A DNA stretch of 64,000 bases from Polynucleobacter sp. 15G-AUS-farblos (GTDB taxonomy: Bacteria > Pseudomonadota > Gammaproteobacteria > Burkholderiales > Burkholderiaceae): NCBI RefSeq assembly GCF_018882445.1, contig NZ_JACVOM010000002.1:62001-126000 (forward strand). Reading direction: 5' to 3'. The position numbers and the translations under genes are program-made. The notes under the pieces are model-generated. The model was not told the DNA's origin, searched no databases, and saw only the letters and a program-made list of their open reading frames with translations. Position 1 is the first letter of the stretch. Each line of letters opens with the position of its first letter. Positions 1 through 64,000 of the stretch are shown piece after piece.

Positions 1-1
1 A

Positions 2-124
2 GCCTTGCTAACCAACCCCCAGATGAATGCCCGCGAAGCTAACCTGACTATTAAAGATGTTTCAATGGCAAGTGAGATTATGCTTAGCAATGCCTTACGC
101 GGGGCTATCAAAGCCCAATTTTAG
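2..124 (+). CDS. C-terminal end of a PabC-like class IV aminotransferase (5' truncated)
   Basis: An open frame enters from the window edge and stops with TAG at 122-124. The 40 visible residues end in EIMLSNALRGAIKAQF, which resembles the C-terminus of 4-amino-4-deoxychorismate lyase or of PabB-PabC fusions (folate branch), where an (N/S)-x-(L/V)-RG motif lies near the end. The catalytic lysine and PLP site lie outside the window, so the identification rests on the tail alone. The next gene starts 9 nt downstream on the same strand and may be cotranscribed. Confidence 0.5.
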   Translation, partial: ALLTNPQMNAREANLTIKDVSMASEIMLSNALRGAIKAQF

Positions 125-133
125 AAAGTCACC

Positions 134-697
134 ATGAAGTTCTGCCCAAACTGCGCAAGTACGCTCTCATTGAAGATTCCAGCAGATGACTCACGTGAGC
201 GCTTTGTGTGTGATAGCTGCGGCAGCATCCACTATCAAAACCCAAGGAACGTTGTAGGCAGCATCCCAGTCTATGGTGAGCAAGTACTACTTTGCCGCCG
301 AGCGATTGCTCCACGTCATGGCTACTGGACACTGCCAGCAGGCTTTATGGAATTAGGCGAAAGTACTAGTGCAGGCGCCCAACGGGAAACCTTTGAAGAG
401 GCCGGCGCTCATGTGCAAATGGGTCCACTGTATTCATTACTCAATGTGCCTCATGCTGAACAAGTGCATTTGTTTTACTTAGCCAGCATGACGGACCCCC
501 ACTTTTCTGCTGGCGAAGAAAGTCTTGAAGTCGCACTCTTTCATGAACATGAGATTCCCTGGAATGAACTGGCTTTCCCAACGGTTAAACAAACCTTAGA
601 GTGGTTCTTTGCTGATAGAGCAGCAGGTGTCCTGCAGCCCGGTAATGAATTTCATGTCCGTAGTCGCGATGTTCTACGTTCTGAAAAAATCGAATGA
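134..697 (+). CDS. Nudix hydrolase with N-terminal zinc ribbon
   Basis: 187 residues. An N-terminal zinc ribbon is formed by C4-x2-C7 and C26-x2-C29. A complete Nudix box follows at residues 70-92 (G70, E76, R84-E85, E88-E89, G91), so metal-dependent hydrolysis of a nucleoside-diphosphate-linked substrate is expected. The layout resembles NudC-like or ADP-ribose pyrophosphatase-like proteins (COG1051), but the true substrate cannot be read from the sequence. The stop overlaps the aat start by 4 nt (ATGA), so translational coupling with aat is likely. Confidence 0.85.
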   Translation: MKFCPNCASTLSLKIPADDSRERFVCDSCGSIHYQNPRNVVGSIPVYGEQVLLCRRAIAPRHGYWTLPAGFMELGESTSAGAQRETFEEAGAHVQMGPLYSLLNVPHAEQVHLFYLASMTDPHFSAGEESLEVALFHEHEIPWNELAFPTVKQTLEWFFADRAAGVLQPGNEFHVRSRDVLRSEKIE

Positions 698-1431
698 GTC
701 AGATTCAGTGGCTTGGGCCGCATGACCCATTCCCCAACCCGCTTACCGAAGTCGATCCAGACCCTACTGTTCCTGGACTGATGGCAGTCAGCGAACGCAT
801 TTATCCAGGACAACTAGCGCGCGCTTATCAATCTGGAATCTTTCCCTGGTATTCCGATAACCAACCTGTTTTATGGTGGTCGCCTGATCCTCGCATGGTA
901 TTGAATCCTCAGAATTTCAAATGCAGTGAATCACTAAAAAAGCATATTCGACATTTTTGCCAAGAGACTCAATCTGAAATCGTGGTTGATGCCGACTTTG
1001 GTGCTGTAGTTCGAGCTTGCGCTACGAGCAACCGTAAAGATCAAGATGGCACTTGGATCACCCATGAAATTATGGATGCATACACCACCCTTCATGAGCA
1101 AGGACATGCCCATAGCATTGCTGTAACAGATGATGGACAATTAATCGGCGGCCTCTATTGCGTTTCTTTTGGCGCGATGGTGTTTGGTGAATCGATGTTT
1201 AGCTATGAAAGCAATGCCTCCAAATTGGCCTTAGCGGCATTAAGCGCATGGTGCCTGCAGAATCAGATTAAGCTGATCGATTGCCAACAAGAAACCGCCC
1301 ATTTGCGCTCTCTAGGGGCATCCCCAATCCCCCGGATACAATTTTTGGAAGATCTGCAAAGTTCATTAAATCAAACTAATATTGAGAGACCTTGGACTTT
1401 TGATAAAGCTATCTTGAACCACTGGCTATGA
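694..1431 (+). CDS. aat: Leucyl/phenylalanyl-tRNA--protein transferase
   Basis: 245 residues, normal length for the family. Aat moves Leu or Phe from charged tRNA to proteins with N-terminal Lys or Arg, marking them for ClpS/ClpAP degradation. Visible family motifs are FPWYS followed by the LWWSPDPR block (about residues 50-70), and the [19 protein letters not shown] core. The gene overlaps both neighbours by 4 nt (ATGA junctions) and is followed by bpt, so both bacterial N-end-rule transferases are made from one transcript. Confidence 0.95.
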
Positions 1432-2174
1432 CCCAGCTAAAAGAACTCCCCCTGACTGCTTTGCAGTTTTATGCGACTGCACCTTATGAGTGTAGCTATC
1501 TGCCCAATCGTCAGGCACGTTCACAAGTAGCCACCCCATCCCATTTAATTCATGCAGATATTTATGGTGAGTTGCTCAATGCCGGATTTCGTCGCAGTGG
1601 TCTTTATACCTATCGCCCATATTGCGATCAGTGCAGAGCCTGCATTGCTACCCGTATTCTTGTAAATCAATATACGCCCACACGCAGTCAACGACGAGCC
1701 CAGAAAAAACATGCTGGCCTTGAGGTGCATGTTCTCAATCTAGGCTACAAGGATGAGCACTACCAGTTATATCAGCACTATCAAAATGAACGGCATGCCG
1801 GTGGCGAAATGGATCGGGATGATCAAGACCAGTACATGCAATTCTTGTTACAAAGTCGGGTGAACTCAAGGATTGTCGAATTCAGAGATGGGCCACATGA
1901 TCCACATCCTGGACGCCTGCGAATGGTCAGTATGATTGATATCTTGGAGCAGGGAATTTCTTCGGTATATACCTTCTTTGATACCAGCGTCCACAATGCT
2001 AGCTACGGAAGCTATAGCATTCTTTGGCAAATTGCGCAGTGTAAAGAGTTAAACCTACCCTACCTCTATCTTGGTTACTACATTCAGGATAGTGAAAAGA
2101 TGTCCTACAAAGTAAAGTTCCAACCCATGGAAGGATTGATTGATGACCATTGGCAATTAATGTCTGGTTCATAA
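1428..2174 (+). CDS. bpt: Aspartate/glutamate leucyltransferase (Bpt, R-transferase family)
   Basis: 248 residues. Bpt attaches Leu to proteins with N-terminal Asp or Glu and belongs to the arginyl-tRNA-protein transferase family (Ate). The N-terminal Cys motif ([13 protein letters not shown]), the [11 protein letters not shown] cluster and the C-terminal LYLGYYI...MSYKVKFQP block are typical. It overlaps aat by 4 nt, and pyrD begins 9 nt after its stop. The pairing with aat supports the bacterial Bpt role over a eukaryote-type arginyltransferase. Confidence 0.95.
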
Positions 2175-2183
2175 TATCCTCCC

Positions 2184-3215
2184 ATGATCGATCAATATTC
2201 TTTTTTGCGTCCTTGGCTCTTTTGTCTAGATCCAGAAAAGGCTCATAACCTCACGCTCAGCAACCTCGACCGCGCTGAACGCTGGGGTTTACTACAACGC
2301 TTTATCACTAAACCGATTGCTGATCCCCACACGCTTTGCGGCATCCAATTTCCCAATCCAGTTGGTTTAGCTGCTGGTCTGGATAAAGATGGCAAACATA
2401 TCGACTCTCTTGCCGCTTTAGGTTTTGGCTTTCTGGAAATCGGTACTGTTACACCTCGCGCACAACCCGGAAATCCAAAACCGCGCATGTTTAGACTGCC
2501 TGAAGCTGAGGGCATCATCAATCGCATGGGCTTTAATAATGATGGTGTAGATGCTTGTGTTGCACGCGTACGTAAATCCAAATTTTGGCAAAGTGGCGGC
2601 GTTCTTGGACTCAATATTGGTAAGAATGCGAGTACTCCGATTGAGCAAGCATCACAAGACTATGTCTTTGCTATGGCAGCCGTCTATGAAATCGCCTCTT
2701 ACATTACCGTTAATATCTCCTCCCCGAATACACAACACCTTCGCTCATTACAAAGCGAGGAAATGCTGCGATCTTTATTGCACGATTTAAGCGAAGAGCG
2801 AAAAAAACTGAGCGATCGCTATGGCGTACATAAGCCCCTCTTCTTAAAAATTGCACCCGACTTAGATCAAGAAGACATTCATTTAATTGCCGAACTTTTA
2901 GTCGAGTTTGGAATCGATGCAGTGATTGCAACTAACACCACTATCTCTCGCGAAACAGTAAAAGGAATGGAGTATGGTGAAGAAGCCGGAGGACTCTCTG
3001 GTGCACCAGTCAGAGCCGCCTCTAGCCAGGTGATCAAAACGCTCAAGGCCAGACTTGGCAATGCTCTCCCTATTATTGGCGTAGGTGGCATTCTTTCAGG
3101 AGCCGATGCTCGTGAAAAAGTCATGGCCGGCGCAAGTCTGATTCAGCTCTATAGCGGCCTCATTTATCGAGGCCCTGAGCTGGTAAATGAGTGCGCTAAC
3201 GCCCTGCGTCGCTAG
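2184..3215 (+). CDS. pyrD: Dihydroorotate dehydrogenase (quinone), class 2
   Basis: 343 residues. This FMN enzyme of the inner membrane oxidises dihydroorotate to orotate with ubiquinone, the fourth step of UMP synthesis. The class 2 N-terminal helical extension is present (residues 1-45), followed by the FMN barrel with [13 protein letters not shown], the catalytic-serine motif NISSPNT, ATNTT and the GVGGI phosphate-binding loop. It is the last gene of the Nudix-aat-bpt-pyrD run. A CCCC/GGGG inverted repeat at about 3216-3238 could form a weak hairpin after the stop. Confidence 0.97.
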
Positions 3216-3238
3216 CCCCTCAATGCCCTTTATGGGGT

Positions 3239-3302
3239 GATTTCAGGAATTTTTGTAAAATCCCATTTCATATTATGCAATTTGATCTGAAATCGCTACA
3301 AT
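3239..3302 (+). promoter_or_regulatory. iclR promoter with 8-bp inverted repeat
   Basis: GATTTCAG (3239-3246) and CTGAAATC (3287-3294) are perfect 8-bp inverted repeats with centres about 48 bp apart. A -10-like TACAAT lies at 3297-3302. Transcription from it would begin near 3309, the A of the iclR ATG. No Shine-Dalgarno sequence precedes the ATG (bases 3303-3308 are TACCCC). This suggests a leaderless mRNA and possible autoregulation through the repeat. The -35 match (TTATGC at 3273) is weak. Confidence 0.45.
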
Positions 3303-3308
3303 TACCCC

Positions 3309-4136
3309 ATGAGTACAAGTAAGACCGTTAAAGCCCCTAAAACCACTGGAGAAGTTGGTAAAACAGCGATTCAGGTGGTTGAGCGCATGATGAACCTGCT
3401 CGACGTCTTGGCGGAGCAAGAAGAATCTAGCGGCCTTAAATTCTTGGCCGAGCAAACTGGTCTTCACCCCTCTACAGCCCATCGCATTCTCAATGACATG
3501 GTTGCCTGTCGCTTAGTTGAGCGTGGGGATGGTGGCACCTATCGCCTTGGCCTCAAGCTTCTAGAGCTGGGTAATTTAGTCAAAGCCCGTCTCTCTGTTC
3601 GGGAAGCAGCACAAGTACCTATGCGTACGCTCCATAAGCTCACTGGAGAAACTGTCAACCTATCTGTTCGCCAGGGTGATGAGATTGTCTATATCGACCG
3701 AGCCTATAGCGAGCGCTCTGGGATGCAAGTCGTTCGTGCTATAGGGGGGCGTGCGCCCTTGCATCTGACCTCGGTTGGAAAATTATTCTTAGCCAGCGAT
3801 GATGCCAATCAAGTACGCGCCTATGTCACTCGTACTGGCCTCTCTGGCCATACTCGCAATAGCATTACCGATTTAAATAAACTAGATTCTGAACTCAATC
3901 AAGTTCGAAAAGTAGGCAATGCCCGCGATGACGAAGAGCTTGAACTGGGCGTTAGTTGTTTAGCAGCAGCGATTTTGGATGACACGGGCAAATTGGTTGC
4001 AGGCCTATCGCTGAGCTCCCCAACTGATCGCATGCAAGCAGATTGGCTAAGAGCACTTCAAGAGACGGCCCTGCAAATTTCTAAAGGGATGGGCTACAAG
4101 CCCAAAACGAGTGAACCCGGCACTCAGACTGGCTAA
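3309..4136 (+). CDS. IclR family transcriptional regulator
   Basis: 275 residues. An N-terminal winged helix-turn-helix (about residues 22-85, with LKFLAEQTGLHPSTAHRIL as the recognition region) is followed by the IclR effector-binding domain (about 95-265; VGKLFLAS and the ELELGVSCLAAAI stretch are typical). IclR proteins usually control catabolic genes or the glyoxylate shunt. No target is adjacent: pyrD is upstream and the convergent pbpG gene ends 11 nt away. The ATG at 3309 is the only ATG that keeps the whole DNA-binding domain. Confidence 0.9.
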   Translation: MSTSKTVKAPKTTGEVGKTAIQVVERMMNLLDVLAEQEESSGLKFLAEQTGLHPSTAHRILNDMVACRLVERGDGGTYRLGLKLLELGNLVKARLSVREAAQVPMRTLHKLTGETVNLSVRQGDEIVYIDRAYSERSGMQVVRAIGGRAPLHLTSVGKLFLASDDANQVRAYVTRTGLSGHTRNSITDLNKLDSELNQVRKVGNARDDEELELGVSCLAAAILDDTGKLVAGLSLSSPTDRMQADWLRALQETALQISKGMGYKPKTSEPGTQTG

Positions 4137-4147
4137 GTCGGCACGGT

Positions 4148-5149
4148 TTACATTAAACGCCGTATAGGCGGCGTGCCCGAAGGGATCCGCTCATACCAAT
4201 CCCGCACACGTACTGCGTCTGCAAAACGAGATTGAGTTCCAACAGAATCCAAGAACACTAACAACAATGGTGTGTTATTTACTCTGGCCTGCATGACGAG
4301 GCACTTACCAGCAGCATTAATAAAGCCAGTCTTTTGCAAGCCAATATTCATATCCCCTGCGCGGACCAAGCGGTTGGTATTTAAGAATTTTTGTGGGCGC
4401 TTCGCTATCACCATCGTGAGATCAGGCCAAGTTGAAAACTCCCGAATGACTTTGTACTGATACGCAGCACTGAGCATACGAGTCAAATCTTCAGCTGAAG
4501 CCACATTTTCACTGAGGAGACCAGTGGGGTCTGCAAAATGAGAGTGATCCATACCCAATTCTTTTGCTTTGCGATTCATGGCATCGATAAACGCTTTCAT
4601 ACCTCCAGGATAATTACGCCCCAAGGTATATGCAGCACGGTTCTCAGAGGACATCAGTGCTAGCAATAAAGCTTCTTCACGTGTCAATACGGTGCCGCCA
4701 GCTAGACGCGAACTGCGATAACTATTGACGTCCTCTGAATTAATGACCAAGGACTCATCTAGTGGCAATTTAGAATCTAAGACCACCATCGCTGTCATCA
4801 ACTTAGTGATAGAAGCAATTGGCAAACTGACAGAGGGATTCTTTTCAAAGTAAACCTCTTTGGTATCTTGATTCACTACCATCGCTACACTGGACTTCAG
4901 ATTAAGCTCATCATGTTGACCTCGCATACCAAGTGCAGAGGCAAGTGAAGGCCTTGCTGGAGCAGCCGGTTCAGTTGAACGAGTAACGGTGACGCGAACG
5001 GATTTGGGTTTCTTAGTGGATTTGATAACTACTTTAGTTTTAGCCTGCTTATCTTTATCTTTGCTAGCAGCAAATGCAGGTGAATTTACAGAGTTACCAC
5101 AAGTAAATAGCACTGCCAAAACAAGAGGCCAAAATCGATTCACATGCAT
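4148..5149 (-). CDS. pbpG: D-alanyl-D-alanine endopeptidase (PBP7 type)
   Basis: 333 residues. This is a periplasmic serine peptidase of the S11 family that cuts peptidoglycan cross-links. A signal peptide covers residues 1-27 (cleavage near AFA-A). It is followed by a Lys/Thr/Pro-rich linker (30-68) and the catalytic domain with S113-x-x-K116, a Ser-Glu-Asn triad motif (SSENRAAY) and KTG (LQKTGFI). GGAAGG lies 9 nt ahead of the ATG. The absence of a C-terminal amphipathic anchor favours PBP7 over PBP5-type carboxypeptidases. Confidence 0.85.
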   Translation of the reverse strand: MHVNRFWPLVLAVLFTCGNSVNSPAFAASKDKDKQAKTKVVIKSTKKPKSVRVTVTRSTEPAAPARPSLASALGMRGQHDELNLKSSVAMVVNQDTKEVYFEKNPSVSLPIASITKLMTAMVVLDSKLPLDESLVINSEDVNSYRSSRLAGGTVLTREEALLLALMSSENRAAYTLGRNYPGGMKAFIDAMNRKAKELGMDHSHFADPTGLLSENVASAEDLTRMLSAAYQYKVIREFSTWPDLTMVIAKRPQKFLNTNRLVRAGDMNIGLQKTGFINAAGKCLVMQARVNNTPLLLVFLDSVGTQSRFADAVRVRDWYERIPSGTPPIRRLM

Positions 5150-5247
5150 CCCAAAATACCTTCCAAAACTTTCAACATACGGAATGATAATTAATTTCTA
5201 CTCAAAGGTACGATTTATTCGCCCCATCCTGGATATTCCAATGATCT

Positions 5248-6135
5248 CTACTCAGCAATGGTGGCAACATTGTTAGTCTGGCCAGTGTTTACTAGCACCA
5301 CACCTGTCATTGTGAGTCCCAAGCCAACCGCCATTAAAACGGTAAAAGGCTCACCAAATAAGATCCATGCCATAACAGCCGTTGTTGGCGGCACTAAGTA
5401 GAGAAAGCTGGTGACTTTAGTAGCAGCGCCCTTTCGGATCATCATAAATAACAAGCTAATGGAGCCAATCGATATAGGAAAGATCGACCATATCAAAGCA
5501 CCAGTTACCGAGGCGTTCCAAACCATCTCACCCGATTCAAAGAAATACATACAGATAAAGCAAAGAATGGCTGAGACACCAAACTGTATAGAAGAGCCCG
5601 CTCGTAAATCAAATACTGGGCAGTATTTTTTCTGATACAGCGTTCCAAAGGTAATAGAGAGTAAGGCAATAAAGGCTAGGAGATAACTAACAAAAGGGAT
5701 ATGGGCAAAGCTAATTTTTTCTGCCACCACAAGAGCAACACCAGCAAAGCCAAAGGCCAACCCAATCCACTGGCGCGTAGATACTTTTTCAGAGATCCAG
5801 GCAGCAAACCATGCCGTCAAAATAGGCTGTAGGCCAACAATAATCGCTACCAATCCGGCTGTCATGCCTAGGCGTACTGCAAACCAAACGCCTAAAAGAT
5901 AACCAAACTGCAATAGGATGCCTGCCACCGCAATGTGCTTAATTTGAGACCAGCTGGGCCAGCTAATCTTCCACACTAGACTAAGTGCGGCCATGGCAGC
6001 GAGCACCCCTGAAAAGCGCCAGAATAAAAAGGTGGCGGGCTCTACATAAGGCATCGCAAGTCTGGCAATGACAAAGCCCGTGCTCCAAATCAGCACAAAT
6101 ATAGGGGCAATGGCATTGTCAAGGCTAAGCTTCAT
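5248..6135 (-). CDS. EamA/DMT family transporter
   Basis: 295 residues, almost entirely hydrophobic, with about ten predicted membrane segments arranged as two EamA repeats. The first repeat starts at IAPIFVLIWSTGFVIARLAMPYVEPATFLFWR, written here in parts; this FxxWSxxFV plus R-F/W pattern is typical of the drug/metabolite transporter superfamily. Such proteins export amino acids or metabolites, but the substrate cannot be predicted here. It shares its strand with pbpG but is separated from it by 98 nt, so a shared transcript is uncertain. Confidence 0.85.
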   Translation of the reverse strand: MKLSLDNAIAPIFVLIWSTGFVIARLAMPYVEPATFLFWRFSGVLAAMAALSLVWKISWPSWSQIKHIAVAGILLQFGYLLGVWFAVRLGMTAGLVAIIVGLQPILTAWFAAWISEKVSTRQWIGLAFGFAGVALVVAEKISFAHIPFVSYLLAFIALLSITFGTLYQKKYCPVFDLRAGSSIQFGVSAILCFICMYFFESGEMVWNASVTGALIWSIFPISIGSISLLFMMIRKGAATKVTSFLYLVPPTTAVMAWILFGEPFTVLMAVGLGLTMTGVVLVNTGQTNNVATIAE

Positions 6136-6240
6136 AGATAACTAACTGAAATTATTGATATTTTTTAACTAATCCTCGATTTTAGGCTCATTTATGCACG
6201 CCCCTCTCTTTAACGGTAAGTGCACTTAAGGGCGAATTAT

Positions 6241-6272
6241 TATGTTGCATCGCAACATATATGGCTTATAAT
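6241..6272 (+). promoter_or_regulatory. Phasin promoter overlapped by a palindrome
   Basis: A -35 TTGCAT (6245-6250), a 16-bp spacer and a perfect -10 TATAAT (6267-6272) precede the phasin gene. A perfect inverted repeat with 8-bp arms, TATGTTGC and GCAACATA separated by ATC (6241-6259), covers the -35. Its TGC-N3-GCA core resembles the TGC-rich sites reported for PhaR, the PHB-sensing repressor of phasin genes. Repression by PhaR is an inference. Confidence 0.6.
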
Positions 6273-6344
6273 GTCTACAATCAATTTACATACTCACCTA
6301 GTCAGAGTACAAATAAGTGAGATATCCAACCATAAAGGATTGAT

Positions 6345-6899
6345 ATGAACCTAACACCTGAACAAATCGCAGCAGCACAAAAAGCCAATTTAGAAACTTT
6401 GAGCGGCTTAACCAATCAAGCACTACAAAGTATTGAAAAATTAGTAGAGTTGAATATGCAAATCGCCAAGCAAAGTTTGAGCGATAGTATGAATAGCGCC
6501 AAGAAGGCATTAGAAGTAAAAGATATTCAGCAACTTCTCGCCCATCAAGCTGAAGCTGTACAGCCTATGGCAGAAAAAATTATGGCCTATAGCCGTCACT
6601 TGTATGACTTAGCTCATGAAACACAAGCAACTTTTACACAGTCCGCTGAAAAAGAATTGCAAGCTGGCCAAAAGAAAGTCAATGCATTAGTTGAAGACTG
6701 GACTAAAAATGCTCCGGCTGGATCTGATGCAGCTGTGCAAGCAATGAAGCAAGCAATTGCTTCTGCTAATAATGTTTTTGAAACAAGCCAAAAAGCTGTG
6801 AAGCATGCTGTTGAAGTCGCACAGACTAATATGACTAGTGCTACTGATGCTGTGATGAAAACAGCTCAAACTGCAAGCAAAACTGCTAAGAAAAAATAA
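6345..6899 (+). CDS. Phasin family protein (PHB granule-associated)
   Basis: 184 residues, helical, rich in Ala, Lys and Gln, with no signal peptide. It begins MNLTPEQIAAAQKANLETL, the typical start of betaproteobacterial phasins (PhaP, TIGR01841 type). Phasins coat polyhydroxybutyrate granules and influence their number and size. AAAGGA lies 5 nt before the ATG. The C-terminus ends in a Lys-rich tail. The gene is monocistronic: it has its own strong promoter with a palindrome and a rho-independent terminator 40 nt after the stop. PHB synthesis genes are not in the window. Confidence 0.9.
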   Translation: MNLTPEQIAAAQKANLETLSGLTNQALQSIEKLVELNMQIAKQSLSDSMNSAKKALEVKDIQQLLAHQAEAVQPMAEKIMAYSRHLYDLAHETQATFTQSAEKELQAGQKKVNALVEDWTKNAPAGSDAAVQAMKQAIASANNVFETSQKAVKHAVEVAQTNMTSATDAVMKTAQTASKTAKKK

Positions 6900-6940
6900 G
6901 CGGTTGATGTAAGTAGCTGTTTTGTATATCTGCTCCAGAT

Positions 6941-6975
6941 AAAAAAGCCCCAATCAGTCGGGGCTTTTTCTTTTT
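6941..6975. terminator. Bidirectional rho-independent terminator
   Basis: A GCCCC/GGGGC stem (6947-6951 with 6960-6964) is flanked by A6 on the left and T5-C-T5 on the right. It can therefore end the phasin transcript on the + strand and the catabolic operon (last gene DUF4936) on the - strand. Confidence 0.85.
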
Positions 6976-6983
6976 AGAACACC

Positions 6984-7265
6984 CTACTCAATAGGAATAA
7001 AAACTTCATTCCTTCTAGGCTGAGGTAACTCGCTTTTTAAAGCAAGTTCTGCGAGTCGTTCATTAAATTCTAATTTCTCGGTTACTGCCCCGCGGTATAC
7101 CTCCATCCAAGTCTCCTTCCCATCCTGGTCTGTTAAAGGCCTTTTGAGTAATTCGCAAACTAAACTTGGAAATTCAAGCACTAATTGATCTTGCATGTCT
7201 CCAATACGCTGTAAGACCAGTGGATGATCACCAACAACAAATTTAAAGTAAACATATAAATTCAT
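6984..7265 (-). CDS. DUF4936 family protein
   Basis: 93 residues from the ATG at 7265, which overlaps the UbiX stop as ATGA; this junction decides the start over an in-frame upstream codon. The protein starts MNLYVYFKF and contains the TWMEVYRG block typical of DUF4936, a small ferredoxin-fold-like family known mainly from betaproteobacteria and without an assigned function. It is the last gene of the catabolic operon. The overlap implies coupled translation with UbiX, but the family also occurs away from such operons, so a role in the pathway is not shown. Confidence 0.75.
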   Translation of the reverse strand: MNLYVYFKFVVGDHPLVLQRIGDMQDQLVLEFPSLVCELLKRPLTDQDGKETWMEVYRGAVTEKLEFNERLAELALKSELPQPRRNEVFIPIE

Positions 7266-7837
7266 TTGCCGCCATCCATTCCATTCCAACGAGTTACAAG
7301 CGTATTATCTAAATCAAAAAGATCTAAGCATCTTCCAACTGTGTGACTTACCATATCATCTAGAGAGTTTGGCTTGGCATAGAAAGCCGGTACTGGAGGC
7401 ATCACAATCGCACCACACTCCGTAACCTGAGACATCGAACGTAAATGACCTAAATGTAAAGGTGTCTCTCTTACCAACAATACCAAGCGGCGACGCTCTT
7501 TCAATACCACATCAGCAGCTCTAGAAACCAAGCTACTAGTCACTCCGCTGGCAATCTCAGATAACGTTCTAATTGAACACGGAGCAATGACCATGCCAAG
7601 ACTTTTAAATGACCCTGAAGAGATGGAGGCGCCAACATTTTTTGACGAATGGACAACATCAGCCATCGCCTCAATTTGGGCTGGCTTGTAATTTGTTTCA
7701 GCTGCCATAGTCAACTTTGCTGAGTCGCTCATTACTAAATGAGATTCAACCCCAAGACTCTTAAGGGCCTCAAGAATACGAATTCCATAGATTGTTCCTG
7801 ATGCACCTGTAATGGCAACAATTAAGCGTTTGTTCAA
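7262..7837 (-). CDS. UbiX-type flavin prenyltransferase (HmfG-like)
   Basis: 191 residues. UbiX/Pad1 enzymes make prenylated FMN, the cofactor of UbiD decarboxylases. The N-terminal flavin-binding motif ITGASGTIYGIR, the APCSIRTLSEIASG block, RRRLVLLVRETPL and the closing GRCLDLFDL are all present. The start is TTG at 7837, with AGGA 6 nt upstream near the UbiD stop. Only 15 nt separate it from the UbiD gene, so it probably serves that decarboxylase. In the furan pathway of Cupriavidus basilensis the equivalent pair is hmfF-hmfG. A role in ubiquinone synthesis cannot be excluded. Confidence 0.88.
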   Translation of the reverse strand: MNKRLIVAITGASGTIYGIRILEALKSLGVESHLVMSDSAKLTMAAETNYKPAQIEAMADVVHSSKNVGASISSGSFKSLGMVIAPCSIRTLSEIASGVTSSLVSRAADVVLKERRRLVLLVRETPLHLGHLRSMSQVTECGAIVMPPVPAFYAKPNSLDDMVSHTVGRCLDLFDLDNTLVTRWNGMDGGK

Positions 7838-7852
7838 AATGAGTCCTAGTAA

Positions 7853-9277
7853 TTAATTTGATTTCAGATATGAATCCATTGGAAACTGAGGATCAAGTAC
7901 AGCATCTAAATTTACCGCATCTTCCCCAGGAATCTTGACCTTGGTGAATACGTGACCCTCATAAGTGAGTGGCTTGGTTGCGTCTATACCCATTTTTGAA
8001 CTCATGCCCTGATATTGAGCGGGTATAACTCCATCCTCATCAACAGGTAAGCCAACAGTAGTAGAGGGGTCTAAAACAGAACCTTGTGCATCATGAATAA
8101 CCACTAAGCCGCGTTTAGCCTGAAATCTTGTGGCAATAGCCCATTCGACCTGAGCGGGATCATGAACGTCGACATCCTCATCCACAACTACGACATGCTT
8201 TACATCATAGTGAGAACTAAAGGCACCGGAAATTACATTCTTAGGCAGGCCTTCATGTGTCTTTTTAATCTGAATATAGAGATGATATCGCCCAACGCCA
8301 CCAAGTGATAAATGTACATCCAATACTCCAGGAAAGCTTCTACGCAAATGCGATAGGATGGTCGCCTCTCTTGGAATTGAACCAAGCAATAGATGCTCTA
8401 ATTCTGCAGGAACAATGGTGTGAAAGATTGGTTCTTTTCTATGTGTAACCATGTCGACAACAATAACTTGGCGCTTCTCTTCAGAGCTATAGTATTTGGG
8501 ATATTCACCAAAGGGCCCCTCAAGCTCACGCACCCCGGGTGGAATATGACCCTCAATGACTATTTCTGCATTTGCCGGAACCAATACATCATTACTTATA
8601 CATTTCACTACGTCCAGGGGTGCTCCGTGCAGAGCGCCAGCAATTTCCAGTTCATCCGAATCAATCGGTGCAATTGCTTGAGAAGCCAAAAGCGTCAATG
8701 GGTCAACACCTATTACCACGGCAACAGGCAATGGCTGATTCATTTCTTCTGCAGCCTGTTGAAAGGCATGAAGATGTCTTGGCAAAATCAGTACAGCCAT
8801 GCGATCTTTCGAATTCACTTGAATTCGATTGATTGATACATTCTGAATGCCAGTCTTGGGATTTTTCGCTATTACCAACCCGGCTGTAATGTAGGGCCCA
8901 CTGTCATGTTCGCTGTGGGTTGGTACTGGCAATAGAGTTCTGACATCAAACTCCTGATGCACAACTTCCTGGCAAGATGCCTCTTTAATCAAGTGACAAG
9001 GTAGCGGATTATCGGCTGCCACACGATAAGCATTCAGTAAATCCGCCTCGCTAACACCCATTGCTTCGGCAATCCAGGAGCGCGAAGACATAAAACCAGA
9101 AACTACCGGCATTGTGTGCCCATCTGGATTAGGAAAAAAGACACTACTTTTTCCATCTAGCCTCTTAGCTATAGCCGCTAACTCATGTTTAAGCAGGACA
9201 TTCTTTTTTGTAGCAAGCAGGCGATTGGTATTCGCAAGATGGGCTAGCCATGGCCGAAGTTGGGTAAATTTATTCAT
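7853..9277 (-). CDS. UbiD family decarboxylase (HmfF-like, putative furandicarboxylate decarboxylase)
   Basis: 474 residues from the ATG at 9277, which has AGGTGG 5 nt upstream; an in-frame GTG at 9286 lies inside that ribosome binding site and is less likely. UbiD enzymes use prenylated FMN to decarboxylate unsaturated or aromatic acids reversibly. The SINRIQV motif, the Glu-bearing GPFGEYPKYY segment and the PAELEHLLLGSIPREA block match the UbiD fold and its Arg/Glu active-site set. Lying with UbiX at the end of an hmfABCDE-like operon, it best fits HmfF, which converts 2,5-furandicarboxylate to 2-furoate. Other aromatic acids are possible substrates. Confidence 0.85.
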   Translation of the reverse strand: MNKFTQLRPWLAHLANTNRLLATKKNVLLKHELAAIAKRLDGKSSVFFPNPDGHTMPVVSGFMSSRSWIAEAMGVSEADLLNAYRVAADNPLPCHLIKEASCQEVVHQEFDVRTLLPVPTHSEHDSGPYITAGLVIAKNPKTGIQNVSINRIQVNSKDRMAVLILPRHLHAFQQAAEEMNQPLPVAVVIGVDPLTLLASQAIAPIDSDELEIAGALHGAPLDVVKCISNDVLVPANAEIVIEGHIPPGVRELEGPFGEYPKYYSSEEKRQVIVVDMVTHRKEPIFHTIVPAELEHLLLGSIPREATILSHLRRSFPGVLDVHLSLGGVGRYHLYIQIKKTHEGLPKNVISGAFSSHYDVKHVVVVDEDVDVHDPAQVEWAIATRFQAKRGLVVIHDAQGSVLDPSTTVGLPVDEDGVIPAQYQGMSSKMGIDATKPLTYEGHVFTKVKIPGEDAVNLDAVLDPQFPMDSYLKSN

Positions 9278-9309
9278 TAATGCCACCTATAAGGTATGGA
9301 AAATAGCGC

Positions 9310-10296
9310 TTACTCCGCTGTGACACCTGCAGTTGAAACTACTTTTTTCCAGATATCCATTTGCTTGCCAATAAAGGTTTCAAATTGGGCCGGAGTTCCA
9401 CCATCCGGAACAACGCCCTGCTCGTTAAATAATTTTCTAATATCTTCCTGCTTAAGAATCAAATTGATTTGCTTATTAAGCTTCTCAACCACAGGCTTTG
9501 GTGTTCCTGCCGGCACCACAAAACCATGCCATGATGAAGCCTCGTAACCCTTAACGCCCGATTCATTGACGGTAGGAACATCCGGCATTAATGGTGACCT
9601 AACTTCAGTTGCTATAGCCACCGGTCTAATTTTTCCAGACTGGAGAAATGGGCGTACATGAGGATATGCATCAAATGCAACCTCAACCTGTCCGCCCGCT
9701 AAATCCGTTAATAGCGGTGTACTGCCCTTGTAAGGAACTTGGTTTAGACTCACGCCAGCCATCATTTCAAATAAAACCATTGCCAAATGATTTGAAGAAC
9801 CAGGGCCCGATGAACCATAATTTACAGAGCCCGGCTTTGCTTTTGTAAGGGCCAAAAATTCACTCATAGTCTTAATGGGCGAATTTGAATTCACAACTAA
9901 TACCATTGGGGATCTTCCAGCCAATACCACTGGACTGAATGCCTTTAATGTATCGTAAGGCAATGACTTATACAGGTAGGGATTTGCTGCAAACGGAAAC
10001 TGAGCAACTAAGATTGTGTACCCATCCGGCGAAGAGCGGGCTACAAAATTTGTTCCAATAGTAGTGCCAGCGCCTGGCTTATTATCAATCACCACATTTA
10101 CACCCCAAGCATCACTTAGCTTTTTACCAACTATTCTGCCAAGCGTATCGTTAAATCCACCGGGTGGATAAGGGACAATGATAGTGATCGGTTTTTCTGG
10201 ATACGCGGTAGAGCCCTGTGCAAATAATTGGCTTGAGGTAAGCCCGAGCATACCAACTAAAAATGCAAGAAAATAAGTTACTGTTTTAGTTCTCAT
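9310..10296 (-). CDS. Bug/TctC-type substrate-binding protein
   Basis: 328 residues with a signal peptide (1-26, ending QLFAQ). The mature part begins YPEKPITIIVPYPPGG, the signature of Bug receptors (tripartite tricarboxylate transporter binding proteins), which are greatly expanded in Burkholderiales and bind carboxylates. No TctA or TctB membrane gene is adjacent, so it either works with a distant TctAB pair or has a sensing role. It sits between the ABC transporter and the UbiD gene on one transcript; a ligand such as furandicarboxylate or furoate is a reasonable guess. GGGAGA precedes the ATG. Confidence 0.85.
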   Translation of the reverse strand: MRTKTVTYFLAFLVGMLGLTSSQLFAQGSTAYPEKPITIIVPYPPGGFNDTLGRIVGKKLSDAWGVNVVIDNKPGAGTTIGTNFVARSSPDGYTILVAQFPFAANPYLYKSLPYDTLKAFSPVVLAGRSPMVLVVNSNSPIKTMSEFLALTKAKPGSVNYGSSGPGSSNHLAMVLFEMMAGVSLNQVPYKGSTPLLTDLAGGQVEVAFDAYPHVRPFLQSGKIRPVAIATEVRSPLMPDVPTVNESGVKGYEASSWHGFVVPAGTPKPVVEKLNKQINLILKQEDIRKLFNEQGVVPDGGTPAQFETFIGKQMDIWKKVVSTAGVTAE

Positions 10297-10315
10297 AAAT
10301 ATCTCCCATATTGTT

Positions 10316-11026
10316 TTAAACGCTAACGCGCCTAATTAATTCTTTGCGCTCTTCTAGATCTTGAGAGCTTCCCTCAAGTACAACCCTGCCTCGCTCAACC
10401 ACATAATGCCTATCGCACAAATGAATGGCTTTATGGATATTTTGCTCAATTAATAGAATTGAAATTCCTTGAGCCTTAAGCTCCCCCATCAAGCGAAAGA
10501 TGTCAGCTACCACCATTGGGGCAAGGCCTTCTGTCGGCTCATCAATTAATAGTAATTTTGGTTTGCCTATCAACACACGAGCCATTGCTAGCATTTGCTG
10601 CTCGCCACCAGACAAAGTCGTGCCCGACTGATTTCGCCTTTCGTTTAATCGCGGAAATCGTTCAAAGACCATTTGTATACGTTGCTCAGCGTCTTTGCGC
10701 TCGCTTGCCTGAACTTGCATTAGCCCCAGCTTCAGATTTCCCTCAACACTTAAGCCAGGAAATATTCTTCGATCCTCGGGCACCAAACCCATACCTAAGC
10801 GGGTAATTTTATTTGGGGGTAAGACTTCAATAGCTTGATCTTGAAATAGTATCTTTCCTTTGGAGGGTTTATGCCAGCCGGCAATGGTTTTGACGATAGT
10901 GGTCTTCCCAACCCCGTTCCTTCCAAATAAGCCTACAGTCTCACCGGGCTTAATAGATAAATTGACGCCCTGTAAAACATGTGACAAACCCAAGTTGACA
11001 TGTACGTCATGCATCTCCAAAATCAT
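10316..11026 (-). CDS. ABC transporter ATP-binding protein, LivF type
   Basis: 236 residues. It has Walker A (GRNGVGKTT), the signature LSGGEQQMLAMARVL, Walker B (LLLIDEPTEGL) and the LLIEQNIHKAIHLCDRHYVVERG H-loop region of the LivF family. It energises uptake by the LivHM-type permeases. Its ATG overlaps the LivG stop by 4 nt. Although the family is named for branched-chain amino acids, many members in catabolic operons import aromatic or other organic acids, which suits the neighbours here. Confidence 0.9.
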   Translation of the reverse strand: MILEMHDVHVNLGLSHVLQGVNLSIKPGETVGLFGRNGVGKTTIVKTIAGWHKPSKGKILFQDQAIEVLPPNKITRLGMGLVPEDRRIFPGLSVEGNLKLGLMQVQASERKDAEQRIQMVFERFPRLNERRNQSGTTLSGGEQQMLAMARVLIGKPKLLLIDEPTEGLAPMVVADIFRLMGELKAQGISILLIEQNIHKAIHLCDRHYVVERGRVVLEGSSQDLEERKELIRRVSV

Positions 11027-11778
11027 GCCAACTCCTCACCAAAGTATGCCGTTTGAACAAGCGGATTAGCGCGTACATCACTAGGAATGCCTTCTGCTAA
11101 TTTCTTGCCTTGCGCCATGACGATCACAGTTTTGGATAAATCCATTACTAGATCTACATCATGCTCAATCAATAGAACTGTAATTTTTGACCCTAGGCGC
11201 TTAATGAGCTCAGCGGTATCCTGAGTGTCACCCTGGGACATTCCTTGGGTCGGCTCATCCAATAAGAGCAATTTTGGCCGAGTTGCTAATGTCACCGCAA
11301 TCTCCAGACGTCTTTGCTGACCATGGGATAAGGCTCCTACAATCTGATTACGGCACTCCAGCAAACCAAATTCTTCCAATAATTCATTAGCCCGATCCAT
11401 CGCGATAGTGCTTTTGCTTAAAGGTAAGAACAAATTAGAACGCGGCTCTAATGCTTGACTTGCAATTCTTAAGTTATCAATCACCGAGAGATCAAAAAAG
11501 AGGTTGGTAATCTGAAATGATCGAGCCATCCCACATGACAGGCGCCCCTCGGGACTCATGCGTGTAATATTTTGATCATCAAGCTCCACCAATCCAGAAT
11601 CAGCCATAAAAGTACCGCTCAACAAATTAAAGAGCGTACTCTTACCTGCGCCGTTTGGACCAATAATCGAAGTAACACCTAAACGCGTTACTTCAAAGCT
11701 CACATCATCTACGGCGGTAAGACCACCAAAGCGCTTACTAAGACTTTTTGACCTAAGAATCATTTCAGTATTCTTCAT
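11023..11778 (-). CDS. ABC transporter ATP-binding protein, LivG type
   Basis: 251 residues from the ATG at 11778, which shares a base with the LivM stop (TGATG) and follows an AGGAGGGG stretch; a GTG one codon earlier is possible. Walker A is GPNGAGKST, the signature is the LivG-typical LSHGQQRRLEIA, and Walker B is LLLLDEPTQGM. LivG and LivF form the ATPase pair of the hydrophobic amino acid/organic acid uptake family. Overlap with both neighbours shows tight operon organisation. Confidence 0.9.
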   Translation of the reverse strand: MKNTEMILRSKSLSKRFGGLTAVDDVSFEVTRLGVTSIIGPNGAGKSTLFNLLSGTFMADSGLVELDDQNITRMSPEGRLSCGMARSFQITNLFFDLSVIDNLRIASQALEPRSNLFLPLSKSTIAMDRANELLEEFGLLECRNQIVGALSHGQQRRLEIAVTLATRPKLLLLDEPTQGMSQGDTQDTAELIKRLGSKITVLLIEHDVDLVMDLSKTVIVMAQGKKLAEGIPSDVRANPLVQTAYFGEELA

Positions 11779-12761
11779 CACTCCCCTCCTTTGTGAGAAT
11801 GATTTTTTCCAAAATATTTTGTTAACAGACCAGCAATGCCCTTGGGAGCGGAAACTACTACCACCACAAAGATAAGTCCGATAACGATATGGTGATGTAC
11901 TGTCCAGGTCCCAATGATGGACTTAAATGAAGTTAGAAGAACGCTGCCCAATATGGGTCCGATCAAAGTTCCCACCCCACCCAAAACAACGGTTACAACT
12001 GCATTTCCAGAGACACTAAAAAACATCAGCTCGGGAGAAACAAAACCCCTTAACATCGGATAGAGAGCGCCAGAAACTGCTGCAACTACTGCTGCCAGAA
12101 TAAATGCCACCTGTTTTGGCCCTTTAGATTTATACCCAACGTAAGCCAAACGATCCTCATTGGAACGAATTGCATGCCAAATAGAGCCCATAGGAGTGGT
12201 CAAAAAATATTTTAAGACTGCATACAAGGCGCCAATAGTAAGCATGGTAATCACAAAAAATGTACCCGGATGGCCAGCATCAACAACGCCAAATGGAGTC
12301 CAGATTTGCAAAATCGGTACGCCCATCATCCCATCTGATGCTCCGAGACTTCGCGTGTTGTAGACAACCTTGGCAGCTACTTGCGCTAATCCAAAGGTTA
12401 TTAATGCAAAGTAGACACCCTTTGATCTCAGCGCCACAAAGCTCGCTAACCACCCCAATACGATGGATGAAAGAGTTACAACGCCTATGGCTAAGAAAAA
12501 TGATGGGGAAACTTCTTTTAAAACTAAAGCGGATAGATAGGCGCCAAAACCAAAATACAATGCCTGTCCGAGAGATAGCAACCCTACTATTCCCAGCAAA
12601 AGATCTACAGACATCGCTAATCCACCAAAGATTAACGACTCTGTAGCCAATCTCAAGAAAAAAGTGTCATCCAAAATACTGCCAATGACGAATAAGGCAA
12701 CTGCGGAAACCAGCAAAAGTATTTCAATCAGACGAATAGCCTTAACCTGGGGATTAAGCAT
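11778..12761 (-). CDS. ABC transporter permease, LivM type
   Basis: 327 residues, with about nine or ten membrane segments and the branched-chain amino acid permease signature (AMSVDLLLGIVGLLSLGQA region, then VVLGGVGTLIGPILGS near residue 265). It pairs with the LivH-type subunit, whose stop lies 8 nt inside this gene. It forms half of the inner-membrane channel for the substrate delivered by the binding protein at 13722-14903. Confidence 0.9.
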   Translation of the reverse strand: MLNPQVKAIRLIEILLLVSAVALFVIGSILDDTFFLRLATESLIFGGLAMSVDLLLGIVGLLSLGQALYFGFGAYLSALVLKEVSPSFFLAIGVVTLSSIVLGWLASFVALRSKGVYFALITFGLAQVAAKVVYNTRSLGASDGMMGVPILQIWTPFGVVDAGHPGTFFVITMLTIGALYAVLKYFLTTPMGSIWHAIRSNEDRLAYVGYKSKGPKQVAFILAAVVAAVSGALYPMLRGFVSPELMFFSVSGNAVVTVVLGGVGTLIGPILGSVLLTSFKSIIGTWTVHHHIVIGLIFVVVVVSAPKGIAGLLTKYFGKNHSHKGGE

Positions 12762-13638
12762 TTTTCATGCCTCCATATAAACCAGACGGCTTAAACATCA
12801 ATACTAGAACCATTACCGTAAAGACTAAGGGATCTGACCAAACCGGAGAAATGAATAAAGAAGAGATTGATTGCAATTGCGTTAAAAGAATTCCAGCAAT
12901 CACAGCACCCTTAATACTTCCGAGACCACCGACAATGACAACGCTAAAGGCCATCAAAATAAAATCTCGACCCATAGTGGGGAAAACTGAATAGATTGGA
13001 GCAAGTAACACCCCTGCCAGACCAGCCAAAGCAACGCCAAATGCAAAAGTCAGAGCATAAACTCGCATCACTGGTATTCCTAGCGAGGAGCTCATATCTT
13101 TGTCATATGCTGAAGCCCTCACAATCGCCCCCAGCTGAGTTTTATAAATTAGTGCCCATACGGAGAAAATAATTAAAGCGCCGAACACCATTAGAAATAG
13201 TCGGTAATTTGGAAACATCACCCCCAACAACTCGCTGGCGCCAGAGATTGGGGCACTAGGCTTGATTGGGTTTGCACCCCAAACAATCTTATAGCCATCT
13301 TCCAAAACCATCGCAACACCAAATGTCAGCAGCAGAGTCAGAATATGTCGATCTTTATAGTGAAAAACTTTTTGAATCAAAAGCCTTTCCATTGCAAAAC
13401 CAATTGGAATCAATAACAAGGGAACTAGCAATAGACATAACCAAAATGAAACACCCATCGCCATCAAGCTCACACTGATAAAAGCGCCAGCTGCATAGAA
13501 TTCGCCATGCGACATATTAATAACGTCTAGCAAGCCAAAAATAATAGTCAAACCCAAGGCCATGAGGACCACAGCAACGCCAATTGAAAGTCCATTGACT
13601 ATCTGTGGCGCATAAATATATTGCAAGCTCTCTAGCAT
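12754..13638 (-). CDS. ABC transporter permease, LivH type
   Basis: 294 residues, highly hydrophobic, with about eight membrane segments. The LTIIFGLLDVINMSHGEFY motif near the N-terminus and VVIVGGLGSIKGAVIAG near residue 240 are diagnostic of LivH. It is the first permease gene after the binding protein. The 83-nt gap between them holds a terminator-like hairpin, so permeases are probably made in smaller amounts than the binding protein. Confidence 0.9.
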   Translation of the reverse strand: MLESLQYIYAPQIVNGLSIGVAVVLMALGLTIIFGLLDVINMSHGEFYAAGAFISVSLMAMGVSFWLCLLLVPLLLIPIGFAMERLLIQKVFHYKDRHILTLLLTFGVAMVLEDGYKIVWGANPIKPSAPISGASELLGVMFPNYRLFLMVFGALIIFSVWALIYKTQLGAIVRASAYDKDMSSSLGIPVMRVYALTFAFGVALAGLAGVLLAPIYSVFPTMGRDFILMAFSVVIVGGLGSIKGAVIAGILLTQLQSISSLFISPVWSDPLVFTVMVLVLMFKPSGLYGGMKNA

Positions 13639-13672
13639 TGAAAACCCAATCCCTTAATGAAATTCTCAAGCC

Positions 13673-13706
13673 AAAAACTCCACATCCGTACAGGAAGGAT
13701 GTAGAG
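13673..13706 (-). terminator. Intercistronic terminator-like hairpin between binding protein and permeases
   Basis: Read on the - strand, a 10-bp stem (13706-13697 with 13687-13678, one G-U pair) with a 9-nt loop is followed by five T residues (13677-13673). It lies just after the binding-protein stop and before LivH. Partial termination or 3'-end protection of the upstream mRNA is the likely effect. Confidence 0.6.
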
Positions 13707-13721
13707 TAATTGACTAATTAA

Positions 13722-14903
13722 TTAAAAACGAGTGCATGTATCAGGCCCAATTGCCTGGTCTGAAGGCACTCTTCCAACAATGTTGAACTCGCCATTCTCT
13801 ACGCGAACCGCAAACATATCTTGCATAGCCTGGTGATCACCGGCACGCATTTTCTTCGTGCCCTGTGGAGTTTGCCAACTTAGATCATTCATAGCAGCTC
13901 GAACTTTATCGGTCTCTGTAGATTTCGCTTTTTCAACGGCAGCCTTATAAAAATATAAAAGACCGTAGGAGTCAGCGCCATAAAGATCAGGAAGCTTGTT
14001 GTAGGCTTTTTGGAAATCAGCTACGAACTTTTTATTAGCTGGGTTATCTAACTTAGGAGAGTAGCCAACACCAGTAACGAATCCATTAGCAGACTTTCCA
14101 ATCGCACCCAAGTTTTGTGATGTGACTGTTCCAGAAGCACCAACAATGGTTGCACCTTTATTTACGCCATACTCATCCATTTGAGTAAATAAACGAACCG
14201 TGTCATTACCAGCCACAGATGTGTAAATGACGTTAGGCTTGGCAGCTCTTACTTGACCGAAATATGGTGAGTAGTCTTTATTATCGAGTGGCGCAAAAAC
14301 CTCGCCAACATCTTTGGCACCTTTTTCTGTGGATGCTTTCTTAAAAGCTGAAACTGTACTTCGCCCCATCTCATAGTCAGGTCCAATGAAGAAAATATTG
14401 GCCTTTGGAATCTCCTTATCCACCCATGCTGCCAATGCTGCAGATTGCATTCCAGCGCGAGCATTCACACGAAAGACGTTCGGCGAGCATTTATCTGCAG
14501 TAATTGAATCGGCAAATGAAACCGTTGTTGCTATCAGCTTGTTATTTCGCTCGGCTAACTGCCCTACAGCTAAAGTGGATCCCGAATTAACCGTTCCAGT
14601 TAAAAAATCTACCTTTTCTACCTGAAATAGCTTTTCTGCTTTTTGGGTTGCAACCGCGGGGTTAGCTTCTTCATCCTCGTAAATCAAATCAATTTTTCGA
14701 CCATTAATACCGCCGGTTGCATTAATTTCTTTTGCCGCTAGATCTAAACCCATTTTTACCTGCTCACCGATTGGTGTGTACGTGCCCGATAAAGGCGTCA
14801 CAACACCGATTTTGATTGGGCCAGCTTGCGCATAAACCAATGATGCGCCTAGGCTTAAGGTAACCGCTAGAGCGATTTTCTTTGTTTGAAATTGCTTTTT
14901 CAT
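13722..14903 (-). CDS. ABC transporter substrate-binding protein, LivK/type I periplasmic fold
   Basis: 393 residues with a signal peptide (1-25, ending VYAQA). The mature part begins PIKIGVVTPLSGTYTPIGEQ, the hallmark of type I periplasmic binding proteins of the branched-chain amino acid family (Peripla_BP_6). Residues such as NGRKIDLIYEDEEANP and the FFIGPDYEMGRS segment fit. It is placed ahead of its permeases and right after the crotonase gene, so its ligand is probably an acid degraded by the operon rather than leucine. A terminator-like hairpin follows it. Confidence 0.88.
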   Translation of the reverse strand: MKKQFQTKKIALAVTLSLGASLVYAQAGPIKIGVVTPLSGTYTPIGEQVKMGLDLAAKEINATGGINGRKIDLIYEDEEANPAVATQKAEKLFQVEKVDFLTGTVNSGSTLAVGQLAERNNKLIATTVSFADSITADKCSPNVFRVNARAGMQSAALAAWVDKEIPKANIFFIGPDYEMGRSTVSAFKKASTEKGAKDVGEVFAPLDNKDYSPYFGQVRAAKPNVIYTSVAGNDTVRLFTQMDEYGVNKGATIVGASGTVTSQNLGAIGKSANGFVTGVGYSPKLDNPANKKFVADFQKAYNKLPDLYGADSYGLLYFYKAAVEKAKSTETDKVRAAMNDLSWQTPQGTKKMRAGDHQAMQDMFAVRVENGEFNIVGRVPSDQAIGPDTCTRF

Positions 14904-14925
14904 TATCTACGTCTCCTTTAATAAA

Positions 14926-15735
14926 TTAACGACCAACAAAATTTGGTTGGCGCTTTCCATGAAACGCTTCAACCCCTTCTTTAAAATCTTCTGAGTTACG
15001 CAAGCGGCTGTAGCAATGACCTTCAACTTCAATAGCCGTAGTTAACAAACAGTCCTCCGTTTCATTAAGCATCTTTTTTGCCGTTCTCTGGGCCATAGGC
15101 GAGAATGCGCGCAATTCATCAACCAATTTAGATGTGGCGCTCGCAAGCTCTGCGTCCGGAACGCATTCGGTTGCAACACCCCACTCATAGGCTTGCTGAC
15201 CCTTAATACGCCTTGAGCGCATCACAATATCTTTAGTTCGAGTGATTCCTACCATTTTTTGTAAGCGTGCCGATCCGCCCGAGCCAGGAATTTGTCCTAA
15301 CTTTTGCTCTGGCAAAGCATACAAAGTTGATTCAGCCGCTATACGGAAATCACATGCTAGTGAAATTTCAAAGCCCACTCCGAAGCAGTAGCCATGATTT
15401 ACTGCGATTACAGGTTTAGTACAACGCGTAGGTGCGGCAATATTCCAAGCAAGCTTGGATACATGCTCGGATGTTGCCTCTAAAAAACCTTTAATATCTC
15501 CACCGCTAGAGAAATGCTCACCTTCTGCCCTCAATACAATGATGCGGACACGGTCATCAGCATCTAAAGCCTCAAATGCAGCTCGCAATTGATCTCGCTG
15601 AGGCATTTGTATGACGTTAAATGGAGGCCTCTTTAAAACAATATCAGCCCTTTGATGAGCCTCATCAATTTCCACATAGAACCCATCAAGGTTATCGAGG
15701 ATATTGCTAAAAGGGTGTTTCAAAATAGTAGTCAT
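14926..15735 (-). CDS. Enoyl-CoA hydratase/isomerase family protein (HmfE-like)
   Basis: 269 residues with the crotonase fold. The oxyanion-hole segments are present (GEHFSSGGDIKGFL near 75 and GYCFGVGFEISLACDFRIA near 115), and a conserved Glu occurs in LPEQKLGQIPGSGG. In the furoate pathway the crotonase-family HmfE hydrolyses 2-oxoglutaroyl-CoA to 2-oxoglutarate after ring opening. That role is inferred from gene order (directly after the ligase, as in hmfABCDE). Ordinary enoyl-CoA hydration in another pathway is the alternative. Confidence 0.85.
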   Translation of the reverse strand: MTTILKHPFSNILDNLDGFYVEIDEAHQRADIVLKRPPFNVIQMPQRDQLRAAFEALDADDRVRIIVLRAEGEHFSSGGDIKGFLEATSEHVSKLAWNIAAPTRCTKPVIAVNHGYCFGVGFEISLACDFRIAAESTLYALPEQKLGQIPGSGGSARLQKMVGITRTKDIVMRSRRIKGQQAYEWGVATECVPDAELASATSKLVDELRAFSPMAQRTAKKMLNETEDCLLTTAIEVEGHCYSRLRNSEDFKEGVEAFHGKRQPNFVGR

Positions 15736-15755
15736 AAGATCTTTCTAGTAAAAAA

Positions 15756-17291
15756 TTAAGCTCTTTCATATTCGCCGGCGACTAACATGCGTCGCAATAC
15801 CTTTCCCACAGGCGACTTTGGAATCTCTTTAACAAACACATACTCTCGAGGACGTTTAAAGTTGATCAAATCTGATCCACGGCAATATTCATCTAGGACG
15901 TCTGCATCGACATTCCCTGATGCCCTAATAAAAGCGACCACTTTTTGTCCAAGACGGTCATCCCTCAACCCAGCGACAGCCACCTCACTTACAGATGGAT
16001 GCAGAGATAAAATAGACTCAATTTCAACAGGGGAAATATTTTCTCCACCAGAAATAATCATGTCATCGACCCGACCTGTAACAAATAAATCGCCAGATTC
16101 ATCAAAGTAGCCCGTATCACCCGTGAAATACCAGCCATCACGAATAGATTTTTGATCGGCATCGGGACGCTTCCAATACCCTTCGAATGCCTCATCACCC
16201 GATAGATCGCAAATGATCTGGCCTTCTTCATGACAATCCGCTATTTGACTTGGCTGTGTTGGCACGGAACCTAGATCCAACTTAACCACTCTGATGCGCG
16301 CATTTATGCCCGCTTTTCCAGCACAACCTGGCTTTAATACGGCATTTTGATTGATGGTATATGTGTAAATTTCACTTGAACCGTAATGATTCACAAACAA
16401 TTCAGGAGAAAAAGCATCACTTAATTTAAGCAATAAAGCATCATGCATGGGGGCGCCTGCAAACCCAAGCTTCTTTACGGTCTTTACCCGACTTGAGTTG
16501 AAATTTTTTGACTGAATCATGTCGTGATAAAGTGTTGGCACCAAATAAAGATGTGTAACTGCCTCACTCTCAATTGCCTCTAACGCCTTATTCACATCCC
16601 AACGCGGTACTGCCACGTAGGTTCCATTCACAATACATAGCGATAACAGCGTTCTTACGCCCATCGTGTGATAAAGCGGCATCACACCCAATGTAACTTC
16701 ACCCATTGCATACTGATTTTGCGCAACGTGCGCAATGCCTGCCGCACGCTCTGCGCGCTGCTTTCTAGGAACGCCTTTCGGCTTACCTGTGGTGCCAGAG
16801 GTAAAAAGCATGACTGATATATCTTCAACATGACCGCGTGCCTCAGGCTCAGCCCCCTTCTGAATTAACTGATCAAAATATTGATATCCATCTAAAGATG
16901 CCTTTTCCATACATAGAATTACCGAGATAGATTTACTCGTTTCCGATTCCAAGTAGTTATTGAGCGATATCTCCTCAACAAAGGCCAATTTCACATCAGC
17001 ATTTTGTGCGCAGTAATCAATTTCATCTGGCTTAGAGCGCCAATTCAAAGGAACGATAGCTATGCCTGCCATCTGACACGCCCAATGAATTGTTGCTGCC
17101 TCATAGCGATTTTGCAAAACAGTCAAGATCCGATCGCCACGCTTGATGCCCTGCTCGTTAAAAAATTGCTGAATGGCGCCAATATGAAGCGCCCACTCCG
17201 CGTAGGTGTGACGCCTAGACCCATCAACAATCGCCAACTTTTCAGGCTCACGCTCAACAGCCTGTAAAAAAGTTCGACCTAGATCAAGCAT
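15756..17291 (-). CDS. AMP-dependent acyl-CoA ligase (HmfD-like, putative 2-furoyl-CoA synthetase)
   Basis: 511 residues from the ATG at 17291, chosen because GGAGG lies 5 nt upstream inside the end of the preceding gene; longer in-frame starts lack this. Class I adenylate-forming enzyme: P-loop LFTSGTTGKPKG near residue 165, an NHYGSSEIYTY motif, the YFTGDTGYFDESGDLFVTGRVDDMIISGG hinge (quoted in parts) and the C-terminal catalytic Lys in SPVGKVLRR. It activates a carboxylic acid to its CoA thioester. Its position between the molybdenum hydroxylase and the crotonase matches HmfD, furoate-CoA ligase. It overlaps the upstream gene by 8 nt. Confidence 0.87.
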   Translation of the reverse strand: MLDLGRTFLQAVEREPEKLAIVDGSRRHTYAEWALHIGAIQQFFNEQGIKRGDRILTVLQNRYEAATIHWACQMAGIAIVPLNWRSKPDEIDYCAQNADVKLAFVEEISLNNYLESETSKSISVILCMEKASLDGYQYFDQLIQKGAEPEARGHVEDISVMLFTSGTTGKPKGVPRKQRAERAAGIAHVAQNQYAMGEVTLGVMPLYHTMGVRTLLSLCIVNGTYVAVPRWDVNKALEAIESEAVTHLYLVPTLYHDMIQSKNFNSSRVKTVKKLGFAGAPMHDALLLKLSDAFSPELFVNHYGSSEIYTYTINQNAVLKPGCAGKAGINARIRVVKLDLGSVPTQPSQIADCHEEGQIICDLSGDEAFEGYWKRPDADQKSIRDGWYFTGDTGYFDESGDLFVTGRVDDMIISGGENISPVEIESILSLHPSVSEVAVAGLRDDRLGQKVVAFIRASGNVDADVLDEYCRGSDLINFKRPREYVFVKEIPKSPVGKVLRRMLVAGEYERA

Positions 17292-17778
17292 GCTCTCCTC
17301 CATTTTGGCGCGCTCTGGCTGTGGCAACTTCTAAAACTGCCTCAACAATTCCAACATAACCAGTACAACGACATAAATTTCCTGACAAACCCTCGCGCAC
17401 CTCTAACTCGCTTGGATGAGGATTCTTTTTAAGTAGATCTTCTGCTGAAAGTAAAAATCCTGAGGTACAAAATCCACATTGCAAGGCATGGTGTTTTTTA
17501 AATGCATTTTGTAAGTCAGACATTTCTCCTGATTTTGCAATGCCTTCTATCGTAGTAACGTTTGCGCCATCAGCCTGGCATGCAAACATGAGACAAGAGC
17601 GAACGATTTGTCCATCAAGTTCAACCGTACATGCTCCACATACACCATGCTCGCAACCTGCATGGGTACCCGTTGACCCTAAATCATGGCGAATAAAATC
17701 CAGCAATGTCGTACGTGATTCGCAAACCCCTTCACGCTCAACCCCATTTAAAGTTAGTTTTACCTGCTGGGTCTTCAT
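17284..17778 (-). CDS. (2Fe-2S)-binding small subunit of molybdenum hydroxylase (HmfC-like)
   Basis: 164 residues. A plant-type ferredoxin domain (GCEHGVCGACTVEL, then RSC) and an all-helical domain (CGFCTSGF, then LCRCTGYVGIV) supply the eight cysteines for two [2Fe-2S] clusters of the xanthine dehydrogenase/CO dehydrogenase family small subunit. It passes electrons from the Mo centre to FAD. It overlaps the FAD subunit gene by 4 nt. Gene order large-medium-small followed by ligase and crotonase matches hmfABCDE. Confidence 0.9.
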   Translation of the reverse strand: MKTQQVKLTLNGVEREGVCESRTTLLDFIRHDLGSTGTHAGCEHGVCGACTVELDGQIVRSCLMFACQADGANVTTIEGIAKSGEMSDLQNAFKKHHALQCGFCTSGFLLSAEDLLKKNPHPSELEVREGLSGNLCRCTGYVGIVEAVLEVATARARQNGGEHA

Positions 17779-18614
17779 CTTATTTCTTCACTTTTAAATT
17801 CCATAGCCTGTTGGCAGGCGCGCGATCCTAATGTGCGCATCAAATGTCTACGCAACCCTGAAGTTGCGGTGGGATCTTCTCTTACCTCAGTCTCTGCAGC
17901 TAGTTCGTCGATAAACTGCTTAACCTTTTCAAGCGAGATGGCAGTACATTCGTAGACCCTTACAACATCATCAATCCCGCCAAACCCAATAGTCCAGAAA
18001 TCATCTTCTTTAATAACTGCAACGGCTACCACCGCAAAATCACCATGTCGATATCCATATTCTGCAAATCCAAATCCCGCATGAGGGCCACGAATAGGAA
18101 ACTGGACAGCTTCGATGAATTCATCTGACTGGCGACTGGTTTGAAGTGCTCCCAAGAAAAAATCTTTGGCCTGCACTACCCTCTTCTTTTTCTTACTTGA
18201 TAGAGTGACTGAGCCCCCTAGTACAGCCAAGCCAAGAACCAACTCGGCACTAGGGTCTGCGTGCGCAATCGATCCACATACCGTACCTCGATTTCGAATG
18301 GGGGTATGGGCTATCCACGGAAACATCATGCTTAAAAGTGGCTGAGTCTTACGAAGCTCGCTCCAATGCTCCAATTCAGACTGCCTAACTCCAGCCCCAA
18401 CTTGCAGTTCATCATCAGTAACGCCGAAATTTTTTAGCTCTTTGACCTTATTAATATCAATTAAATGGTCAGGGCTAGCCACCCTCATTGCCAACACAGG
18501 GACCAGAGTTTGGCCGCCAGCAATAATGCGAGCATCCTCACCATACTTATCTAGCAAATCCAAAATATTAGATTGCGAATGGGCTTGGTGCATCACGAAT
18601 GGCGCAGATTTCAT
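17775..18614 (-). CDS. FAD-binding medium subunit of molybdenum hydroxylase (HmfB-like)
   Basis: 279 residues. The FAD-binding PCMH domain includes IIAGGQTLVPVLAMR near residue 32 and the TPIRNRGTVCGSIAHADPSAEL segment near 108, typical of CoxM-type subunits. A C-terminal CO dehydrogenase flavoprotein domain follows. The short length gives no room for the extra 4Fe-4S insertion of 4-hydroxybenzoyl-CoA reductase beta subunits, which argues against that enzyme. It overlaps the genes on both sides by 4 nt. Confidence 0.9.
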   Translation of the reverse strand: MKSAPFVMHQAHSQSNILDLLDKYGEDARIIAGGQTLVPVLAMRVASPDHLIDINKVKELKNFGVTDDELQVGAGVRQSELEHWSELRKTQPLLSMMFPWIAHTPIRNRGTVCGSIAHADPSAELVLGLAVLGGSVTLSSKKKKRVVQAKDFFLGALQTSRQSDEFIEAVQFPIRGPHAGFGFAEYGYRHGDFAVVAVAVIKEDDFWTIGFGGIDDVVRVYECTAISLEKVKQFIDELAAETEVREDPTATSGLRRHLMRTLGSRACQQAMEFKSEEIR

Positions 18615-21595
18615 TTGGCCACCCCCAATAAAACAAATAATTTTGTAATTAGGCTTTTAAATACACTCTCATGTTTTGCGCCGGCCTCTTTTGCAAGAGC
18701 TCTAAATAGCTGATCCAACACCAAGCGGATTGCGCCCTCCAACAACCTACTGCCAATTGCAGCGAGCTTGCCAGAAACCTGGGCTTGGTAGTCGTAGATC
18801 AGAATGGTTGTGGTGCCTTCTTTTTTAAGCCTAACTTGACCCATTCCAAGCGCCATCCCTAAAGGCCCCCGCCCCTCTCCACCCAAGATGAAACTTTCTG
18901 GACTTTGAACGTTAGTTAAATCAACCTGAGCAGCAAATCGTGCTTTTGCGATACCAATACGTACAACCGCAATACAGTCATAACGAATACCATTAGCTAT
19001 AGATTTTTTATGAATGGACTCACAGCCTGGTATGACATTCTTTAATCTCTCTGGATCCATCAATACGGCAAAGATATCCGCCGGAAGGACTTCCAACTTA
19101 ACCTCCCCTTGTGCCTTTAATGGATAGTCAGCATTTGTAGTCATTGACGAAACTTGACTCGAAGGTTTATCAAGCTTCAAAGCACCTTTTTCCACAAGTA
19201 ACGCATGAATGCGACTGGGTGTTGCAGGCAGAACGATATTCTCGAGATCTAAAGCGTCTGCAATGGCATTAGCAATACAAACTGGGGTACTCATACTGTT
19301 ACCCTCGCCTATGCCTTTTGCACCTAAAGGCGTAAAAGGGCTGGGAGACTCTTGATGGTAAATTTTTGGAACGCCGACATCACTTGCAGTAGGTAAGCGA
19401 TAGTCTGCGAAAGTACCGGAGAGAAAATTACCATCGCTGCTATAGACAAACTCTTCAAAAAGGGCTGCGCCTACTGCCTGTGCATACGCGCCATAAATCT
19501 GACCATCCGCTAAAGCCGGGTTTAATATTCTCCCGGCATCATGCACGGTAATGTATTGATCAATCTTTGCAGAACAGGTTTCAGGATCTATTTCAATACC
19601 GCAAGCATCAAGAGCAAAACCATATGCTGCAGATGTATTAATTCGATCATCCTCATCGGGCGCCCCTAGCACATCTGCACTCCAAAATTGTGTTTCTTGC
19701 AGCGCTAGAGTAGTATCGCGCCCTAGGGCCGCTTGAATCAATCCGGGTGACCAGTGAAAGTTTCCGCAAACTCTAGAAAATGGGATGCTGCCATCCTCAA
19801 CTCCAACCACAGATATATTGCCGTTTGCAAAAATTAATTGATCAGGCTTAACCTGAAGTAAATGAGCAGCATAATCCGCAATCCGAGCCTTCAACTTTTC
19901 AGCCGCTAAAAATACGGTCCCCGCAACTGCGCCAGCAAAACGACTTGAATAATTTCCGGCAGCAATAGACCATGCATCTTTTGCAGTGTCAAAATCAACG
20001 TTCACCTGGATCTGGGATGGCAAGACGCCGAAAACATCCGCCAATAACTGGCTAATAACAGTCTGATGACCCTGTCCTGCAGGCGCTGAAGCGATATTTG
20101 CGGCAATATTTCCCGAAGGATCTACGCTCACTGACGCTGAAGTGATGGCGCCATTTTTAGGGCCTGCTTTTGCTCTTTGCTCCTTTGTAAGAACGGTAGT
20201 GATGTAACCCATATTAGATACTGAGGGCTCAACAATCGATGCAATACCAATACCGTAGTAACGACCTTCTTTTTTCGCTTGGTCCCTACGTTCTAATATC
20301 TTTTTAAATTCAGGTGAACTATCAAGCGTTTTTAAAGCCTGTTGATAATCACCCGAGTCTAGCAATGCCCCTGCCGCTGCTCGATAGGGAAACTGCTCTT
20401 TTTGAACATAATTTATTGCAGCTATTTCTTGATGACTTTTACCTAAAGATTTTGCAATTTTCTGAATCAAGCGCTCAAGTGCGTAATAAACCTGAGGACC
20501 ACCAAAGCCCCTCACTAGACCAGTAGGCGTTTTGTTAATAAGGACAACACGGTTGCGAACATTCAAATTCTGAATTTGGTAGGGGCCAGTCACACAGCCA
20601 TGCATGCGGTAAAGCGTTGCAGGCTCAGGCGCTCTCAAATATGCACCGCAATCTTCAATTTGATCGTAATCTAAGGCCAGAATTTTTCCATTGCCATCCA
20701 CTGCAGCGCGAAGATGCGTATGACGGGATGTAGCGGATGTAGCAGCTTGAAGGTGCTCCAAACGATCCTCTATAAATTTCACTGGAGCACCTGCTTTACG
20801 CGATGCCAAACAGCTCATGATGACGTATGGCAATACCGATTGCTTAACACCAAAACTACCACCAGAATCTGGGGCTACGTGGTGACGCAATTTTGTTCCG
20901 GGGACTTTCAGCGCAGCAGCCATTACAACATGCAATGAAAATGGCCCCATAAAATTTGACGTTACTTCGTATGAGGAGTCTGCAGCTCGCCATTGTGCCA
21001 CTACCCCACCCGTTTCAATGGGTGTACAGGAGTTTCGAGGATAACGAATATCCACCTCAACGATGCGTGCTGCATTATTAAATGCGCGCTCTGGGTCACC
21101 GTATCGATATGATCGATCCAAAACACAATTGCTACCGATGTCCTTATGTAGAACAATGGATGTATCAGCTAATGCAACATCTACGTCGACCACAGCGGGT
21201 AGCGGTTGAATGTTCAAAACAATCTTCTCTACGCCATCTTCTGCTAATGCCCTTGATTCGGCGATAACCACGGCTATAGGCTCACCAACATAACGCACAT
21301 AGTCATTTGCCAATACCCATTGACGCATTGGAGTTTTAACAGCAACAACCAATGGGTTAGACCAAGCCTGCACATCATCAATAGTCAAAATTGCTCTAAC
21401 ACCCCTAAGCTGCAATGCTGACTCAATATCTACAGAAATAATTTTTCCGTGGGCAATCGGAGAGCGCACAACTGCCGCATATAGGGTTCCAACGGGCAAG
21501 GGAAGATCGTCCAGGTAGCGACCTCCCCCCGTTAGTAAAGCGGTATCTTCTACACGCTCACATGACTTGCCTAAATATTTTGAACTTGTTTTCAA
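18611..21595 (-). CDS. Molybdopterin-binding large subunit fused to a CoxG/SRPBCC domain (HmfA-like)
   Basis: 994 residues, against about 750-800 for a plain large subunit. Residues 1-800 carry the xanthine dehydrogenase-type a/b hammerhead and Mo-cofactor domains, with VRGFGGPQ near 310 and the catalytic Glu E764 in GAKGIGEG. The AYxCSFR active-site loop of true CO dehydrogenase is absent. Residues about 823-970 form a CoxG-like SRPBCC domain. The likely reaction is hydroxylation of an aromatic acyl-CoA (furoyl-CoA to 5-hydroxyfuroyl-CoA). The start is TTG at 21595 with only a weak GAAAAGA upstream; no in-frame ATG lies nearby, so the start is uncertain. Confidence 0.87.
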   Translation of the reverse strand: MKTSSKYLGKSCERVEDTALLTGGGRYLDDLPLPVGTLYAAVVRSPIAHGKIISVDIESALQLRGVRAILTIDDVQAWSNPLVVAVKTPMRQWVLANDYVRYVGEPIAVVIAESRALAEDGVEKIVLNIQPLPAVVDVDVALADTSIVLHKDIGSNCVLDRSYRYGDPERAFNNAARIVEVDIRYPRNSCTPIETGGVVAQWRAADSSYEVTSNFMGPFSLHVVMAAALKVPGTKLRHHVAPDSGGSFGVKQSVLPYVIMSCLASRKAGAPVKFIEDRLEHLQAATSATSRHTHLRAAVDGNGKILALDYDQIEDCGAYLRAPEPATLYRMHGCVTGPYQIQNLNVRNRVVLINKTPTGLVRGFGGPQVYYALERLIQKIAKSLGKSHQEIAAINYVQKEQFPYRAAAGALLDSGDYQQALKTLDSSPEFKKILERRDQAKKEGRYYGIGIASIVEPSVSNMGYITTVLTKEQRAKAGPKNGAITSASVSVDPSGNIAANIASAPAGQGHQTVISQLLADVFGVLPSQIQVNVDFDTAKDAWSIAAGNYSSRFAGAVAGTVFLAAEKLKARIADYAAHLLQVKPDQLIFANGNISVVGVEDGSIPFSRVCGNFHWSPGLIQAALGRDTTLALQETQFWSADVLGAPDEDDRINTSAAYGFALDACGIEIDPETCSAKIDQYITVHDAGRILNPALADGQIYGAYAQAVGAALFEEFVYSSDGNFLSGTFADYRLPTASDVGVPKIYHQESPSPFTPLGAKGIGEGNSMSTPVCIANAIADALDLENIVLPATPSRIHALLVEKGALKLDKPSSQVSSMTTNADYPLKAQGEVKLEVLPADIFAVLMDPERLKNVIPGCESIHKKSIANGIRYDCIAVVRIGIAKARFAAQVDLTNVQSPESFILGGEGRGPLGMALGMGQVRLKKEGTTTILIYDYQAQVSGKLAAIGSRLLEGAIRLVLDQLFRALAKEAGAKHESVFKSLITKLFVLLGVAK

Positions 21596-21662
21596 TGCAA
21601 TCTTTTCAGCTAAATTAAGAATAATTAATGCTGAAAGAAGCTTAATGATGGCGCAAAAAAGA

Positions 21663-21702
21663 TGCTTACCCCTAAGTCCGATAACTTACCTTAGAGTCCG
21701 AT
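21663..21702 (-). promoter_or_regulatory. Tandem 20-bp direct repeat, putative AraC-type operator
   Basis: On the - strand two head-to-tail copies of ATCGGACT-N4-GGTAAG occur with a 20-bp period (21702-21683 and 21682-21663), 14 of 14 defined bases being identical. They lie about 70 bp upstream of the HmfA-like gene and 20 bp downstream of the AraC regulator stop. Two direct-repeat half sites about two helical turns apart are what AraC/XylS activators usually bind. Confidence 0.65.
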
Positions 21703-21721
21703 TATGTATATCAGGAAAACC

Positions 21722-22582
21722 CTAAGAGTCTAGCTTGGGAGCCTTTTCTACTTGCTGACGATAGAGGCTTGGAGTAACCCCTTGATGCTGCTTAAAGAAT
21801 CTAGTGAAATGACTTTGAGCAGAAAACCCAAGCTCGTCGCCAATATGAATTAAGCTCTCCCCCTTATCAGCAAGAGCATCGAATGCAAACTCCATTCTAA
21901 GAACATTTGCAAATACAACCGGCGAAAGCCCTGTACAGCGCCTAAAGAGCTCAAAAAAGTGTGATCGAGAGAGATCAACGCTCTTCGCAACCATGGAGAT
22001 ATCACTAAAGCCTTGCGGTGAGGTGCGCATAATATGAATGGCTTTTCGTATCCTAGGATCCATAAATGCCAATGAATTGCCAGAGTTACGCAAATCACCC
22101 TGAGTTAGAAGATCGGTATCATCCATAAAGCTTAATACGAGCTCAAGCAAAATGGATTCAAGGTAATCATGGGTAATTTGATCAGCCCACCATAACTCCA
22201 TTGATATTTTTTCCAATACCTGTTTTTGATGGGCGCCCAAGCTAGATAGATTGTTAATAAAAAAACGGGGATGGCTGCTTGCTAAGAATTTTTTGCTAAA
22301 GGATGCTAACCACTTTGGTTCTAGGTACAACGCAAGCAGTATTGGATTTTCACCATTAATCGGCAAATGAAGATAAGAATGCTCTTCCCAGGCATTGATG
22401 AGAACTGCATTGTCATCCGTCAATGGGCAAAGCTGTCCTCTTACCTGAAAAGCAATATCTGGGCCAGCCACCTTACATAAAATGTGGCAGTGATGGTGAG
22501 CATGGGTTACCAAGGGCGCGTCCATCTCAAGGAGCGCTACCCTACCAAAATCACCATGAAGGAGTCGAATTACTTTTGACAT
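21722..22582 (-). CDS. AraC family transcriptional regulator
   Basis: 286 residues. The N-terminal cupin-like ligand domain (about 15-150; it contains HAHHHCHILCK) is followed by two helix-turn-helix motifs at residues about 180-280 (ISMVAKSVDLSRSHFFELFRR and ELGFSAQSHFTRFFKQHQG, shown in parts). The gene is transcribed in the same direction as the catabolic operon and ends 126 nt before it; a tandem repeat suited to AraC binding lies in that gap. It is therefore the probable activator of the operon, with a pathway acid or CoA ester as a possible inducer. Confidence 0.88.
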   Translation of the reverse strand: MSKVIRLLHGDFGRVALLEMDAPLVTHAHHHCHILCKVAGPDIAFQVRGQLCPLTDDNAVLINAWEEHSYLHLPINGENPILLALYLEPKWLASFSKKFLASSHPRFFINNLSSLGAHQKQVLEKISMELWWADQITHDYLESILLELVLSFMDDTDLLTQGDLRNSGNSLAFMDPRIRKAIHIMRTSPQGFSDISMVAKSVDLSRSHFFELFRRCTGLSPVVFANVLRMEFAFDALADKGESLIHIGDELGFSAQSHFTRFFKQHQGVTPSLYRQQVEKAPKLDS

Positions 22583-22641
22583 GTATCAAATCATCTCATA
22601 TACCAAGATTATTGATAGGCAATGTTTTTATTGCACCGCAA

Positions 22642-22670
22642 AAGAAAAAAGCCCTGATTTCTCAGGGCTT
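22642..22670 (-). terminator. Rho-independent terminator of the aceE-aceF-lpdA operon
   Basis: On the - strand a perfect 9-bp stem (AAGCCCTGA with TCAGGGCTT) closed by a GAAA tetraloop runs into a T-rich tract (22650-22642). It lies 26 nt after the lpdA stop. Confidence 0.9.
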
Positions 22671-22695
22671 CCAGAAGTCAAAAGTTATCTAAACT

Positions 22696-24477
22696 CTATT
22701 TTTTCTTCACCGGCGGTAAATCCGTACAGTGGCCATGGGCTGCTTCTGCCGCTAAACCAACAGACTCGCCAAGAGTAGGATGAGGATGGATGGTTTTTCC
22801 AATATCCACAGCATCAGCACCCATTTCGATTGCCAGGCAAACTTCACCAATCAAATCGCCAGCATGGGTTCCGACTATTCCCCCACCAATAATGCGGTGG
22901 GTAGTTGCATCAAAGATCAACTTTGTGAACCCTTCATCTCGGCCATTGGCAATCGCACGACCACTAGCAGCCCAGGGGAATAAACCTTTCTCATAGGCAA
23001 TGCCTTGCGCCTTGCACTGCTCTTCTGTCAAACCAGCCCAAGCTACTTCAGGATCGGTATAAGCAACTGATGGAATTTGTTTAGCATCAAAGTAGGTTTT
23101 CTGACCAGCAGCTGCTTCTGCAGCAACGTGACCTTCATGGACTGCTTTATGAGCCAACATTGGCTGGCCAACCAGATCACCAATCGCAAAAATATTGGGG
23201 ACATTGGTACGCATTTGCTTGTCTACCGGAATAAAGCCACGCTCATCTACTTGAACACCAGCCAATCCTGCATCAATCTTCTTGCCATTTGGAGTACGCC
23301 CTACTGCAACCAAAACCAAATCATAGGTTTGTGGTTCTGCTGGTGCATTCTCACCCTCGAATGACACTTGAATGCCATCAGACTTTACTTCTGCTTTGGC
23401 CGCTCTTGTCTTGAGCATGATCTTTTCAAAACGTCCGGCATTAAATTTCTCCCAGACTTTTTCTAAATCACGATCAGCACCAGCCATGAGGCCATCCATC
23501 ATTTCGGCAATATCGATACGGGAGCCAAGTGTGCTGTAGACAGTTGCCATCTCCAAACCAATAATGCCGCCGCCGATCACTAACATCCGCTTCGGAATGC
23601 TCTTTAACAATAAAGCGCCAGTACTATCCACAATTCGTGGATCCTCTGGCAAGAATGGCAACTTCACTGGCTGGCTTCCAGCAGCGATGATCGCCTTCTG
23701 AAAACGCACTACTTCTTTTTTACCAGTGAGATCTTGGCCAGTGCCATCAGTTAACTCAACCTCAACATGGTTTGCATCTAAGAACTTGCCAAGACCACGT
23801 ACTACTTTGACCTTACGCGCCTTAGCCATACCTGCAAGACCGCCAGTTAACTTCGCAATCACTGAATCCTTGTAGCCACGTAATTGATCAATCTCAATCT
23901 TCGGCGCTCCAAAGGTAATACCATGCTTAGCCATGGTTTTGACTTCATCCATGACTGAGGTTGTGTGCAACAAGGCTTTCGATGGAATACAGCCCACGTT
24001 CAAACAAACGCCACCCAAGGTGGAATAACGCTCTACTAGTATGGTGCTCATACCCAAGTCAGCACTTCTAAATGCAGCACTATATCCACCAGGCCCAGCA
24101 CCTAAAACCAAGACTTCACATTCATGATCAACCTTACCGCTGTACTGCCCTGCTTTTGGTGCAGGCGCGAGTGCGGCCGGAGATGGTGCTGAAGCGGCTG
24201 GAGCAGGAGCTGCGGAAGGTTTTGCTGCTGGTGCTGCAGCACTTGCCTCGATCTCAGCAATGACAGAACCTTTGCTGACCTTATCGCCTAGCTTGACTGA
24301 AATACTAGTTACAGTACCTGCAGCATCTGCCGGCACTTCCATCGTTGCTTTGTCAGACTCGAGCACCAATAGTGGCTGCTCTTTTTCAATCACATCACCT
24401 ACTTTGACTAGCACTTCAATCACAGGAACATCTGCGTAGTCACCAATATCTGGAACGAGAATCGCTTGCTTAGCCAT
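22696..24477 (-). CDS. lpdA: Dihydrolipoyl dehydrogenase with N-terminal lipoyl domain (PDH E3)
   Basis: 593 residues. An N-terminal lipoyl domain (1-78; lipoyl Lys in [10 protein letters not shown]) and an Ala/Pro-rich linker (80-115) precede the flavoprotein core. The core shows the FAD motif [13 protein letters not shown], redox-active cysteines [13 protein letters not shown], the NAD motif [19 protein letters not shown] and the C-terminal His-Glu pair in [10 protein letters not shown]. It reoxidises dihydrolipoamide of the pyruvate dehydrogenase complex. Lipoyl-bearing E3 is common in betaproteobacteria. It is third in the aceE-aceF-lpdA operon, 10 nt after aceF. Confidence 0.96.
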
Positions 24478-24487
24478 ATCTCTCTCC

Positions 24488-26095
24488 TTACAGGCTAGCG
24501 CGACGGAAGTCGGCTAGGAGCTGAGCAATGTAGACGTTAAAGCGGGTAGCTAAAGCACCATCAATGACACGATGATCAGCAGATAAAGAGAGTGGGCAAA
24601 TTAAGCGTGGAACAAATTGCTTGCCATCCCAAACTGGCTTCATTGCCGCCTTGCTCACACCTAAAATCGCTACTTCAGGAGCATTCACAATCGGTGAGAA
24701 GTAAGTTCCACCAATTCCACCCAAAGAAGAAATAGTAAAGCTCGCGCCTTGCATCTGATCGGGCTTTAACTTACCATCGCGGGCTAAGGCAGCTAACTCA
24801 GAAGTTTCTTTTGCCAACTCAAAAATGCCCTTCTTGTCGGCATCTTTGATCACAGGAACCACGAGACCGGTTGGAGTATCTGCAGCAAATCCAATATTGA
24901 AGTATTTCTTCAAAATCAAATCATCGCCATCCAAGGAGCTATTAAATTCTGGATACTTCTTCAAGGCAGCTACTGCAGCCTTCATTAAGAATGCGAGCAT
25001 CGTAATTTTGACGCCCTTCTTCTCATTTTCTTTATTCGTGAGTACACGGAATGCTTCTAAATCTGTGATGTCAGCATCTTCGTGATACGTGACCGCAGGA
25101 ATCATGACCCAGTTACGGCCTAAATTGGCTGCAGTAAGTTTCTTGATGCGGTTTAAAGGCTGACGTTCTATTTCACCAAACTTTGTGAAATCCACTTTTG
25201 GCCATGGAATCAAGTTCAGGCCACCCAAGCTTCCGCCACTGGCAGCCGCTGGACTACCAGCACCGCCACTCATAGCGGCTTTTACAAAGGCTTGAACGTC
25301 TTCTTGTGTAATACGTCCCTTAGGACCCGATCCCTTGACATGATGAATCGTCACTCCAAGCTCACGTGCAAACTTACGCACTGATGGGCTTGCATGACTC
25401 AAGGTAGGATCAACAGCAGGTGCCGTATTAGAAACTGGAGGCGGTGCTGGTGCACGAGCAATCGGAGGTTCAACTGCCTTAGGTGCTGGAGCTGCAGGAG
25501 CCGCTGGTGCGCTTGCTGCGGGTGCAGGAGCTGATGCAGCACCAGATGCCCCACTTTCCATTACCAGCACAACTGATCCTTCAGAAAGATTGTCGCCTAC
25601 TTTGACCTTGACTTCCTTTACAACACCAGAATGTGATGAAGGAACATCCATGGTGGCTTTGTCAGATTCAAGGACAACAATGGATTGTTCTTTTTCGACT
25701 GTGTCACCTGGCTTTACTAAGACCTCGATGACTGGTACATCTTTATAGTCGCCAATGTCCGGTACTTTGATTTCAATCGATCCGCCACCAGTGCTTGCAG
25801 CTACAGCAGCTTGGGCTGGTGCACTAGCTGCGGGTGCAGCTGCTGATATTGCCGCACCTTCTTCCAGGGTAATCACTACAGATCCCTGAGAAAGGTTGTC
25901 GCCCACTTTGACTTTGACTTCCTTTACAACACCAGAGTGTGATGAAGGAACATCCATAGTGGCTTTATCAGATTCAAGGACAACAATGGATTGTTCTTTT
26001 TCGACTGTGTCACCTGGCTTTACTAAGACCTCGATGACTGGTACATCTTTATAGTCGCCAATGTCCGGTACTTTGATTTCGATTATTTGACTCAT
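24488..26095 (-). CDS. aceF: Dihydrolipoamide acetyltransferase (PDH E2) with two lipoyl domains
   Basis: 535 residues. Two lipoyl domains (about 3-78 and 105-180), each with the Lys of [10 protein letters not shown], are joined by Ala/Pro linkers to the peripheral subunit-binding domain (about 235-275, [13 protein letters not shown]) and the catalytic core (about 300-535, with [10 protein letters not shown] near the end). E2 moves acetyl groups from lipoamide to CoA and builds the complex core. The two lipoyl segments are nearly identical in DNA as well as in protein, pointing to a recent duplication or gene conversion. Confidence 0.97.
25580..25777 (-). repeat. aceF lipoyl-domain repeat, copy 2
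   Basis: About 198 bp nearly identical to 25886-26083, with an offset of exactly 306 bp (102 codons). Only a handful of base differences are visible, most of them silent. It encodes the second lipoyl domain of AceF. Confidence 0.9.
25886..26083 (-). repeat. aceF lipoyl-domain repeat, copy 1
   Basis: The partner of 25580-25777, encoding the first lipoyl domain. The long identical runs (over 100 bp without a difference between about 25981 and 26082) are more similar than functional constraint on protein alone requires. Confidence 0.9.
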
Positions 26096-26110
26096 GTTCT
26101 TTTTCTCTTA

Positions 26111-28807
26111 TCAAACCGTCATTGGGTTTGGTTTAGTAGTGTCGATCTCGTATTTCTTGATTGCTTCAGCTAGTTTTTGACGATCCATCTGTCCAGAATC
26201 AACCAAAGATCTCAAGGCAGTCAATACAACCCAGCGACGATCAACCTCGAAGAAGTCACGTAACTTTTCACGGGTATCAGAACGACCGAAGCCATCAGTA
26301 CCTAAGACCTCGTAACGACGGCCCATATGCTGAATCGCAGGACGAATCTGCTCTGCAAATAAACGGACATAGTCGGTTGCTGCAATGATTGGGCCCACAG
26401 TATCTTTCAAGCACTTTTCAACATGAGAAAGTGCTGGCGTCGCAGTTGGATTTAATAGGTTATTGCGGTGTACCGCATTCCAATCGCGCCCTAATTCTGT
26501 AAAGCTTGGGCAACCCCATAAATCTGAAGAGACTCCCCAATCCTTGTGCAAGATTTCAGCAGCTTCAATGACTTCACGGAAGATCGTGCCTGAGCCCAAT
26601 AGTTGTACACGCAATTTAGCATTGCTATCCCCTGCTGATTTGAGTTTGTACATCCCTTTAATGATGTCTTGCTCTGAACCCTTAGGCATTGCTGGGTGTG
26701 CATAGTTTTCATTCATCAAAGTGATGTAGTAATAGACGTCTTCCTGAACTTCCAACATACGACGCATACCATCTTGAATCACTACTGCCAATTCAAATGA
26801 GAATGTAGGATCGTAGCTAATGCAGTTTGGTACAGCTCCGCTCCATAGCTGACTATGGCCATCTTCATGCTGCAAGCCTTCGCCATTTAATGTTGTTCTA
26901 CCAGCTGTTCCGCCGAGTAAGAAACCACGACTACGCATATCACCAGCAGCCCAAGCTAAGTCACCAATACGTTGGAAACCAAACATGGAGTAGAAGATAT
27001 AGAAAGGCAACATCGGTACGCCATGAGTAGAGTATGAAGTCGCTGCTGCGATCCAGTCGCACATACCGCCAGCTTCATTGATACCCTCTTGCAAAATCTG
27101 ACCCGTTTTGTCTTCTTTATAGAACATCAATTGATCATGATCTTCTGGGGTGTAAAGCTGACCGAGCTGATTCCAAATACCCAGCTGACGGAACATGCCC
27201 TCCATACCAAAGGTACGGGATTCATCTGGAACAATCGGTACTACGCGCTTACCAATAGTCTTATCACGCACCACTGTGTTGAGCATGCGCACAAAAGCCA
27301 TGGTTGTTGAAATCTCACGGCTTTCTGTAGTTGCCTCAAGCAACGGTGTGAATGCATCTAATGCTGGGACTGGCAGGCTTTCTGCTTTAGTACGACGCTG
27401 CGGCAAATAACCACCCAATTCTTGGCGACGCGCCTTCATATACTCTAGCTCTGGACTTCCTTCAGCAAACTTCACCAAAGGCATGTCATCTAACTGATCA
27501 TCCTTGACGGGGATTTCAAAACGATCACGAAAGCGCCGGACGTCATCATCGTTCATCTTCTTAGCTTGGTGAGCAATATTCATTGCCTCACCAGATCCAC
27601 CCATACCGTAGCCTTTAATGGTGTGAGCCAAGATCACCGTTGGTTGATCTTTGTGATGTACTGCAGAATGAAACGCTGCATAGACTTTATGAGGATCATG
27701 ACCACCACGATTTAACTGCCAAATTTCCTCATCACTCCAGTCACTGACTAAGGCTTTGAGCTCAGGTGTATTAAATACAATCTCGCGTACATAAGCACCA
27801 TTCTTAGACTTCATGGTTTGGTACTGGCCATCTACGATTTCACCGAGACGTTGCATCAAGATGCCTTTTTTATCGCGGGCAAATAATGCATCCCACTGAC
27901 CGCCCCACACTACCTTGATCACATTCCAGCCTGCACCACGGAACTCACTCTCTAATTCTTGAATAATTTTTCCGTTGCCTCGCACAGGGCCATCTAAGCG
28001 CTGTAAGTTGCAATTGATTACAAAAATGAGGTTATCTAATTTCTCGCGACCAGCCATACCGATAGCGCCCAAAGACTCTGGCTCATCAGTTTCGCCATCA
28101 CCCAAGAATGCCCAAACTTTGCGGCCCTCATCTTTAATAAAGCCACGATCACGCATGTAGCGCATAAAACGCGCTTGGTAAATTGCCATAATTGGGCCGA
28201 GGCCCATCGAGACTGTTGGAAATTGCCAGAAATCTGGCATGAGCCAAGGATGTGGGTAGCTCGAAATCCCTTTGCCGCCAACTTCTTGACGGAAATTGTT
28301 TAATTGCTCATCACTTAAGCGTCCTAGCATGTATGCGCGGGCGTATACCCCTGGCGCTGAATGTCCTTGAACAAAAATGAGGTCGCCGCCATGATCTGGA
28401 GATGGTGCATGCCAAAAATGATTAAAGCCAACGTCATACAAAGTAGCCGCAGATTGAAATGAGGAAATGTGTCCGCCAACGTTTGTATCTTTGTTAGCAC
28501 GCAACACCATTGCCATTGCATTCCAACGTGTGTATGAACGAATGCGATGCTCTACGTTTTGATCGCCAGGCAAACGCGCTTGGTTCTCAACAGGAATCGT
28601 ATTAATGTAAGGCGTCTCTGCATGGAATGGCTGCACTACCCCATTGACGCGAGCATGAGAAATTTGTTGGTCTATTAAGTAAGCAGCTCTTTCAGCGCCT
28701 TCATTGTGAATGACGCCATCGAGCGCACGCAGCCATTCCTGAGTCTCAACAGGATCAGTATCCTGCGCACTGGTTTTACCTAAGATTTGTTCTGGAACCG
28801 CTGCCAT
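26111..28807 (-). CDS. aceE: Pyruvate dehydrogenase E1 component, homodimeric type
   Basis: 898 residues, full length for AceE. This thiamine-diphosphate enzyme decarboxylates pyruvate and acetylates lipoamide on AceF. The TPP-binding motif GDGETDEPESLG to INCNLQ lies near residues 230-265, HDPHKVYAAFH in the middle, and the transketolase-like and C-terminal domains are complete. GGAGG lies 6 nt ahead of the ATG. It is first in the operon, 15 nt before aceF, and has a good promoter at 28858-28886. Confidence 0.98.
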   Translation of the reverse strand: MAAVPEQILGKTSAQDTDPVETQEWLRALDGVIHNEGAERAAYLIDQQISHARVNGVVQPFHAETPYINTIPVENQARLPGDQNVEHRIRSYTRWNAMAMVLRANKDTNVGGHISSFQSAATLYDVGFNHFWHAPSPDHGGDLIFVQGHSAPGVYARAYMLGRLSDEQLNNFRQEVGGKGISSYPHPWLMPDFWQFPTVSMGLGPIMAIYQARFMRYMRDRGFIKDEGRKVWAFLGDGETDEPESLGAIGMAGREKLDNLIFVINCNLQRLDGPVRGNGKIIQELESEFRGAGWNVIKVVWGGQWDALFARDKKGILMQRLGEIVDGQYQTMKSKNGAYVREIVFNTPELKALVSDWSDEEIWQLNRGGHDPHKVYAAFHSAVHHKDQPTVILAHTIKGYGMGGSGEAMNIAHQAKKMNDDDVRRFRDRFEIPVKDDQLDDMPLVKFAEGSPELEYMKARRQELGGYLPQRRTKAESLPVPALDAFTPLLEATTESREISTTMAFVRMLNTVVRDKTIGKRVVPIVPDESRTFGMEGMFRQLGIWNQLGQLYTPEDHDQLMFYKEDKTGQILQEGINEAGGMCDWIAAATSYSTHGVPMLPFYIFYSMFGFQRIGDLAWAAGDMRSRGFLLGGTAGRTTLNGEGLQHEDGHSQLWSGAVPNCISYDPTFSFELAVVIQDGMRRMLEVQEDVYYYITLMNENYAHPAMPKGSEQDIIKGMYKLKSAGDSNAKLRVQLLGSGTIFREVIEAAEILHKDWGVSSDLWGCPSFTELGRDWNAVHRNNLLNPTATPALSHVEKCLKDTVGPIIAATDYVRLFAEQIRPAIQHMGRRYEVLGTDGFGRSDTREKLRDFFEVDRRWVVLTALRSLVDSGQMDRQKLAEAIKKYEIDTTKPNPMTV

Positions 28808-28857
28808 AAACTGCCTCCATGAGATTTTTTGTATTTGTTACTAACTTTATAGGCAAT

Positions 28858-28886
28858 ATTCTAGGAAGTTATATGGGTGTAAACAA
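28858..28886 (-). promoter_or_regulatory. Predicted sigma-70 promoter of aceE
   Basis: On the - strand TTGTTT (28886-28881), a 17-bp spacer and TAGAAT (28863-28858) form a good promoter about 50 bp upstream of the aceE ATG. Confidence 0.6.
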
Positions 28887-28894
28887 GCAATTTC

Positions 28895-28925
28895 CCACAT
28901 AATGATAATATTTCTCATAATGTGG
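28895..28925. promoter_or_regulatory. 31-bp imperfect palindrome between aceE and the sensor kinase
   Basis: CCACAT (28895-28900) and ATGTGG (28920-28925) frame a symmetric element in which 12 of 15 base-pair positions match their mirror partner. It lies just upstream of the aceE -35 and in the leader region of the divergent kinase gene, a suitable place for a regulator controlling both. The binding protein is unknown. Confidence 0.45.
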
Positions 28926-28997
28926 TATTTTATTGCAGTGCAAATGAAAATGACTGATGAGACCCAAAAGCGGTTTTTAGGGCTTGGGTAAGGCAAA

Positions 28998-29045
28998 ATG
29001 AATAACATTCATGAAATTTTCCGCCTTCTCCCTCTTACGTCTTAG
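28998..29045 (+). CDS. Possible 15-residue leader ORF overlapping the sensor kinase start
   Basis: ATG at 28998 has AAGG 4 nt upstream and encodes MNNIHEIFRLLPLTS before a TAG at 29043-29045. It overlaps the kinase start at 29011 in another frame. The kinase ATG itself lacks a ribosome binding site, so the small ORF may feed ribosomes to it. It is short enough to occur by chance. Confidence 0.25.
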   Translation: MNNIHEIFRLLPLTS

Positions 29046-31524
29046 CCCAATTCAATGGCTCCGAAAAATACGGGGTTTCAGGCTGGTCTATACCCCTCTT
29101 TTGGCAATCGTCCTGTTTACAGCGGTCATGGGTGTCATTTTGGGCACCCTACAACTTCAAGAAAAGGGCCAGCAAGAATCCGCATTATTTCGTGAGCTGT
29201 CTTTTGCAAAACAACGGATTCAACTTCGGTTTGCGAACAATACAGATACGCTGATGACTATCAACCGCGAAATTGCGGCAGCGACAGATCAAGGAAAACT
29301 GAAGCAAATTACTTACGAGCAGGCAGATGAGTTGGTGATGAACAATCATGAAATCATTCGAATCATCCTACTCGGTGCTGCTAATGATCGTCTTTGGACG
29401 GTACCCCCCAGCAATACAAAAACTGACTGGATGAATCAAGGTGAAAATGCGCCCCTGATTAATGATGGCCTGAAAACTACTATTGAACTCAGTCGAGTTA
29501 CAGGTAGGGCTGCCTTTAGTCAATTCATCACTCTTAATATTGCTAGCGACGAACCCCTCGCTAAAGAAAGAAAGAATATTTTTTGGCAAGTGGTTCCGAA
29601 CATTGTGGGCGGTGAAGTCATTGGATATATAGCTGCCCTTTACACCACTCAGGGAATTCTGGATGTGATTCCAGCGGAGCTTAAAAGCCTCTATCGGTTC
29701 ACCCTACTTACAGATAATGAAAAACTTCTGGCAATCTCTTCTGATCGAAATACGCCTAAGCGGGCATTTAGCAATCAAACAAGTTTAGATATCGGCGTTC
29801 TCAGCCCCAACTTGATTTTACGAATTGATACTTATCCCCCGCCAACCAACCTGACATTTCGCATGCTTATTGGCGTGGTCTTGGGATTATGTGTATTCGT
29901 GATCTGGAGTTTATGGTCAGTACTAAAACAAATGCAGGTGCGCCAAGAAGCTGAGGCCAACTTACAAACTGAAACCAGTTTTCGTAATGCGATGGAAGAT
30001 TCGACTCCGGTGGGAATCCGTGCTCACGACATGCAAAAGCGGATCACCTATGTAAACCGTGCGTTTTGTGAAATGACAGGCTGGAACTCAAGAGAGCTCA
30101 TAGGTCTTTCTCCCCCCTTTCCCTTCTGGCCAGATAGCAGAAGAGATGAGCTGGTTGAAAAAATGAATCGGGCCCTCCAATCTGATGGCGTCAAGACCGG
30201 CATTGAAGGTGCTATCTTGCATAAGGATGGCACCTTAATTCAGACGCGTACTTTTATTGCGCCTCTGATTAATGAGAAGGGCAAACAAACAGGTTGGGTA
30301 ACCTCTTTGATTGATATTTCTGAGCCTAAAAAAATTCGGGAAGAACTTGCAGCCGCTCAAGAGCGCTTCACCACTGTTTTAGAAGGATTGGATGCAGCAG
30401 TATCTGTTGTAGATTTAGAAACTGATCGCCTACTTTTTGCCAATCGCTTCTATCGTGAAAAATTTGGTGATGACTCCAAGGGACACTTTCAATTGGTAGG
30501 CAATGAAGGCAACAATAGAACTTTGCGAGATGTTGCTGAAGATTTAAATGATTCGGCACCCGGTATTCCAAGCCCATTTCTTTATCAAGAGTCCGAGTCC
30601 GAAGAAGTTGAATTAAGTGATGGTAGCAATCGCTGGTATGAAGTTCGAACCCGCTTCATTCCCTGGGTTGATGGTCATTTAGCACAGCTACTCATTGCCA
30701 CGGAAATTACCCAGCGCAAAGCAGCCGAAGATCTCGCTCGCCAACAAGAAGAGCGCATGCAATTTACTAGCCGCTTGACCACTATGGGTGAGATGGCATC
30801 TTCACTTGCGCACGAATTAAACCAACCCTTATCTGCCATCTCAAACTATTGCATGGGGGTTGCGAAACGCCTTGAGGGCCACCTCGAACCATCAGTAGGT
30901 AAAGAAATCTTGCCAGCTCTAGCAAAAGCATCTGAGCAAGCACACCGGGCTGGAACTATTATTCAGCGCATCCGAGGGTTTGTAAAACGCAGCGAACCAC
31001 AAAGGAAAGCGAGCGCTATCGATGAGATCATCAACGATGCAGTGGGCTTAGTGGAAATTGACGCGCATCGTCATCGCTTAAGTATTCAATCTGAGATTGC
31101 CGATAATCTGCCAGAAGTCGACTTAGACCCTGTATTAATTCTTCAAGTGCTAGTGAATCTGCTGAAAAATGGCTTAGATAGCATGAGAGAGGCCTACCCC
31201 CTCTCCTCTCGATGGTCTGCCCAACCTGTCAAAATCAGTGCTGATTTAGATACCAGCACCTTCCCCGCCATGCTCAGAATACAAGTAACCGATAGTGGCG
31301 CTGGCATTGCCGAATCCGCAATTGAACATATTTTTGAGCCTTTTTTCAGCACTAAATCTGATGGGATGGGCATGGGGCTCAATATCTGCCGCTCCATCGT
31401 AGAATCACATCATGGGCGCCTATGGGCCAAAAACATCATGGATTCTGCACAAACCAAGCTGGTTGGCTGCACCTTTACAATACTCTTACCTTTAGAATCC
31501 TCGGTTTCCGTGGAAAATACCTAA
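29011..31524 (+). CDS. Membrane PAS-domain sensor histidine kinase
   Basis: 837 residues. A first membrane segment (about 27-50) and a second (about 288-308) enclose a periplasmic sensor region. Two cytoplasmic PAS domains follow (about 325-445 and 450-570), then HisKA with phospho-acceptor H601 in LAHELNQPL, and a HATPase domain (VNLLKNGLDSM; DSGAGIAE; GMGMGLNI). The architecture resembles FixL/DctB-like kinases. It is divergent from aceE and followed 25 nt later by its FixJ-type partner. The signal is unknown; its location suggests a carbon or respiratory cue. The assigned ATG lacks an obvious ribosome binding site. Confidence 0.9.
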   Translation: MKFSAFSLLRLSPIQWLRKIRGFRLVYTPLLAIVLFTAVMGVILGTLQLQEKGQQESALFRELSFAKQRIQLRFANNTDTLMTINREIAAATDQGKLKQITYEQADELVMNNHEIIRIILLGAANDRLWTVPPSNTKTDWMNQGENAPLINDGLKTTIELSRVTGRAAFSQFITLNIASDEPLAKERKNIFWQVVPNIVGGEVIGYIAALYTTQGILDVIPAELKSLYRFTLLTDNEKLLAISSDRNTPKRAFSNQTSLDIGVLSPNLILRIDTYPPPTNLTFRMLIGVVLGLCVFVIWSLWSVLKQMQVRQEAEANLQTETSFRNAMEDSTPVGIRAHDMQKRITYVNRAFCEMTGWNSRELIGLSPPFPFWPDSRRDELVEKMNRALQSDGVKTGIEGAILHKDGTLIQTRTFIAPLINEKGKQTGWVTSLIDISEPKKIREELAAAQERFTTVLEGLDAAVSVVDLETDRLLFANRFYREKFGDDSKGHFQLVGNEGNNRTLRDVAEDLNDSAPGIPSPFLYQESESEEVELSDGSNRWYEVRTRFIPWVDGHLAQLLIATEITQRKAAEDLARQQEERMQFTSRLTTMGEMASSLAHELNQPLSAISNYCMGVAKRLEGHLEPSVGKEILPALAKASEQAHRAGTIIQRIRGFVKRSEPQRKASAIDEIINDAVGLVEIDAHRHRLSIQSEIADNLPEVDLDPVLILQVLVNLLKNGLDSMREAYPLSSRWSAQPVKISADLDTSTFPAMLRIQVTDSGAGIAESAIEHIFEPFFSTKSDGMGMGLNICRSIVESHHGRLWAKNIMDSAQTKLVGCTFTILLPLESSVSVENT

Positions 31525-31549
31525 ATAGAATCGCATCAAGAGAACCGAT

Positions 31550-32197
31550 ATGAACTTAAGTGCTAGTAATAAACCTAATCAAGTCGAAGTAGTCTACGTA
31601 GTAGATGATGATGAGGCTGTTCGTGACTCCCTCACCTGGCTTCTCGAGAGCAATGGCTACGTCGTTCGCTGCCATGCTAGCGCCGAACGATTTTTACAAT
31701 CCTTACAAAGCACAGACAAATCCACTATCTCTTGCGCCATCCTCGACGTTCGCATGCCTGGAATGTCTGGCCTCGAATTACAAGAGCGATTGATTAGTGA
31801 AAACTTACCGATGCCAGTAGCCTTTATCACTGGGCATGGCGATGTTTCCATGGCGGTCTCTACTATGAAGCGTGGTGCAGTTGACTTTATTGAAAAGCCA
31901 TTTAAAGAGAATGATTTATGCGCATTGGTAGATCGGATGTTGAGTAAAGCTCGAGTTGATTACTCTCAAGCTAGTCAGCGCAAAATTACCCATAGCTTGC
32001 TCAGCAAATTAACCGGCCGTGAGCGCCAAGTACTGGAGCGCATTGTTGCCGGTCGCTTAAATAAACAGATTGCCGATGATCTGGGTATCTCCATTAAAAC
32101 AGTGGAGGCCCATCGCGCCAATATTATGGAAAAGCTCAACGTGAACACCGTCGCTGACCTACTGCGTTTGGCCTTATCAGATCCTCAACCAAATTAA
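31550..32197 (+). CDS. FixJ/NarL-type response regulator
   Basis: 215 residues. The receiver domain (about 12-130) carries the acidic pocket [10 protein letters not shown] and phospho-acceptor D66 in [12 protein letters not shown], with Lys in EKPFKEND. The LuxR-type helix-turn-helix (about 150-210, LTGREREVL-like start and [22 protein letters not shown], quoted in parts) binds DNA. It is the partner of the kinase directly upstream. Probable targets are nearby, such as the palindrome at 28895-28925, but this is inference. Confidence 0.92.
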
Positions 32198-32216
32198 TTT
32201 CAGTCACATATTTTTT

Positions 32217-33071
32217 ATGCCTGCTCAACTCCTAGATGGCAATCTGCTCTCGAAGAAAATCCGCGCTGAAATTGCTGCGCGCGGCGCCATCGTTACCGCT
32301 AAGGGAGTAAGGCCAGGACTTGCAGTGATTGTGGTTGGAGATAATCCAGCTAGTCAGGTCTATGTTCGCAATAAGGTCAAGGCTTGTGAAGAGGTTGGCT
32401 TTCATTCTGTTTTAGAGCGTTACTCTGCTGAGCTTGGCGAGGAAGAGTTGTTGGCTCGCATTGCCACTTTGAATGCTGATCCATCCATTCATGGAATCTT
32501 GGTGCAACTCCCCTTGCCTGAGCATATTGCTGCTGAGCGCGTGCTTGAAGCTATTGCTCCACAAAAGGACGTCGATGGCTTTCACGTTGCTAACGCTGGC
32601 GCCCTCATGGTTGGCCAACCCGAATTCAAGCCCTGCACTCCTTATGGATGCATGAAGATTTTAGAAAGCATCGATTACCCAATTCGTGGAGCTCGTGCAG
32701 TCATCGTAGGTGCATCGAATATTGTTGGTAAACCCATGGCTATGCTCTTATTGCAAGCAGGTGCAACTGTCACAATCTGCAATAGTAAGACTCGTGACTT
32801 AGCCCATCACACCAAAGATGCTGATATTTTGGTGGTTGCCACTGGTAAACCGAAGATGATTTCTGGGGATATGGTTAAGAACGGTGCTGTTGTCATTGAT
32901 GTGGGCATTAATCGCCTTCCTGATGGCAAGCTCTGTGGTGATGTCGATTTTGATGCAGCCAAGTATGTGGCTGGCTGGATCACCCCAGTTCCTGGTGGCG
33001 TTGGCCCCATGACCATCACCATGCTTCTGATGAATACCCTAGAAGCAGCTGAAAAGGCCGCTAAACCTTAA
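32217..33071 (+). CDS. folD: Bifunctional methylene-THF dehydrogenase/methenyl-THF cyclohydrolase
   Basis: 284 residues, normal for FolD. It interconverts 5,10-methylene- and 10-formyl-tetrahydrofolate with NADP. The family signatures [11 protein letters not shown] and the NADP-binding [14 protein letters not shown], and the C-terminal [10 protein letters not shown], are all present, with the catalytic Lys in the [13 protein letters not shown] segment. It follows the response regulator by 19 nt and may be partly cotranscribed with it. No clear ribosome binding site precedes the ATG. Confidence 0.97.
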
Positions 33072-33078
33072 GGCATTT

Positions 33079-33108
33079 ACTGGGGTATTTAGCAAAAATA
33101 CTCCCAGT
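33079..33108. other. Intergenic hairpin between folD and prlC
   Basis: A 12-bp stem with a single bulge (ACTGGG-GTATTT with AAATAC-t-CCCAGT) and a 5-nt loop fills most of the folD-prlC gap. No T run follows, so it is more likely an mRNA-processing or stability element than a full terminator. Confidence 0.5.
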
Positions 33109-33124
33109 CCATTAAGCTAGAGGG

Positions 33125-35263
33125 ATGACTACATCCCATTCTCAAGTAGCGCTCGGTTCGCTGCCAACTTCATTGCAAAATAATCCGCTTCTCACCTTTG
33201 GACGCGGCATTGCCTCTTACTCAGAAGTCAAGCCTGAGCATATTGGTCCTGCCATTGAGTACTTACTTAAACAGGCACAAGAAGCGGTAGATACTGCCAC
33301 TAACCCAGCAACACTTCCAAGCTGGAACAAACTTGCTGAACCTTTAGAGGATGCCACTGAGGCATTGGGAAGATCATGGGGAGTCATTTCTCATCTCAAT
33401 AGCGTTGCCGATAATCCAGACCTGCGCAATGCTTACGGTGAAATGCTCCCAAAGGTAACTGCATTTTTTTCCAGTCTAGGACAAAACTTAGCGCTGTATC
33501 AAAAGTTTAAGGACCTCAAAAATAGTAGCGACTATTTAAAGCTTGATCACGCCCAGCAGAAAGTGATTGAGAACTCTTTGCGAGATTTTCGTTTAGGTGG
33601 TGCCGAATTAAGCGACGCCGATAAGCCACGCTTTGCGCAAATTCAGGATGAGCAAGCAGTATTAGGCAAGGCCTTCTCAGATCATGTGTTAGATGCAACC
33701 GATGCTTTTATTCATGTCATCACAAATAAGTCCGATTTAGCTGGGCTTCCAGAAGATGCAATTGCTGCAGCCGCCGATACCGCCGAACAAAAACAATTGA
33801 AAGGCTGGGCATTTACCCTTCACTTCCCTTCCTACTATCCAGTCCTGCAGTATTCCGAAAATCGCGCATTACGTCGTCTCATGTATCAGGCCTATGTCAC
33901 ACGGTCCTCTGAGCTTTCTCCAGAGTATGGTCAGGGCAAGCTGGAGTGGGATAACACACACAATATGTTGGATCAATTGCGGCTGCGCGATGAAGAGGCC
34001 CGCATGCTTGGTTTTGCCAACTACGCTGCATTAAGCATAGCTCCCAAAATGGCAAAGAGTGTTGACGAGGTAGATTCTTTTTTATGCACCTTTGCCAATA
34101 AAGCCAAGCCTTTTGCTCAAAAAGACTGGGAAGAGCTTTGTGCATTCGCCAAAACTGAACTTGGCTTCATGGATGGCCTAGAGCCTTGGGATGTACCGTT
34201 CGCCGCTGAGCGATTAAAGCAAGCGCGTTACTCCTTTTCTGAAAATGAACTCAAACAATACTTCCCATTACCTAAGGTATTAGATGGATTATTCGGTCTG
34301 ATTCAAACTTTATTCGGCGTCAAGATTGAAGCATCTGATTTACCAACGTGGCATAGCGATGTCCAATCTTTTGCTGTTAAAGATTTAGATGGAAATCTGC
34401 GTGCCTATTTTTATTTAGACCCCTATGCCCGAACTGGTAAGCGTGGTGGCGCATGGATGGATGATGCCCGTGGACGTCGAGAGCTGCCTAATGGCGAGAT
34501 CCAAGTGCCCGTAGCCTATCTCGTTTGCAATTTTGCTCCGCCCGTCAAAGTAGATGGGGTATTGCGTCTGCCAACTATTACCCATGATGATGTCATTACC
34601 CTCTTCCATGAAAGTGGTCACGGCCTGCATCATCTTCTGACCCAAGTGAGCGCTCTCGGCGTTTCGGGGATCAATGGCGTGGAATGGGATGCAGTGGAAC
34701 TGCCAAGTCAATTTATGGAAAATTTCTGCTGGGAGTGGGAAGTGCTTGAGAAGATGACAGCACATGCAGAAACAGGAAAGCCCTTGCCTCGCGAGTTATT
34801 TGAAAAGATGCTCGCTGCTAAAAATTTCCAAAATGGTATGGCGACTCTCCGTCAAATCGTGATGTCATTAACTGACTGGAGACTACATTCTAGTTTTGAT
34901 GCTGCTGATGCAAGAGGCCATGCCGTACTAGATGTCTCCAGAAAAATCGCTTCTGAATACAACATCATTCCTCAGCCTGAGATCTCCCGCTGGATTAACT
35001 CTTTCAGCCATATTTTTGCTGGAGGCTATGCCGCTGGTTACTACAGTTATAAATGGGCCGAAGTCTTATCGGCTGATGCCTATTCTGCTTTTGAGGAGGC
35101 TGCCAAACTAACCGGTACCGTTCTTGATCCTCAGACAGGCATTCGTTATCGCGAGGCTATCCTGGAAGTTGGCGGTAGCCGTCCGGCAGCAGAGTCATTT
35201 AAAGCCTTTCGGGGTCGCGAGCCCAGCATTGATGCTTTGCTGCGCCACGGAGGCCTAGCCTAA
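33125..35263 (+). CDS. prlC: M3 family oligopeptidase A
   Basis: 712 residues. This is a cytoplasmic zinc metallopeptidase that degrades signal peptides and other oligopeptides. The HExxH zinc motif is H495-E-S-G-H499 with the downstream Glu in the ELPSQFMENF segment; length and the C-terminal FRGREPSIDALLRH-like end match OpdA/PrlC. The AGAGGG next to the ATG leaves almost no spacing for ribosome binding. It is convergent with the cupin gene, whose stop lies 26 nt away. Confidence 0.95.
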   Translation: MTTSHSQVALGSLPTSLQNNPLLTFGRGIASYSEVKPEHIGPAIEYLLKQAQEAVDTATNPATLPSWNKLAEPLEDATEALGRSWGVISHLNSVADNPDLRNAYGEMLPKVTAFFSSLGQNLALYQKFKDLKNSSDYLKLDHAQQKVIENSLRDFRLGGAELSDADKPRFAQIQDEQAVLGKAFSDHVLDATDAFIHVITNKSDLAGLPEDAIAAAADTAEQKQLKGWAFTLHFPSYYPVLQYSENRALRRLMYQAYVTRSSELSPEYGQGKLEWDNTHNMLDQLRLRDEEARMLGFANYAALSIAPKMAKSVDEVDSFLCTFANKAKPFAQKDWEELCAFAKTELGFMDGLEPWDVPFAAERLKQARYSFSENELKQYFPLPKVLDGLFGLIQTLFGVKIEASDLPTWHSDVQSFAVKDLDGNLRAYFYLDPYARTGKRGGAWMDDARGRRELPNGEIQVPVAYLVCNFAPPVKVDGVLRLPTITHDDVITLFHESGHGLHHLLTQVSALGVSGINGVEWDAVELPSQFMENFCWEWEVLEKMTAHAETGKPLPRELFEKMLAAKNFQNGMATLRQIVMSLTDWRLHSSFDAADARGHAVLDVSRKIASEYNIIPQPEISRWINSFSHIFAGGYAAGYYSYKWAEVLSADAYSAFEEAAKLTGTVLDPQTGIRYREAILEVGGSRPAAESFKAFRGREPSIDALLRHGGLA

Positions 35264-35288
35264 TTCGGAACCACTCAAAACCGAATGA

Positions 35289-35750
35289 TTAGTTCGGCTT
35301 GGTGCAAACGTCGGGTTTAATTTGATCGGGCGTTTGCTCACCTAAGTAAACGCCAATCACCTTCACTGGCACCTTGCCTGATACCTTTCCAATATGGCAC
35401 CAATCAATAGCCTCAACATAGGATGTACCGGGCTTATAGATTTTTTTACCCTTGCTACCGTAATCTACTTCTAGGTCGCCCGAGACAATATAGATATATA
35501 AGGGAACAAGGTGCTTATGCAAACTCGTTTGTTTGCCAACTGGAATCTCAATATTAAAAGCTTTAATCAGAGGTTGGCCTGCGGGGTATTTAAAATCCTG
35601 ACCCAAGGTTGTCTTTGGTGCACCAACAATCACGATCGGCGTTGCCTCAATATCCTCGTATGCAACTGCTCCATCCGTATGTGTTAACGCATAGACATTA
35701 GCAGCCGCTAGGACAGATGCAGCTATTAGTAATTGTTTTGCAAGTTTCAT
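35289..35750 (-). CDS. Secreted cupin-domain protein
   Basis: 153 residues. A signal peptide (1-21, ending NVYA) is followed by a small cupin barrel: HKHLVPLYIYIVSGDLEVDYGSKGKK carries the His-x-His...Gly pattern of cupin motif 1 (quoted in parts), and AIDWCHIG resembles motif 2. A periplasmic metal-binding or sugar-related role is possible, but no enzyme activity can be assigned. It is 25 nt downstream of xth on the same strand. Confidence 0.75.
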   Translation of the reverse strand: MKLAKQLLIAASVLAAANVYALTHTDGAVAYEDIEATPIVIVGAPKTTLGQDFKYPAGQPLIKAFNIEIPVGKQTSLHKHLVPLYIYIVSGDLEVDYGSKGKKIYKPGTSYVEAIDWCHIGKVSGKVPVKVIGVYLGEQTPDQIKPDVCTKPN

Positions 35751-35775
35751 GTTATTCCTTTTAATAAATCAAGAA

Positions 35776-36621
35776 TTACTTCTGAATGGTGGCAATCACA
35801 GGCGCATGATCGGAGGGCTGCTCCCATGCTCTGGGTACTTTGTCTACGATACTCGCTACGCATTTATCCTTCAAAGGGTCACTGAGCAAAATATGGTCAA
35901 TACGTAAGCCAGCATTTCTTCTAAAACCCATCATTCGATAATCCCACCAACTATAGGTTTTGGGGGCTTGCTCAAACATTCTGAAAGAGTCAGTAAAGCC
36001 TAGGTCGATTAATGCCTGAAATGCATCACGCTCTGGTTGTGAAACCAGATTCTGCCCCTCCCATGCCTTAGGATCATGCACATCAGCATCTGTAGGAGCG
36101 ATATTAAAATCCCCCAACAATGCTAAACGTGGGTTTTGGCCCAACTCTTCAGCTAACCAGGCCTGTAATTTGCTTAACCAATTTAGTTTGTAGACAAATT
36201 TATCGCTATCGGGTGACTGGCCATTGGGGAAATAGGCAGAGACCAATCTGATAGGATGCATTCCCGCAAAAGGAATCGTTGCCGCTAAGATACGTTGCTG
36301 CTCATCTTCAAATCCCGGGATATTGCGGGTGACTTTCAGGAAACTGGTTTCGTGATCAGTACAGATGGGCGCTAATGCCGCTTTGCGCACAATAATCGCG
36401 ACACCGTTATACGTTTTTTGCCCAGCAGCGAGGCTAAGATAACCCGCCTCTTCTAATTCGTGATGGGGATATTTATCATCCGTGAGCTTAAGCTCCTGAA
36501 GGCACAGCGCATCAATCGCTTGATTGGTCTTTTCCTGATCTTGCAACCAACGGAGTACATGTGGAAGACGCACCTTCAGAGAGTTCACATTCCACGCTGC
36601 AATCCGAATTGAATCAGTCAT
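35776..36621 (-). CDS. xth: Exodeoxyribonuclease III / AP endonuclease
   Basis: 281 residues. The endonuclease/exonuclease/phosphatase fold has AAWNVNSLKVRL at the N-terminus, LQELKLTDD with the metal-binding Glu, LLGDFNIAP, and DHILLSDPL plus SDHAPV with the catalytic Asp-His. It cleaves abasic sites and trims 3' ends during base-excision repair. Its start overlaps the ntrC stop by 8 nt, so this repair gene is translated from the nitrogen-control operon. Confidence 0.95.
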   Translation of the reverse strand: MTDSIRIAAWNVNSLKVRLPHVLRWLQDQEKTNQAIDALCLQELKLTDDKYPHHELEEAGYLSLAAGQKTYNGVAIIVRKAALAPICTDHETSFLKVTRNIPGFEDEQQRILAATIPFAGMHPIRLVSAYFPNGQSPDSDKFVYKLNWLSKLQAWLAEELGQNPRLALLGDFNIAPTDADVHDPKAWEGQNLVSQPERDAFQALIDLGFTDSFRMFEQAPKTYSWWDYRMMGFRRNAGLRIDHILLSDPLKDKCVASIVDKVPRAWEQPSDHAPVIATIQK

Positions 36622-38065
36622 CTATTCCGAGTTCCTGTAACTTACGAGTAATCGTATTGCGGCCAATACCCAAACGCTGAGCCGCCTCTACTCTACGGCC
36701 ACGCGTCACTTCTAGTGCGGCCTGTAAAACAGCTTTCTCGAAGCGCGCACAAAGCGCATCGTAAACCTCTTTGTCTCCATCCTGAAGCATTTTGACTGCC
36801 AAGCGCCCAAGACCACTTTCCCAATCGCCAGCTGCCCCCTTAGTCCCAACCAGGTGCTCTGGAGAGGTTTCACCATGTACTACTAACATGGGGGTGCTTG
36901 CCTCTGCAACAATATCCGCCGGCAAATCACTCATTCCAATAATGTTGGCTGGGGTCATTACCGTTAGCCAGTGGCATAAGTTCTCTAGTTGACGAACGTT
37001 TCCAGGAAATGGCATTGTGCTGATTTCTTTTAAGACTTCATCAGAGAGCTTTTTAGGTTCCACACCTAATGATTTCGCACAGCTCAACATGAAATGTCTT
37101 GCCAGCACTGGAATATCTTCACTACGCTCTCGCAATGAAGGCATGCGCAAACGAATCACGTTCAAACGATGCAATAAGTCTTCGCGGAAAGCACCAGAGG
37201 CAACGCGCGCTTCCAGATTTTGATGGGTTGAAGCGATGATGCGGACATTAGCCTTAATGGGATCTTGCCCGCCAATGCGATAAAAGTGACCATCGGTTAA
37301 CACACGCAATAGTCTGGTTTGCAAATCAAATGGTAGATCTGCAACTTCACCCAAAAATAAGGTACCGCCATCAGCTTGTTCAAAGCGACCACGGCGCAAA
37401 GTCAAAGCACCCGGGAAGGCACCGCGCTCATGTCCAAAAAGCTCAGACTCTAGCAAGTCTTTTGGCACTGCAGAGGTACTTAATGAAACAAATGGACCTT
37501 TTGCGCGCGGGCTATGCTTATGCAATGCATGCGCTACCAATTCTTTTCCGGTACCAGACTCTCCGGTGATGAGAACAGTTGCATGCGATTGAGCCAAGCG
37601 CCCAATCGCACGAAAAATTTCTTGCATGGCTGGGGCTTGTCCAATAATTTCACTTGCTTCCTGACGCCAGCCCACTGGCTCTTTAGCTCCAGAGTCATTC
37701 CGAATACCCTGCTCCACAGCGCGATGGATTAATTCAATAGCCTTATCGACATCAAATGGTTTGGTGAGGTACTCAAATGCACCACCCTGGAAAGAGGAAA
37801 CTGCAGAATCCAAATCCGAATATGCCGTCATGATGATCACAGGCAAATTAGGATGACTTGCTTTGACATGCTGGAGCAAATCCAAACCATTTCCACGTGG
37901 CATCCGAATATCGGAGATCAGAACCTGAGGGGTTTCCTTCTCGAGTGCATTCAGCACATCGTTTGGATTGGAAAAGCTCTTATGCGGAATATTTTCACGC
38001 GACAAGGCTTTTTCTAAAACCCAGCGAATGGATTGATCATCATCCACGATCCAGATTGATTTCAT
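36614..38065 (-). CDS. ntrC: Nitrogen regulator NtrC with atypical AAA+ motifs
   Basis: 483 residues. The receiver domain (1-120) has phospho-acceptor D52, the AAA+ domain (about 145-385) has Walker A GESGTGKE, and a Fis-type helix-turn-helix ends the protein (RVEAAQRLGIGRNTITRKL). Two key motifs are altered: the sigma-54 contact loop is GAFPGA (P218) instead of GAFTGA, and Walker B reads FLGEV (G239) instead of FLDEI. Such changes are expected to weaken ATP hydrolysis and sigma-54 contact. It overlaps ntrB by 4 nt and xth by 8 nt. Confidence 0.93.
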   Translation of the reverse strand: MKSIWIVDDDQSIRWVLEKALSRENIPHKSFSNPNDVLNALEKETPQVLISDIRMPRGNGLDLLQHVKASHPNLPVIIMTAYSDLDSAVSSFQGGAFEYLTKPFDVDKAIELIHRAVEQGIRNDSGAKEPVGWRQEASEIIGQAPAMQEIFRAIGRLAQSHATVLITGESGTGKELVAHALHKHSPRAKGPFVSLSTSAVPKDLLESELFGHERGAFPGALTLRRGRFEQADGGTLFLGEVADLPFDLQTRLLRVLTDGHFYRIGGQDPIKANVRIIASTHQNLEARVASGAFREDLLHRLNVIRLRMPSLRERSEDIPVLARHFMLSCAKSLGVEPKKLSDEVLKEISTMPFPGNVRQLENLCHWLTVMTPANIIGMSDLPADIVAEASTPMLVVHGETSPEHLVGTKGAAGDWESGLGRLAVKMLQDGDKEVYDALCARFEKAVLQAALEVTRGRRVEAAQRLGIGRNTITRKLQELGIDD

Positions 38066-39195
38066 GAGTTTTTCTCCTGCCTACGGTATGGAATTTGAAT
38101 ATGAAAGTCAGTACGTCCAGGGCGGCTATCACATGCAATAAAGCCCTGATGCTGTTGAACAAATGTTTGCGCTAAGGTCAGCCCTAAACCACTGCCCCCT
38201 TCCCTTCCAGAAACCAATGGGAAGAAAATGCGCTCGCTAATATCTTCAGGAATGCCTGGGCCGTTATCAATCACATGTAAATCCATTGCTAGCTTGTAAC
38301 GTTGCTTTGAAATAGTGACCGACCTAGCAATCCGGGTCTTTAATTCGATTTGTGCTGCGCCCAGACGAATCTCTTCTGAAAGTGCTTGAGCAGCGTTATG
38401 CACAATGTTGAGAACGGCCTGTATCAACTGTTCACGATCACCCAAAATATCCGGGAGACTTGTATCGTAGTTACGAATAATTCGCAGACCCTTTGGAAAC
38501 TCTGCCAATACTAGGCTGCGTACCCGCTCTAGCGCCTCGTGCACATTAAAGGGCTCCATGACATGAGCCTTTCGATGTGGAGCCAGCAGGCGATCTACCA
38601 AAGTCTGCAGCCGATCGGACTCTTTAATGATGACTTGCGTATATTCACGCAAACCTTTTTCAGGCAACTCATACTCCAACAGTTGTGCTGCCCCACGTAT
38701 TCCGCCCAATGGGTTTTTAATTTCGTGCGCTAGATTGCGCATGAGTTGTTTATTGGCTTCGACCTGCTGCGTTACCCGTTCATCACGCTCGCTGCGCAAT
38801 TGCTGATCAATCGGAAACCATTCCATCATGATGAGCGAAGGATCCTCTAATGAGGCTATGACTACATGCGCCGGTATAGAGTCTTGATGAATACTGCCTG
38901 GCAAGGAATGTAGAACCAATTCTTGACGTTGAGCAGTCACGTGACCGAGCTTGACTTCTTCAATCATCATACTTAAGGCGCTGTTATCGCCAAATAAATC
39001 ACGTACAGACTGACCCTCAAGAGATTTACGCGAAAGATCCAAAGCTGCTTCTGCAGCTGGGTTCACGTAAACCAGTTGATGGTTCTGCGCCTCAAATACC
39101 ACGATGGCATTGGGCATCTGATCAAGCAATGTCGGAAAAAAAGGAGCAGCCGAAGCTGCTCCCTTGAACGAATTGCGCAACAGACCTGCGCTCAA
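38062..39195 (-). CDS. ntrB: Nitrogen regulation sensor kinase NtrB
   Basis: 377 residues, cytoplasmic. A PAS domain (about 25-130), HisKA with the phospho-acceptor His in NLAHEIKNPLGGIRGAAQLL, and HATPase boxes (NIVHNAAQAL, DNGPGIPE, GSGLGLTLAQ) match NtrB/GlnL. It phosphorylates or dephosphorylates NtrC according to PII signals. The start is TTG at 39195 with AGGAG 5 nt upstream, and the gap to glnA is 14 nt. Confidence 0.95.
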   Translation of the reverse strand: MSAGLLRNSFKGAASAAPFFPTLLDQMPNAIVVFEAQNHQLVYVNPAAEAALDLSRKSLEGQSVRDLFGDNSALSMMIEEVKLGHVTAQRQELVLHSLPGSIHQDSIPAHVVIASLEDPSLIMMEWFPIDQQLRSERDERVTQQVEANKQLMRNLAHEIKNPLGGIRGAAQLLEYELPEKGLREYTQVIIKESDRLQTLVDRLLAPHRKAHVMEPFNVHEALERVRSLVLAEFPKGLRIIRNYDTSLPDILGDREQLIQAVLNIVHNAAQALSEEIRLGAAQIELKTRIARSVTISKQRYKLAMDLHVIDNGPGIPEDISERIFFPLVSGREGGSGLGLTLAQTFVQQHQGFIACDSRPGRTDFHIQIPYRRQEKNS

Positions 39196-39209
39196 GTTCT
39201 CTCCTTCGC

Positions 39210-40625
39210 TTACAGGGAGTAATACATATCAAATTCGATTGGATGGGTTGTCATACGGAAACGTGTGACATCTTCCATTTTCAAATTGATATAGGCATCA
39301 ATCATAGACTCAGTGAATACTCCACCGCGAGTCAAGAACTCATGATCTTTCTTCAATGCATCCAATGCTTCTTCCAAACTCGCGCAAACGGTTGGGATCT
39401 TTGCATCTTCTTCTGGTGGCAAGTCATATAAATTCTTGTCAGCAGCTTCACCTGGATGAATCTTGTTCTGCACGCCATCCAAACCAGCCATCAACAATGC
39501 AGAGAAGCAAAGGTATGGGTTAGCCAATGGATCTGGGAAACGAGTCTCGATACGACGACCCTTAGGACTTGGAACGTGTGGAATACGGATCGAAGCAGAA
39601 CGGTTACGTGCTGAGTAAGCCAACTTCACTGGCGCCTCAAAGCCTGGGACTAAACGCTTATATGAGTTTGTACCTGGGTTAGTAATCGCATTCAATGCCT
39701 TAGCGTGCTTAATGATGCCGCCGATGTAGAACAGAGCGAACTCTGACAAACCAGCATAACCATTACCAGCAAATAAGTTCTCGCCGTTCTTCCAAACAGA
39801 TTGGTGAACGTGCATACCTGAACCGTTATCACCTACTACTGGCTTAGGCATGAAGGTTGCTGTCTTGCCATAAGCATGCGCAACGTTTTGAATGACATAC
39901 TTCTGCCAGATAGTCCAGTCAGCGCGTTGTACTAATGTGCTGAACTTGGTGCCCAATTCGTTTTGGCCTTGACCAGCAACTTCATGGTGATGCACTTCAA
40001 CTGGAATACCCAAAGACTCAAGGATCAAACACATTTCCGAACGCATATCTTGGAATGTATCTACAGGGGCAACTGGGAAATAGCCGCCTTTTTTACCTGG
40101 ACGGTGACCAGTATTACCACCTTCAATTTCAGCACCTGAAGACCATGGAGCCTCTTCAGAATCAATCTTGACGAAGCAACCCTGCATATCGGCACCCCAA
40201 CGAACGCCGTCAAAAATAAAGAACTCTGGCTCTGGGCCAAAGTAAGCTGCATCGCCTAAGCCAGTGCTCTTCAAATACGCTTCTGCGCGCTTTGCAATTG
40301 AACGTGGATCGCGGTCATAACCTTTACCGTCAGCAGGCTCGATCACATCGCAAGTCAATACCAAAGTTGGCTCTTCATAGAATGGATCAATGTAAGCAGC
40401 TGTTGGATCTGGTTTGAGCAACATATCGGAGGCTTCAATGCCCTTCCAACCAGCAATAGAAGAACCGTCAAACGCGTGACCGCTCTCAAACTTGTCTTCG
40501 TCAAAAGCAGAGATAGGTACTGTTGTGTGTTGCTCTTTACCCTTTGTATCAACAAAGCGGAAATCAACGAAAGTACACTCTTTCTCTTTTACTAACTTCA
40601 TCACATCAGCGACGGTTTTCGTCAT
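39210..40625 (-). CDS. glnA: Glutamine synthetase type I
   Basis: 471 residues. GlnA makes glutamine from glutamate, ammonia and ATP. The beta-grasp and catalytic domains are complete, with [17 protein letters not shown], the ATP-binding [18 protein letters not shown] block and the adenylylation site Tyr in NLYDLPPEE, so the adenylylated GSI-beta form is expected. The leader carries two NtrC-like sites and a sigma-54-like element. It heads glnA-ntrB-ntrC-xth. Confidence 0.98.
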
Positions 40626-40688
40626 GCAAATCTCCTCTATTAACTAAATTCGGAATTGAAACTTAAGGCATACACCCTTGTTCATTCC

Positions 40689-40706
40689 AGGCACCAAACA
40701 TGCCTA
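40689..40706 (-). promoter_or_regulatory. Possible sigma-54 promoter of glnA
   Basis: On the - strand GGCATGTTTGGTGC has GG (40704-40703) and GC (40692-40691) separated by exactly 10 bases, the -24/-12 pattern of sigma-54 promoters; the GGCA and GC cores match but the rest is imperfect. It lies downstream of both NtrC-like sites, about 65 nt from the glnA ATG. The altered NtrC makes its use doubtful. Confidence 0.4.
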
Positions 40707-40755
40707 ATGGATGTATGTAATTTACTGAAGCAAACAAATGGGAATAGTCATTATT

Positions 40756-40770
40756 GCACTGATTAAGTGC
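40756..40770. promoter_or_regulatory. NtrC-like operator, promoter-proximal
   Basis: GCACT-N5-AGTGC is a perfect 5-bp inverted repeat fitting the GCAC-N7-GTGC core of enterobacterial NtrC sites. It lies about 130 bp upstream of the glnA ATG. Confidence 0.6.
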
Positions 40771-40799
40771 TCAAATACCCCTTTTATAGCTAGAAAGCA

Positions 40800-40830
40800 C
40801 TCTATTTGCACCAATTTAGTGCAAATAGAG
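40800..40830. promoter_or_regulatory. NtrC-like operator within a 12-bp-arm palindrome
   Basis: Arms CTCTATTTGCAC and GTGCAAATAGAG (40800-40811 and 40819-40830) are perfectly complementary with a 7-bp spacer. The central - strand sequence GCACTAAATTGGTGCAA differs by one base from the E. coli glnA upstream NtrC site as I remember it. It directly follows the stop of the CinA-like gene, so as RNA it could also fold as a 3' hairpin, but no T run follows. Confidence 0.7.
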
Positions 40831-40831
40831 C

Positions 40832-41686
40832 TTAGCTAATGTCGTGGATTTCATAACCCAGCTCTTGGGTGCCGGTTCGCAGTGCGCTCCATGCGCTTTC
40901 TAATAAATTGGCATTGCCTTTGATTCCAAGCTCAATATGGCGATCTGCATAAACGCCGCCTCTGGAGGCGTCCCCTACAGAGGGAAGACTAAAGACCTTC
41001 ACCCCAGGAAAACTTGCCTCTATACGCTCCATGAGTGGCGTTAGCACTGACTCAATGCCCTTAGGAACAATAAAGCTTTGCTCAGCCCAATTTTCTTGAT
41101 GAAAAAGATCTTTGTAGTGGGTATCTAAACTCCAAGCCATCATGGGAGCTGCCATCACTGGGAAGCCAGGCACAAAGTGGTGCTCTCGAATTCGGAACCC
41201 TGGAATCTGGTTGTAAGGATTGGGAATAATCTCACTACCAATCGGAAACTCGCCCATCTTAAAGCGATGCTGATTCTCTGGAGTATTGAGATCCGCTTTA
41301 ACTGGATCTCCTTCTGCTGTTGATTGAATGCGTCCAGCAATCAGCTCTCTTGCAGTCGGGTGTAATTCTATTTTCGTACCTAAGGCAAGCGCAGCGCACT
41401 GACGAGTGTGGTCATCTGGTGTTGCCCCTATTCCTCCAGTGCTAAACACCACATCACCACTAGCAAAACTTTCTTTGAGGGTTGCAGTAATTTGATCGGG
41501 ATCATCTGCAACATATTTTGCCCATGACAAACTTAAACCGCGCTCAGTCAATAACTCGATGAGCTTACTCATGTGTTTATCTTGACGACGGCCCGACAAA
41601 ATCTCATCACCAATCACAATCAGGCCAAAGCGTCGGGTCGCTATTTCAGGCTCATCAATTGCCACTTTTTTTAATGCATCAACCAT
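40832..41686 (-). CDS. CinA-like molybdopterin-binding domain protein
   Basis: 284 residues from the ATG at 41686, which overlaps the upstream stop by 8 nt; a TTG seven codons earlier is possible but lies within that gene. The MoCF-type domain (about 15-180) has IVIGDEILSGRRQDKH and FSTGGIGATPDDHT, as in the N-terminal half of CinA and in MogA/MoaB. It lacks the C-terminal nicotinamide-nucleotide amidase domain of full CinA. Function unproven; possibly nucleotide-pyrophosphatase activity as in COG1058 proteins. Confidence 0.8.
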   Translation of the reverse strand: MVDALKKVAIDEPEIATRRFGLIVIGDEILSGRRQDKHMSKLIELLTERGLSLSWAKYVADDPDQITATLKESFASGDVVFSTGGIGATPDDHTRQCAALALGTKIELHPTARELIAGRIQSTAEGDPVKADLNTPENQHRFKMGEFPIGSEIIPNPYNQIPGFRIREHHFVPGFPVMAAPMMAWSLDTHYKDLFHQENWAEQSFIVPKGIESVLTPLMERIEASFPGVKVFSLPSVGDASRGGVYADRHIELGIKGNANLLESAWSALRTGTQELGYEIHDIS

Positions 41687-42548
41687 GGTACGGAAGCTCC
41701 ATATCAACTACACGCGTTTCTACTGTAAGGGCTTTATCCAATTCTTCTTGTCGCAGCTCCTTTAGGGCATCCAATAAGAAATGACTAAACCAGAGTGCAG
41801 CAAAAACAAAAATTAAAGAATAAATCCATAGCGCTACAAAGCTCACTATCGGAAACAAAATTAAAGCTAATGCCGAGGTAGCCCAAAAGAAAGTGGGAAC
41901 TGCGCCCAACATGCCGGACACGACACCCATCGTCAACAGTGGCCAGCGATATTTTTCTATCAAGAGATCACGCTCTTCTGAGCTAGCATGTTTAGCTAAC
42001 ACGTCATACGACATGAGGCGCATCGTTAACCAACCCCATAACAATGGGGGCAATACCGCTACCAGCGGTGGCACCCACCATACCGGCAGCGTCAACATCA
42101 CTAGCAGCAAACAAATCAGTGCTGACCATATGGTGTAGAAGAAGCTACCAAAAAGGCCTCCCCCATTTTTGCATTCCAAATCTTGATAAGTCGACTGCTT
42201 AGCAACTATGTTCACAATGGCGGGAACAGTAGAAAAAGCAATAAACACTAGCAGGCTAATCGTAATGAGCGGAATAATCAGCATGACAAAAAATAAGGGG
42301 GCAATCCAAGCCCGTGCATTTTCAAAGCCAGCCCAAATTAGCCCATCCTGAATCCAACTCGTAAAAACGGAGGTGGTTAAGAAGATGCTTAAAGCCTCTA
42401 ATGCGGGCGTCCATGTGAGCCAAATCAAACAACCCCAAAGCACAGAAACAATTAAGAAAGGTCGCAAGCTCAGCCATAGCATGCGTGGATGCATGGTTCC
42501 CACTAAAGCCAAACCAAAGGACTTAAACACTTGCTGTAAACCGATCAT
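41679..42548 (-). CDS. EI24 (CysZ-like) membrane protein
   Basis: 289 residues with about six membrane segments in the EI24 arrangement (PF07264). The family includes the sulfate permease CysZ and many uncharacterised proteobacterial proteins. The conserved central region around LPVWWVPPLVAVLPPLLWGWL and the following YDVLAKHASSEER loop fit. No sulfur gene is adjacent, so transport of sulfate should not be assumed. Its stop overlaps the CinA-like gene start by 8 nt, implying cotranslation. Confidence 0.8.
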   Translation of the reverse strand: MIGLQQVFKSFGLALVGTMHPRMLWLSLRPFLIVSVLWGCLIWLTWTPALEALSIFLTTSVFTSWIQDGLIWAGFENARAWIAPLFFVMLIIPLITISLLVFIAFSTVPAIVNIVAKQSTYQDLECKNGGGLFGSFFYTIWSALICLLLVMLTLPVWWVPPLVAVLPPLLWGWLTMRLMSYDVLAKHASSEERDLLIEKYRWPLLTMGVVSGMLGAVPTFFWATSALALILFPIVSFVALWIYSLIFVFAALWFSHFLLDALKELRQEELDKALTVETRVVDMELPYHG

Positions 42549-42578
42549 ATGACTCCTAATGCATGCATCACTGCATAC

Positions 42579-43562
42579 TTACTTTGGCAATAATTCTCTC
42601 ACTGCATGAACCAGCCCCTGCCATTGCTGAGTCAGGATATTTGGCGATACCCTTAAGTTTCGCACGCCCGTTGGATAGGCCTTATCTGGAAATACGGCCG
42701 TCTTCAACATCATGTCCCACCATGGGAACAAAACGCCAAAATTGCAACCTCCCAAAACGCCGGGCTTGCCCTGAGCTTCATGGCCATAGCCGACAGCATG
42801 ATGCATACGATGAAACATCGGTGAAACCAATAAATATCGGGCAGTGCCGAGATCTATTTTGAGATTAGCGTGCTGCCAACTCTGAATAAATTGACTAATG
42901 GCTACCAAGAGAACAAATTGGCCAGGGGGAACCCCAATGAATAAGGCAACCAATGACATGAAGGATGCGCGCATGATGTCATCAAGGATATGGTTACGAT
43001 TATCAGACCACGCAGTCATCACCGTTTGACTGTGGTGCAAGGCATGCAATTGCCACCACCAATTAAAACTATGAGACGCACGGTGGTAGAGGTAATCAAA
43101 TGCATCTAAGACAATAAGGTAAATCAGAAAACTCACCAGTGGAATCGAGCTAACGCCAGGCCACCAAGACTCTACGTTTAAGCGGTCAAACCGAAAGTCA
43201 TGTAATACCGAATCTATTTCAAAGAAAAGTCCTGATAGTGCAATAAAAATGAGGCCATGAAAAATGCCCAGGCGATGAAATAGTGTGTAGATAACATCTA
43301 CCCTGCTCTGCTTAGAAAAAGATTCTTGCACCTCAGCTGGCGAGAAACGCTCCCAGGCTCGCAAGACAAAAGCAATTAAAAAGATTTGAATACAGCCAAA
43401 TAGAAACCAATCAATGCCATCGTAGGCATCTTCTGCAAAAGCGATTAAATCAAAGCGGTAAAGCACGGGGCCTACCGCATTGGTGAATATCCATTCCTGA
43501 ATGCCCCCATAAGCATTCGAAATCGCATCAGCAATTGCATTGGTCATCAGACTGAAATCCAT
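42579..43562 (-). CDS. Sterol desaturase/fatty acid hydroxylase family protein
   Basis: 327 residues, integral membrane. The di-iron histidine clusters of the family are visible: HRASHSFNWWWQLHALHHS around residue 165, DNRNH, and HRMHH near 240. These enzymes hydroxylate or desaturate lipids using O2. A lipid or hopanoid substrate is likely, but the exact one is unknown. It is 3 nt downstream of the polysaccharide deacetylase stop-to-start junction and on the same strand. Confidence 0.85.
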   Translation of the reverse strand: MDFSLMTNAIADAISNAYGGIQEWIFTNAVGPVLYRFDLIAFAEDAYDGIDWFLFGCIQIFLIAFVLRAWERFSPAEVQESFSKQSRVDVIYTLFHRLGIFHGLIFIALSGLFFEIDSVLHDFRFDRLNVESWWPGVSSIPLVSFLIYLIVLDAFDYLYHRASHSFNWWWQLHALHHSQTVMTAWSDNRNHILDDIMRASFMSLVALFIGVPPGQFVLLVAISQFIQSWQHANLKIDLGTARYLLVSPMFHRMHHAVGYGHEAQGKPGVLGGCNFGVLFPWWDMMLKTAVFPDKAYPTGVRNLRVSPNILTQQWQGLVHAVRELLPK

Positions 43563-43565
43563 ATC

Positions 43566-44360
43566 TTATTTTGACTGATTTGAACGAGATTTGGGTAGTA
43601 GCCCAAAACAAAAGCCTCGATTCTTCAAGTTCACAATCAATTGCTCTAAAACAGCTGGCGCCCAAGGCTCTTTTCTAGACCAAATACCAAGGTGAGCCAT
43701 CGTAATGTCTCCATCAGCAATACTTTTACTGGCCTTGGCTAGCAACTTGTCATTGGGGTGTTTATCGGAATCCAATTCGTCCCCCAGAAAACCAGCACCT
43801 GCCCAGCCCATATGTTCATAACCACACATATTTCCCATCCGAATTAAGGTGGGTGAAGTCTTCCCGCCAGGGGCACGCCATATTTTTTCAATAGATTGGC
43901 CAGTGAGCTCTATGAATCGCTGATCTACACGCCGAATTTCTTTGCACATAGACGCTTCGTTATAAAGCAATGTCATGCCAGCTTTGGGGCCAAACTGTGG
44001 CTTCTCAAATACCTCACCCTTTGGACCGTCTTTAACAAAGTACACATGATCGTAGGTGTGGCTTCCGAAGTGGTGACCCTCCTTTACCCTTTCTTGCCAA
44101 TAAGACTTCCAGGAATCATCTAAAGAAAAATCGCCACGAAAGGTTTTCTCATTGGAGAGAAAGAAGGTCGCCTTTACGTCCTGGCGCTTTAGTATTTCAG
44201 CCACCTTTTCCGCCACCGACATATTGCCCGTGTCAAATGAGAGATAGACCGTCTTATTACAATTTGGCGTTTGTGAACTTACGCCCAATGAAAAACAGCC
44301 GATGAAGAATACGGCTGTAGTTTTAATTAACATTGAAATAAGGCGTGACTCTAGCTGCAT
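43566..44360 (-). CDS. Polysaccharide deacetylase family protein
   Basis: 264 residues. A signal peptide or N-terminal anchor covers about 1-30. The NodB-type domain follows. Motif 2, H-T-Y-D-H in HFGSHTYDHV, is intact and would bind the metal. Motif 1 reads SFDTGN instead of the usual TFDDG, so the second Asp is replaced by Thr. RAPGGKTSPT corresponds to motif 3. It probably acts on a cell-wall or exopolysaccharide sugar in the periplasm; activity depends on whether the variant motif is functional. Confidence 0.8.
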   Translation of the reverse strand: MQLESRLISMLIKTTAVFFIGCFSLGVSSQTPNCNKTVYLSFDTGNMSVAEKVAEILKRQDVKATFFLSNEKTFRGDFSLDDSWKSYWQERVKEGHHFGSHTYDHVYFVKDGPKGEVFEKPQFGPKAGMTLLYNEASMCKEIRRVDQRFIELTGQSIEKIWRAPGGKTSPTLIRMGNMCGYEHMGWAGAGFLGDELDSDKHPNDKLLAKASKSIADGDITMAHLGIWSRKEPWAPAVLEQLIVNLKNRGFCFGLLPKSRSNQSK

Positions 44361-44366
44361 AGAACT

Positions 44367-45398
44367 TTATTCCCAAGAGGCTCTTGGATAAAAGAAGACT
44401 CCGTGAGGAGACTTGCCAACGGGAATCACCGTCATCAATTTCATTGTTGGGATATCAATTACTCCAGCCTTTTTTGAGAAGCGGAATGTCACCCATAAGT
44501 TTTTCCCATCTGGCGTGATTTCCATATCGTCAGGGCCTGCAGGTAAGCCTGTGATATCGCCCACCTTTTCTAGGGTTTGCATATTGATCAAGCTGATGGT
44601 TGAGGCAATCCGATTGCTGACAAAGACATGTTTTTTATCGCCTAGAGGTCGAAAGTTATGAGCACCTTTGCCCGTAACAATGCGCTTCACTTCTTTGCGA
44701 TTTTTCCAATCAATCACTTGAACATGATCTTCGCCTGTAATGCCCGCCAATAAATATTGATCGCCTGGCGTCATCCACAATCCAGCAGGAACTTTAGAAG
44801 TCGGCATTTTCCAAAGGACAGTTTGCGTATCTAAATCAATCGCCGCTAACTCATTTGAGTCCTGTAAGGTAATAAAAGCAATTTTGCTATCCGCAGTAAA
44901 CGCAATATGACTAGGAGTCTTAGCAAGCTTGATCGTTTTAGCAAGCTTCAGATTGGCACCATCGGCTGCATAAATATCAACACGGTCTAGGCGGTTACCG
45001 TTAGCGACAAACCATTTGTAGTTTGGAGAATATCCAATCTGGTACGGGTCGATAATATTGGGGATTTTTCCAGTCAACTCTCCGCTCACGGGATTCATTA
45101 AGACGACATCATTACTAGCCGCATTCGCAATTAATAAAGTCTTTTGATCTGGCGTCATCATTAAGTGATGAGGCTCTTTACCAACCGCCACAGTCTTAAT
45201 GACCTTGCGTGTTGGCATATCAACCAAACTGACTGAGGCATCTCCCGAATTTAGGATTACAGCTAATTTAGGCTCTGCTGGAGCTGCAGTAGGCACTGAA
45301 GCAGGAGTCTGTGCCAATGCGGCCGAGATCAATAAAAGACATGAAAGTCCAGATAAGGCAAAAGCGCTAAATCTTCTAATGTTGATAAATGTGTGCAT
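44367..45398 (-). CDS. Secreted YVTN-type beta-propeller protein
   Basis: 343 residues from ATG at 45398, giving a clean signal peptide (1-30, ending SAALAQ); an upstream in-frame start adds only eight residues. Repeats of the form PHHLMMTPDQKTLLIAN, PSHIAFTADSKIAFIT, PDDMEITPDGKNLWVTF and PHGVFF identify a seven-bladed YVTN/cytochrome d1-like propeller. Such periplasmic proteins often bind ligands or partner proteins; no haem-binding CxxCH is present. Six nt separate it from the deacetylase, so the two are probably cotranscribed. Confidence 0.83.
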   Translation of the reverse strand: MHTFINIRRFSAFALSGLSCLLLISAALAQTPASVPTAAPAEPKLAVILNSGDASVSLVDMPTRKVIKTVAVGKEPHHLMMTPDQKTLLIANAASNDVVLMNPVSGELTGKIPNIIDPYQIGYSPNYKWFVANGNRLDRVDIYAADGANLKLAKTIKLAKTPSHIAFTADSKIAFITLQDSNELAAIDLDTQTVLWKMPTSKVPAGLWMTPGDQYLLAGITGEDHVQVIDWKNRKEVKRIVTGKGAHNFRPLGDKKHVFVSNRIASTISLINMQTLEKVGDITGLPAGPDDMEITPDGKNLWVTFRFSKKAGVIDIPTMKLMTVIPVGKSPHGVFFYPRASWE

Positions 45399-45456
45399 CG
45401 CTACATTGTAAGCAATCATCACGCCAAAAAGACCTTGAAGACCTCGAGGATTTGAC

Positions 45457-48400
45457 CTAGCGCAAGCTAGCCAAAACCTTTTCTAGACGCTTTAAGGACA
45501 TGGGGGTTGGTGTTTTCAGTTCTTGGGCATATAAAGCAACCCGCAATTCCTCTAATTGCCAACGGAAATCCTGCAAACCCTGATCCTCTGACAGCGCATA
45601 CGAAGCAGAGCCCCGCTGCCCCTGTAGCAATTTTTGCCATGGTCTAGCCACCGATTCCCAGTCTTTTTGGCATTGCGCATCTCGACTAGGATTGGAGCGC
45701 ATTTTATCCACCCTCATTGCAATTGCCTTGAGATATCTTGGTAAGTGAACCAACTGAGCATAGGGAATCTCAGAGATCAACTTGGGGAAGATCAATCCCT
45801 GTAATTGGGTTTGGATATCAGTGTAAGCGCTCGGAGAGGCTGCTTTAGCTTGGGCTAATTTTTTCTGTAGATCTGCATTCGCCTGAAGCGCATTTAAAGC
45901 ATGCTTCGCAATTTCTTGAGCAATGAGTGCGAGCCTTGGCTTACCTGCTTGTAGGCGCTGGCTAAATTGTTCAGCATTGATCGGTAATTCATCAACCATA
46001 AAAGCACGCTCAACTGCCAAGTTCAAAATCTGCTCAATTAAATCCTCGACAGAACCAACATTAATAAATAACAGACCTAACTCACGCAAGCCAGGTAACT
46101 GTTTCTGCAAGGCCTTCAAGGTATCTTTATTCATGAGTACAAATAATCGGCGCAATCCTTGCCAATGGTGCTTGCGGGCTTCCTGCAAATCATCAAAGAC
46201 TTCTAGATCAACGTAATCATTTCGATCTACTAAGGCGGGATAGCCAAAAAGCGTTTGGCTGCCTTTCTGAATTTCTAAGGTTTCTGGAAGTGATCCGAAT
46301 TCCCAAGTGCGATAACCTCCCTGCTCCACCTTGCGCGATGCATCAGCAGGTAAATTCGAACTTGTAGCTCTTATCTGTGTTGGCTCAACACCAAGCTCCG
46401 TCTGCGCCGTCTCTTGAGCGATTGCCTGAAAGGCGCTCCGAGCAGTTTCTCCATACTCTGAGCGTAAGCGTGCGAGATTACGCTCTAGCTCCAGCTGACG
46501 ACCATGCTCATCAATCAGGCGGAAGTTCATAGAGCAGTGCAAAGGCAAGGCCTCTGGTCGAAAGTCTGTACGCTTAATTTCTAAACCACGCTCTTGGCGA
46601 ATATCCGTCATGAGGCTTTCTAAGAAATCACCTTGACCATACTGCTTTTGATCTAACTTACGCTCTAAAAATGCTTTGGCATATTCGGGAAGCGGTACAC
46701 AATGACGACGTAACTTTTGCGGGAGCGTCTTTAAGAGTAGCAAGGTCTTTTCTTCACACATACCAGGCACTAACCACTCACAACGACGTCCATCCACTTG
46801 ATTTAACTGAGTCAGAGGCACTACCAGAGTGACGCCATCCTTTGGGCTGCCTGGCTCAAAGTGATAGGTCAGACTCAGTTCTGCACCACCCACCATCATT
46901 TTTTTGGGATAACGATCGACTGTAATGCCGGCAGCTTCATGGCGCATCAAGTCAGCCTTAGCCAGACGTAGCTGAGAATCTAGCTCTGCATCCTTTTTTA
47001 GCCATACCAATAGTTGCTCGCGACTACGTGCAGACTTAGGAATACGCGCTTCATAAAAGGCAAACAGCAGCTCATCATCTACCAGGACGTCAGGACGTCT
47101 GGAGCGGTGCTCCAAAGCTTCGATCTCTTTGATCAAGCGACGGTTATGCCAAAAAAATCCAAATAGATTAGGGTATTTTCTCTTGGCATCCGCCTCAGTC
47201 TCTCGCTGTAATGCAGGCGAGTCCATGCGCCCAAATATCTCTTCTTGCACTAAGGCCTGTCGTATAAATAAGGCTCTTGCCTCCTCAGGATCATGGGGCT
47301 CATAACGCACTCTGCGTCCATGGTAAATGGGGAGGCCATACAGGGTTCCGCGCTCAAAAGCCATGACCTCACCTTGGCGGTTATCCCAGAATGGATCGCT
47401 CAAAGATTGAATCAGGCGATGAGCGGCAACCTGCTCTACCCACTGCGGCTCAATTTTGGCAATCGTTCTTGCGTACATGCGACTGGTTTCTTGTAACTCA
47501 CCCGCCAAAATCCAAGCGCCTGCCTTTTTACCAATCGTAGAGCCCGGCCAAATAGAAGGACGTATGCCACGAGCGCCAATATAAGAACCAGTTTTACTGC
47601 CGCGCTCTTGTGACTTTTCATCCTCTTCTTTTTTTGCAATATAGCCAAGCAATCCGGTAAGTAAGGATAAGTGCACCTGCTCATAAGTAGCAGGTAGACC
47701 ATTTTCTTTCCAGCCTTTTTCTCCGAGCATGGTGTGGAGCTGGCCGTATACATCGCGCCACTCGCGCAAACGTCGGGGCGATAAAAATTTACTACGGCAA
47801 AGATTTTCTAACTGACGATTGCTATGTTTGTGTTGCAACGCCTCTTGATACCAGTTCCACAGTTTTACAAAACTCAGAAATTCCGAACGCTCATCTGCAA
47901 ACTGCAAGTGGGCTTGATCTGCGGCTGCTGCCTGCTCTAATGGACGCTCCCTGGGATCTTGCGTAGCCAGAGCAGAAGCAATGATGGTGACTTCCTTTAG
48001 TGCATTGTGCTCTTTAGCTGCCAAGAGCATCCTGCCAATGCGAGGATCTAGTGGCAAATCTGCTAACTGCTTACCTATTTGGGTCAATTTAAAACTGTTA
48101 TTAATATCTTTGTTATCGCCCTCAGACTTTTCATCAAATTCAATTGCGCCGAGCTCATCTAATAACTGCACACCATCCGCGATCGCTCTCCCAAGAGGCT
48201 TATCGATGAATGGGAAGTGCTGAATACGGGGCAAACGCAAAGCGCTCATTCGCAATAACACTGCAGCTAATGAGCTACGTAAGATTTCTGGATCAGTGAA
48301 CTTAGGACGACTAAGATAGTCCTGCTCGCTATATAGACGAATACAAATACCATCAGATACACGTCCGCAACGCCCTGCCCTTTGATTAGCAGCCGCTTGT

Positions 48401-49500
48401 GAAATCGGCTCGATCTGGAGTTGCTCAACCTTATTACGATAGGAGTAGCGCTTGACCCTTGCTAAGCCGCTATCAATCACATAACGAATATTGGGAACAG
48501 TCAAAGAAGTCTCTGCTACGTTTGTGGTCAAAATAATGCGGCGCCCATTACCAGGGCTAAATACCCTCTCTTGTTCAGCTACCGATTGACGCGCAAATAA
48601 AGTCAGAATTTCAGGATGAAAGCGCTGTTGAAGTACGTGATCCTTTCTTAACACTTCTGCACAATCCCGAATCTCTCGCTCGCCCGGTAAAAATACCAAG
48701 ACATCTCCAGCCCCTGATGCACCCTCTCGCCAAACATTCGCTATTTCTTCCGCAACAGCATCCGGAATCTCTTTAGCCAGCTTCGATTCTTTTTTCCCAT
48801 CCGGTTTAGCGTCTGGCTCCAAAGGAGCATAGCGTTGCTCAACCGGAAATAGGCGCCCGCTGACCTCGATGACTGGCGCCAACTTGCCATCCATCGCAAA
48901 GTGTTCAGCAAAGCGTTGTGCATCGATGGTTGCAGAAGTAATGATGAGTTTGAGATCGGGCCTCTTTGGCAATAACTGACGTAGATAGCCTAATAAAAAA
49001 TCAATATTGAGACTGCGTTCATGGGCCTCATCGATGATGAGGGTGTCGTAGGCACGTAACTGCGGGTCGCGCTGGGTCTCGGCAAGCAAAATACCATCGG
49101 TCATTAACTTGATTGATGCACTTGGACTCGATTTGTCTGCAAAGCGAACTTGATAGCCCACATCCTGACCAATGGGAGAGCCTAGCTCTTGGGCGATTCG
49201 CTTAGCTGTAGCCGTCGCAGCGATCCGACGTGGCTGAGTATGGCCAATCAGTTTGCCACCGTGAATGGTCCCTCTTCCTAACTCCAGACAGATCTTTGGC
49301 AGCTGAGTTGTCTTACCAGAACCTGTTTCACCACAGACAATGACCACCTGATGAGACTGCAAGGCATCTTGAATCAGCTGCCGCTGACTAGATACTGGCA
49401 ATTCCTCAGGAAAGCGTATTTCTAGCCTGCGCGAGGTGTTGGAAGCAGGCACAGGCTTTGGAATAGCTTTGGGTTTTTGTTGGTTTATAGGCTCATGCAC
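45457..49500 (-). CDS. hrpA: ATP-dependent RNA helicase HrpA
   Basis: 1347 residues. DEAH-box helicase: Walker A GETGSGKTTQLP, DEAH in IIDEAHERSLNIDF, SAT, and QRAGRCGR, followed by HA2, OB-fold and the long C-terminal DUF3418 region typical of bacterial HrpA. It unwinds RNA and is involved in mRNA processing and ribosome rescue. The first codon is GTG at 49500, with no good ribosome binding site. A later start is possible because the first 25 residues are a Lys/Pro/Gln-rich low-complexity tail. It is divergent from argA with only 17 nt between the starts. Confidence 0.95.
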   Translation of the reverse strand: MHEPINQQKPKAIPKPVPASNTSRRLEIRFPEELPVSSQRQLIQDALQSHQVVIVCGETGSGKTTQLPKICLELGRGTIHGGKLIGHTQPRRIAATATAKRIAQELGSPIGQDVGYQVRFADKSSPSASIKLMTDGILLAETQRDPQLRAYDTLIIDEAHERSLNIDFLLGYLRQLLPKRPDLKLIITSATIDAQRFAEHFAMDGKLAPVIEVSGRLFPVEQRYAPLEPDAKPDGKKESKLAKEIPDAVAEEIANVWREGASGAGDVLVFLPGEREIRDCAEVLRKDHVLQQRFHPEILTLFARQSVAEQERVFSPGNGRRIILTTNVAETSLTVPNIRYVIDSGLARVKRYSYRNKVEQLQIEPISQAAANQRAGRCGRVSDGICIRLYSEQDYLSRPKFTDPEILRSSLAAVLLRMSALRLPRIQHFPFIDKPLGRAIADGVQLLDELGAIEFDEKSEGDNKDINNSFKLTQIGKQLADLPLDPRIGRMLLAAKEHNALKEVTIIASALATQDPRERPLEQAAAADQAHLQFADERSEFLSFVKLWNWYQEALQHKHSNRQLENLCRSKFLSPRRLREWRDVYGQLHTMLGEKGWKENGLPATYEQVHLSLLTGLLGYIAKKEEDEKSQERGSKTGSYIGARGIRPSIWPGSTIGKKAGAWILAGELQETSRMYARTIAKIEPQWVEQVAAHRLIQSLSDPFWDNRQGEVMAFERGTLYGLPIYHGRRVRYEPHDPEEARALFIRQALVQEEIFGRMDSPALQRETEADAKRKYPNLFGFFWHNRRLIKEIEALEHRSRRPDVLVDDELLFAFYEARIPKSARSREQLLVWLKKDAELDSQLRLAKADLMRHEAAGITVDRYPKKMMVGGAELSLTYHFEPGSPKDGVTLVVPLTQLNQVDGRRCEWLVPGMCEEKTLLLLKTLPQKLRRHCVPLPEYAKAFLERKLDQKQYGQGDFLESLMTDIRQERGLEIKRTDFRPEALPLHCSMNFRLIDEHGRQLELERNLARLRSEYGETARSAFQAIAQETAQTELGVEPTQIRATSSNLPADASRKVEQGGYRTWEFGSLPETLEIQKGSQTLFGYPALVDRNDYVDLEVFDDLQEARKHHWQGLRRLFVLMNKDTLKALQKQLPGLRELGLLFINVGSVEDLIEQILNLAVERAFMVDELPINAEQFSQRLQAGKPRLALIAQEIAKHALNALQANADLQKKLAQAKAASPSAYTDIQTQLQGLIFPKLISEIPYAQLVHLPRYLKAIAMRVDKMRSNPSRDAQCQKDWESVARPWQKLLQGQRGSASYALSEDQGLQDFRWQLEELRVALYAQELKTPTPMSLKRLEKVLASLR

Positions 49501-49508
49501 CCTATAAT
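49480..49508 (+). promoter_or_regulatory. argA promoter inside the hrpA coding start
   Basis: TTGGTT (49480-49485), a 17-bp spacer and a perfect TATAAT (49503-49508) precede argA. The start of transcription would fall near 49515, leaving about 3 nt before the ATG at 49518. The mRNA would therefore be leaderless, in keeping with the lack of a Shine-Dalgarno sequence. The -35 lies within the first codons of hrpA. Confidence 0.65.
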
Positions 49509-49517
49509 TTTCTCACT

Positions 49518-50882
49518 ATGCCGACAAATGCACCTAATCAGGCCTCAAACGCCGAAGAATCTACCCCTAATTTTCCCTTTGTAGGATGGTTACGCGATGT
49601 TGCGCCCTATATTCATAGTTTTCGAGAAAAGACCTTTGTTATTGCTTTCGCGGGTGAGCTAGTTCAGGAAATTGGGCTAGAGAACCTGATTGAGGATATC
49701 GCTATGTTGCATGCTATGGGCATGCGCATTGTGCTAGTTCATGGCATTCGCCCGCAAATTGAAGAACAACTCACCTTACGCAAGATCAAGAGTAAGTTTG
49801 GTAGAACCTCAATTCACAGCTATCGAATTACGGATGCTGCAGCATTGGAGTGCGTCAAAGAAGCAGCCGGTGAATTGCGTTTAGATATTGAGGCAGCATT
49901 TAGCCGTGGTTTACCAAATACCCCGATGGCAGGCTCACGCATTTCTGTAATTTCTGGAAACTTTATTACTGCTATGCCAGTTGGTGTTGTAGAAGGAACT
50001 GACTATATTCATACTGGATTAGTTCGCAAAGTGGATTCCACCTCCATCAAATTATCACTAGATAGCAATAAGATTGTTTTGCTTTCTCCCTTAGGCTTCT
50101 CACCAACAGGTCAAGCATTCAATCTAGCCTTCGAAGATGTTGCTGCTTCGACTGCAGCCGCCTTGAAGGCGGATAAATTGATTTTCTTGAGCCCCTACTC
50201 TGGCCTGAAGGATGCAGATGGCGACCTCATTACCGAACTGTCACTTCCTCAGTTACAAGACTACGTAAGCCAGAATAAAGATCTTGAAGCTGGAATGAAG
50301 AGCTTGCTCAATATCTCTGGCAGAGCCATTCGTTCAGGTGTGAGTCGTGTGCACTTCCTACCTTGCAACCAGGATGGCGCCTTGCTAGAGGAGCTTTTTA
50401 CCCATGACGGTATCGGTATGATGCTAGCCTCCTCTGATATTGAGAATCTACGCGAAGCCAATCAAGATGATGTGGGTGGTATTTTGCAACTCACTATGCC
50501 TTTGGAAGAAGAAGGTATTTTGGCTGCTCGTGGTCAAGATGTGATTGAGCGCGATATTCAGCGCTTTTCTGTGATCGAGCATGATCGTGTTCTGTTTGGA
50601 TGCGCCGCCCTCTTCCCCTTTCCCGGTGGAGTTGGTGAGTTAGCTTGCCTTGCAGTAGATCCAGATGTTCAAGGCGTTGGTGATGGAGAGCGCCTTCTCA
50701 AGCGGATTGAAATGCGCGCAAAGCAAGAAGGCATCAAAAAACTCTTTGTTCTAACCACTAGAACTGAGCATTGGTTTTTAAAGCGTGGATTTAAACGGGC
50801 ATCAGTGGATGACTTGCCTGAAGAGCGCAAACAAATTTATAACTGGGACCGCAAGTCCATGGTTTTAACCAAAGATTTATAA
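49518..50882 (+). CDS. argA: N-acetylglutamate synthase
   Basis: 454 residues. An amino-acid-kinase-like domain (about 25-290) is fused to a C-terminal GNAT acetyltransferase domain (about 305-440; DPDVQGVGDGERLL is the acetyl-CoA loop). ArgA makes N-acetylglutamate from acetyl-CoA and glutamate, the first step of arginine synthesis. No ornithine acetyltransferase gene is nearby. The transcript is probably leaderless. yggX begins 15 nt after the stop. Confidence 0.95.
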   Translation: MPTNAPNQASNAEESTPNFPFVGWLRDVAPYIHSFREKTFVIAFAGELVQEIGLENLIEDIAMLHAMGMRIVLVHGIRPQIEEQLTLRKIKSKFGRTSIHSYRITDAAALECVKEAAGELRLDIEAAFSRGLPNTPMAGSRISVISGNFITAMPVGVVEGTDYIHTGLVRKVDSTSIKLSLDSNKIVLLSPLGFSPTGQAFNLAFEDVAASTAAALKADKLIFLSPYSGLKDADGDLITELSLPQLQDYVSQNKDLEAGMKSLLNISGRAIRSGVSRVHFLPCNQDGALLEELFTHDGIGMMLASSDIENLREANQDDVGGILQLTMPLEEEGILAARGQDVIERDIQRFSVIEHDRVLFGCAALFPFPGGVGELACLAVDPDVQGVGDGERLLKRIEMRAKQEGIKKLFVLTTRTEHWFLKRGFKRASVDDLPEERKQIYNWDRKSMVLTKDL

Positions 50883-50897
50883 AGAAAGGTATTACAG

Positions 50898-51170
50898 ATG
50901 GCACGCATGGTTCAATGCATCAAGCTCAATAAAGAGGCAGAGGGAATGGATTTCGCACCTCTACCCGGAGAACTAGGCAAAAAGATTTGGAATCAGGTTT
51001 CAAAGGAAGCATGGGCTGCCTGGTTGAAACATCAGACGATGTTGATTAACGAAAATCGTTTGAATATGGCTGATCCGAGGGCCCGCCAATACCTGCTCAA
51101 GCAAGTAGAAAAGTATTTCTTTGAAGGCGGCGCTGATATGGCGCAAGGTTACGTGCCTCCTGCGGAGTAA
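50898..51170 (+). CDS. yggX: Fe(2+)-trafficking/oxidative damage protection protein YggX
   Basis: 90 residues, the usual YggX length, beginning [15 protein letters not shown] with the conserved Cys (C7). [17 protein letters not shown] and [12 protein letters not shown] match the family. YggX lowers iron-dependent oxidative damage, particularly to Fe-S proteins. AAAGG precedes the ATG, and its 15-nt distance to argA indicates a shared transcript. Confidence 0.96.
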
Positions 51171-51243
51171 TTGCTGCGACACAATAATGCTGCACAGCAT
51201 TGATTCGTTAATTGATTAATCAAAAAAATATTTTCATCTACTG

Positions 51244-51272
51244 TTGACACTCTGAAATTGTAGGCATAGGAT
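51244..51272 (+). promoter_or_regulatory. Sigma-70 promoter of the candidate structured RNA
   Basis: A perfect TTGACA (51244-51249), a 17-bp spacer and TAGGAT (51267-51272) point to transcription start near 51279. No open reading frame of note follows before the terminator. Confidence 0.75.
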
Positions 51273-51278
51273 GAAGTT

Positions 51279-51437
51279 GTGGCGCGACAGACTTTGTGTC
51301 CGTCACTTTGGCGCAAGCCACTTGAAATAAACGCATCTGTGCGTTTAAGGACGGCGGAACAATTACTCTTCCGCTTGCCCACGCCATGTCAAGCATGGCA
51401 ATCAAACCCGATGGGGAAACCCCGTCGGGTTTTTTTA
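51279..51437 (+). ncRNA. Candidate structured small RNA, about 158 nt
   Basis: The segment has its own promoter and a strong terminator and fills most of the yggX-rpiA gap. A stem (51300-51308 with 51347-51354, one bulged A) encloses two hairpins: UGGC-GCAA-GCCA with a GNRA tetraloop (51309-51320) and AAACGCA-UCUG-UGCGUUU (51329-51346). Further hairpins are GCGGAA/UUCCGC (51354-51374) and GCCAUG/CAUGGC (51383-51399). The 5' bases 51278-51284 can alternatively pair with 51382-51388, which would disrupt the latter hairpin. I do not recognise it as 6S, tmRNA, SRP or RNase P RNA. Confidence 0.65.
51404..51437 (+). terminator. Rho-independent terminator of the candidate RNA
   Basis: A 13-bp stem (51404-51416 with 51420-51432, one G-U pair) with an AAA loop is followed by a T run to 51436. 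It lies 4 nt from the convergent rpiA stop; the - strand side has only a broken T tract, so it mainly serves the + strand. Confidence 0.9.
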
Positions 51438-51440
51438 TTC

Positions 51441-52151
51441 CTAAAAGGTAATTCGCTCTACCCCTGCTGCATTGCTCACTAAGAGGACATTGGCCTTTTC
51501 CTTTGCGAACAGCCCAACGGTAATCACTCCAGCAATTTGATTGATCAATGATTCGGTCCGTACAGGATCAGTTATCTTCAAACCAGCAACATCTAAGATC
51601 CAGCCGCCATTATCAGTTACAAAAGCTTGGCTAGGAGTTTGACCTAAATCCGCTCGCGTATCTTTTGCAAGGCGTAAGCTCACGACTCCCCCTAGCTTTT
51701 CCAGTTGCCTCATTACTTCCCCTTTTGCAAGCGGAATAATCTCAACAGGCAATGCAAAGTTTCCCAGAACAGCAACTTGCTTTGAAGAGTCGCAAATACA
51801 GATGAATTGCTTGGCCATAGAGGCAATAATTTTTTCACGGGTTAGCGCGCCACCTCCCCCTTTAATCATGTGACCTAAAGAATTGATTTCATCTGCTCCG
51901 TCTACATAAGCTGGAAGACTTGTCACATCATTAGGATCGAGCACTTTAAAGCCATGCTTTAGTAAGCGCTCCGTAGTTGCATTTGAACTCGATACTGTGC
52001 CTGCAAAGTGATCACAATGGGGCGCCAAGGCATCAATAAAGTAATTGGCTGTTGAGCCAGTGCCAACACCTAGGACTTGACCTGCTGGGAGCTTTAAGAC
52101 CTCATCTCTTGCTGCCTCACCCACCATTTGCTTTAATTGATCTTGATTCAT
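51441..52151 (-). CDS. rpiA: Ribose-5-phosphate isomerase A
   Basis: 236 residues from the ATG at 52151 (a GTG one codon earlier is also in frame). RpiA interconverts ribose 5-phosphate and ribulose 5-phosphate in the pentose phosphate pathway. VLGVGTGSTANYFIDAL, the DGADEINSLGHMIKGGGGALTREKI core (in parts, with active-site Asp, Asp and Lys) and GNFALPVEIIP are typical. It is divergent from tal, another pentose phosphate gene, with about 90 nt between them. Confidence 0.97.
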   Translation of the reverse strand: MNQDQLKQMVGEAARDEVLKLPAGQVLGVGTGSTANYFIDALAPHCDHFAGTVSSSNATTERLLKHGFKVLDPNDVTSLPAYVDGADEINSLGHMIKGGGGALTREKIIASMAKQFICICDSSKQVAVLGNFALPVEIIPLAKGEVMRQLEKLGGVVSLRLAKDTRADLGQTPSQAFVTDNGGWILDVAGLKITDPVRTESLINQIAGVITVGLFAKEKANVLLVSNAAGVERITF

Positions 52152-52242
52152 CACCTTGCTCGCTGCCTTTATTGGAATAGAGTCATTAATCCATCTATCA
52201 TATGATAATCACGAGATTACCCCTTAGAACACTGATATCGCC

Positions 52243-53193
52243 ATGAATAGCACTGCCTCAGCATTACAACAACTGAAACAATTGACCACGGTAGTTGCCG
52301 ATACCGGTGATTTTGAGCGCATGAAGGAATTCGCCCCTCAGGATGCCACTACCAACCCCTCATTAATTCTGAAGGCCGCCCAGCAGAGTAATTACCAATC
52401 ACTGGTTCAATCGGTGAAGGCAGCCCACCCTGGCATGAATCCCAGCGATTTGGTGGACTATATATTGGTTGCCTTTGGTTTAGAAATTCTGAAGATTGTG
52501 CCTGGACGAGTATCGACTGAGGTTGATGCGCGCCTTTCCTTTGATACCAAAGCAACGGTGGCCAAAGCCAAACATCTGATAGCCCTTTATGAATCCCATG
52601 GTATTGACCGCAATCGTATTCTGATTAAACTTGCCGGCACTTGGGAGGGCATAGCTGCTGCAAAAGAACTTGAGGCAGAAGGCATTCATTGCAATATGAC
52701 CCTGCTCTTCTCTTTGGTGCAAGCAGCCGCTTGTGGTGCTGCAAAAGCCCAGTTAATCTCGCCCTTTGTTGGACGAATCACTGATTGGCATAAGAACAAG
52801 TTAGGCGCCAATTGGAGTGATGCCAATAACGGCGGCGCCAATGATCCGGGCGTGTCTTCCGTGAAGAAAATATTTCACTATTACAAGCAATATGGCATCG
52901 CCACTGAAATTATGGGTGCAAGCTTTCGCAATACCAGTCAGATATTAGAGTTAGCTGGTTGTGATTTATTGACAATCAGTCCGGAGCTTTTGGCAGAATT
53001 GCAGAGCAGCAATGCTGTTGTCAATCAAAAACTGGATGCCGCTCAAGTTGATAAGATGGAAGTTGTCAAGCTGGATGAATCGAGCTTTCGCTTGCAGCTA
53101 AATAATGATGCGATGGCTACAGAGAAATTGGCTGAGGGTATTCGGAACTTCTGCATCGATACAGAAAAACTAGAAGCCCTGCTCGCACAGTAG
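52243..53193 (+). CDS. tal: Transaldolase
   Basis: 316 residues, TalB type. It transfers dihydroxyacetone between sugar phosphates. The Schiff-base Lys is in [12 protein letters not shown] (near residue 130), and DATTNPSLI near the N-terminus and MGASFRN near 225 are conserved signatures. It is divergent from rpiA. No Shine-Dalgarno sequence stands out ahead of the ATG. Confidence 0.97.
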
Positions 53194-53217
53194 AGCTGTA
53201 AGACTCCAGGTCTTTAC

Positions 53218-53403
53218 TTACTTTTTGGCAGTATTGATGCCCAACAGAGTGTAGGCTCCGCAATAACCCATCATTCCTGTTAGCAAAGGAATGATGCCAA
53301 TCCATGCCCAGGGACCCACAATACCGAAGCCAGCTAATCCCATCAGGGTTACTCCAACAGTCATGCGTAGTACACGATCCGTGTGTCCAATATTGCATTT
53401 CAT
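53218..53403 (-). CDS. DUF2892 (YgaP-like) small membrane protein
   Basis: 61 residues. It begins MKCNIGHTDRVLRMTVGV and has two short hydrophobic segments ending in GYCGAYTLLGINT, the pattern of DUF2892 (the membrane part of YgaP rhodanese proteins). AGAGG lies ahead of the ATG. It is 18 nt downstream of rlmB and convergent with tal. The function is unknown. Confidence 0.85.
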   Translation of the reverse strand: MKCNIGHTDRVLRMTVGVTLMGLAGFGIVGPWAWIGIIPLLTGMMGYCGAYTLLGINTAKK

Positions 53404-53421
53404 CGCAAACCTCTTTTGTAT

Positions 53422-54177
53422 TTACTTGGCAGCTTTGGCTAGGCGCTGTCTTAATGCCTCATACAAGCATACGCCACTTGCCACAGAAACATTCAAACTT
53501 TCGACCACCCCTTGCATTGGGATGCGAACGAGCTCATCACAGTTTTCACGGGTCAAGCGACGCATGCCCTCACCTTCAGCACCCATCACGATGCCAATGG
53601 AGCCACTTAGATCAATGTCATAGATCGATTTTTCTGCTTCGTCATCGGTGCCGATAAGCCAAACACCCGCTTCTTGCATCTCTTTCATACTGCGAACTAG
53701 ATTGGTCACCGTAATCACTGGCATGACTTCAGATGCACCGCTAGATACTTTGCTCACTGTGGCATTGATTGAGGCAGAACGATCTTTTGGGATTACTACT
53801 GCATCTACGCCAGCACCATCTGCAACGCGCAAACAAGCGCCAAAGTTATGGGGATCCGTTACCCCATCTAATACCAGGAACAATGGCTTTTGCTTGGCCT
53901 CTTCAACATCCTCAACCACTTCAGTAATCGTGCGTGCAATCGTCATTTTTTCAGCCAAGGCCACCACGCCCTGATGACGATCATGACCAGCCAATTTATG
54001 TAAACGCTCTGCATCTGCAGCATGTAGTCTTTCACCGAGCATTTCTTCAGCTTGCTTTAAAAAGTCCCCCATACGACGATCGCGACGGCTTGGATCAAAG
54101 TAAACTGACTTTAGGCTATCTGGATCTACTCGCAAACGTGCTTGTACTGCATGAAAGCCAACTAATATTTGTTTCAT
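53422..54177 (-). CDS. rlmB: 23S rRNA (guanosine-2'-O-)-methyltransferase RlmB
   Basis: 251 residues. A SpoU-family (SPOUT) enzyme with an N-terminal substrate-binding domain (1-75, starting [15 protein letters not shown]) and a trefoil-knot domain: [47 protein letters not shown] and [12 protein letters not shown] (shown in parts). It methylates the ribose of G2251 in 23S rRNA. It follows rnr by 20 nt, the usual rnr-rlmB pair of proteobacteria. Confidence 0.96.
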
Positions 54178-54197
54178 GGTTTTATCTAATCAATTCT

Positions 54198-56582
54198 TTA
54201 TTTGCGTCTAGCATTAGTGCTGCGAACTGGCGGCTTGGAGCCAGCAGGCTTACCAATAGATCTACCTTGCTTGTTCGCCTTGCCATTTTTTCGGCTCGCC
54301 TTACTTTTGGATTGGGTAGCCCCCAGCGTTCCTGCTGACTTAGCCGCATTCACATTGATGCCACCGGGTTTTTGAGGCGTCTTATTAGCTGGTCTACTCT
54401 TTTTAGATGCGGCACGCTTATTCGGTCTGCCAGTATCTGTAGCTAATATCAACTGACGGCGGGTATTTGAACCACCGGGCTCTAAACCAACAGCCTTCAC
54501 TAGACTGAATTCAATTTTGCGCGCGTCCAGGTCTACCCTACTCACCAAGACATGCACACGATCACCTAAGCGATAACGAATACCAGTTCGCTCTCCGCGC
54601 AATTCTTGGCGCGCCTCGTCATACTGGAAATAATCACCGCCTAATTCAGTGACATGGACCATACCTTCAACAAATAAATTTTCAAGTTGAATAAACAATC
54701 CAAAATTAGCGACACTAGTCACACTACCCGCGTACTCCTGGCCAAGATGGTCTCGCATGTAGTAGCACTTAAGCCAAGCCTCAACATCACGAGAGGCTTC
54801 ATCAGCCCGTCGTTCATTAGAAGAGCAATGAACACCTAATTGACCCCAGATAGGTAAAGCTGCGTTAGCCCCCTTCGGCACTCTCGTACCTTTTGCTGGC
54901 CCTGCTTTTGCATCACTTTGGGATTTTTTAGCGTTAACTGCATTCTCACGACCTTTGCCCTTACGAGGCAATGTGAGATTGAGCGGCACCTTAGGCGGCA
55001 ATACAGGCACATAAGGTTTTTTCTGCAGAATGGATTTAATCACCCGATGGGTTAGCAAATCAGGATATCGACGAATTGGGCTCGTGAAGTGAGAGTACGC
55101 AGGATAAGCTAGGCCAAAATGGCCTTCATTATCCGGCTGGTACATCGCTTGCTGCATTGAACGCAATACCACCGACTGCAACATATTCGCATCAGGTCGA
55201 TCTTTGATTTCACGCATGAGTTTTGCAAAATCTTTAGGCTTAGGCTTCTCACCGCCGCCCAAAGAAAGCCCCGATGTTCTGAGAACTTGTCTTAGGGTGA
55301 CCAATTTTTCTTCGGATGGCTCACCGTGCACTCGATAAAGACTGAGGTGCTTGTTCTTATCAATGTAGTCAGCAGCACAGACGTTGGCCGTCAACATACA
55401 TTCTTCAATCAAACGGTGGGCATCGTTTCGAATACGAGGTTCAATACGCAGAATCTTGCCCAGCTCATTGCTTATGATTTGCGTCTCAGTCGTATCAAAC
55501 TCAATCGCCCCACGCTTCTCACGTGCTGCTAATAGGATCTTGTATAGAGAATATAAATTGGTGAGTAGCGGACGGAATTGGGCAAAGCGCGCTGCTTCCG
55601 GCCCCTTACTATTTGAGAGAATCTCCCAAACTGTATCGTAAGTAAAGCGCTGTGCAGAATGCATGACTGCAGGGTAGAACTGATAAGCCAAAACAATACC
55701 GTTGTTATCCACTACGGAATCGCACACCATACACAGGCGATCAACCCCAGGATTGAGAGAGCAAAGACCATTAGAGATCTTCTCAGGCAACATGGGAATC
55801 ACCCGTCTTGGGAAATAAACAGAGGTTGCACGCAGCAAACCCTCGTCATCTAAAGGGTGACCAGGCTTCACATAGTGAGAGACGTCAGCAATGGCAACAA
55901 TCAGACGCCATGCCTTAGTCTTACCGTACATTACCGGCTCACAATAGACCGCATCATCGAAATCTCGTGCATCAGCACCATCAATAGTGACTAAAGGCAC
56001 ATCACGTAAGTCAACTCGCCCTTCTAAGTCTGCTTGCTGAACACTATCAGGCAATGCTGCTGCTTCTTTCATGGCAGCCGCAGAAAACTCATGAGGCACG
56101 CCATACTTGCGCACAGCGATTTCAATTTCCATACCTGGATCATCAATCTCACCGAGAACCTCTACTACACGGCCAACTGCCTGACGATAGCTATCTGGGT
56201 AATCAATGATTTCAACACTCACTACTTGACCTAGCTTTGCGTTACCTTGACCCTTAGGTGGAATCAAAATATCGTGGCCGATACGCTTATCTTCTGGCGC
56301 AACAATCAGTACACCATTCTCGTTTAAGAGGCGCCCAATGACTACTTTATTAGCATGAAGTACGACCTCAACGATCTGCCCTTCAGGACGACCACGTCGA
56401 TCAGTTCCAAGTACTCTGACATTGACTCGATCGCCGTGCATCACGCGCGACATCTCTCTTTCAGAGAGAAATATATCTTCACCACCATCATCGGGAATGA
56501 CAAATCCAAATCCATCTCGATGCCCTTGGACCGTCCCTAAACGGTCAGCCTCGCGTGGCACCAAGTCTTTTGCTTTACGCAT
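54198..56582 (-). CDS. rnr: Ribonuclease R
   Basis: 794 residues. This processive 3'-5' exoribonuclease degrades structured RNA. Cold-shock domains (about 15-140), the RNB catalytic domain with DARDFDDAVYC near 205, an S1 domain (about 615-695) and a basic C-terminal tail (about 700-794) rich in Lys, Arg, Ser and Asn are present. A Lys/Ala/Gly-rich low-complexity insertion of about 45 residues interrupts the end of the RNB region. It is followed by rlmB. Confidence 0.96.
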   Translation of the reverse strand: MRKAKDLVPREADRLGTVQGHRDGFGFVIPDDGGEDIFLSEREMSRVMHGDRVNVRVLGTDRRGRPEGQIVEVVLHANKVVIGRLLNENGVLIVAPEDKRIGHDILIPPKGQGNAKLGQVVSVEIIDYPDSYRQAVGRVVEVLGEIDDPGMEIEIAVRKYGVPHEFSAAAMKEAAALPDSVQQADLEGRVDLRDVPLVTIDGADARDFDDAVYCEPVMYGKTKAWRLIVAIADVSHYVKPGHPLDDEGLLRATSVYFPRRVIPMLPEKISNGLCSLNPGVDRLCMVCDSVVDNNGIVLAYQFYPAVMHSAQRFTYDTVWEILSNSKGPEAARFAQFRPLLTNLYSLYKILLAAREKRGAIEFDTTETQIISNELGKILRIEPRIRNDAHRLIEECMLTANVCAADYIDKNKHLSLYRVHGEPSEEKLVTLRQVLRTSGLSLGGGEKPKPKDFAKLMREIKDRPDANMLQSVVLRSMQQAMYQPDNEGHFGLAYPAYSHFTSPIRRYPDLLTHRVIKSILQKKPYVPVLPPKVPLNLTLPRKGKGRENAVNAKKSQSDAKAGPAKGTRVPKGANAALPIWGQLGVHCSSNERRADEASRDVEAWLKCYYMRDHLGQEYAGSVTSVANFGLFIQLENLFVEGMVHVTELGGDYFQYDEARQELRGERTGIRYRLGDRVHVLVSRVDLDARKIEFSLVKAVGLEPGGSNTRRQLILATDTGRPNKRAASKKSRPANKTPQKPGGINVNAAKSAGTLGATQSKSKASRKNGKANKQGRSIGKPAGSKPPVRSTNARRK

Positions 56583-56724
56583 TTAATTCCTTCGGCAATA
56601 CATGCCCTATCTATATATCTACTGATATCTTTATTGTTATGAATAAGGCTTACTGTATCAAACCATCAAGTCTGCACGGAAAAAGCCAAATTAGCTGAGA
56701 AATACCCTCAAAAGGCGCTCCCTC

Positions 56725-56730
56725 TATAAT
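56725..56730 (+). promoter_or_regulatory. -10 element of the tRNA-Leu gene
   Basis: A perfect TATAAT lies 8 nt before the tRNA 5' end; the -35 region is weak. Transcription would start at or just before the mature 5' end. Confidence 0.55.
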
Positions 56731-56738
56731 AGTGGCAT

Positions 56739-56825
56739 GCCCAGGTGGCGAAATTGGTAGACGCACCAGCTTCAGGTGCTGGCGATCGTAAGGTTGTGGG
56801 GGTTCGAGTCCCTTCCTGGGCACCA
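56739..56825 (+). tRNA. tRNA-Leu (anticodon CAG)
   Basis: 87 nt including an encoded CCA (56823-56825). The acceptor arms GCCCAGG and CCTGGGC pair perfectly. The anticodon stem CCAGC/GCTGG holds loop TTCAGGT with anticodon CAG at 56773-56775, reading CUG. The long variable arm (about 56783-56800) is that of a class II tRNA, and the T loop GGTTCGAGTCC is normal. Confidence 0.98.
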
Positions 56826-56893
56826 AACTCTCTTGCTAAGACCTATATGGGGGCGAAAGTACCCTTTTCAATAGCACTGGCACCCCTGGAAAA

Positions 56894-57391
56894 TTAGAGC
56901 CCCATCGTTCGATGCAAAATCTTGGGTTTCATTTCTTCCCAAAGACCCTCGAAGTCTTCGATCTTGGACTCTGATAACTCCATGGGCTCAAAGAGACCTC
57001 CGAACACAATCGTTTGCTTCTTCACTAAGGTCTTCTCAAACTCCGACAGGCCAATTGGCTTGTCATCAATATCCCTTGTCAACTCTGCAGAACAGACAAT
57101 CGCATCTTGATCATCCTGATCCACAACAGCAAATTCAATATATTGTTGATTCTTTTCCACAATGACCAAAGTCCCTCTGGCGCAACAAACAGCCTCATGC
57201 TCTTTGACAATGTAAGATAGAAATTGATTCTCCTCATCTTTCTCCATGCGCAGATCATCGATGAAAAAGAGAAATTGATCTCCCTGCCCGTTCACCAATG
57301 TAAAGACTTTGGGGGTAACGCCATGGCCCAATACTAGATTGCGGTAATAGGACGATATTTCTACGGCAAGGTTTTCTGCAAAGAGATGCAT
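56894..57391 (-). CDS. Hypothetical protein, 165 residues
   Basis: I do not recognise this protein. It is acidic (many Asp and Glu), has no signal peptide or membrane segment, and alternates predicted strands (VFTLVNGQGDQFLFFIDDL; CCARGTLVIVEKNQQYIEFAVVD, in parts) with helices, ending in FEGLWEEMKPKIL. It is probably a soluble cytoplasmic protein. It lies 25 nt downstream of the dienelactone hydrolase on the same strand, so the two may share a transcript. The tRNA-Leu gene on the other strand ends 68 nt away. Confidence 0.7.
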   Translation of the reverse strand: MHLFAENLAVEISSYYRNLVLGHGVTPKVFTLVNGQGDQFLFFIDDLRMEKDEENQFLSYIVKEHEAVCCARGTLVIVEKNQQYIEFAVVDQDDQDAIVCSAELTRDIDDKPIGLSEFEKTLVKKQTIVFGGLFEPMELSESKIEDFEGLWEEMKPKILHRTMGL

Positions 57392-57415
57392 AAGAAAAAT
57401 AAAGTGAAGGGATGT

Positions 57416-58099
57416 TTAAGATAAATGCTTCTTCAGAAACTCAAGCGAGCGTTTCCAGGCCAATTCAGAAGACTCATGATGGTATTGCAAGGGTGCCAAG
57501 CCACGCTTATCTGATTGGGGATTTGCAAAAGCATGCTTAGCGTCGTAGCGATGAAATTCATACTCGACACCTGCGCTTTTTAACTTCTGCTCCAACTCAT
57601 CAACGCTGGCTGGTGAGAAAAATTCATCCTGCATCGACCAATGCCCCATCATGGGCTTAGTAATATTTTTTGCATCCACAAATTCTGCTGGCGGATTACC
57701 ATACCAAACTACCGTTGCATCCAACTCAGGTACAAAGCAGGCAGACAGCACTGTCAGCGCTCCACCCATACAAAAACCAGTCACAGCCACTTTTGAGCTA
57801 CCAGTAGCTTTGAGATATTGAACGGCTCCACGAATATCTTGAGAAGCGGCATCGCCAAAATTTAAATCATTCATCAAATGCTCTGCCTCATGAGCCTCTA
57901 GCGCCAATTTGCCACGATATAAATCGGGAACTAATGCGCGATAACCGGCCTGGGCTAAGCGATCAGCCACTTCTTTAATTTGATCATCCATACCCCACCA
58001 CTCCTGAATCACCACCACTCCAGGGGCATTTGGCTTATTAGGTGGCTCCACTAAATAGCCGTCAACTGTTTTGCCATCAGGTCTTGTAAATTGCACCAT
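57416..58099 (-). CDS. Dienelactone hydrolase family protein
   Basis: 227 residues, alpha/beta hydrolase fold. The nucleophile is Cys in GFCMGG (near residue 117), with the Asp in MQDEFFS and His in YDAKHAFANP completing the Cys-Asp-His triad of dienelactone hydrolases. VVIQEWWGMDDQIKEVADRLA near residue 30 is the typical oxyanion and helix region. Dienelactone hydrolases act in chlorocatechol breakdown, but many family members are general esterases; no ring-cleavage gene is adjacent. AGGAG lies 5 nt before the ATG. It follows the MFS gene by 10 nt. Confidence 0.87.
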   Translation of the reverse strand: MVQFTRPDGKTVDGYLVEPPNKPNAPGVVVIQEWWGMDDQIKEVADRLAQAGYRALVPDLYRGKLALEAHEAEHLMNDLNFGDAASQDIRGAVQYLKATGSSKVAVTGFCMGGALTVLSACFVPELDATVVWYGNPPAEFVDAKNITKPMMGHWSMQDEFFSPASVDELEQKLKSAGVEYEFHRYDAKHAFANPQSDKRGLAPLQYHHESSELAWKRSLEFLKKHLS

Positions 58100-58109
58100 A
58101 GTCGCTCCT

Positions 58110-59339
58110 TTACGTTTTTTTAGTATCTGAATGAATATATCCTACCAGCCAAATTGTGATGAGCCCACAAAATACTGCGCCATAACCCACGATGTTGTAG
58201 TGCTCCATCTTGCCATCGGGGCCGATAGTGACCACCATTCCGGCCAGGACAGTCGCAATACCCGATGCGAACATTTGAACTGATCCAATCAAGCTCATAA
58301 AGGTTCCGCGGATTTTATTTTCCACCACCTGACTTACCATGGCCATTGCAGGAATCATTCTTCCTGATACCAAAATAAAGAATGCTGTTGAGTTGATGAG
58401 CACAATCCACAGAGGGGTCACTGGCAAATTGGTAGTCACTAGCAATGGAACGAGACTCACTACCGCCAAGAATCGAAACACCTTTACCTTGCCGTATTGA
58501 TCTGCCATATGACCAATGAAACGGGAGCTCATCAGGGTTGCGATGCCCCCGCACAGATAAATCAGAGAAATATAAGAACTATCAATGCCCACATTCGAGG
58601 TCAGATAGAGCGCAATATAGGGAATCACCGAGAATCCCGTGATCATGATGAAGGCCATAAAGATAAAGGCCTTGATATGCTGGTGCGCAAGCAAAATCTT
58701 CAAGATTTGACTCATGCGACTACCCTCATGAACGTGATCTAGATGTCCAGCGATCTTGGGAATATTGCGATAGCCTAAATACAAAATCAATAATGAGATC
58801 AGCGCGATAAAGAAAAATGGAGCACGCCATCCCAAGAAAGTAATGTGGTGCGCTAGAAATAAACTGAGCGGCACGCCCGCAACCGTAGAGACCGAGAAAG
58901 CAGCCATCACAGTTCCCAGAGCCTTTCCTCTTCGCTCAAACGGAATGGAATCAGCCACAATAGTCTGCACCAATGAGCCTAAGATGCCGCCAAATGCTCC
59001 AGCAAATGCACGTGCAATAAAAAGGCTTTCATAGCTAGGCGCTAAACCACAGGCCAAAGTCGCCACAATAAAACAGGCATACAAACTCAGTAGTAATTGG
59101 CGACGCTCAAAGCGATCAACATAGTAAGTGGCAAAGATCCCTGCGATCGCAGCGGCAAAGGTATAAGAAGAAAGTAATAGGCCAAATTGATGCGTATTGA
59201 TATTGAGCTCTGAAATAAACTCTGGCCCCAAGGGCATCATGATCATGAAGTCCAAGATATGGGTGAACTGAATCCCCGCTAGCGCGAACAAGAAGAAACG
59301 TTCTTTTCTCTGTTTTTCCGGAGATGCTGGTGCGTTCAA
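58110..59339 (-). CDS. MFS transporter (AraJ-like)
   Basis: 409 residues, twelve membrane segments. The segment FIARAFAGAFGGILGSLVQTIV and the DRFERRQLL loop between helices 2 and 3 match the AraJ/arabinose-efflux MFS group. Export of a sugar, drug or metabolite is likely, substrate unknown. The first codon is TTG at 59339 without a ribosome binding site; no in-frame ATG occurs before the first membrane helix, and a stop lies about ten codons upstream, so the start is uncertain. It is 10 nt upstream of the dienelactone hydrolase. Confidence 0.87.
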   Translation of the reverse strand: MNAPASPEKQRKERFFLFALAGIQFTHILDFMIMMPLGPEFISELNINTHQFGLLLSSYTFAAAIAGIFATYYVDRFERRQLLLSLYACFIVATLACGLAPSYESLFIARAFAGAFGGILGSLVQTIVADSIPFERRGKALGTVMAAFSVSTVAGVPLSLFLAHHITFLGWRAPFFFIALISLLILYLGYRNIPKIAGHLDHVHEGSRMSQILKILLAHQHIKAFIFMAFIMITGFSVIPYIALYLTSNVGIDSSYISLIYLCGGIATLMSSRFIGHMADQYGKVKVFRFLAVVSLVPLLVTTNLPVTPLWIVLINSTAFFILVSGRMIPAMAMVSQVVENKIRGTFMSLIGSVQMFASGIATVLAGMVVTIGPDGKMEHYNIVGYGAVFCGLITIWLVGYIHSDTKKT

Positions 59340-59424
59340 TGCAGGCTTTACTTGAATTAGAGGAGTATGTCATTATCAACCTTAAGACCAATCCCCGTTT
59401 CAGATACCCCACTAGATTTAGCTA

Positions 59425-59910
59425 ATGAATACCTTCCTCAGCAACTACCCTTTTCTTTTGCCTCTATTAAAAGAGATCCTAGTCGGGACCTTTCTCTTAT
59501 TGATCATTCTCATTTATCACGGCAGTGCCATTAATAAAGTAACCATGAGATTTGATCGCCTAACTGAGAACAATTTGGCAAAAAAACAGTACAGCTGGGT
59601 GTTTTTCCATTTATATGTAGCCTTTAACTCCTTAGCCTTAATTCATATTTTTGAAGTCCTACTTTGGGCAGTCTTTTTAAGACTGCTAGGCCTCGTAGAT
59701 GACACCCTGACCGCCATCATCTTTTCTGGTAGTTGCTACACCACCGTAGGCTTTGCTCCTGATAGCCTCCCATATGGGTGGAAAAGCTTGGCTTTCTTTA
59801 TCGCATTTACTGGCCTCTTCTCCCTGGCTTGGACTACCTCAGCCATGATCAATATGACCAATGTCTACAGACAGGCCTGGAGAGCCAAATACCAACACAA
59901 ATATCATTGA
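59425..59910 (+). CDS. Ion channel-like membrane protein (two-transmembrane K+ channel type)
   Basis: 161 residues. A first membrane helix (about 12-30), a second (about 68-90), a pore loop with a selectivity-filter-like TTVGFAPD (near 110) and a last helix (about 122-148) are visible. The filter resembles TVGYG/TVGFG of K+ channels but lacks the second Gly. There is no voltage sensor or RCK domain. It is divergent from the MFS gene; no ribosome binding site is evident. Confidence 0.75.
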   Translation: MNTFLSNYPFLLPLLKEILVGTFLLLIILIYHGSAINKVTMRFDRLTENNLAKKQYSWVFFHLYVAFNSLALIHIFEVLLWAVFLRLLGLVDDTLTAIIFSGSCYTTVGFAPDSLPYGWKSLAFFIAFTGLFSLAWTTSAMINMTNVYRQAWRAKYQHKYH

Positions 59911-59978
59911 TGTGCTGTCCTGCAACAATTTTGCTAAATGAGGAGTATCATTAGGGTATACCCTTAAGGAGATGCAAA

Positions 59979-60134
59979 ATGGCACATTCAAACTCAGTAC
60001 AGTTTCACGATTCAACCATCTTTAGTTTTAAGCCTTTATTCGCTATTCGCGACTTTTTTATCCTACTTGCCTCAGCCTGGGCTGAAGCTAAGATGATGGA
60101 ACAGAAAAGTCACAAAAACAGCGCAAATTGGTAG
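59979..60134 (+). CDS. Small protein of 51 residues
   Basis: ATG at 59979 has an excellent ribosome binding site, AAGGAG, 7 nt upstream, and the frame ends at TAG 60132-60134. The product starts MAHSNSVQFHDSTIF, has a hydrophobic/aromatic centre (FAIRDFFILLASAWAEA) and a polar Lys-rich end. It could be a membrane-associated small protein. A terminator follows 52 nt later, supporting a real transcript. I recognise no family with confidence. Confidence 0.6.
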   Translation: MAHSNSVQFHDSTIFSFKPLFAIRDFFILLASAWAEAKMMEQKSHKNSANW

Positions 60135-60185
60135 TAAAAAACCGATTTTTTAGCGTTTTTAGGTATTAAATGACCTAATATGATC

Positions 60186-60219
60186 AAAAAAGCCTCTATT
60201 TCTTTTAGAGGCTTTTTTC
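60186..60219 (+). terminator. Rho-independent terminator after the 51-residue gene
   Basis: GCCTCTA (60192-60198) pairs with TAGAGGC (60206-60212) across a TTTCTTT loop, flanked by A6 and T6. It ends the small-protein transcript and, with the A tract, could also stop - strand transcription of the gene at 60247. Confidence 0.85.
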
Positions 60220-60246
60220 TTGGGTGTTTTATAGCTTTTTGATACC

Positions 60247-60738
60247 CTATCGCTTGCGGTAATAACCATAAACACAACGATTTCCACCTCTCGAAGGGTC
60301 ATGGGTATCTTGAATCTTTCCATCAATAATCGCAGTTAAGTGCTTGGAAACCTTAACAATTAGCACGCCTTCAGGAAGCTCATTTGGCCTTAGGTGCACC
60401 TGACACCCTGCCCCGACTTTCATGGTGGGAACCCACTCAAAACCAAGTGCAATGATGTAATCATGAAAGACGTTTCGATGATTGCCATTGCGCGGAGATG
60501 AGCCGGTCTGATTTAAGCGCCGAGCTAGCTTATCGTTGCGTAGATCCGCATAGCTGGCATTGGCGGCCCTTAAGTCCTCATAGACCTTTAGGTAAGGCAA
60601 ATTCGCTGCGATTGCAATAGATCGAACCACACAATCGCCAGCTCCCCCTTTAAAGCCAGCCGCCTCCCTACCCCCATCATTTCTCTGAAATGGGTAAGTT
60701 GGCACGGAGCGTGCAAAGGGATTTAAGAAGCTGAACAT
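60247..60738 (-). CDS. Papain-like cysteine peptidase-fold protein (putative)
   Basis: 163 residues, no signal peptide. The order Cys in GAGDCVVRSIAIA (near residue 36), His in VSKHLTAIIDG (near 134) and Asp in QDTHDPSRGGNR (near 146) is that of a papain-like Cys-His-Asp triad. Similar uncharacterised proteins with GDCVVRAIA and a closing CVYGYY/W occur in bacteria and phages. The fold and triad are my inference from spacing; no substrate is known. It lies between two terminators, so it is probably transcribed alone. Confidence 0.7.
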   Translation of the reverse strand: MFSFLNPFARSVPTYPFQRNDGGREAAGFKGGAGDCVVRSIAIAANLPYLKVYEDLRAANASYADLRNDKLARRLNQTGSSPRNGNHRNVFHDYIIALGFEWVPTMKVGAGCQVHLRPNELPEGVLIVKVSKHLTAIIDGKIQDTHDPSRGGNRCVYGYYRKR

Positions 60739-60770
60739 ATCTTCATTATCTGGCCAGAGGCTTGAGTCTC

Positions 60771-60806
60771 AAAACAAAAATGGATTTGCCTCACGACAAA
60801 TCCATT
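60771..60806 (-). terminator. Rho-independent terminator of glcB
   Basis: On the - strand AATGGATTTG (60806-60797) pairs with CAAATCCATT (60788-60779) across an 8-nt loop and is followed by a T-rich tract TTTGTTTT. It lies 25 nt after the glcB stop. Confidence 0.85.
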
Positions 60807-60830
60807 CTGCCAAAAGATGAGCCCAGCTAT

Positions 60831-63044
60831 TTAAGCGTAAGCCTTCTTTACTTCAAGACGCCATGCATGGAGTAATGGCTCGGTATAGCCATTTGGCTGT
60901 TCAAGACCCTTGAAGATGAGATCACTAGCTGCTTTATACGCATAGGAATCTTTGTAGTTTGGCATCATCGGCTTATACAAAGCATCGCCAGCATTCTGAC
61001 CATCCACCACTTTAGCCATGCGCTGCAAGCTCTCATTCACCTGATCCGCAGTCACAATGCCATGCAATAACCAGTTCGCAATATGCTGGCTTGAAATACG
61101 CAATGTCGCACGGTCTTCCATTAGGCCCACGTTATGAATATCAGGCACCTTAGAGCAACCAACACCTTGATCGATCCAACGAACCACATAACCCAAGATA
61201 CCCTGGCAGTTGTTGTCTAACTCCTGCTGAATCTCTTCCTTAGACCAGTTTGCCTTTTCAACTACGGGAACAGTTAACAAATCATTGATCAGCGCTTCAG
61301 CTTCAGCTGCGGTATCTAACTTTTCCATTTCCTTTTGTAGCTCAGCTACATTGACTTGATGGTAGTGCAAGGCATGTAAGGTCGCGGCTGTTGGTGAAGG
61401 AACCCAAGCCGTATTAGCGCCGGCCTTTGGATGAACAATTTTCTGCTCAACCATGGCTTTCATCATATCGGGCATAGCCCACATACCCTTACCGATTTGC
61501 GCACGACCACGTAGACCACAATCTAGACCAGCAAAAACGTTACGACGCTCGTAAGCAGATAACCACTTGCTGGTCTTCATATCGCCCTTACGCATCATTG
61601 GGCCTGCATACATCGCGGTGTGCATTTCATCACCAGTACGATCCAAGAAGCCGGTATTAATAAAGGCAACCCGTGCACCTGCAGCAGCAATTGCTGCCTT
61701 AATGTTGGCGCTCATACGACGCTCTTCATCCATGATGCCAAGCTTCACGGTATCTGCTGGTAAACCCAATAACTTTTCAACACGGCCAAAGAGCTCCGCA
61801 GCAAATGCCACTTCTTCTGGGCTGTGCATTTTGGGTTTAACGATATAAACAGAACCCTTACGTGTATTGCCAATCGCCTGGCTAGCAGGACGATTAATGT
61901 CATACAAGGCAATTAATACTGTCACTACTGCATCCAAGATGCCTTCGTAGATCTCTTTACCTTCGCCGGTCATAATTGCTGGGTTGGTCATCAAGTGGCC
62001 TACATTACGCAGGAACAAGAGTGAGCGGCCATGTAAGGTCACAATGCCATCTTTTGCATTGACAGCACCGATGCCCGCTTTGTATTGACGATCCGGATTG
62101 AGTGCGCGGGTGATTGTTTTGCCACCCTTACTGACTTGCTCAACTAAAGTACCCTTCAAGATACCGAGCCAGTTTTCATAGGCAAGGACTTTGTCATCGG
62201 CATCGACTGCTGCGATAGAGTCTTCCAAATCCAAAATAGTAGATAAAGCTGCTTCCAAAACGACATCGTTAATGCCAGCAGGATCGCTAGCACCAATGGT
62301 TTTGCTCTTATCAATTTCAATATCAATATGCACACCGTTGTTGCGCAATAAGACCGAGCTTGGCGCAGCTGCATCACCTTGATATCCTACAAATTGCTTC
62401 TCATCAGCTAAGCCAGTAGAGCCACCATCTTTCAATTTGATAGACAGCTTATTGCTATCCACTGTGTATGCCACAGAGTCACGATGAGAGCCTTTAGCTA
62501 AAGGAGCGGCTTGATCTAAAAAGTTACGAGCAAAGGCCACCACCTTAGCGCCACGAATTGGGTTGTATCCGCCAGCTTTAGTAGCACCATCTTCTTCTGA
62601 GAGCACATCAGTGCCATACAAAGCATCGTACAAAGAACCCCAACGCGCATTTGCTGCATTCAATGCATAGCGCGCATTGAGAACTGGAACGACTAATTGT
62701 GGGCCAGCTTGGAGAGCAAGCTCATCATCCACATTTTGTGTAGTGCCAACAACCTTACCTGGCACTTCATCTAAATACCCAATTTGCTTCAAGAATTGAC
62801 GATAGGCAGGCATATCCTTGATTGGACCTGGATTGGCTTGATGCCATTTATCTAAATCTACTTGAATACGGTCACGCTTAGCCAGCAATGCATCGTTCTT
62901 GGGTGTGAGATCTTTGACGATCTGATCAAAGCCTTCCCAAAAATCTGCACTTTTAATACCCGTTCCAGGAAGAACTTTGTCTTCAATAAAACGATAAAGA
63001 GGGGTTGCAACTTGGAGGCTATTACAGGTGGTGCGCGCAGTCAT
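60831..63044 (-). CDS. glcB: Malate synthase G
   Basis: 737 residues, the large G isoform. It condenses glyoxylate and acetyl-CoA to malate. [19 protein letters not shown], the Mg-binding [17 protein letters not shown] region and [19 protein letters not shown] (in parts) are characteristic, as is the N-terminal [16 protein letters not shown] part. No isocitrate lyase is adjacent, so it may serve glycolate/glyoxylate use as well as the glyoxylate shunt. It has its own terminator. Confidence 0.97.
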
Positions 63045-63104
63045 TTTGTAAACCTTTGTTTCTAAGACTTAAGTTAATAAAAAAAGAGAATCGAATATTG
63101 TTAA

Positions 63105-64000
63105 TCAATCTTGGAATGGGTGCTGGAGCAAGATGGTTTCATCACGCTCAGGACCTGTAGATACCATGGCAATTGGCTTACCAGCAACTTGCTCGATACG
63201 ACGTAGGAAGTTTTGAGCTTCTACTGGTAGCTTATCCCATTCGCGAATGCCGAATGTAGTGCCTTTCCAGCCCGGGAAATCTTCATAGATTGGCTCGCAA
63301 CGGGCTACGGATTCAGCACCACGTGGCAATACATCTAATTTTTGACCATCTAAGTGATAACCAACGCATAAACGAATCGTTTCAAAGCCATCAAGCACAT
63401 CAAGCTTAGTAATGCATAAGCCTGATAAACCGTTGATCTGAATCGAGCGCTTTAAGGCAGCCGCATCCAACCAACCAGTACGACGTGGCCGCCCAGTCAC
63501 TGAACCAAATTCTTTACCAACTTCAGCCAGACGAATACCAACTAGATCTTGCTTGCTTGGATTGTCATGATCATATAGCTCGCTTGGGAATGGTCCTGCG
63601 CCAACGCGAGTGCAATAGGCTTTAGTAATACCCAAGATATATTGAAGCGAATCAGGGCCAACGCCTGAACCAGCAGCTGCATTACCTGCCACACAGTTAC
63701 TAGAAGTAACATAAGGATAGGTGCCGTGATCAATATCAAGCAAGGTTCCTTGTGCGCCTTCAAATAATAAATTTTGGCCCGCCTGCTCAACGGCATAAAG
63801 TGCACTGGATACATCCACCACCATCGGCTTGAGTCGCTCAGCATAAGACATTGCCTCAGCCAAAGTCTTTTCATAACTTACTGGCTCAGCGCCATAGTAA
63901 TTTGTCAGCATGAAGTTGTGATAATCCAAGTTCTCACTTAACTGCTCAGCAAACTTCTCTGGATAGAATAAATCCTGTACGCGTAGTGCACGACGCGCAA
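63105..64000 (-). CDS. purA: Adenylosuccinate synthetase (5' part outside the window)
   Basis: 298 residues of the C-terminal two thirds are visible; the frame runs on past the window edge, reading [15 protein letters not shown] before the NLDYHNF segment. PurA converts IMP and aspartate to adenylosuccinate using [30 protein letters not shown] (in parts) and [13 protein letters not shown] are family signatures, and the C-terminal [11 protein letters not shown] matches the guanine-binding STGP loop. It ends 60 nt before glcB. Confidence 0.97.

Follow-up and report, generated by a model that had tools for sequence, protein, structure and literature searches.

Comparative evidence for a stand-alone gene behind the HRC-28-1 motif RNA of Polynucleobacter

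Introduction

Members of Polynucleobacter are abundant in fresh water, where they live freely, and their genomes are small. In Polynucleobacter sp. 15G-AUS-farblos, a stretch of 64,000 nucleotides (contig NZ_JACVOM010000002.1, positions 62,001 to 126,000; hereafter the window) holds, between yggX and rpiA, what an earlier note made from the sequence alone had tentatively read as a lineage-specific, regulatory or catalytic RNA gene. The question raised by this locus is whether the RNA has a gene of its own or belongs to the message of its upstream neighbour, and what such an RNA might do. The portions of the literature returned by our search contained no functional study of any Polynucleobacter sRNA. 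The neighbours, flanked in turn by argA upstream and a transaldolase gene downstream, are:

50898-51170, + strand: yggX (PRK05408, oxidative damage protection protein), the upstream neighbour; NCBIfam NF003817, 146 bits against a cut-off of 74
51441-52154, - strand: rpiA, the downstream, convergent neighbour; NCBIfam NF001924, 260.8 bits against a cut-off of 192

Relation to described RNAs

The RNA is already in print. The passages that Brewer et al. (2021; PMC8632094) devote to their HRC-28-1 motif describe 33 examples, mostly from Polynucleobacter, that follow the PRK05408 gene, have rpiA opposite and fold into six stems, of which the final one is an intrinsic terminator; the authors suggest a 3'-UTR element. 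Genus, flanking genes and their orientation, and six stems with a final terminator all recur here, and on that published description the window RNA is taken as HRC-28-1, a name that a literature search found in this paper alone. What is new in comparison with those passages is a promoter shared by all 71 aligned copies, the presence of some copies away from yggX and rpiA, and a wider census (126 of 186 genomes).

No Rfam 15 family reaches its gathering score on the RNA, which, in line with the earlier note, gives no 6S, SRP, tmRNA or RNase P hit; elsewhere in the window only a tRNA at 56739-56822 does so, and 14 diverged loci gave no Rfam match. The 6S RNA of this genome (RF00013) is likewise a stand-alone structured RNA of similar length, but it has a separate gene (C17:320612-320830, 58.7 bits), and RF00013 gives no match on the RNA studied here. 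The Polynucleobacter-1 motif (RF01718; PMC2864571), which the relevant part of its description also places in freshwater Burkholderiales, differs in that neither the window nor the 14 other loci match it at gathering score. Weak Rfam matches, all below gathering and falling mainly over the terminator half, include anti-hemB (RF02837, 22.0 bits against 49.5) and BSR0739 (RF02613, 24.4 bits against 191); all are taken as chance.

A row of five hairpins

The window RNA folds with an energy of -71.1 kcal/mol (z -6.26) and, without its terminator, with a z of -4.39; in each case none of 200 shuffles is as low. Minimum-energy and consensus folds agree in setting the hairpins one after another, and the conserved form predicted from the copies is five successive hairpins plus the terminator, not a branched structure. 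The five hairpins are:

51279-51306, + strand: H1, with a 7-nt G-N5-G loop closed by A-U
51309-51320, + strand: H2, with a GNRA tetraloop (GCAA here)
51328-51347, + strand: H3, with a UCUG loop
51349-51380, + strand: H4, a two-part stem with an A/U-rich loop (51360-51368) and a pyrimidine tract on its 3' side
51383-51399, + strand: H5

In a MAFFT alignment of 23 copies, terminator excluded, this structure pairs in 97.7% of cells, 16 of its 38 pairs are changed on both sides, and its covariation score of 0.317 compares with at most 0.113 for slid partners and is reached by none of 500 shuffles. An independent tree of 23 taxa, built only from 957 columns of the flanking ArgA, YggX, RpiA and Tal proteins, implies 40 double canonical, that is compensatory, changes; slid partners give 0-4 of them, and 300 partner shuffles never more than 13. 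Both tests are free of model-fitting bias, with a structure that is still derived from the same sequences. Two-sided changes extend to 28 of 38 pairs in 66 copies and 31 of 38 in 71, in alignments that were model-fitted and whose counts lean towards the structure. The 71 copies are the sequences fetched rather than every match and leave out L153, L154 and G160; two rows were excluded before counting (L007, at a contig end, and L026, a chance match), and L024, whose H2 is a different hairpin, was left out of the 23-copy alignment alone and is present in the two larger sets.

Taken singly, the hairpins show two-sided changes among the 71 copies in 7 of 10 pairs (H1), 8 of 9 (H3) and 5 of 6 (H5), and in all four pairs of the lower and four of five of the upper H4 stem. 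The weakest pair lies at the base of that upper stem (columns 99-118 of the 71-copy alignment), unpaired in 35 of 70 rows. In H2, 3 of 4 pairs are so changed among the 71 copies and none in the 23-sequence alignment; it is dispensable: it is missing in L084, and another hairpin takes its place in L024, L082 and L083. The G-N5-G loop of H1 is found in 70 of 70 distinct rows, and H3 has AUCUNU or AUUCNU in every row.

The strongly structured RNA of the earlier note, with its GNRA-capped and UCUG-capped hairpins, is therefore borne out. The three-way junction in which it had arranged them is not: in 23 sequences, 60.9% of the cells of the closing helix are paired, and 73 of 500 shuffles equal or exceed the covariation of that helix. 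Nor do two mutually exclusive folds find comparative support in the same 23 sequences: the alternative helix, from the 5' end to about 51382-51388, pairs in 86.2% of cells, has no two-sided change, and is matched in score by 261 of 500 shuffles.

Promoter, terminator and strand

The predicted transcription unit comprises:

51244-51249, + strand: -35 hexamer, TTGACA
51267-51272, + strand: -10 hexamer, TAGGAT
51404-51436, + strand: intrinsic terminator, a hairpin (51404-51432) and T run
51279-51436, + strand: sRNA transcript of about 158 nt (the HRC-28-1 motif RNA), both ends placed from the promoter and terminator positions

With a spacer of 17 nt, the window promoter matches the consensus at 10 of 12 positions. 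A single match of this kind is no proof, since shuffles of the 1.3-kb region expect 1.9 promoter-like sites and one was found; the proof lies in its conservation. TTGAC followed by A, G or T is kept in 71 of 71 copies; the -10 is TAGGAT in 64 and a variant in 7, at a constant distance of 6 nt from the first paired G that follows; the spacer is 17 in 55 copies and 16 in the remaining 16. The pattern TTGAC-N16/17-TA...T, ending 6 nt ahead of that G, thus holds in every copy, and at least 9 of 12 consensus matches are found in 71/71, against 1.8% of random start points at the same loci, a control drawn from mostly coding DNA. Directly upstream of the -35 the mean A/T content is 0.79, against 0.54 at random places (again mostly coding DNA), which would fit a strong promoter. 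The stretch 51200-51240, like that upstream of most copies, is A/T-rich and in several species partly palindromic, and is perhaps an UP element or a regulator site.

The terminator is credible on the same grounds, since the count of terminators is near expectation (2 found, 1.4 expected) and the element is conserved, 65 of 71 copies being terminator-like by a crude test. The RNA can be assigned to the + strand because G-U cells outnumber A-C cells in the aligned copies, 175 to 19. The promoter at 51244-51272 would then start a transcript near 51279 that ends in the terminator (51404-51436), and a consensus promoter and terminator bounding some 158 nt, as first noticed, stand: from the predicted +1 at 51279 to 51436 is 158 nt. 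Within 51404-51441 the terminator stops a few bases short of the stop codon of rpiA, whose mRNA may therefore extend antisense into the RNA here.

Copies away from yggX

A copy after same-strand yggX, with convergent rpiA downstream, is the arrangement in 62 of the 71 copies, where the first paired base lies 53-112 nt beyond the aligned yggX end. The other nine (L081, L085, L086, L087 and L146-L150) sit elsewhere, in eight genomes, of which G165 holds two at different loci (L085 and L086) and is the only genome with two in the final genus search. Wider views of L086, L087 and L081 (L102, L103 and L104) show an upstream gene divergent from the RNA, a TctC-family, a ChrR-cupin and a LysR gene respectively, and that of L085 (L101) a HemW-like gene on the same strand. 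At L146-L150, and at two further displaced copies, L153 and L154, which have the same promoter by eye, a diverged RNA stands some 130-155 nt, and at L146-L150 about 130 nt, after a same-strand open frame (genomes G061, G100, G158, G075, G098, G104 and G159); at L147, the one checked, this frame is a PIN-domain gene (PIN_3).

In the eight genomes with displaced copies the yggX-rpiA gap is 15-101 nt, leaving no room for the RNA there, and at L153 and L154 the yggX-rpiA site is also empty. Among 20 inspected genomes without a match to the first model (R1), the two genes are 9-113 nt apart in 19, and in one (L079) rpiA is not beside yggX; two of the 20, G061 and G100, proved in a later search to hold displaced copies. 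yggX and rpiA are not adjacent in G032 (L079) and G160 (L157). At L164/L166 yggX matches (G011:C7:7588-7858) as two pieces that overlap but differ in frame, and a TGA is present; the end of yggX, beside an empty RNA site, is either broken or mis-sequenced.

Because the promoter is its own in 71/71 copies and nine copies lie elsewhere, the RNA would be a free-standing sRNA gene and not merely the 3'-UTR of yggX; what the comparison shows is that promoter, strand and fold are conserved and that the gene exists without yggX beside it. What had been an orphan motif in print, tentatively classed with 3'-UTR elements, thereby becomes a defined gene with a predicted promoter, start point and fold and a genus-wide distribution, open to deletion and to a search for partners.

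Distribution

A 198-base query matched 24 of 36 other genomes of the genus, besides its own; a 26-base match in G037, of another family (L026), was set aside as chance. Successively broader models (R1, R2 and R3, with E limits of 0.001, 0.01 and 0.01) matched 117, 122 and 126 of the 186 genomes in the genus. The 126 include one tentative case, L155 (G174:C59:8804-8924; 34.4 bits in R3), which has H2, H3, H4 and a terminator-like end, with no clear promoter or H1, and is perhaps a decayed or remote relative. Outside the genus there were no matches: hits fell in one of 134 genera among 300 genomes (R1), in one of 25 among 398 genomes of the family (R2) and in one of 158 among 399 genomes of the order (R3), which upholds the expectation of a lineage-specific structured RNA gene. 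When 84,980 species genomes were scanned with an exact pattern, 41 stretches turned up, under the titles Polynucleobacter, "Burkholderiaceae bacterium" or "uncultured beta proteobacterium". Plasmids and phages gave no matches and viral contigs none; searches over 40 genomes used stricter filters, at which weak matches are lost.

As every wider model added matches, the 60 genomes without one may hold diverged copies. A promoter-RNA-terminator cassette that is nearly always single (two copies in one genome) and occupies different chromosomal sites could be a core regulatory RNA of Polynucleobacter that is independent of its neighbours and perhaps persists, undetectably diverged, in part of those 60, a reading we regard as rather doubtful.

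What the RNA may do

A regulatory role for the RNA is plausible. The account we favour, with a confidence a little short of even, is that HRC-28-1 is a stand-alone sRNA gene in which an own sigma-70 promoter yields a 158-nt, five-hairpin regulatory RNA that would act in trans. Trans action is the most likely mode because the RNA is free, has a fixed promoter and is kept while its neighbours change; and since the gene need not adjoin them, yggX and rpiA are unlikely to be essential targets. How it might act is a more speculative matter. It is conceivable, if on the unlikely side, that H4, through its pyrimidine-rich 3' side, which the A/U-rich loop leaves partly open, pairs with Shine-Dalgarno regions rich in purines on distant mRNAs, with the help of Hfq in most species. 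Five or more consecutive pyrimidines stand on that side of H4 in 70 of 71 copies, and the genome encodes hfq (PF17209, 103.6 bits); a ProQ/FinO-domain protein (PF04352) was not found in the one genome searched, the E. coli control being positive. An argument from strand identity in the upper H4 stem, which has purines on the left, pyrimidines on the right and no flips between them, was dropped, many other pairs never flipping either.

Against a simple Hfq-seed model are the varying loops and poor U tails, which make a role in protein binding a close rival. A T run of at least 5 follows the RNA in 63 of 71 copies and is shorter in 8, including L081, L085, L086 and L087, and these 8 have a poor Hfq tail; nor is a clearly conserved unpaired seed seen, for the loops of H1 and H4 and the J2/3 linker differ from species to species, and only the pyrimidine tract of H4 is kept. 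A stand-alone structured RNA might instead sequester or scaffold a protein, in the manner of 6S or CsrB, and not pair with mRNAs at all. Few of its bases are single-stranded, paired positions are better conserved than unpaired ones (mean 0.84 against 0.71), and the best-kept unpaired bases lie in structured loops (G-N5-G of H1, GNRA of H2 and UCU of H3) while the candidate seeds vary. The RNA has, however, no repeated known protein-binding motif, GGA is not a loop motif in it, and no Rfam family matches it; this role, too, we consider rather unlikely.

That the RNA is a structured 3'-UTR element of yggX mRNA, as Brewer et al. propose in the passages cited, agrees with the majority of copies that follow same-strand yggX within 53-112 nt and with the window, where the interval from yggX to the RNA yielded no terminator, so that read-through from yggX may also produce it. 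Set against the promoter common to all copies and the nine displaced ones, three of them behind a gene that points away, this explanation is improbable.

A riboswitch, attenuator or ribozyme, which so compact and elaborate a fold might suggest, is very improbable, because no same-strand gene follows, just as had been noted at the outset (rpiA converges on the RNA in the window, as it does in 62 of 71 copies), the alternative fold is not kept, and no self-cleaving Rfam family matches, nothing else speaking for the catalytic RNA once proposed. Scarcely credible is a small peptide gene or dual-function RNA: the early statement that the RNA contains no ORF is loosely worded, a 67-codon GTG frame being open in the window (51279-51482), but no ORF is common to the 71 copies and substitutions track the helices. 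The longest closed ORF of the core varies in length from copy to copy, 15 aa being commonest among listed values of 9-37, and its start position varies too.
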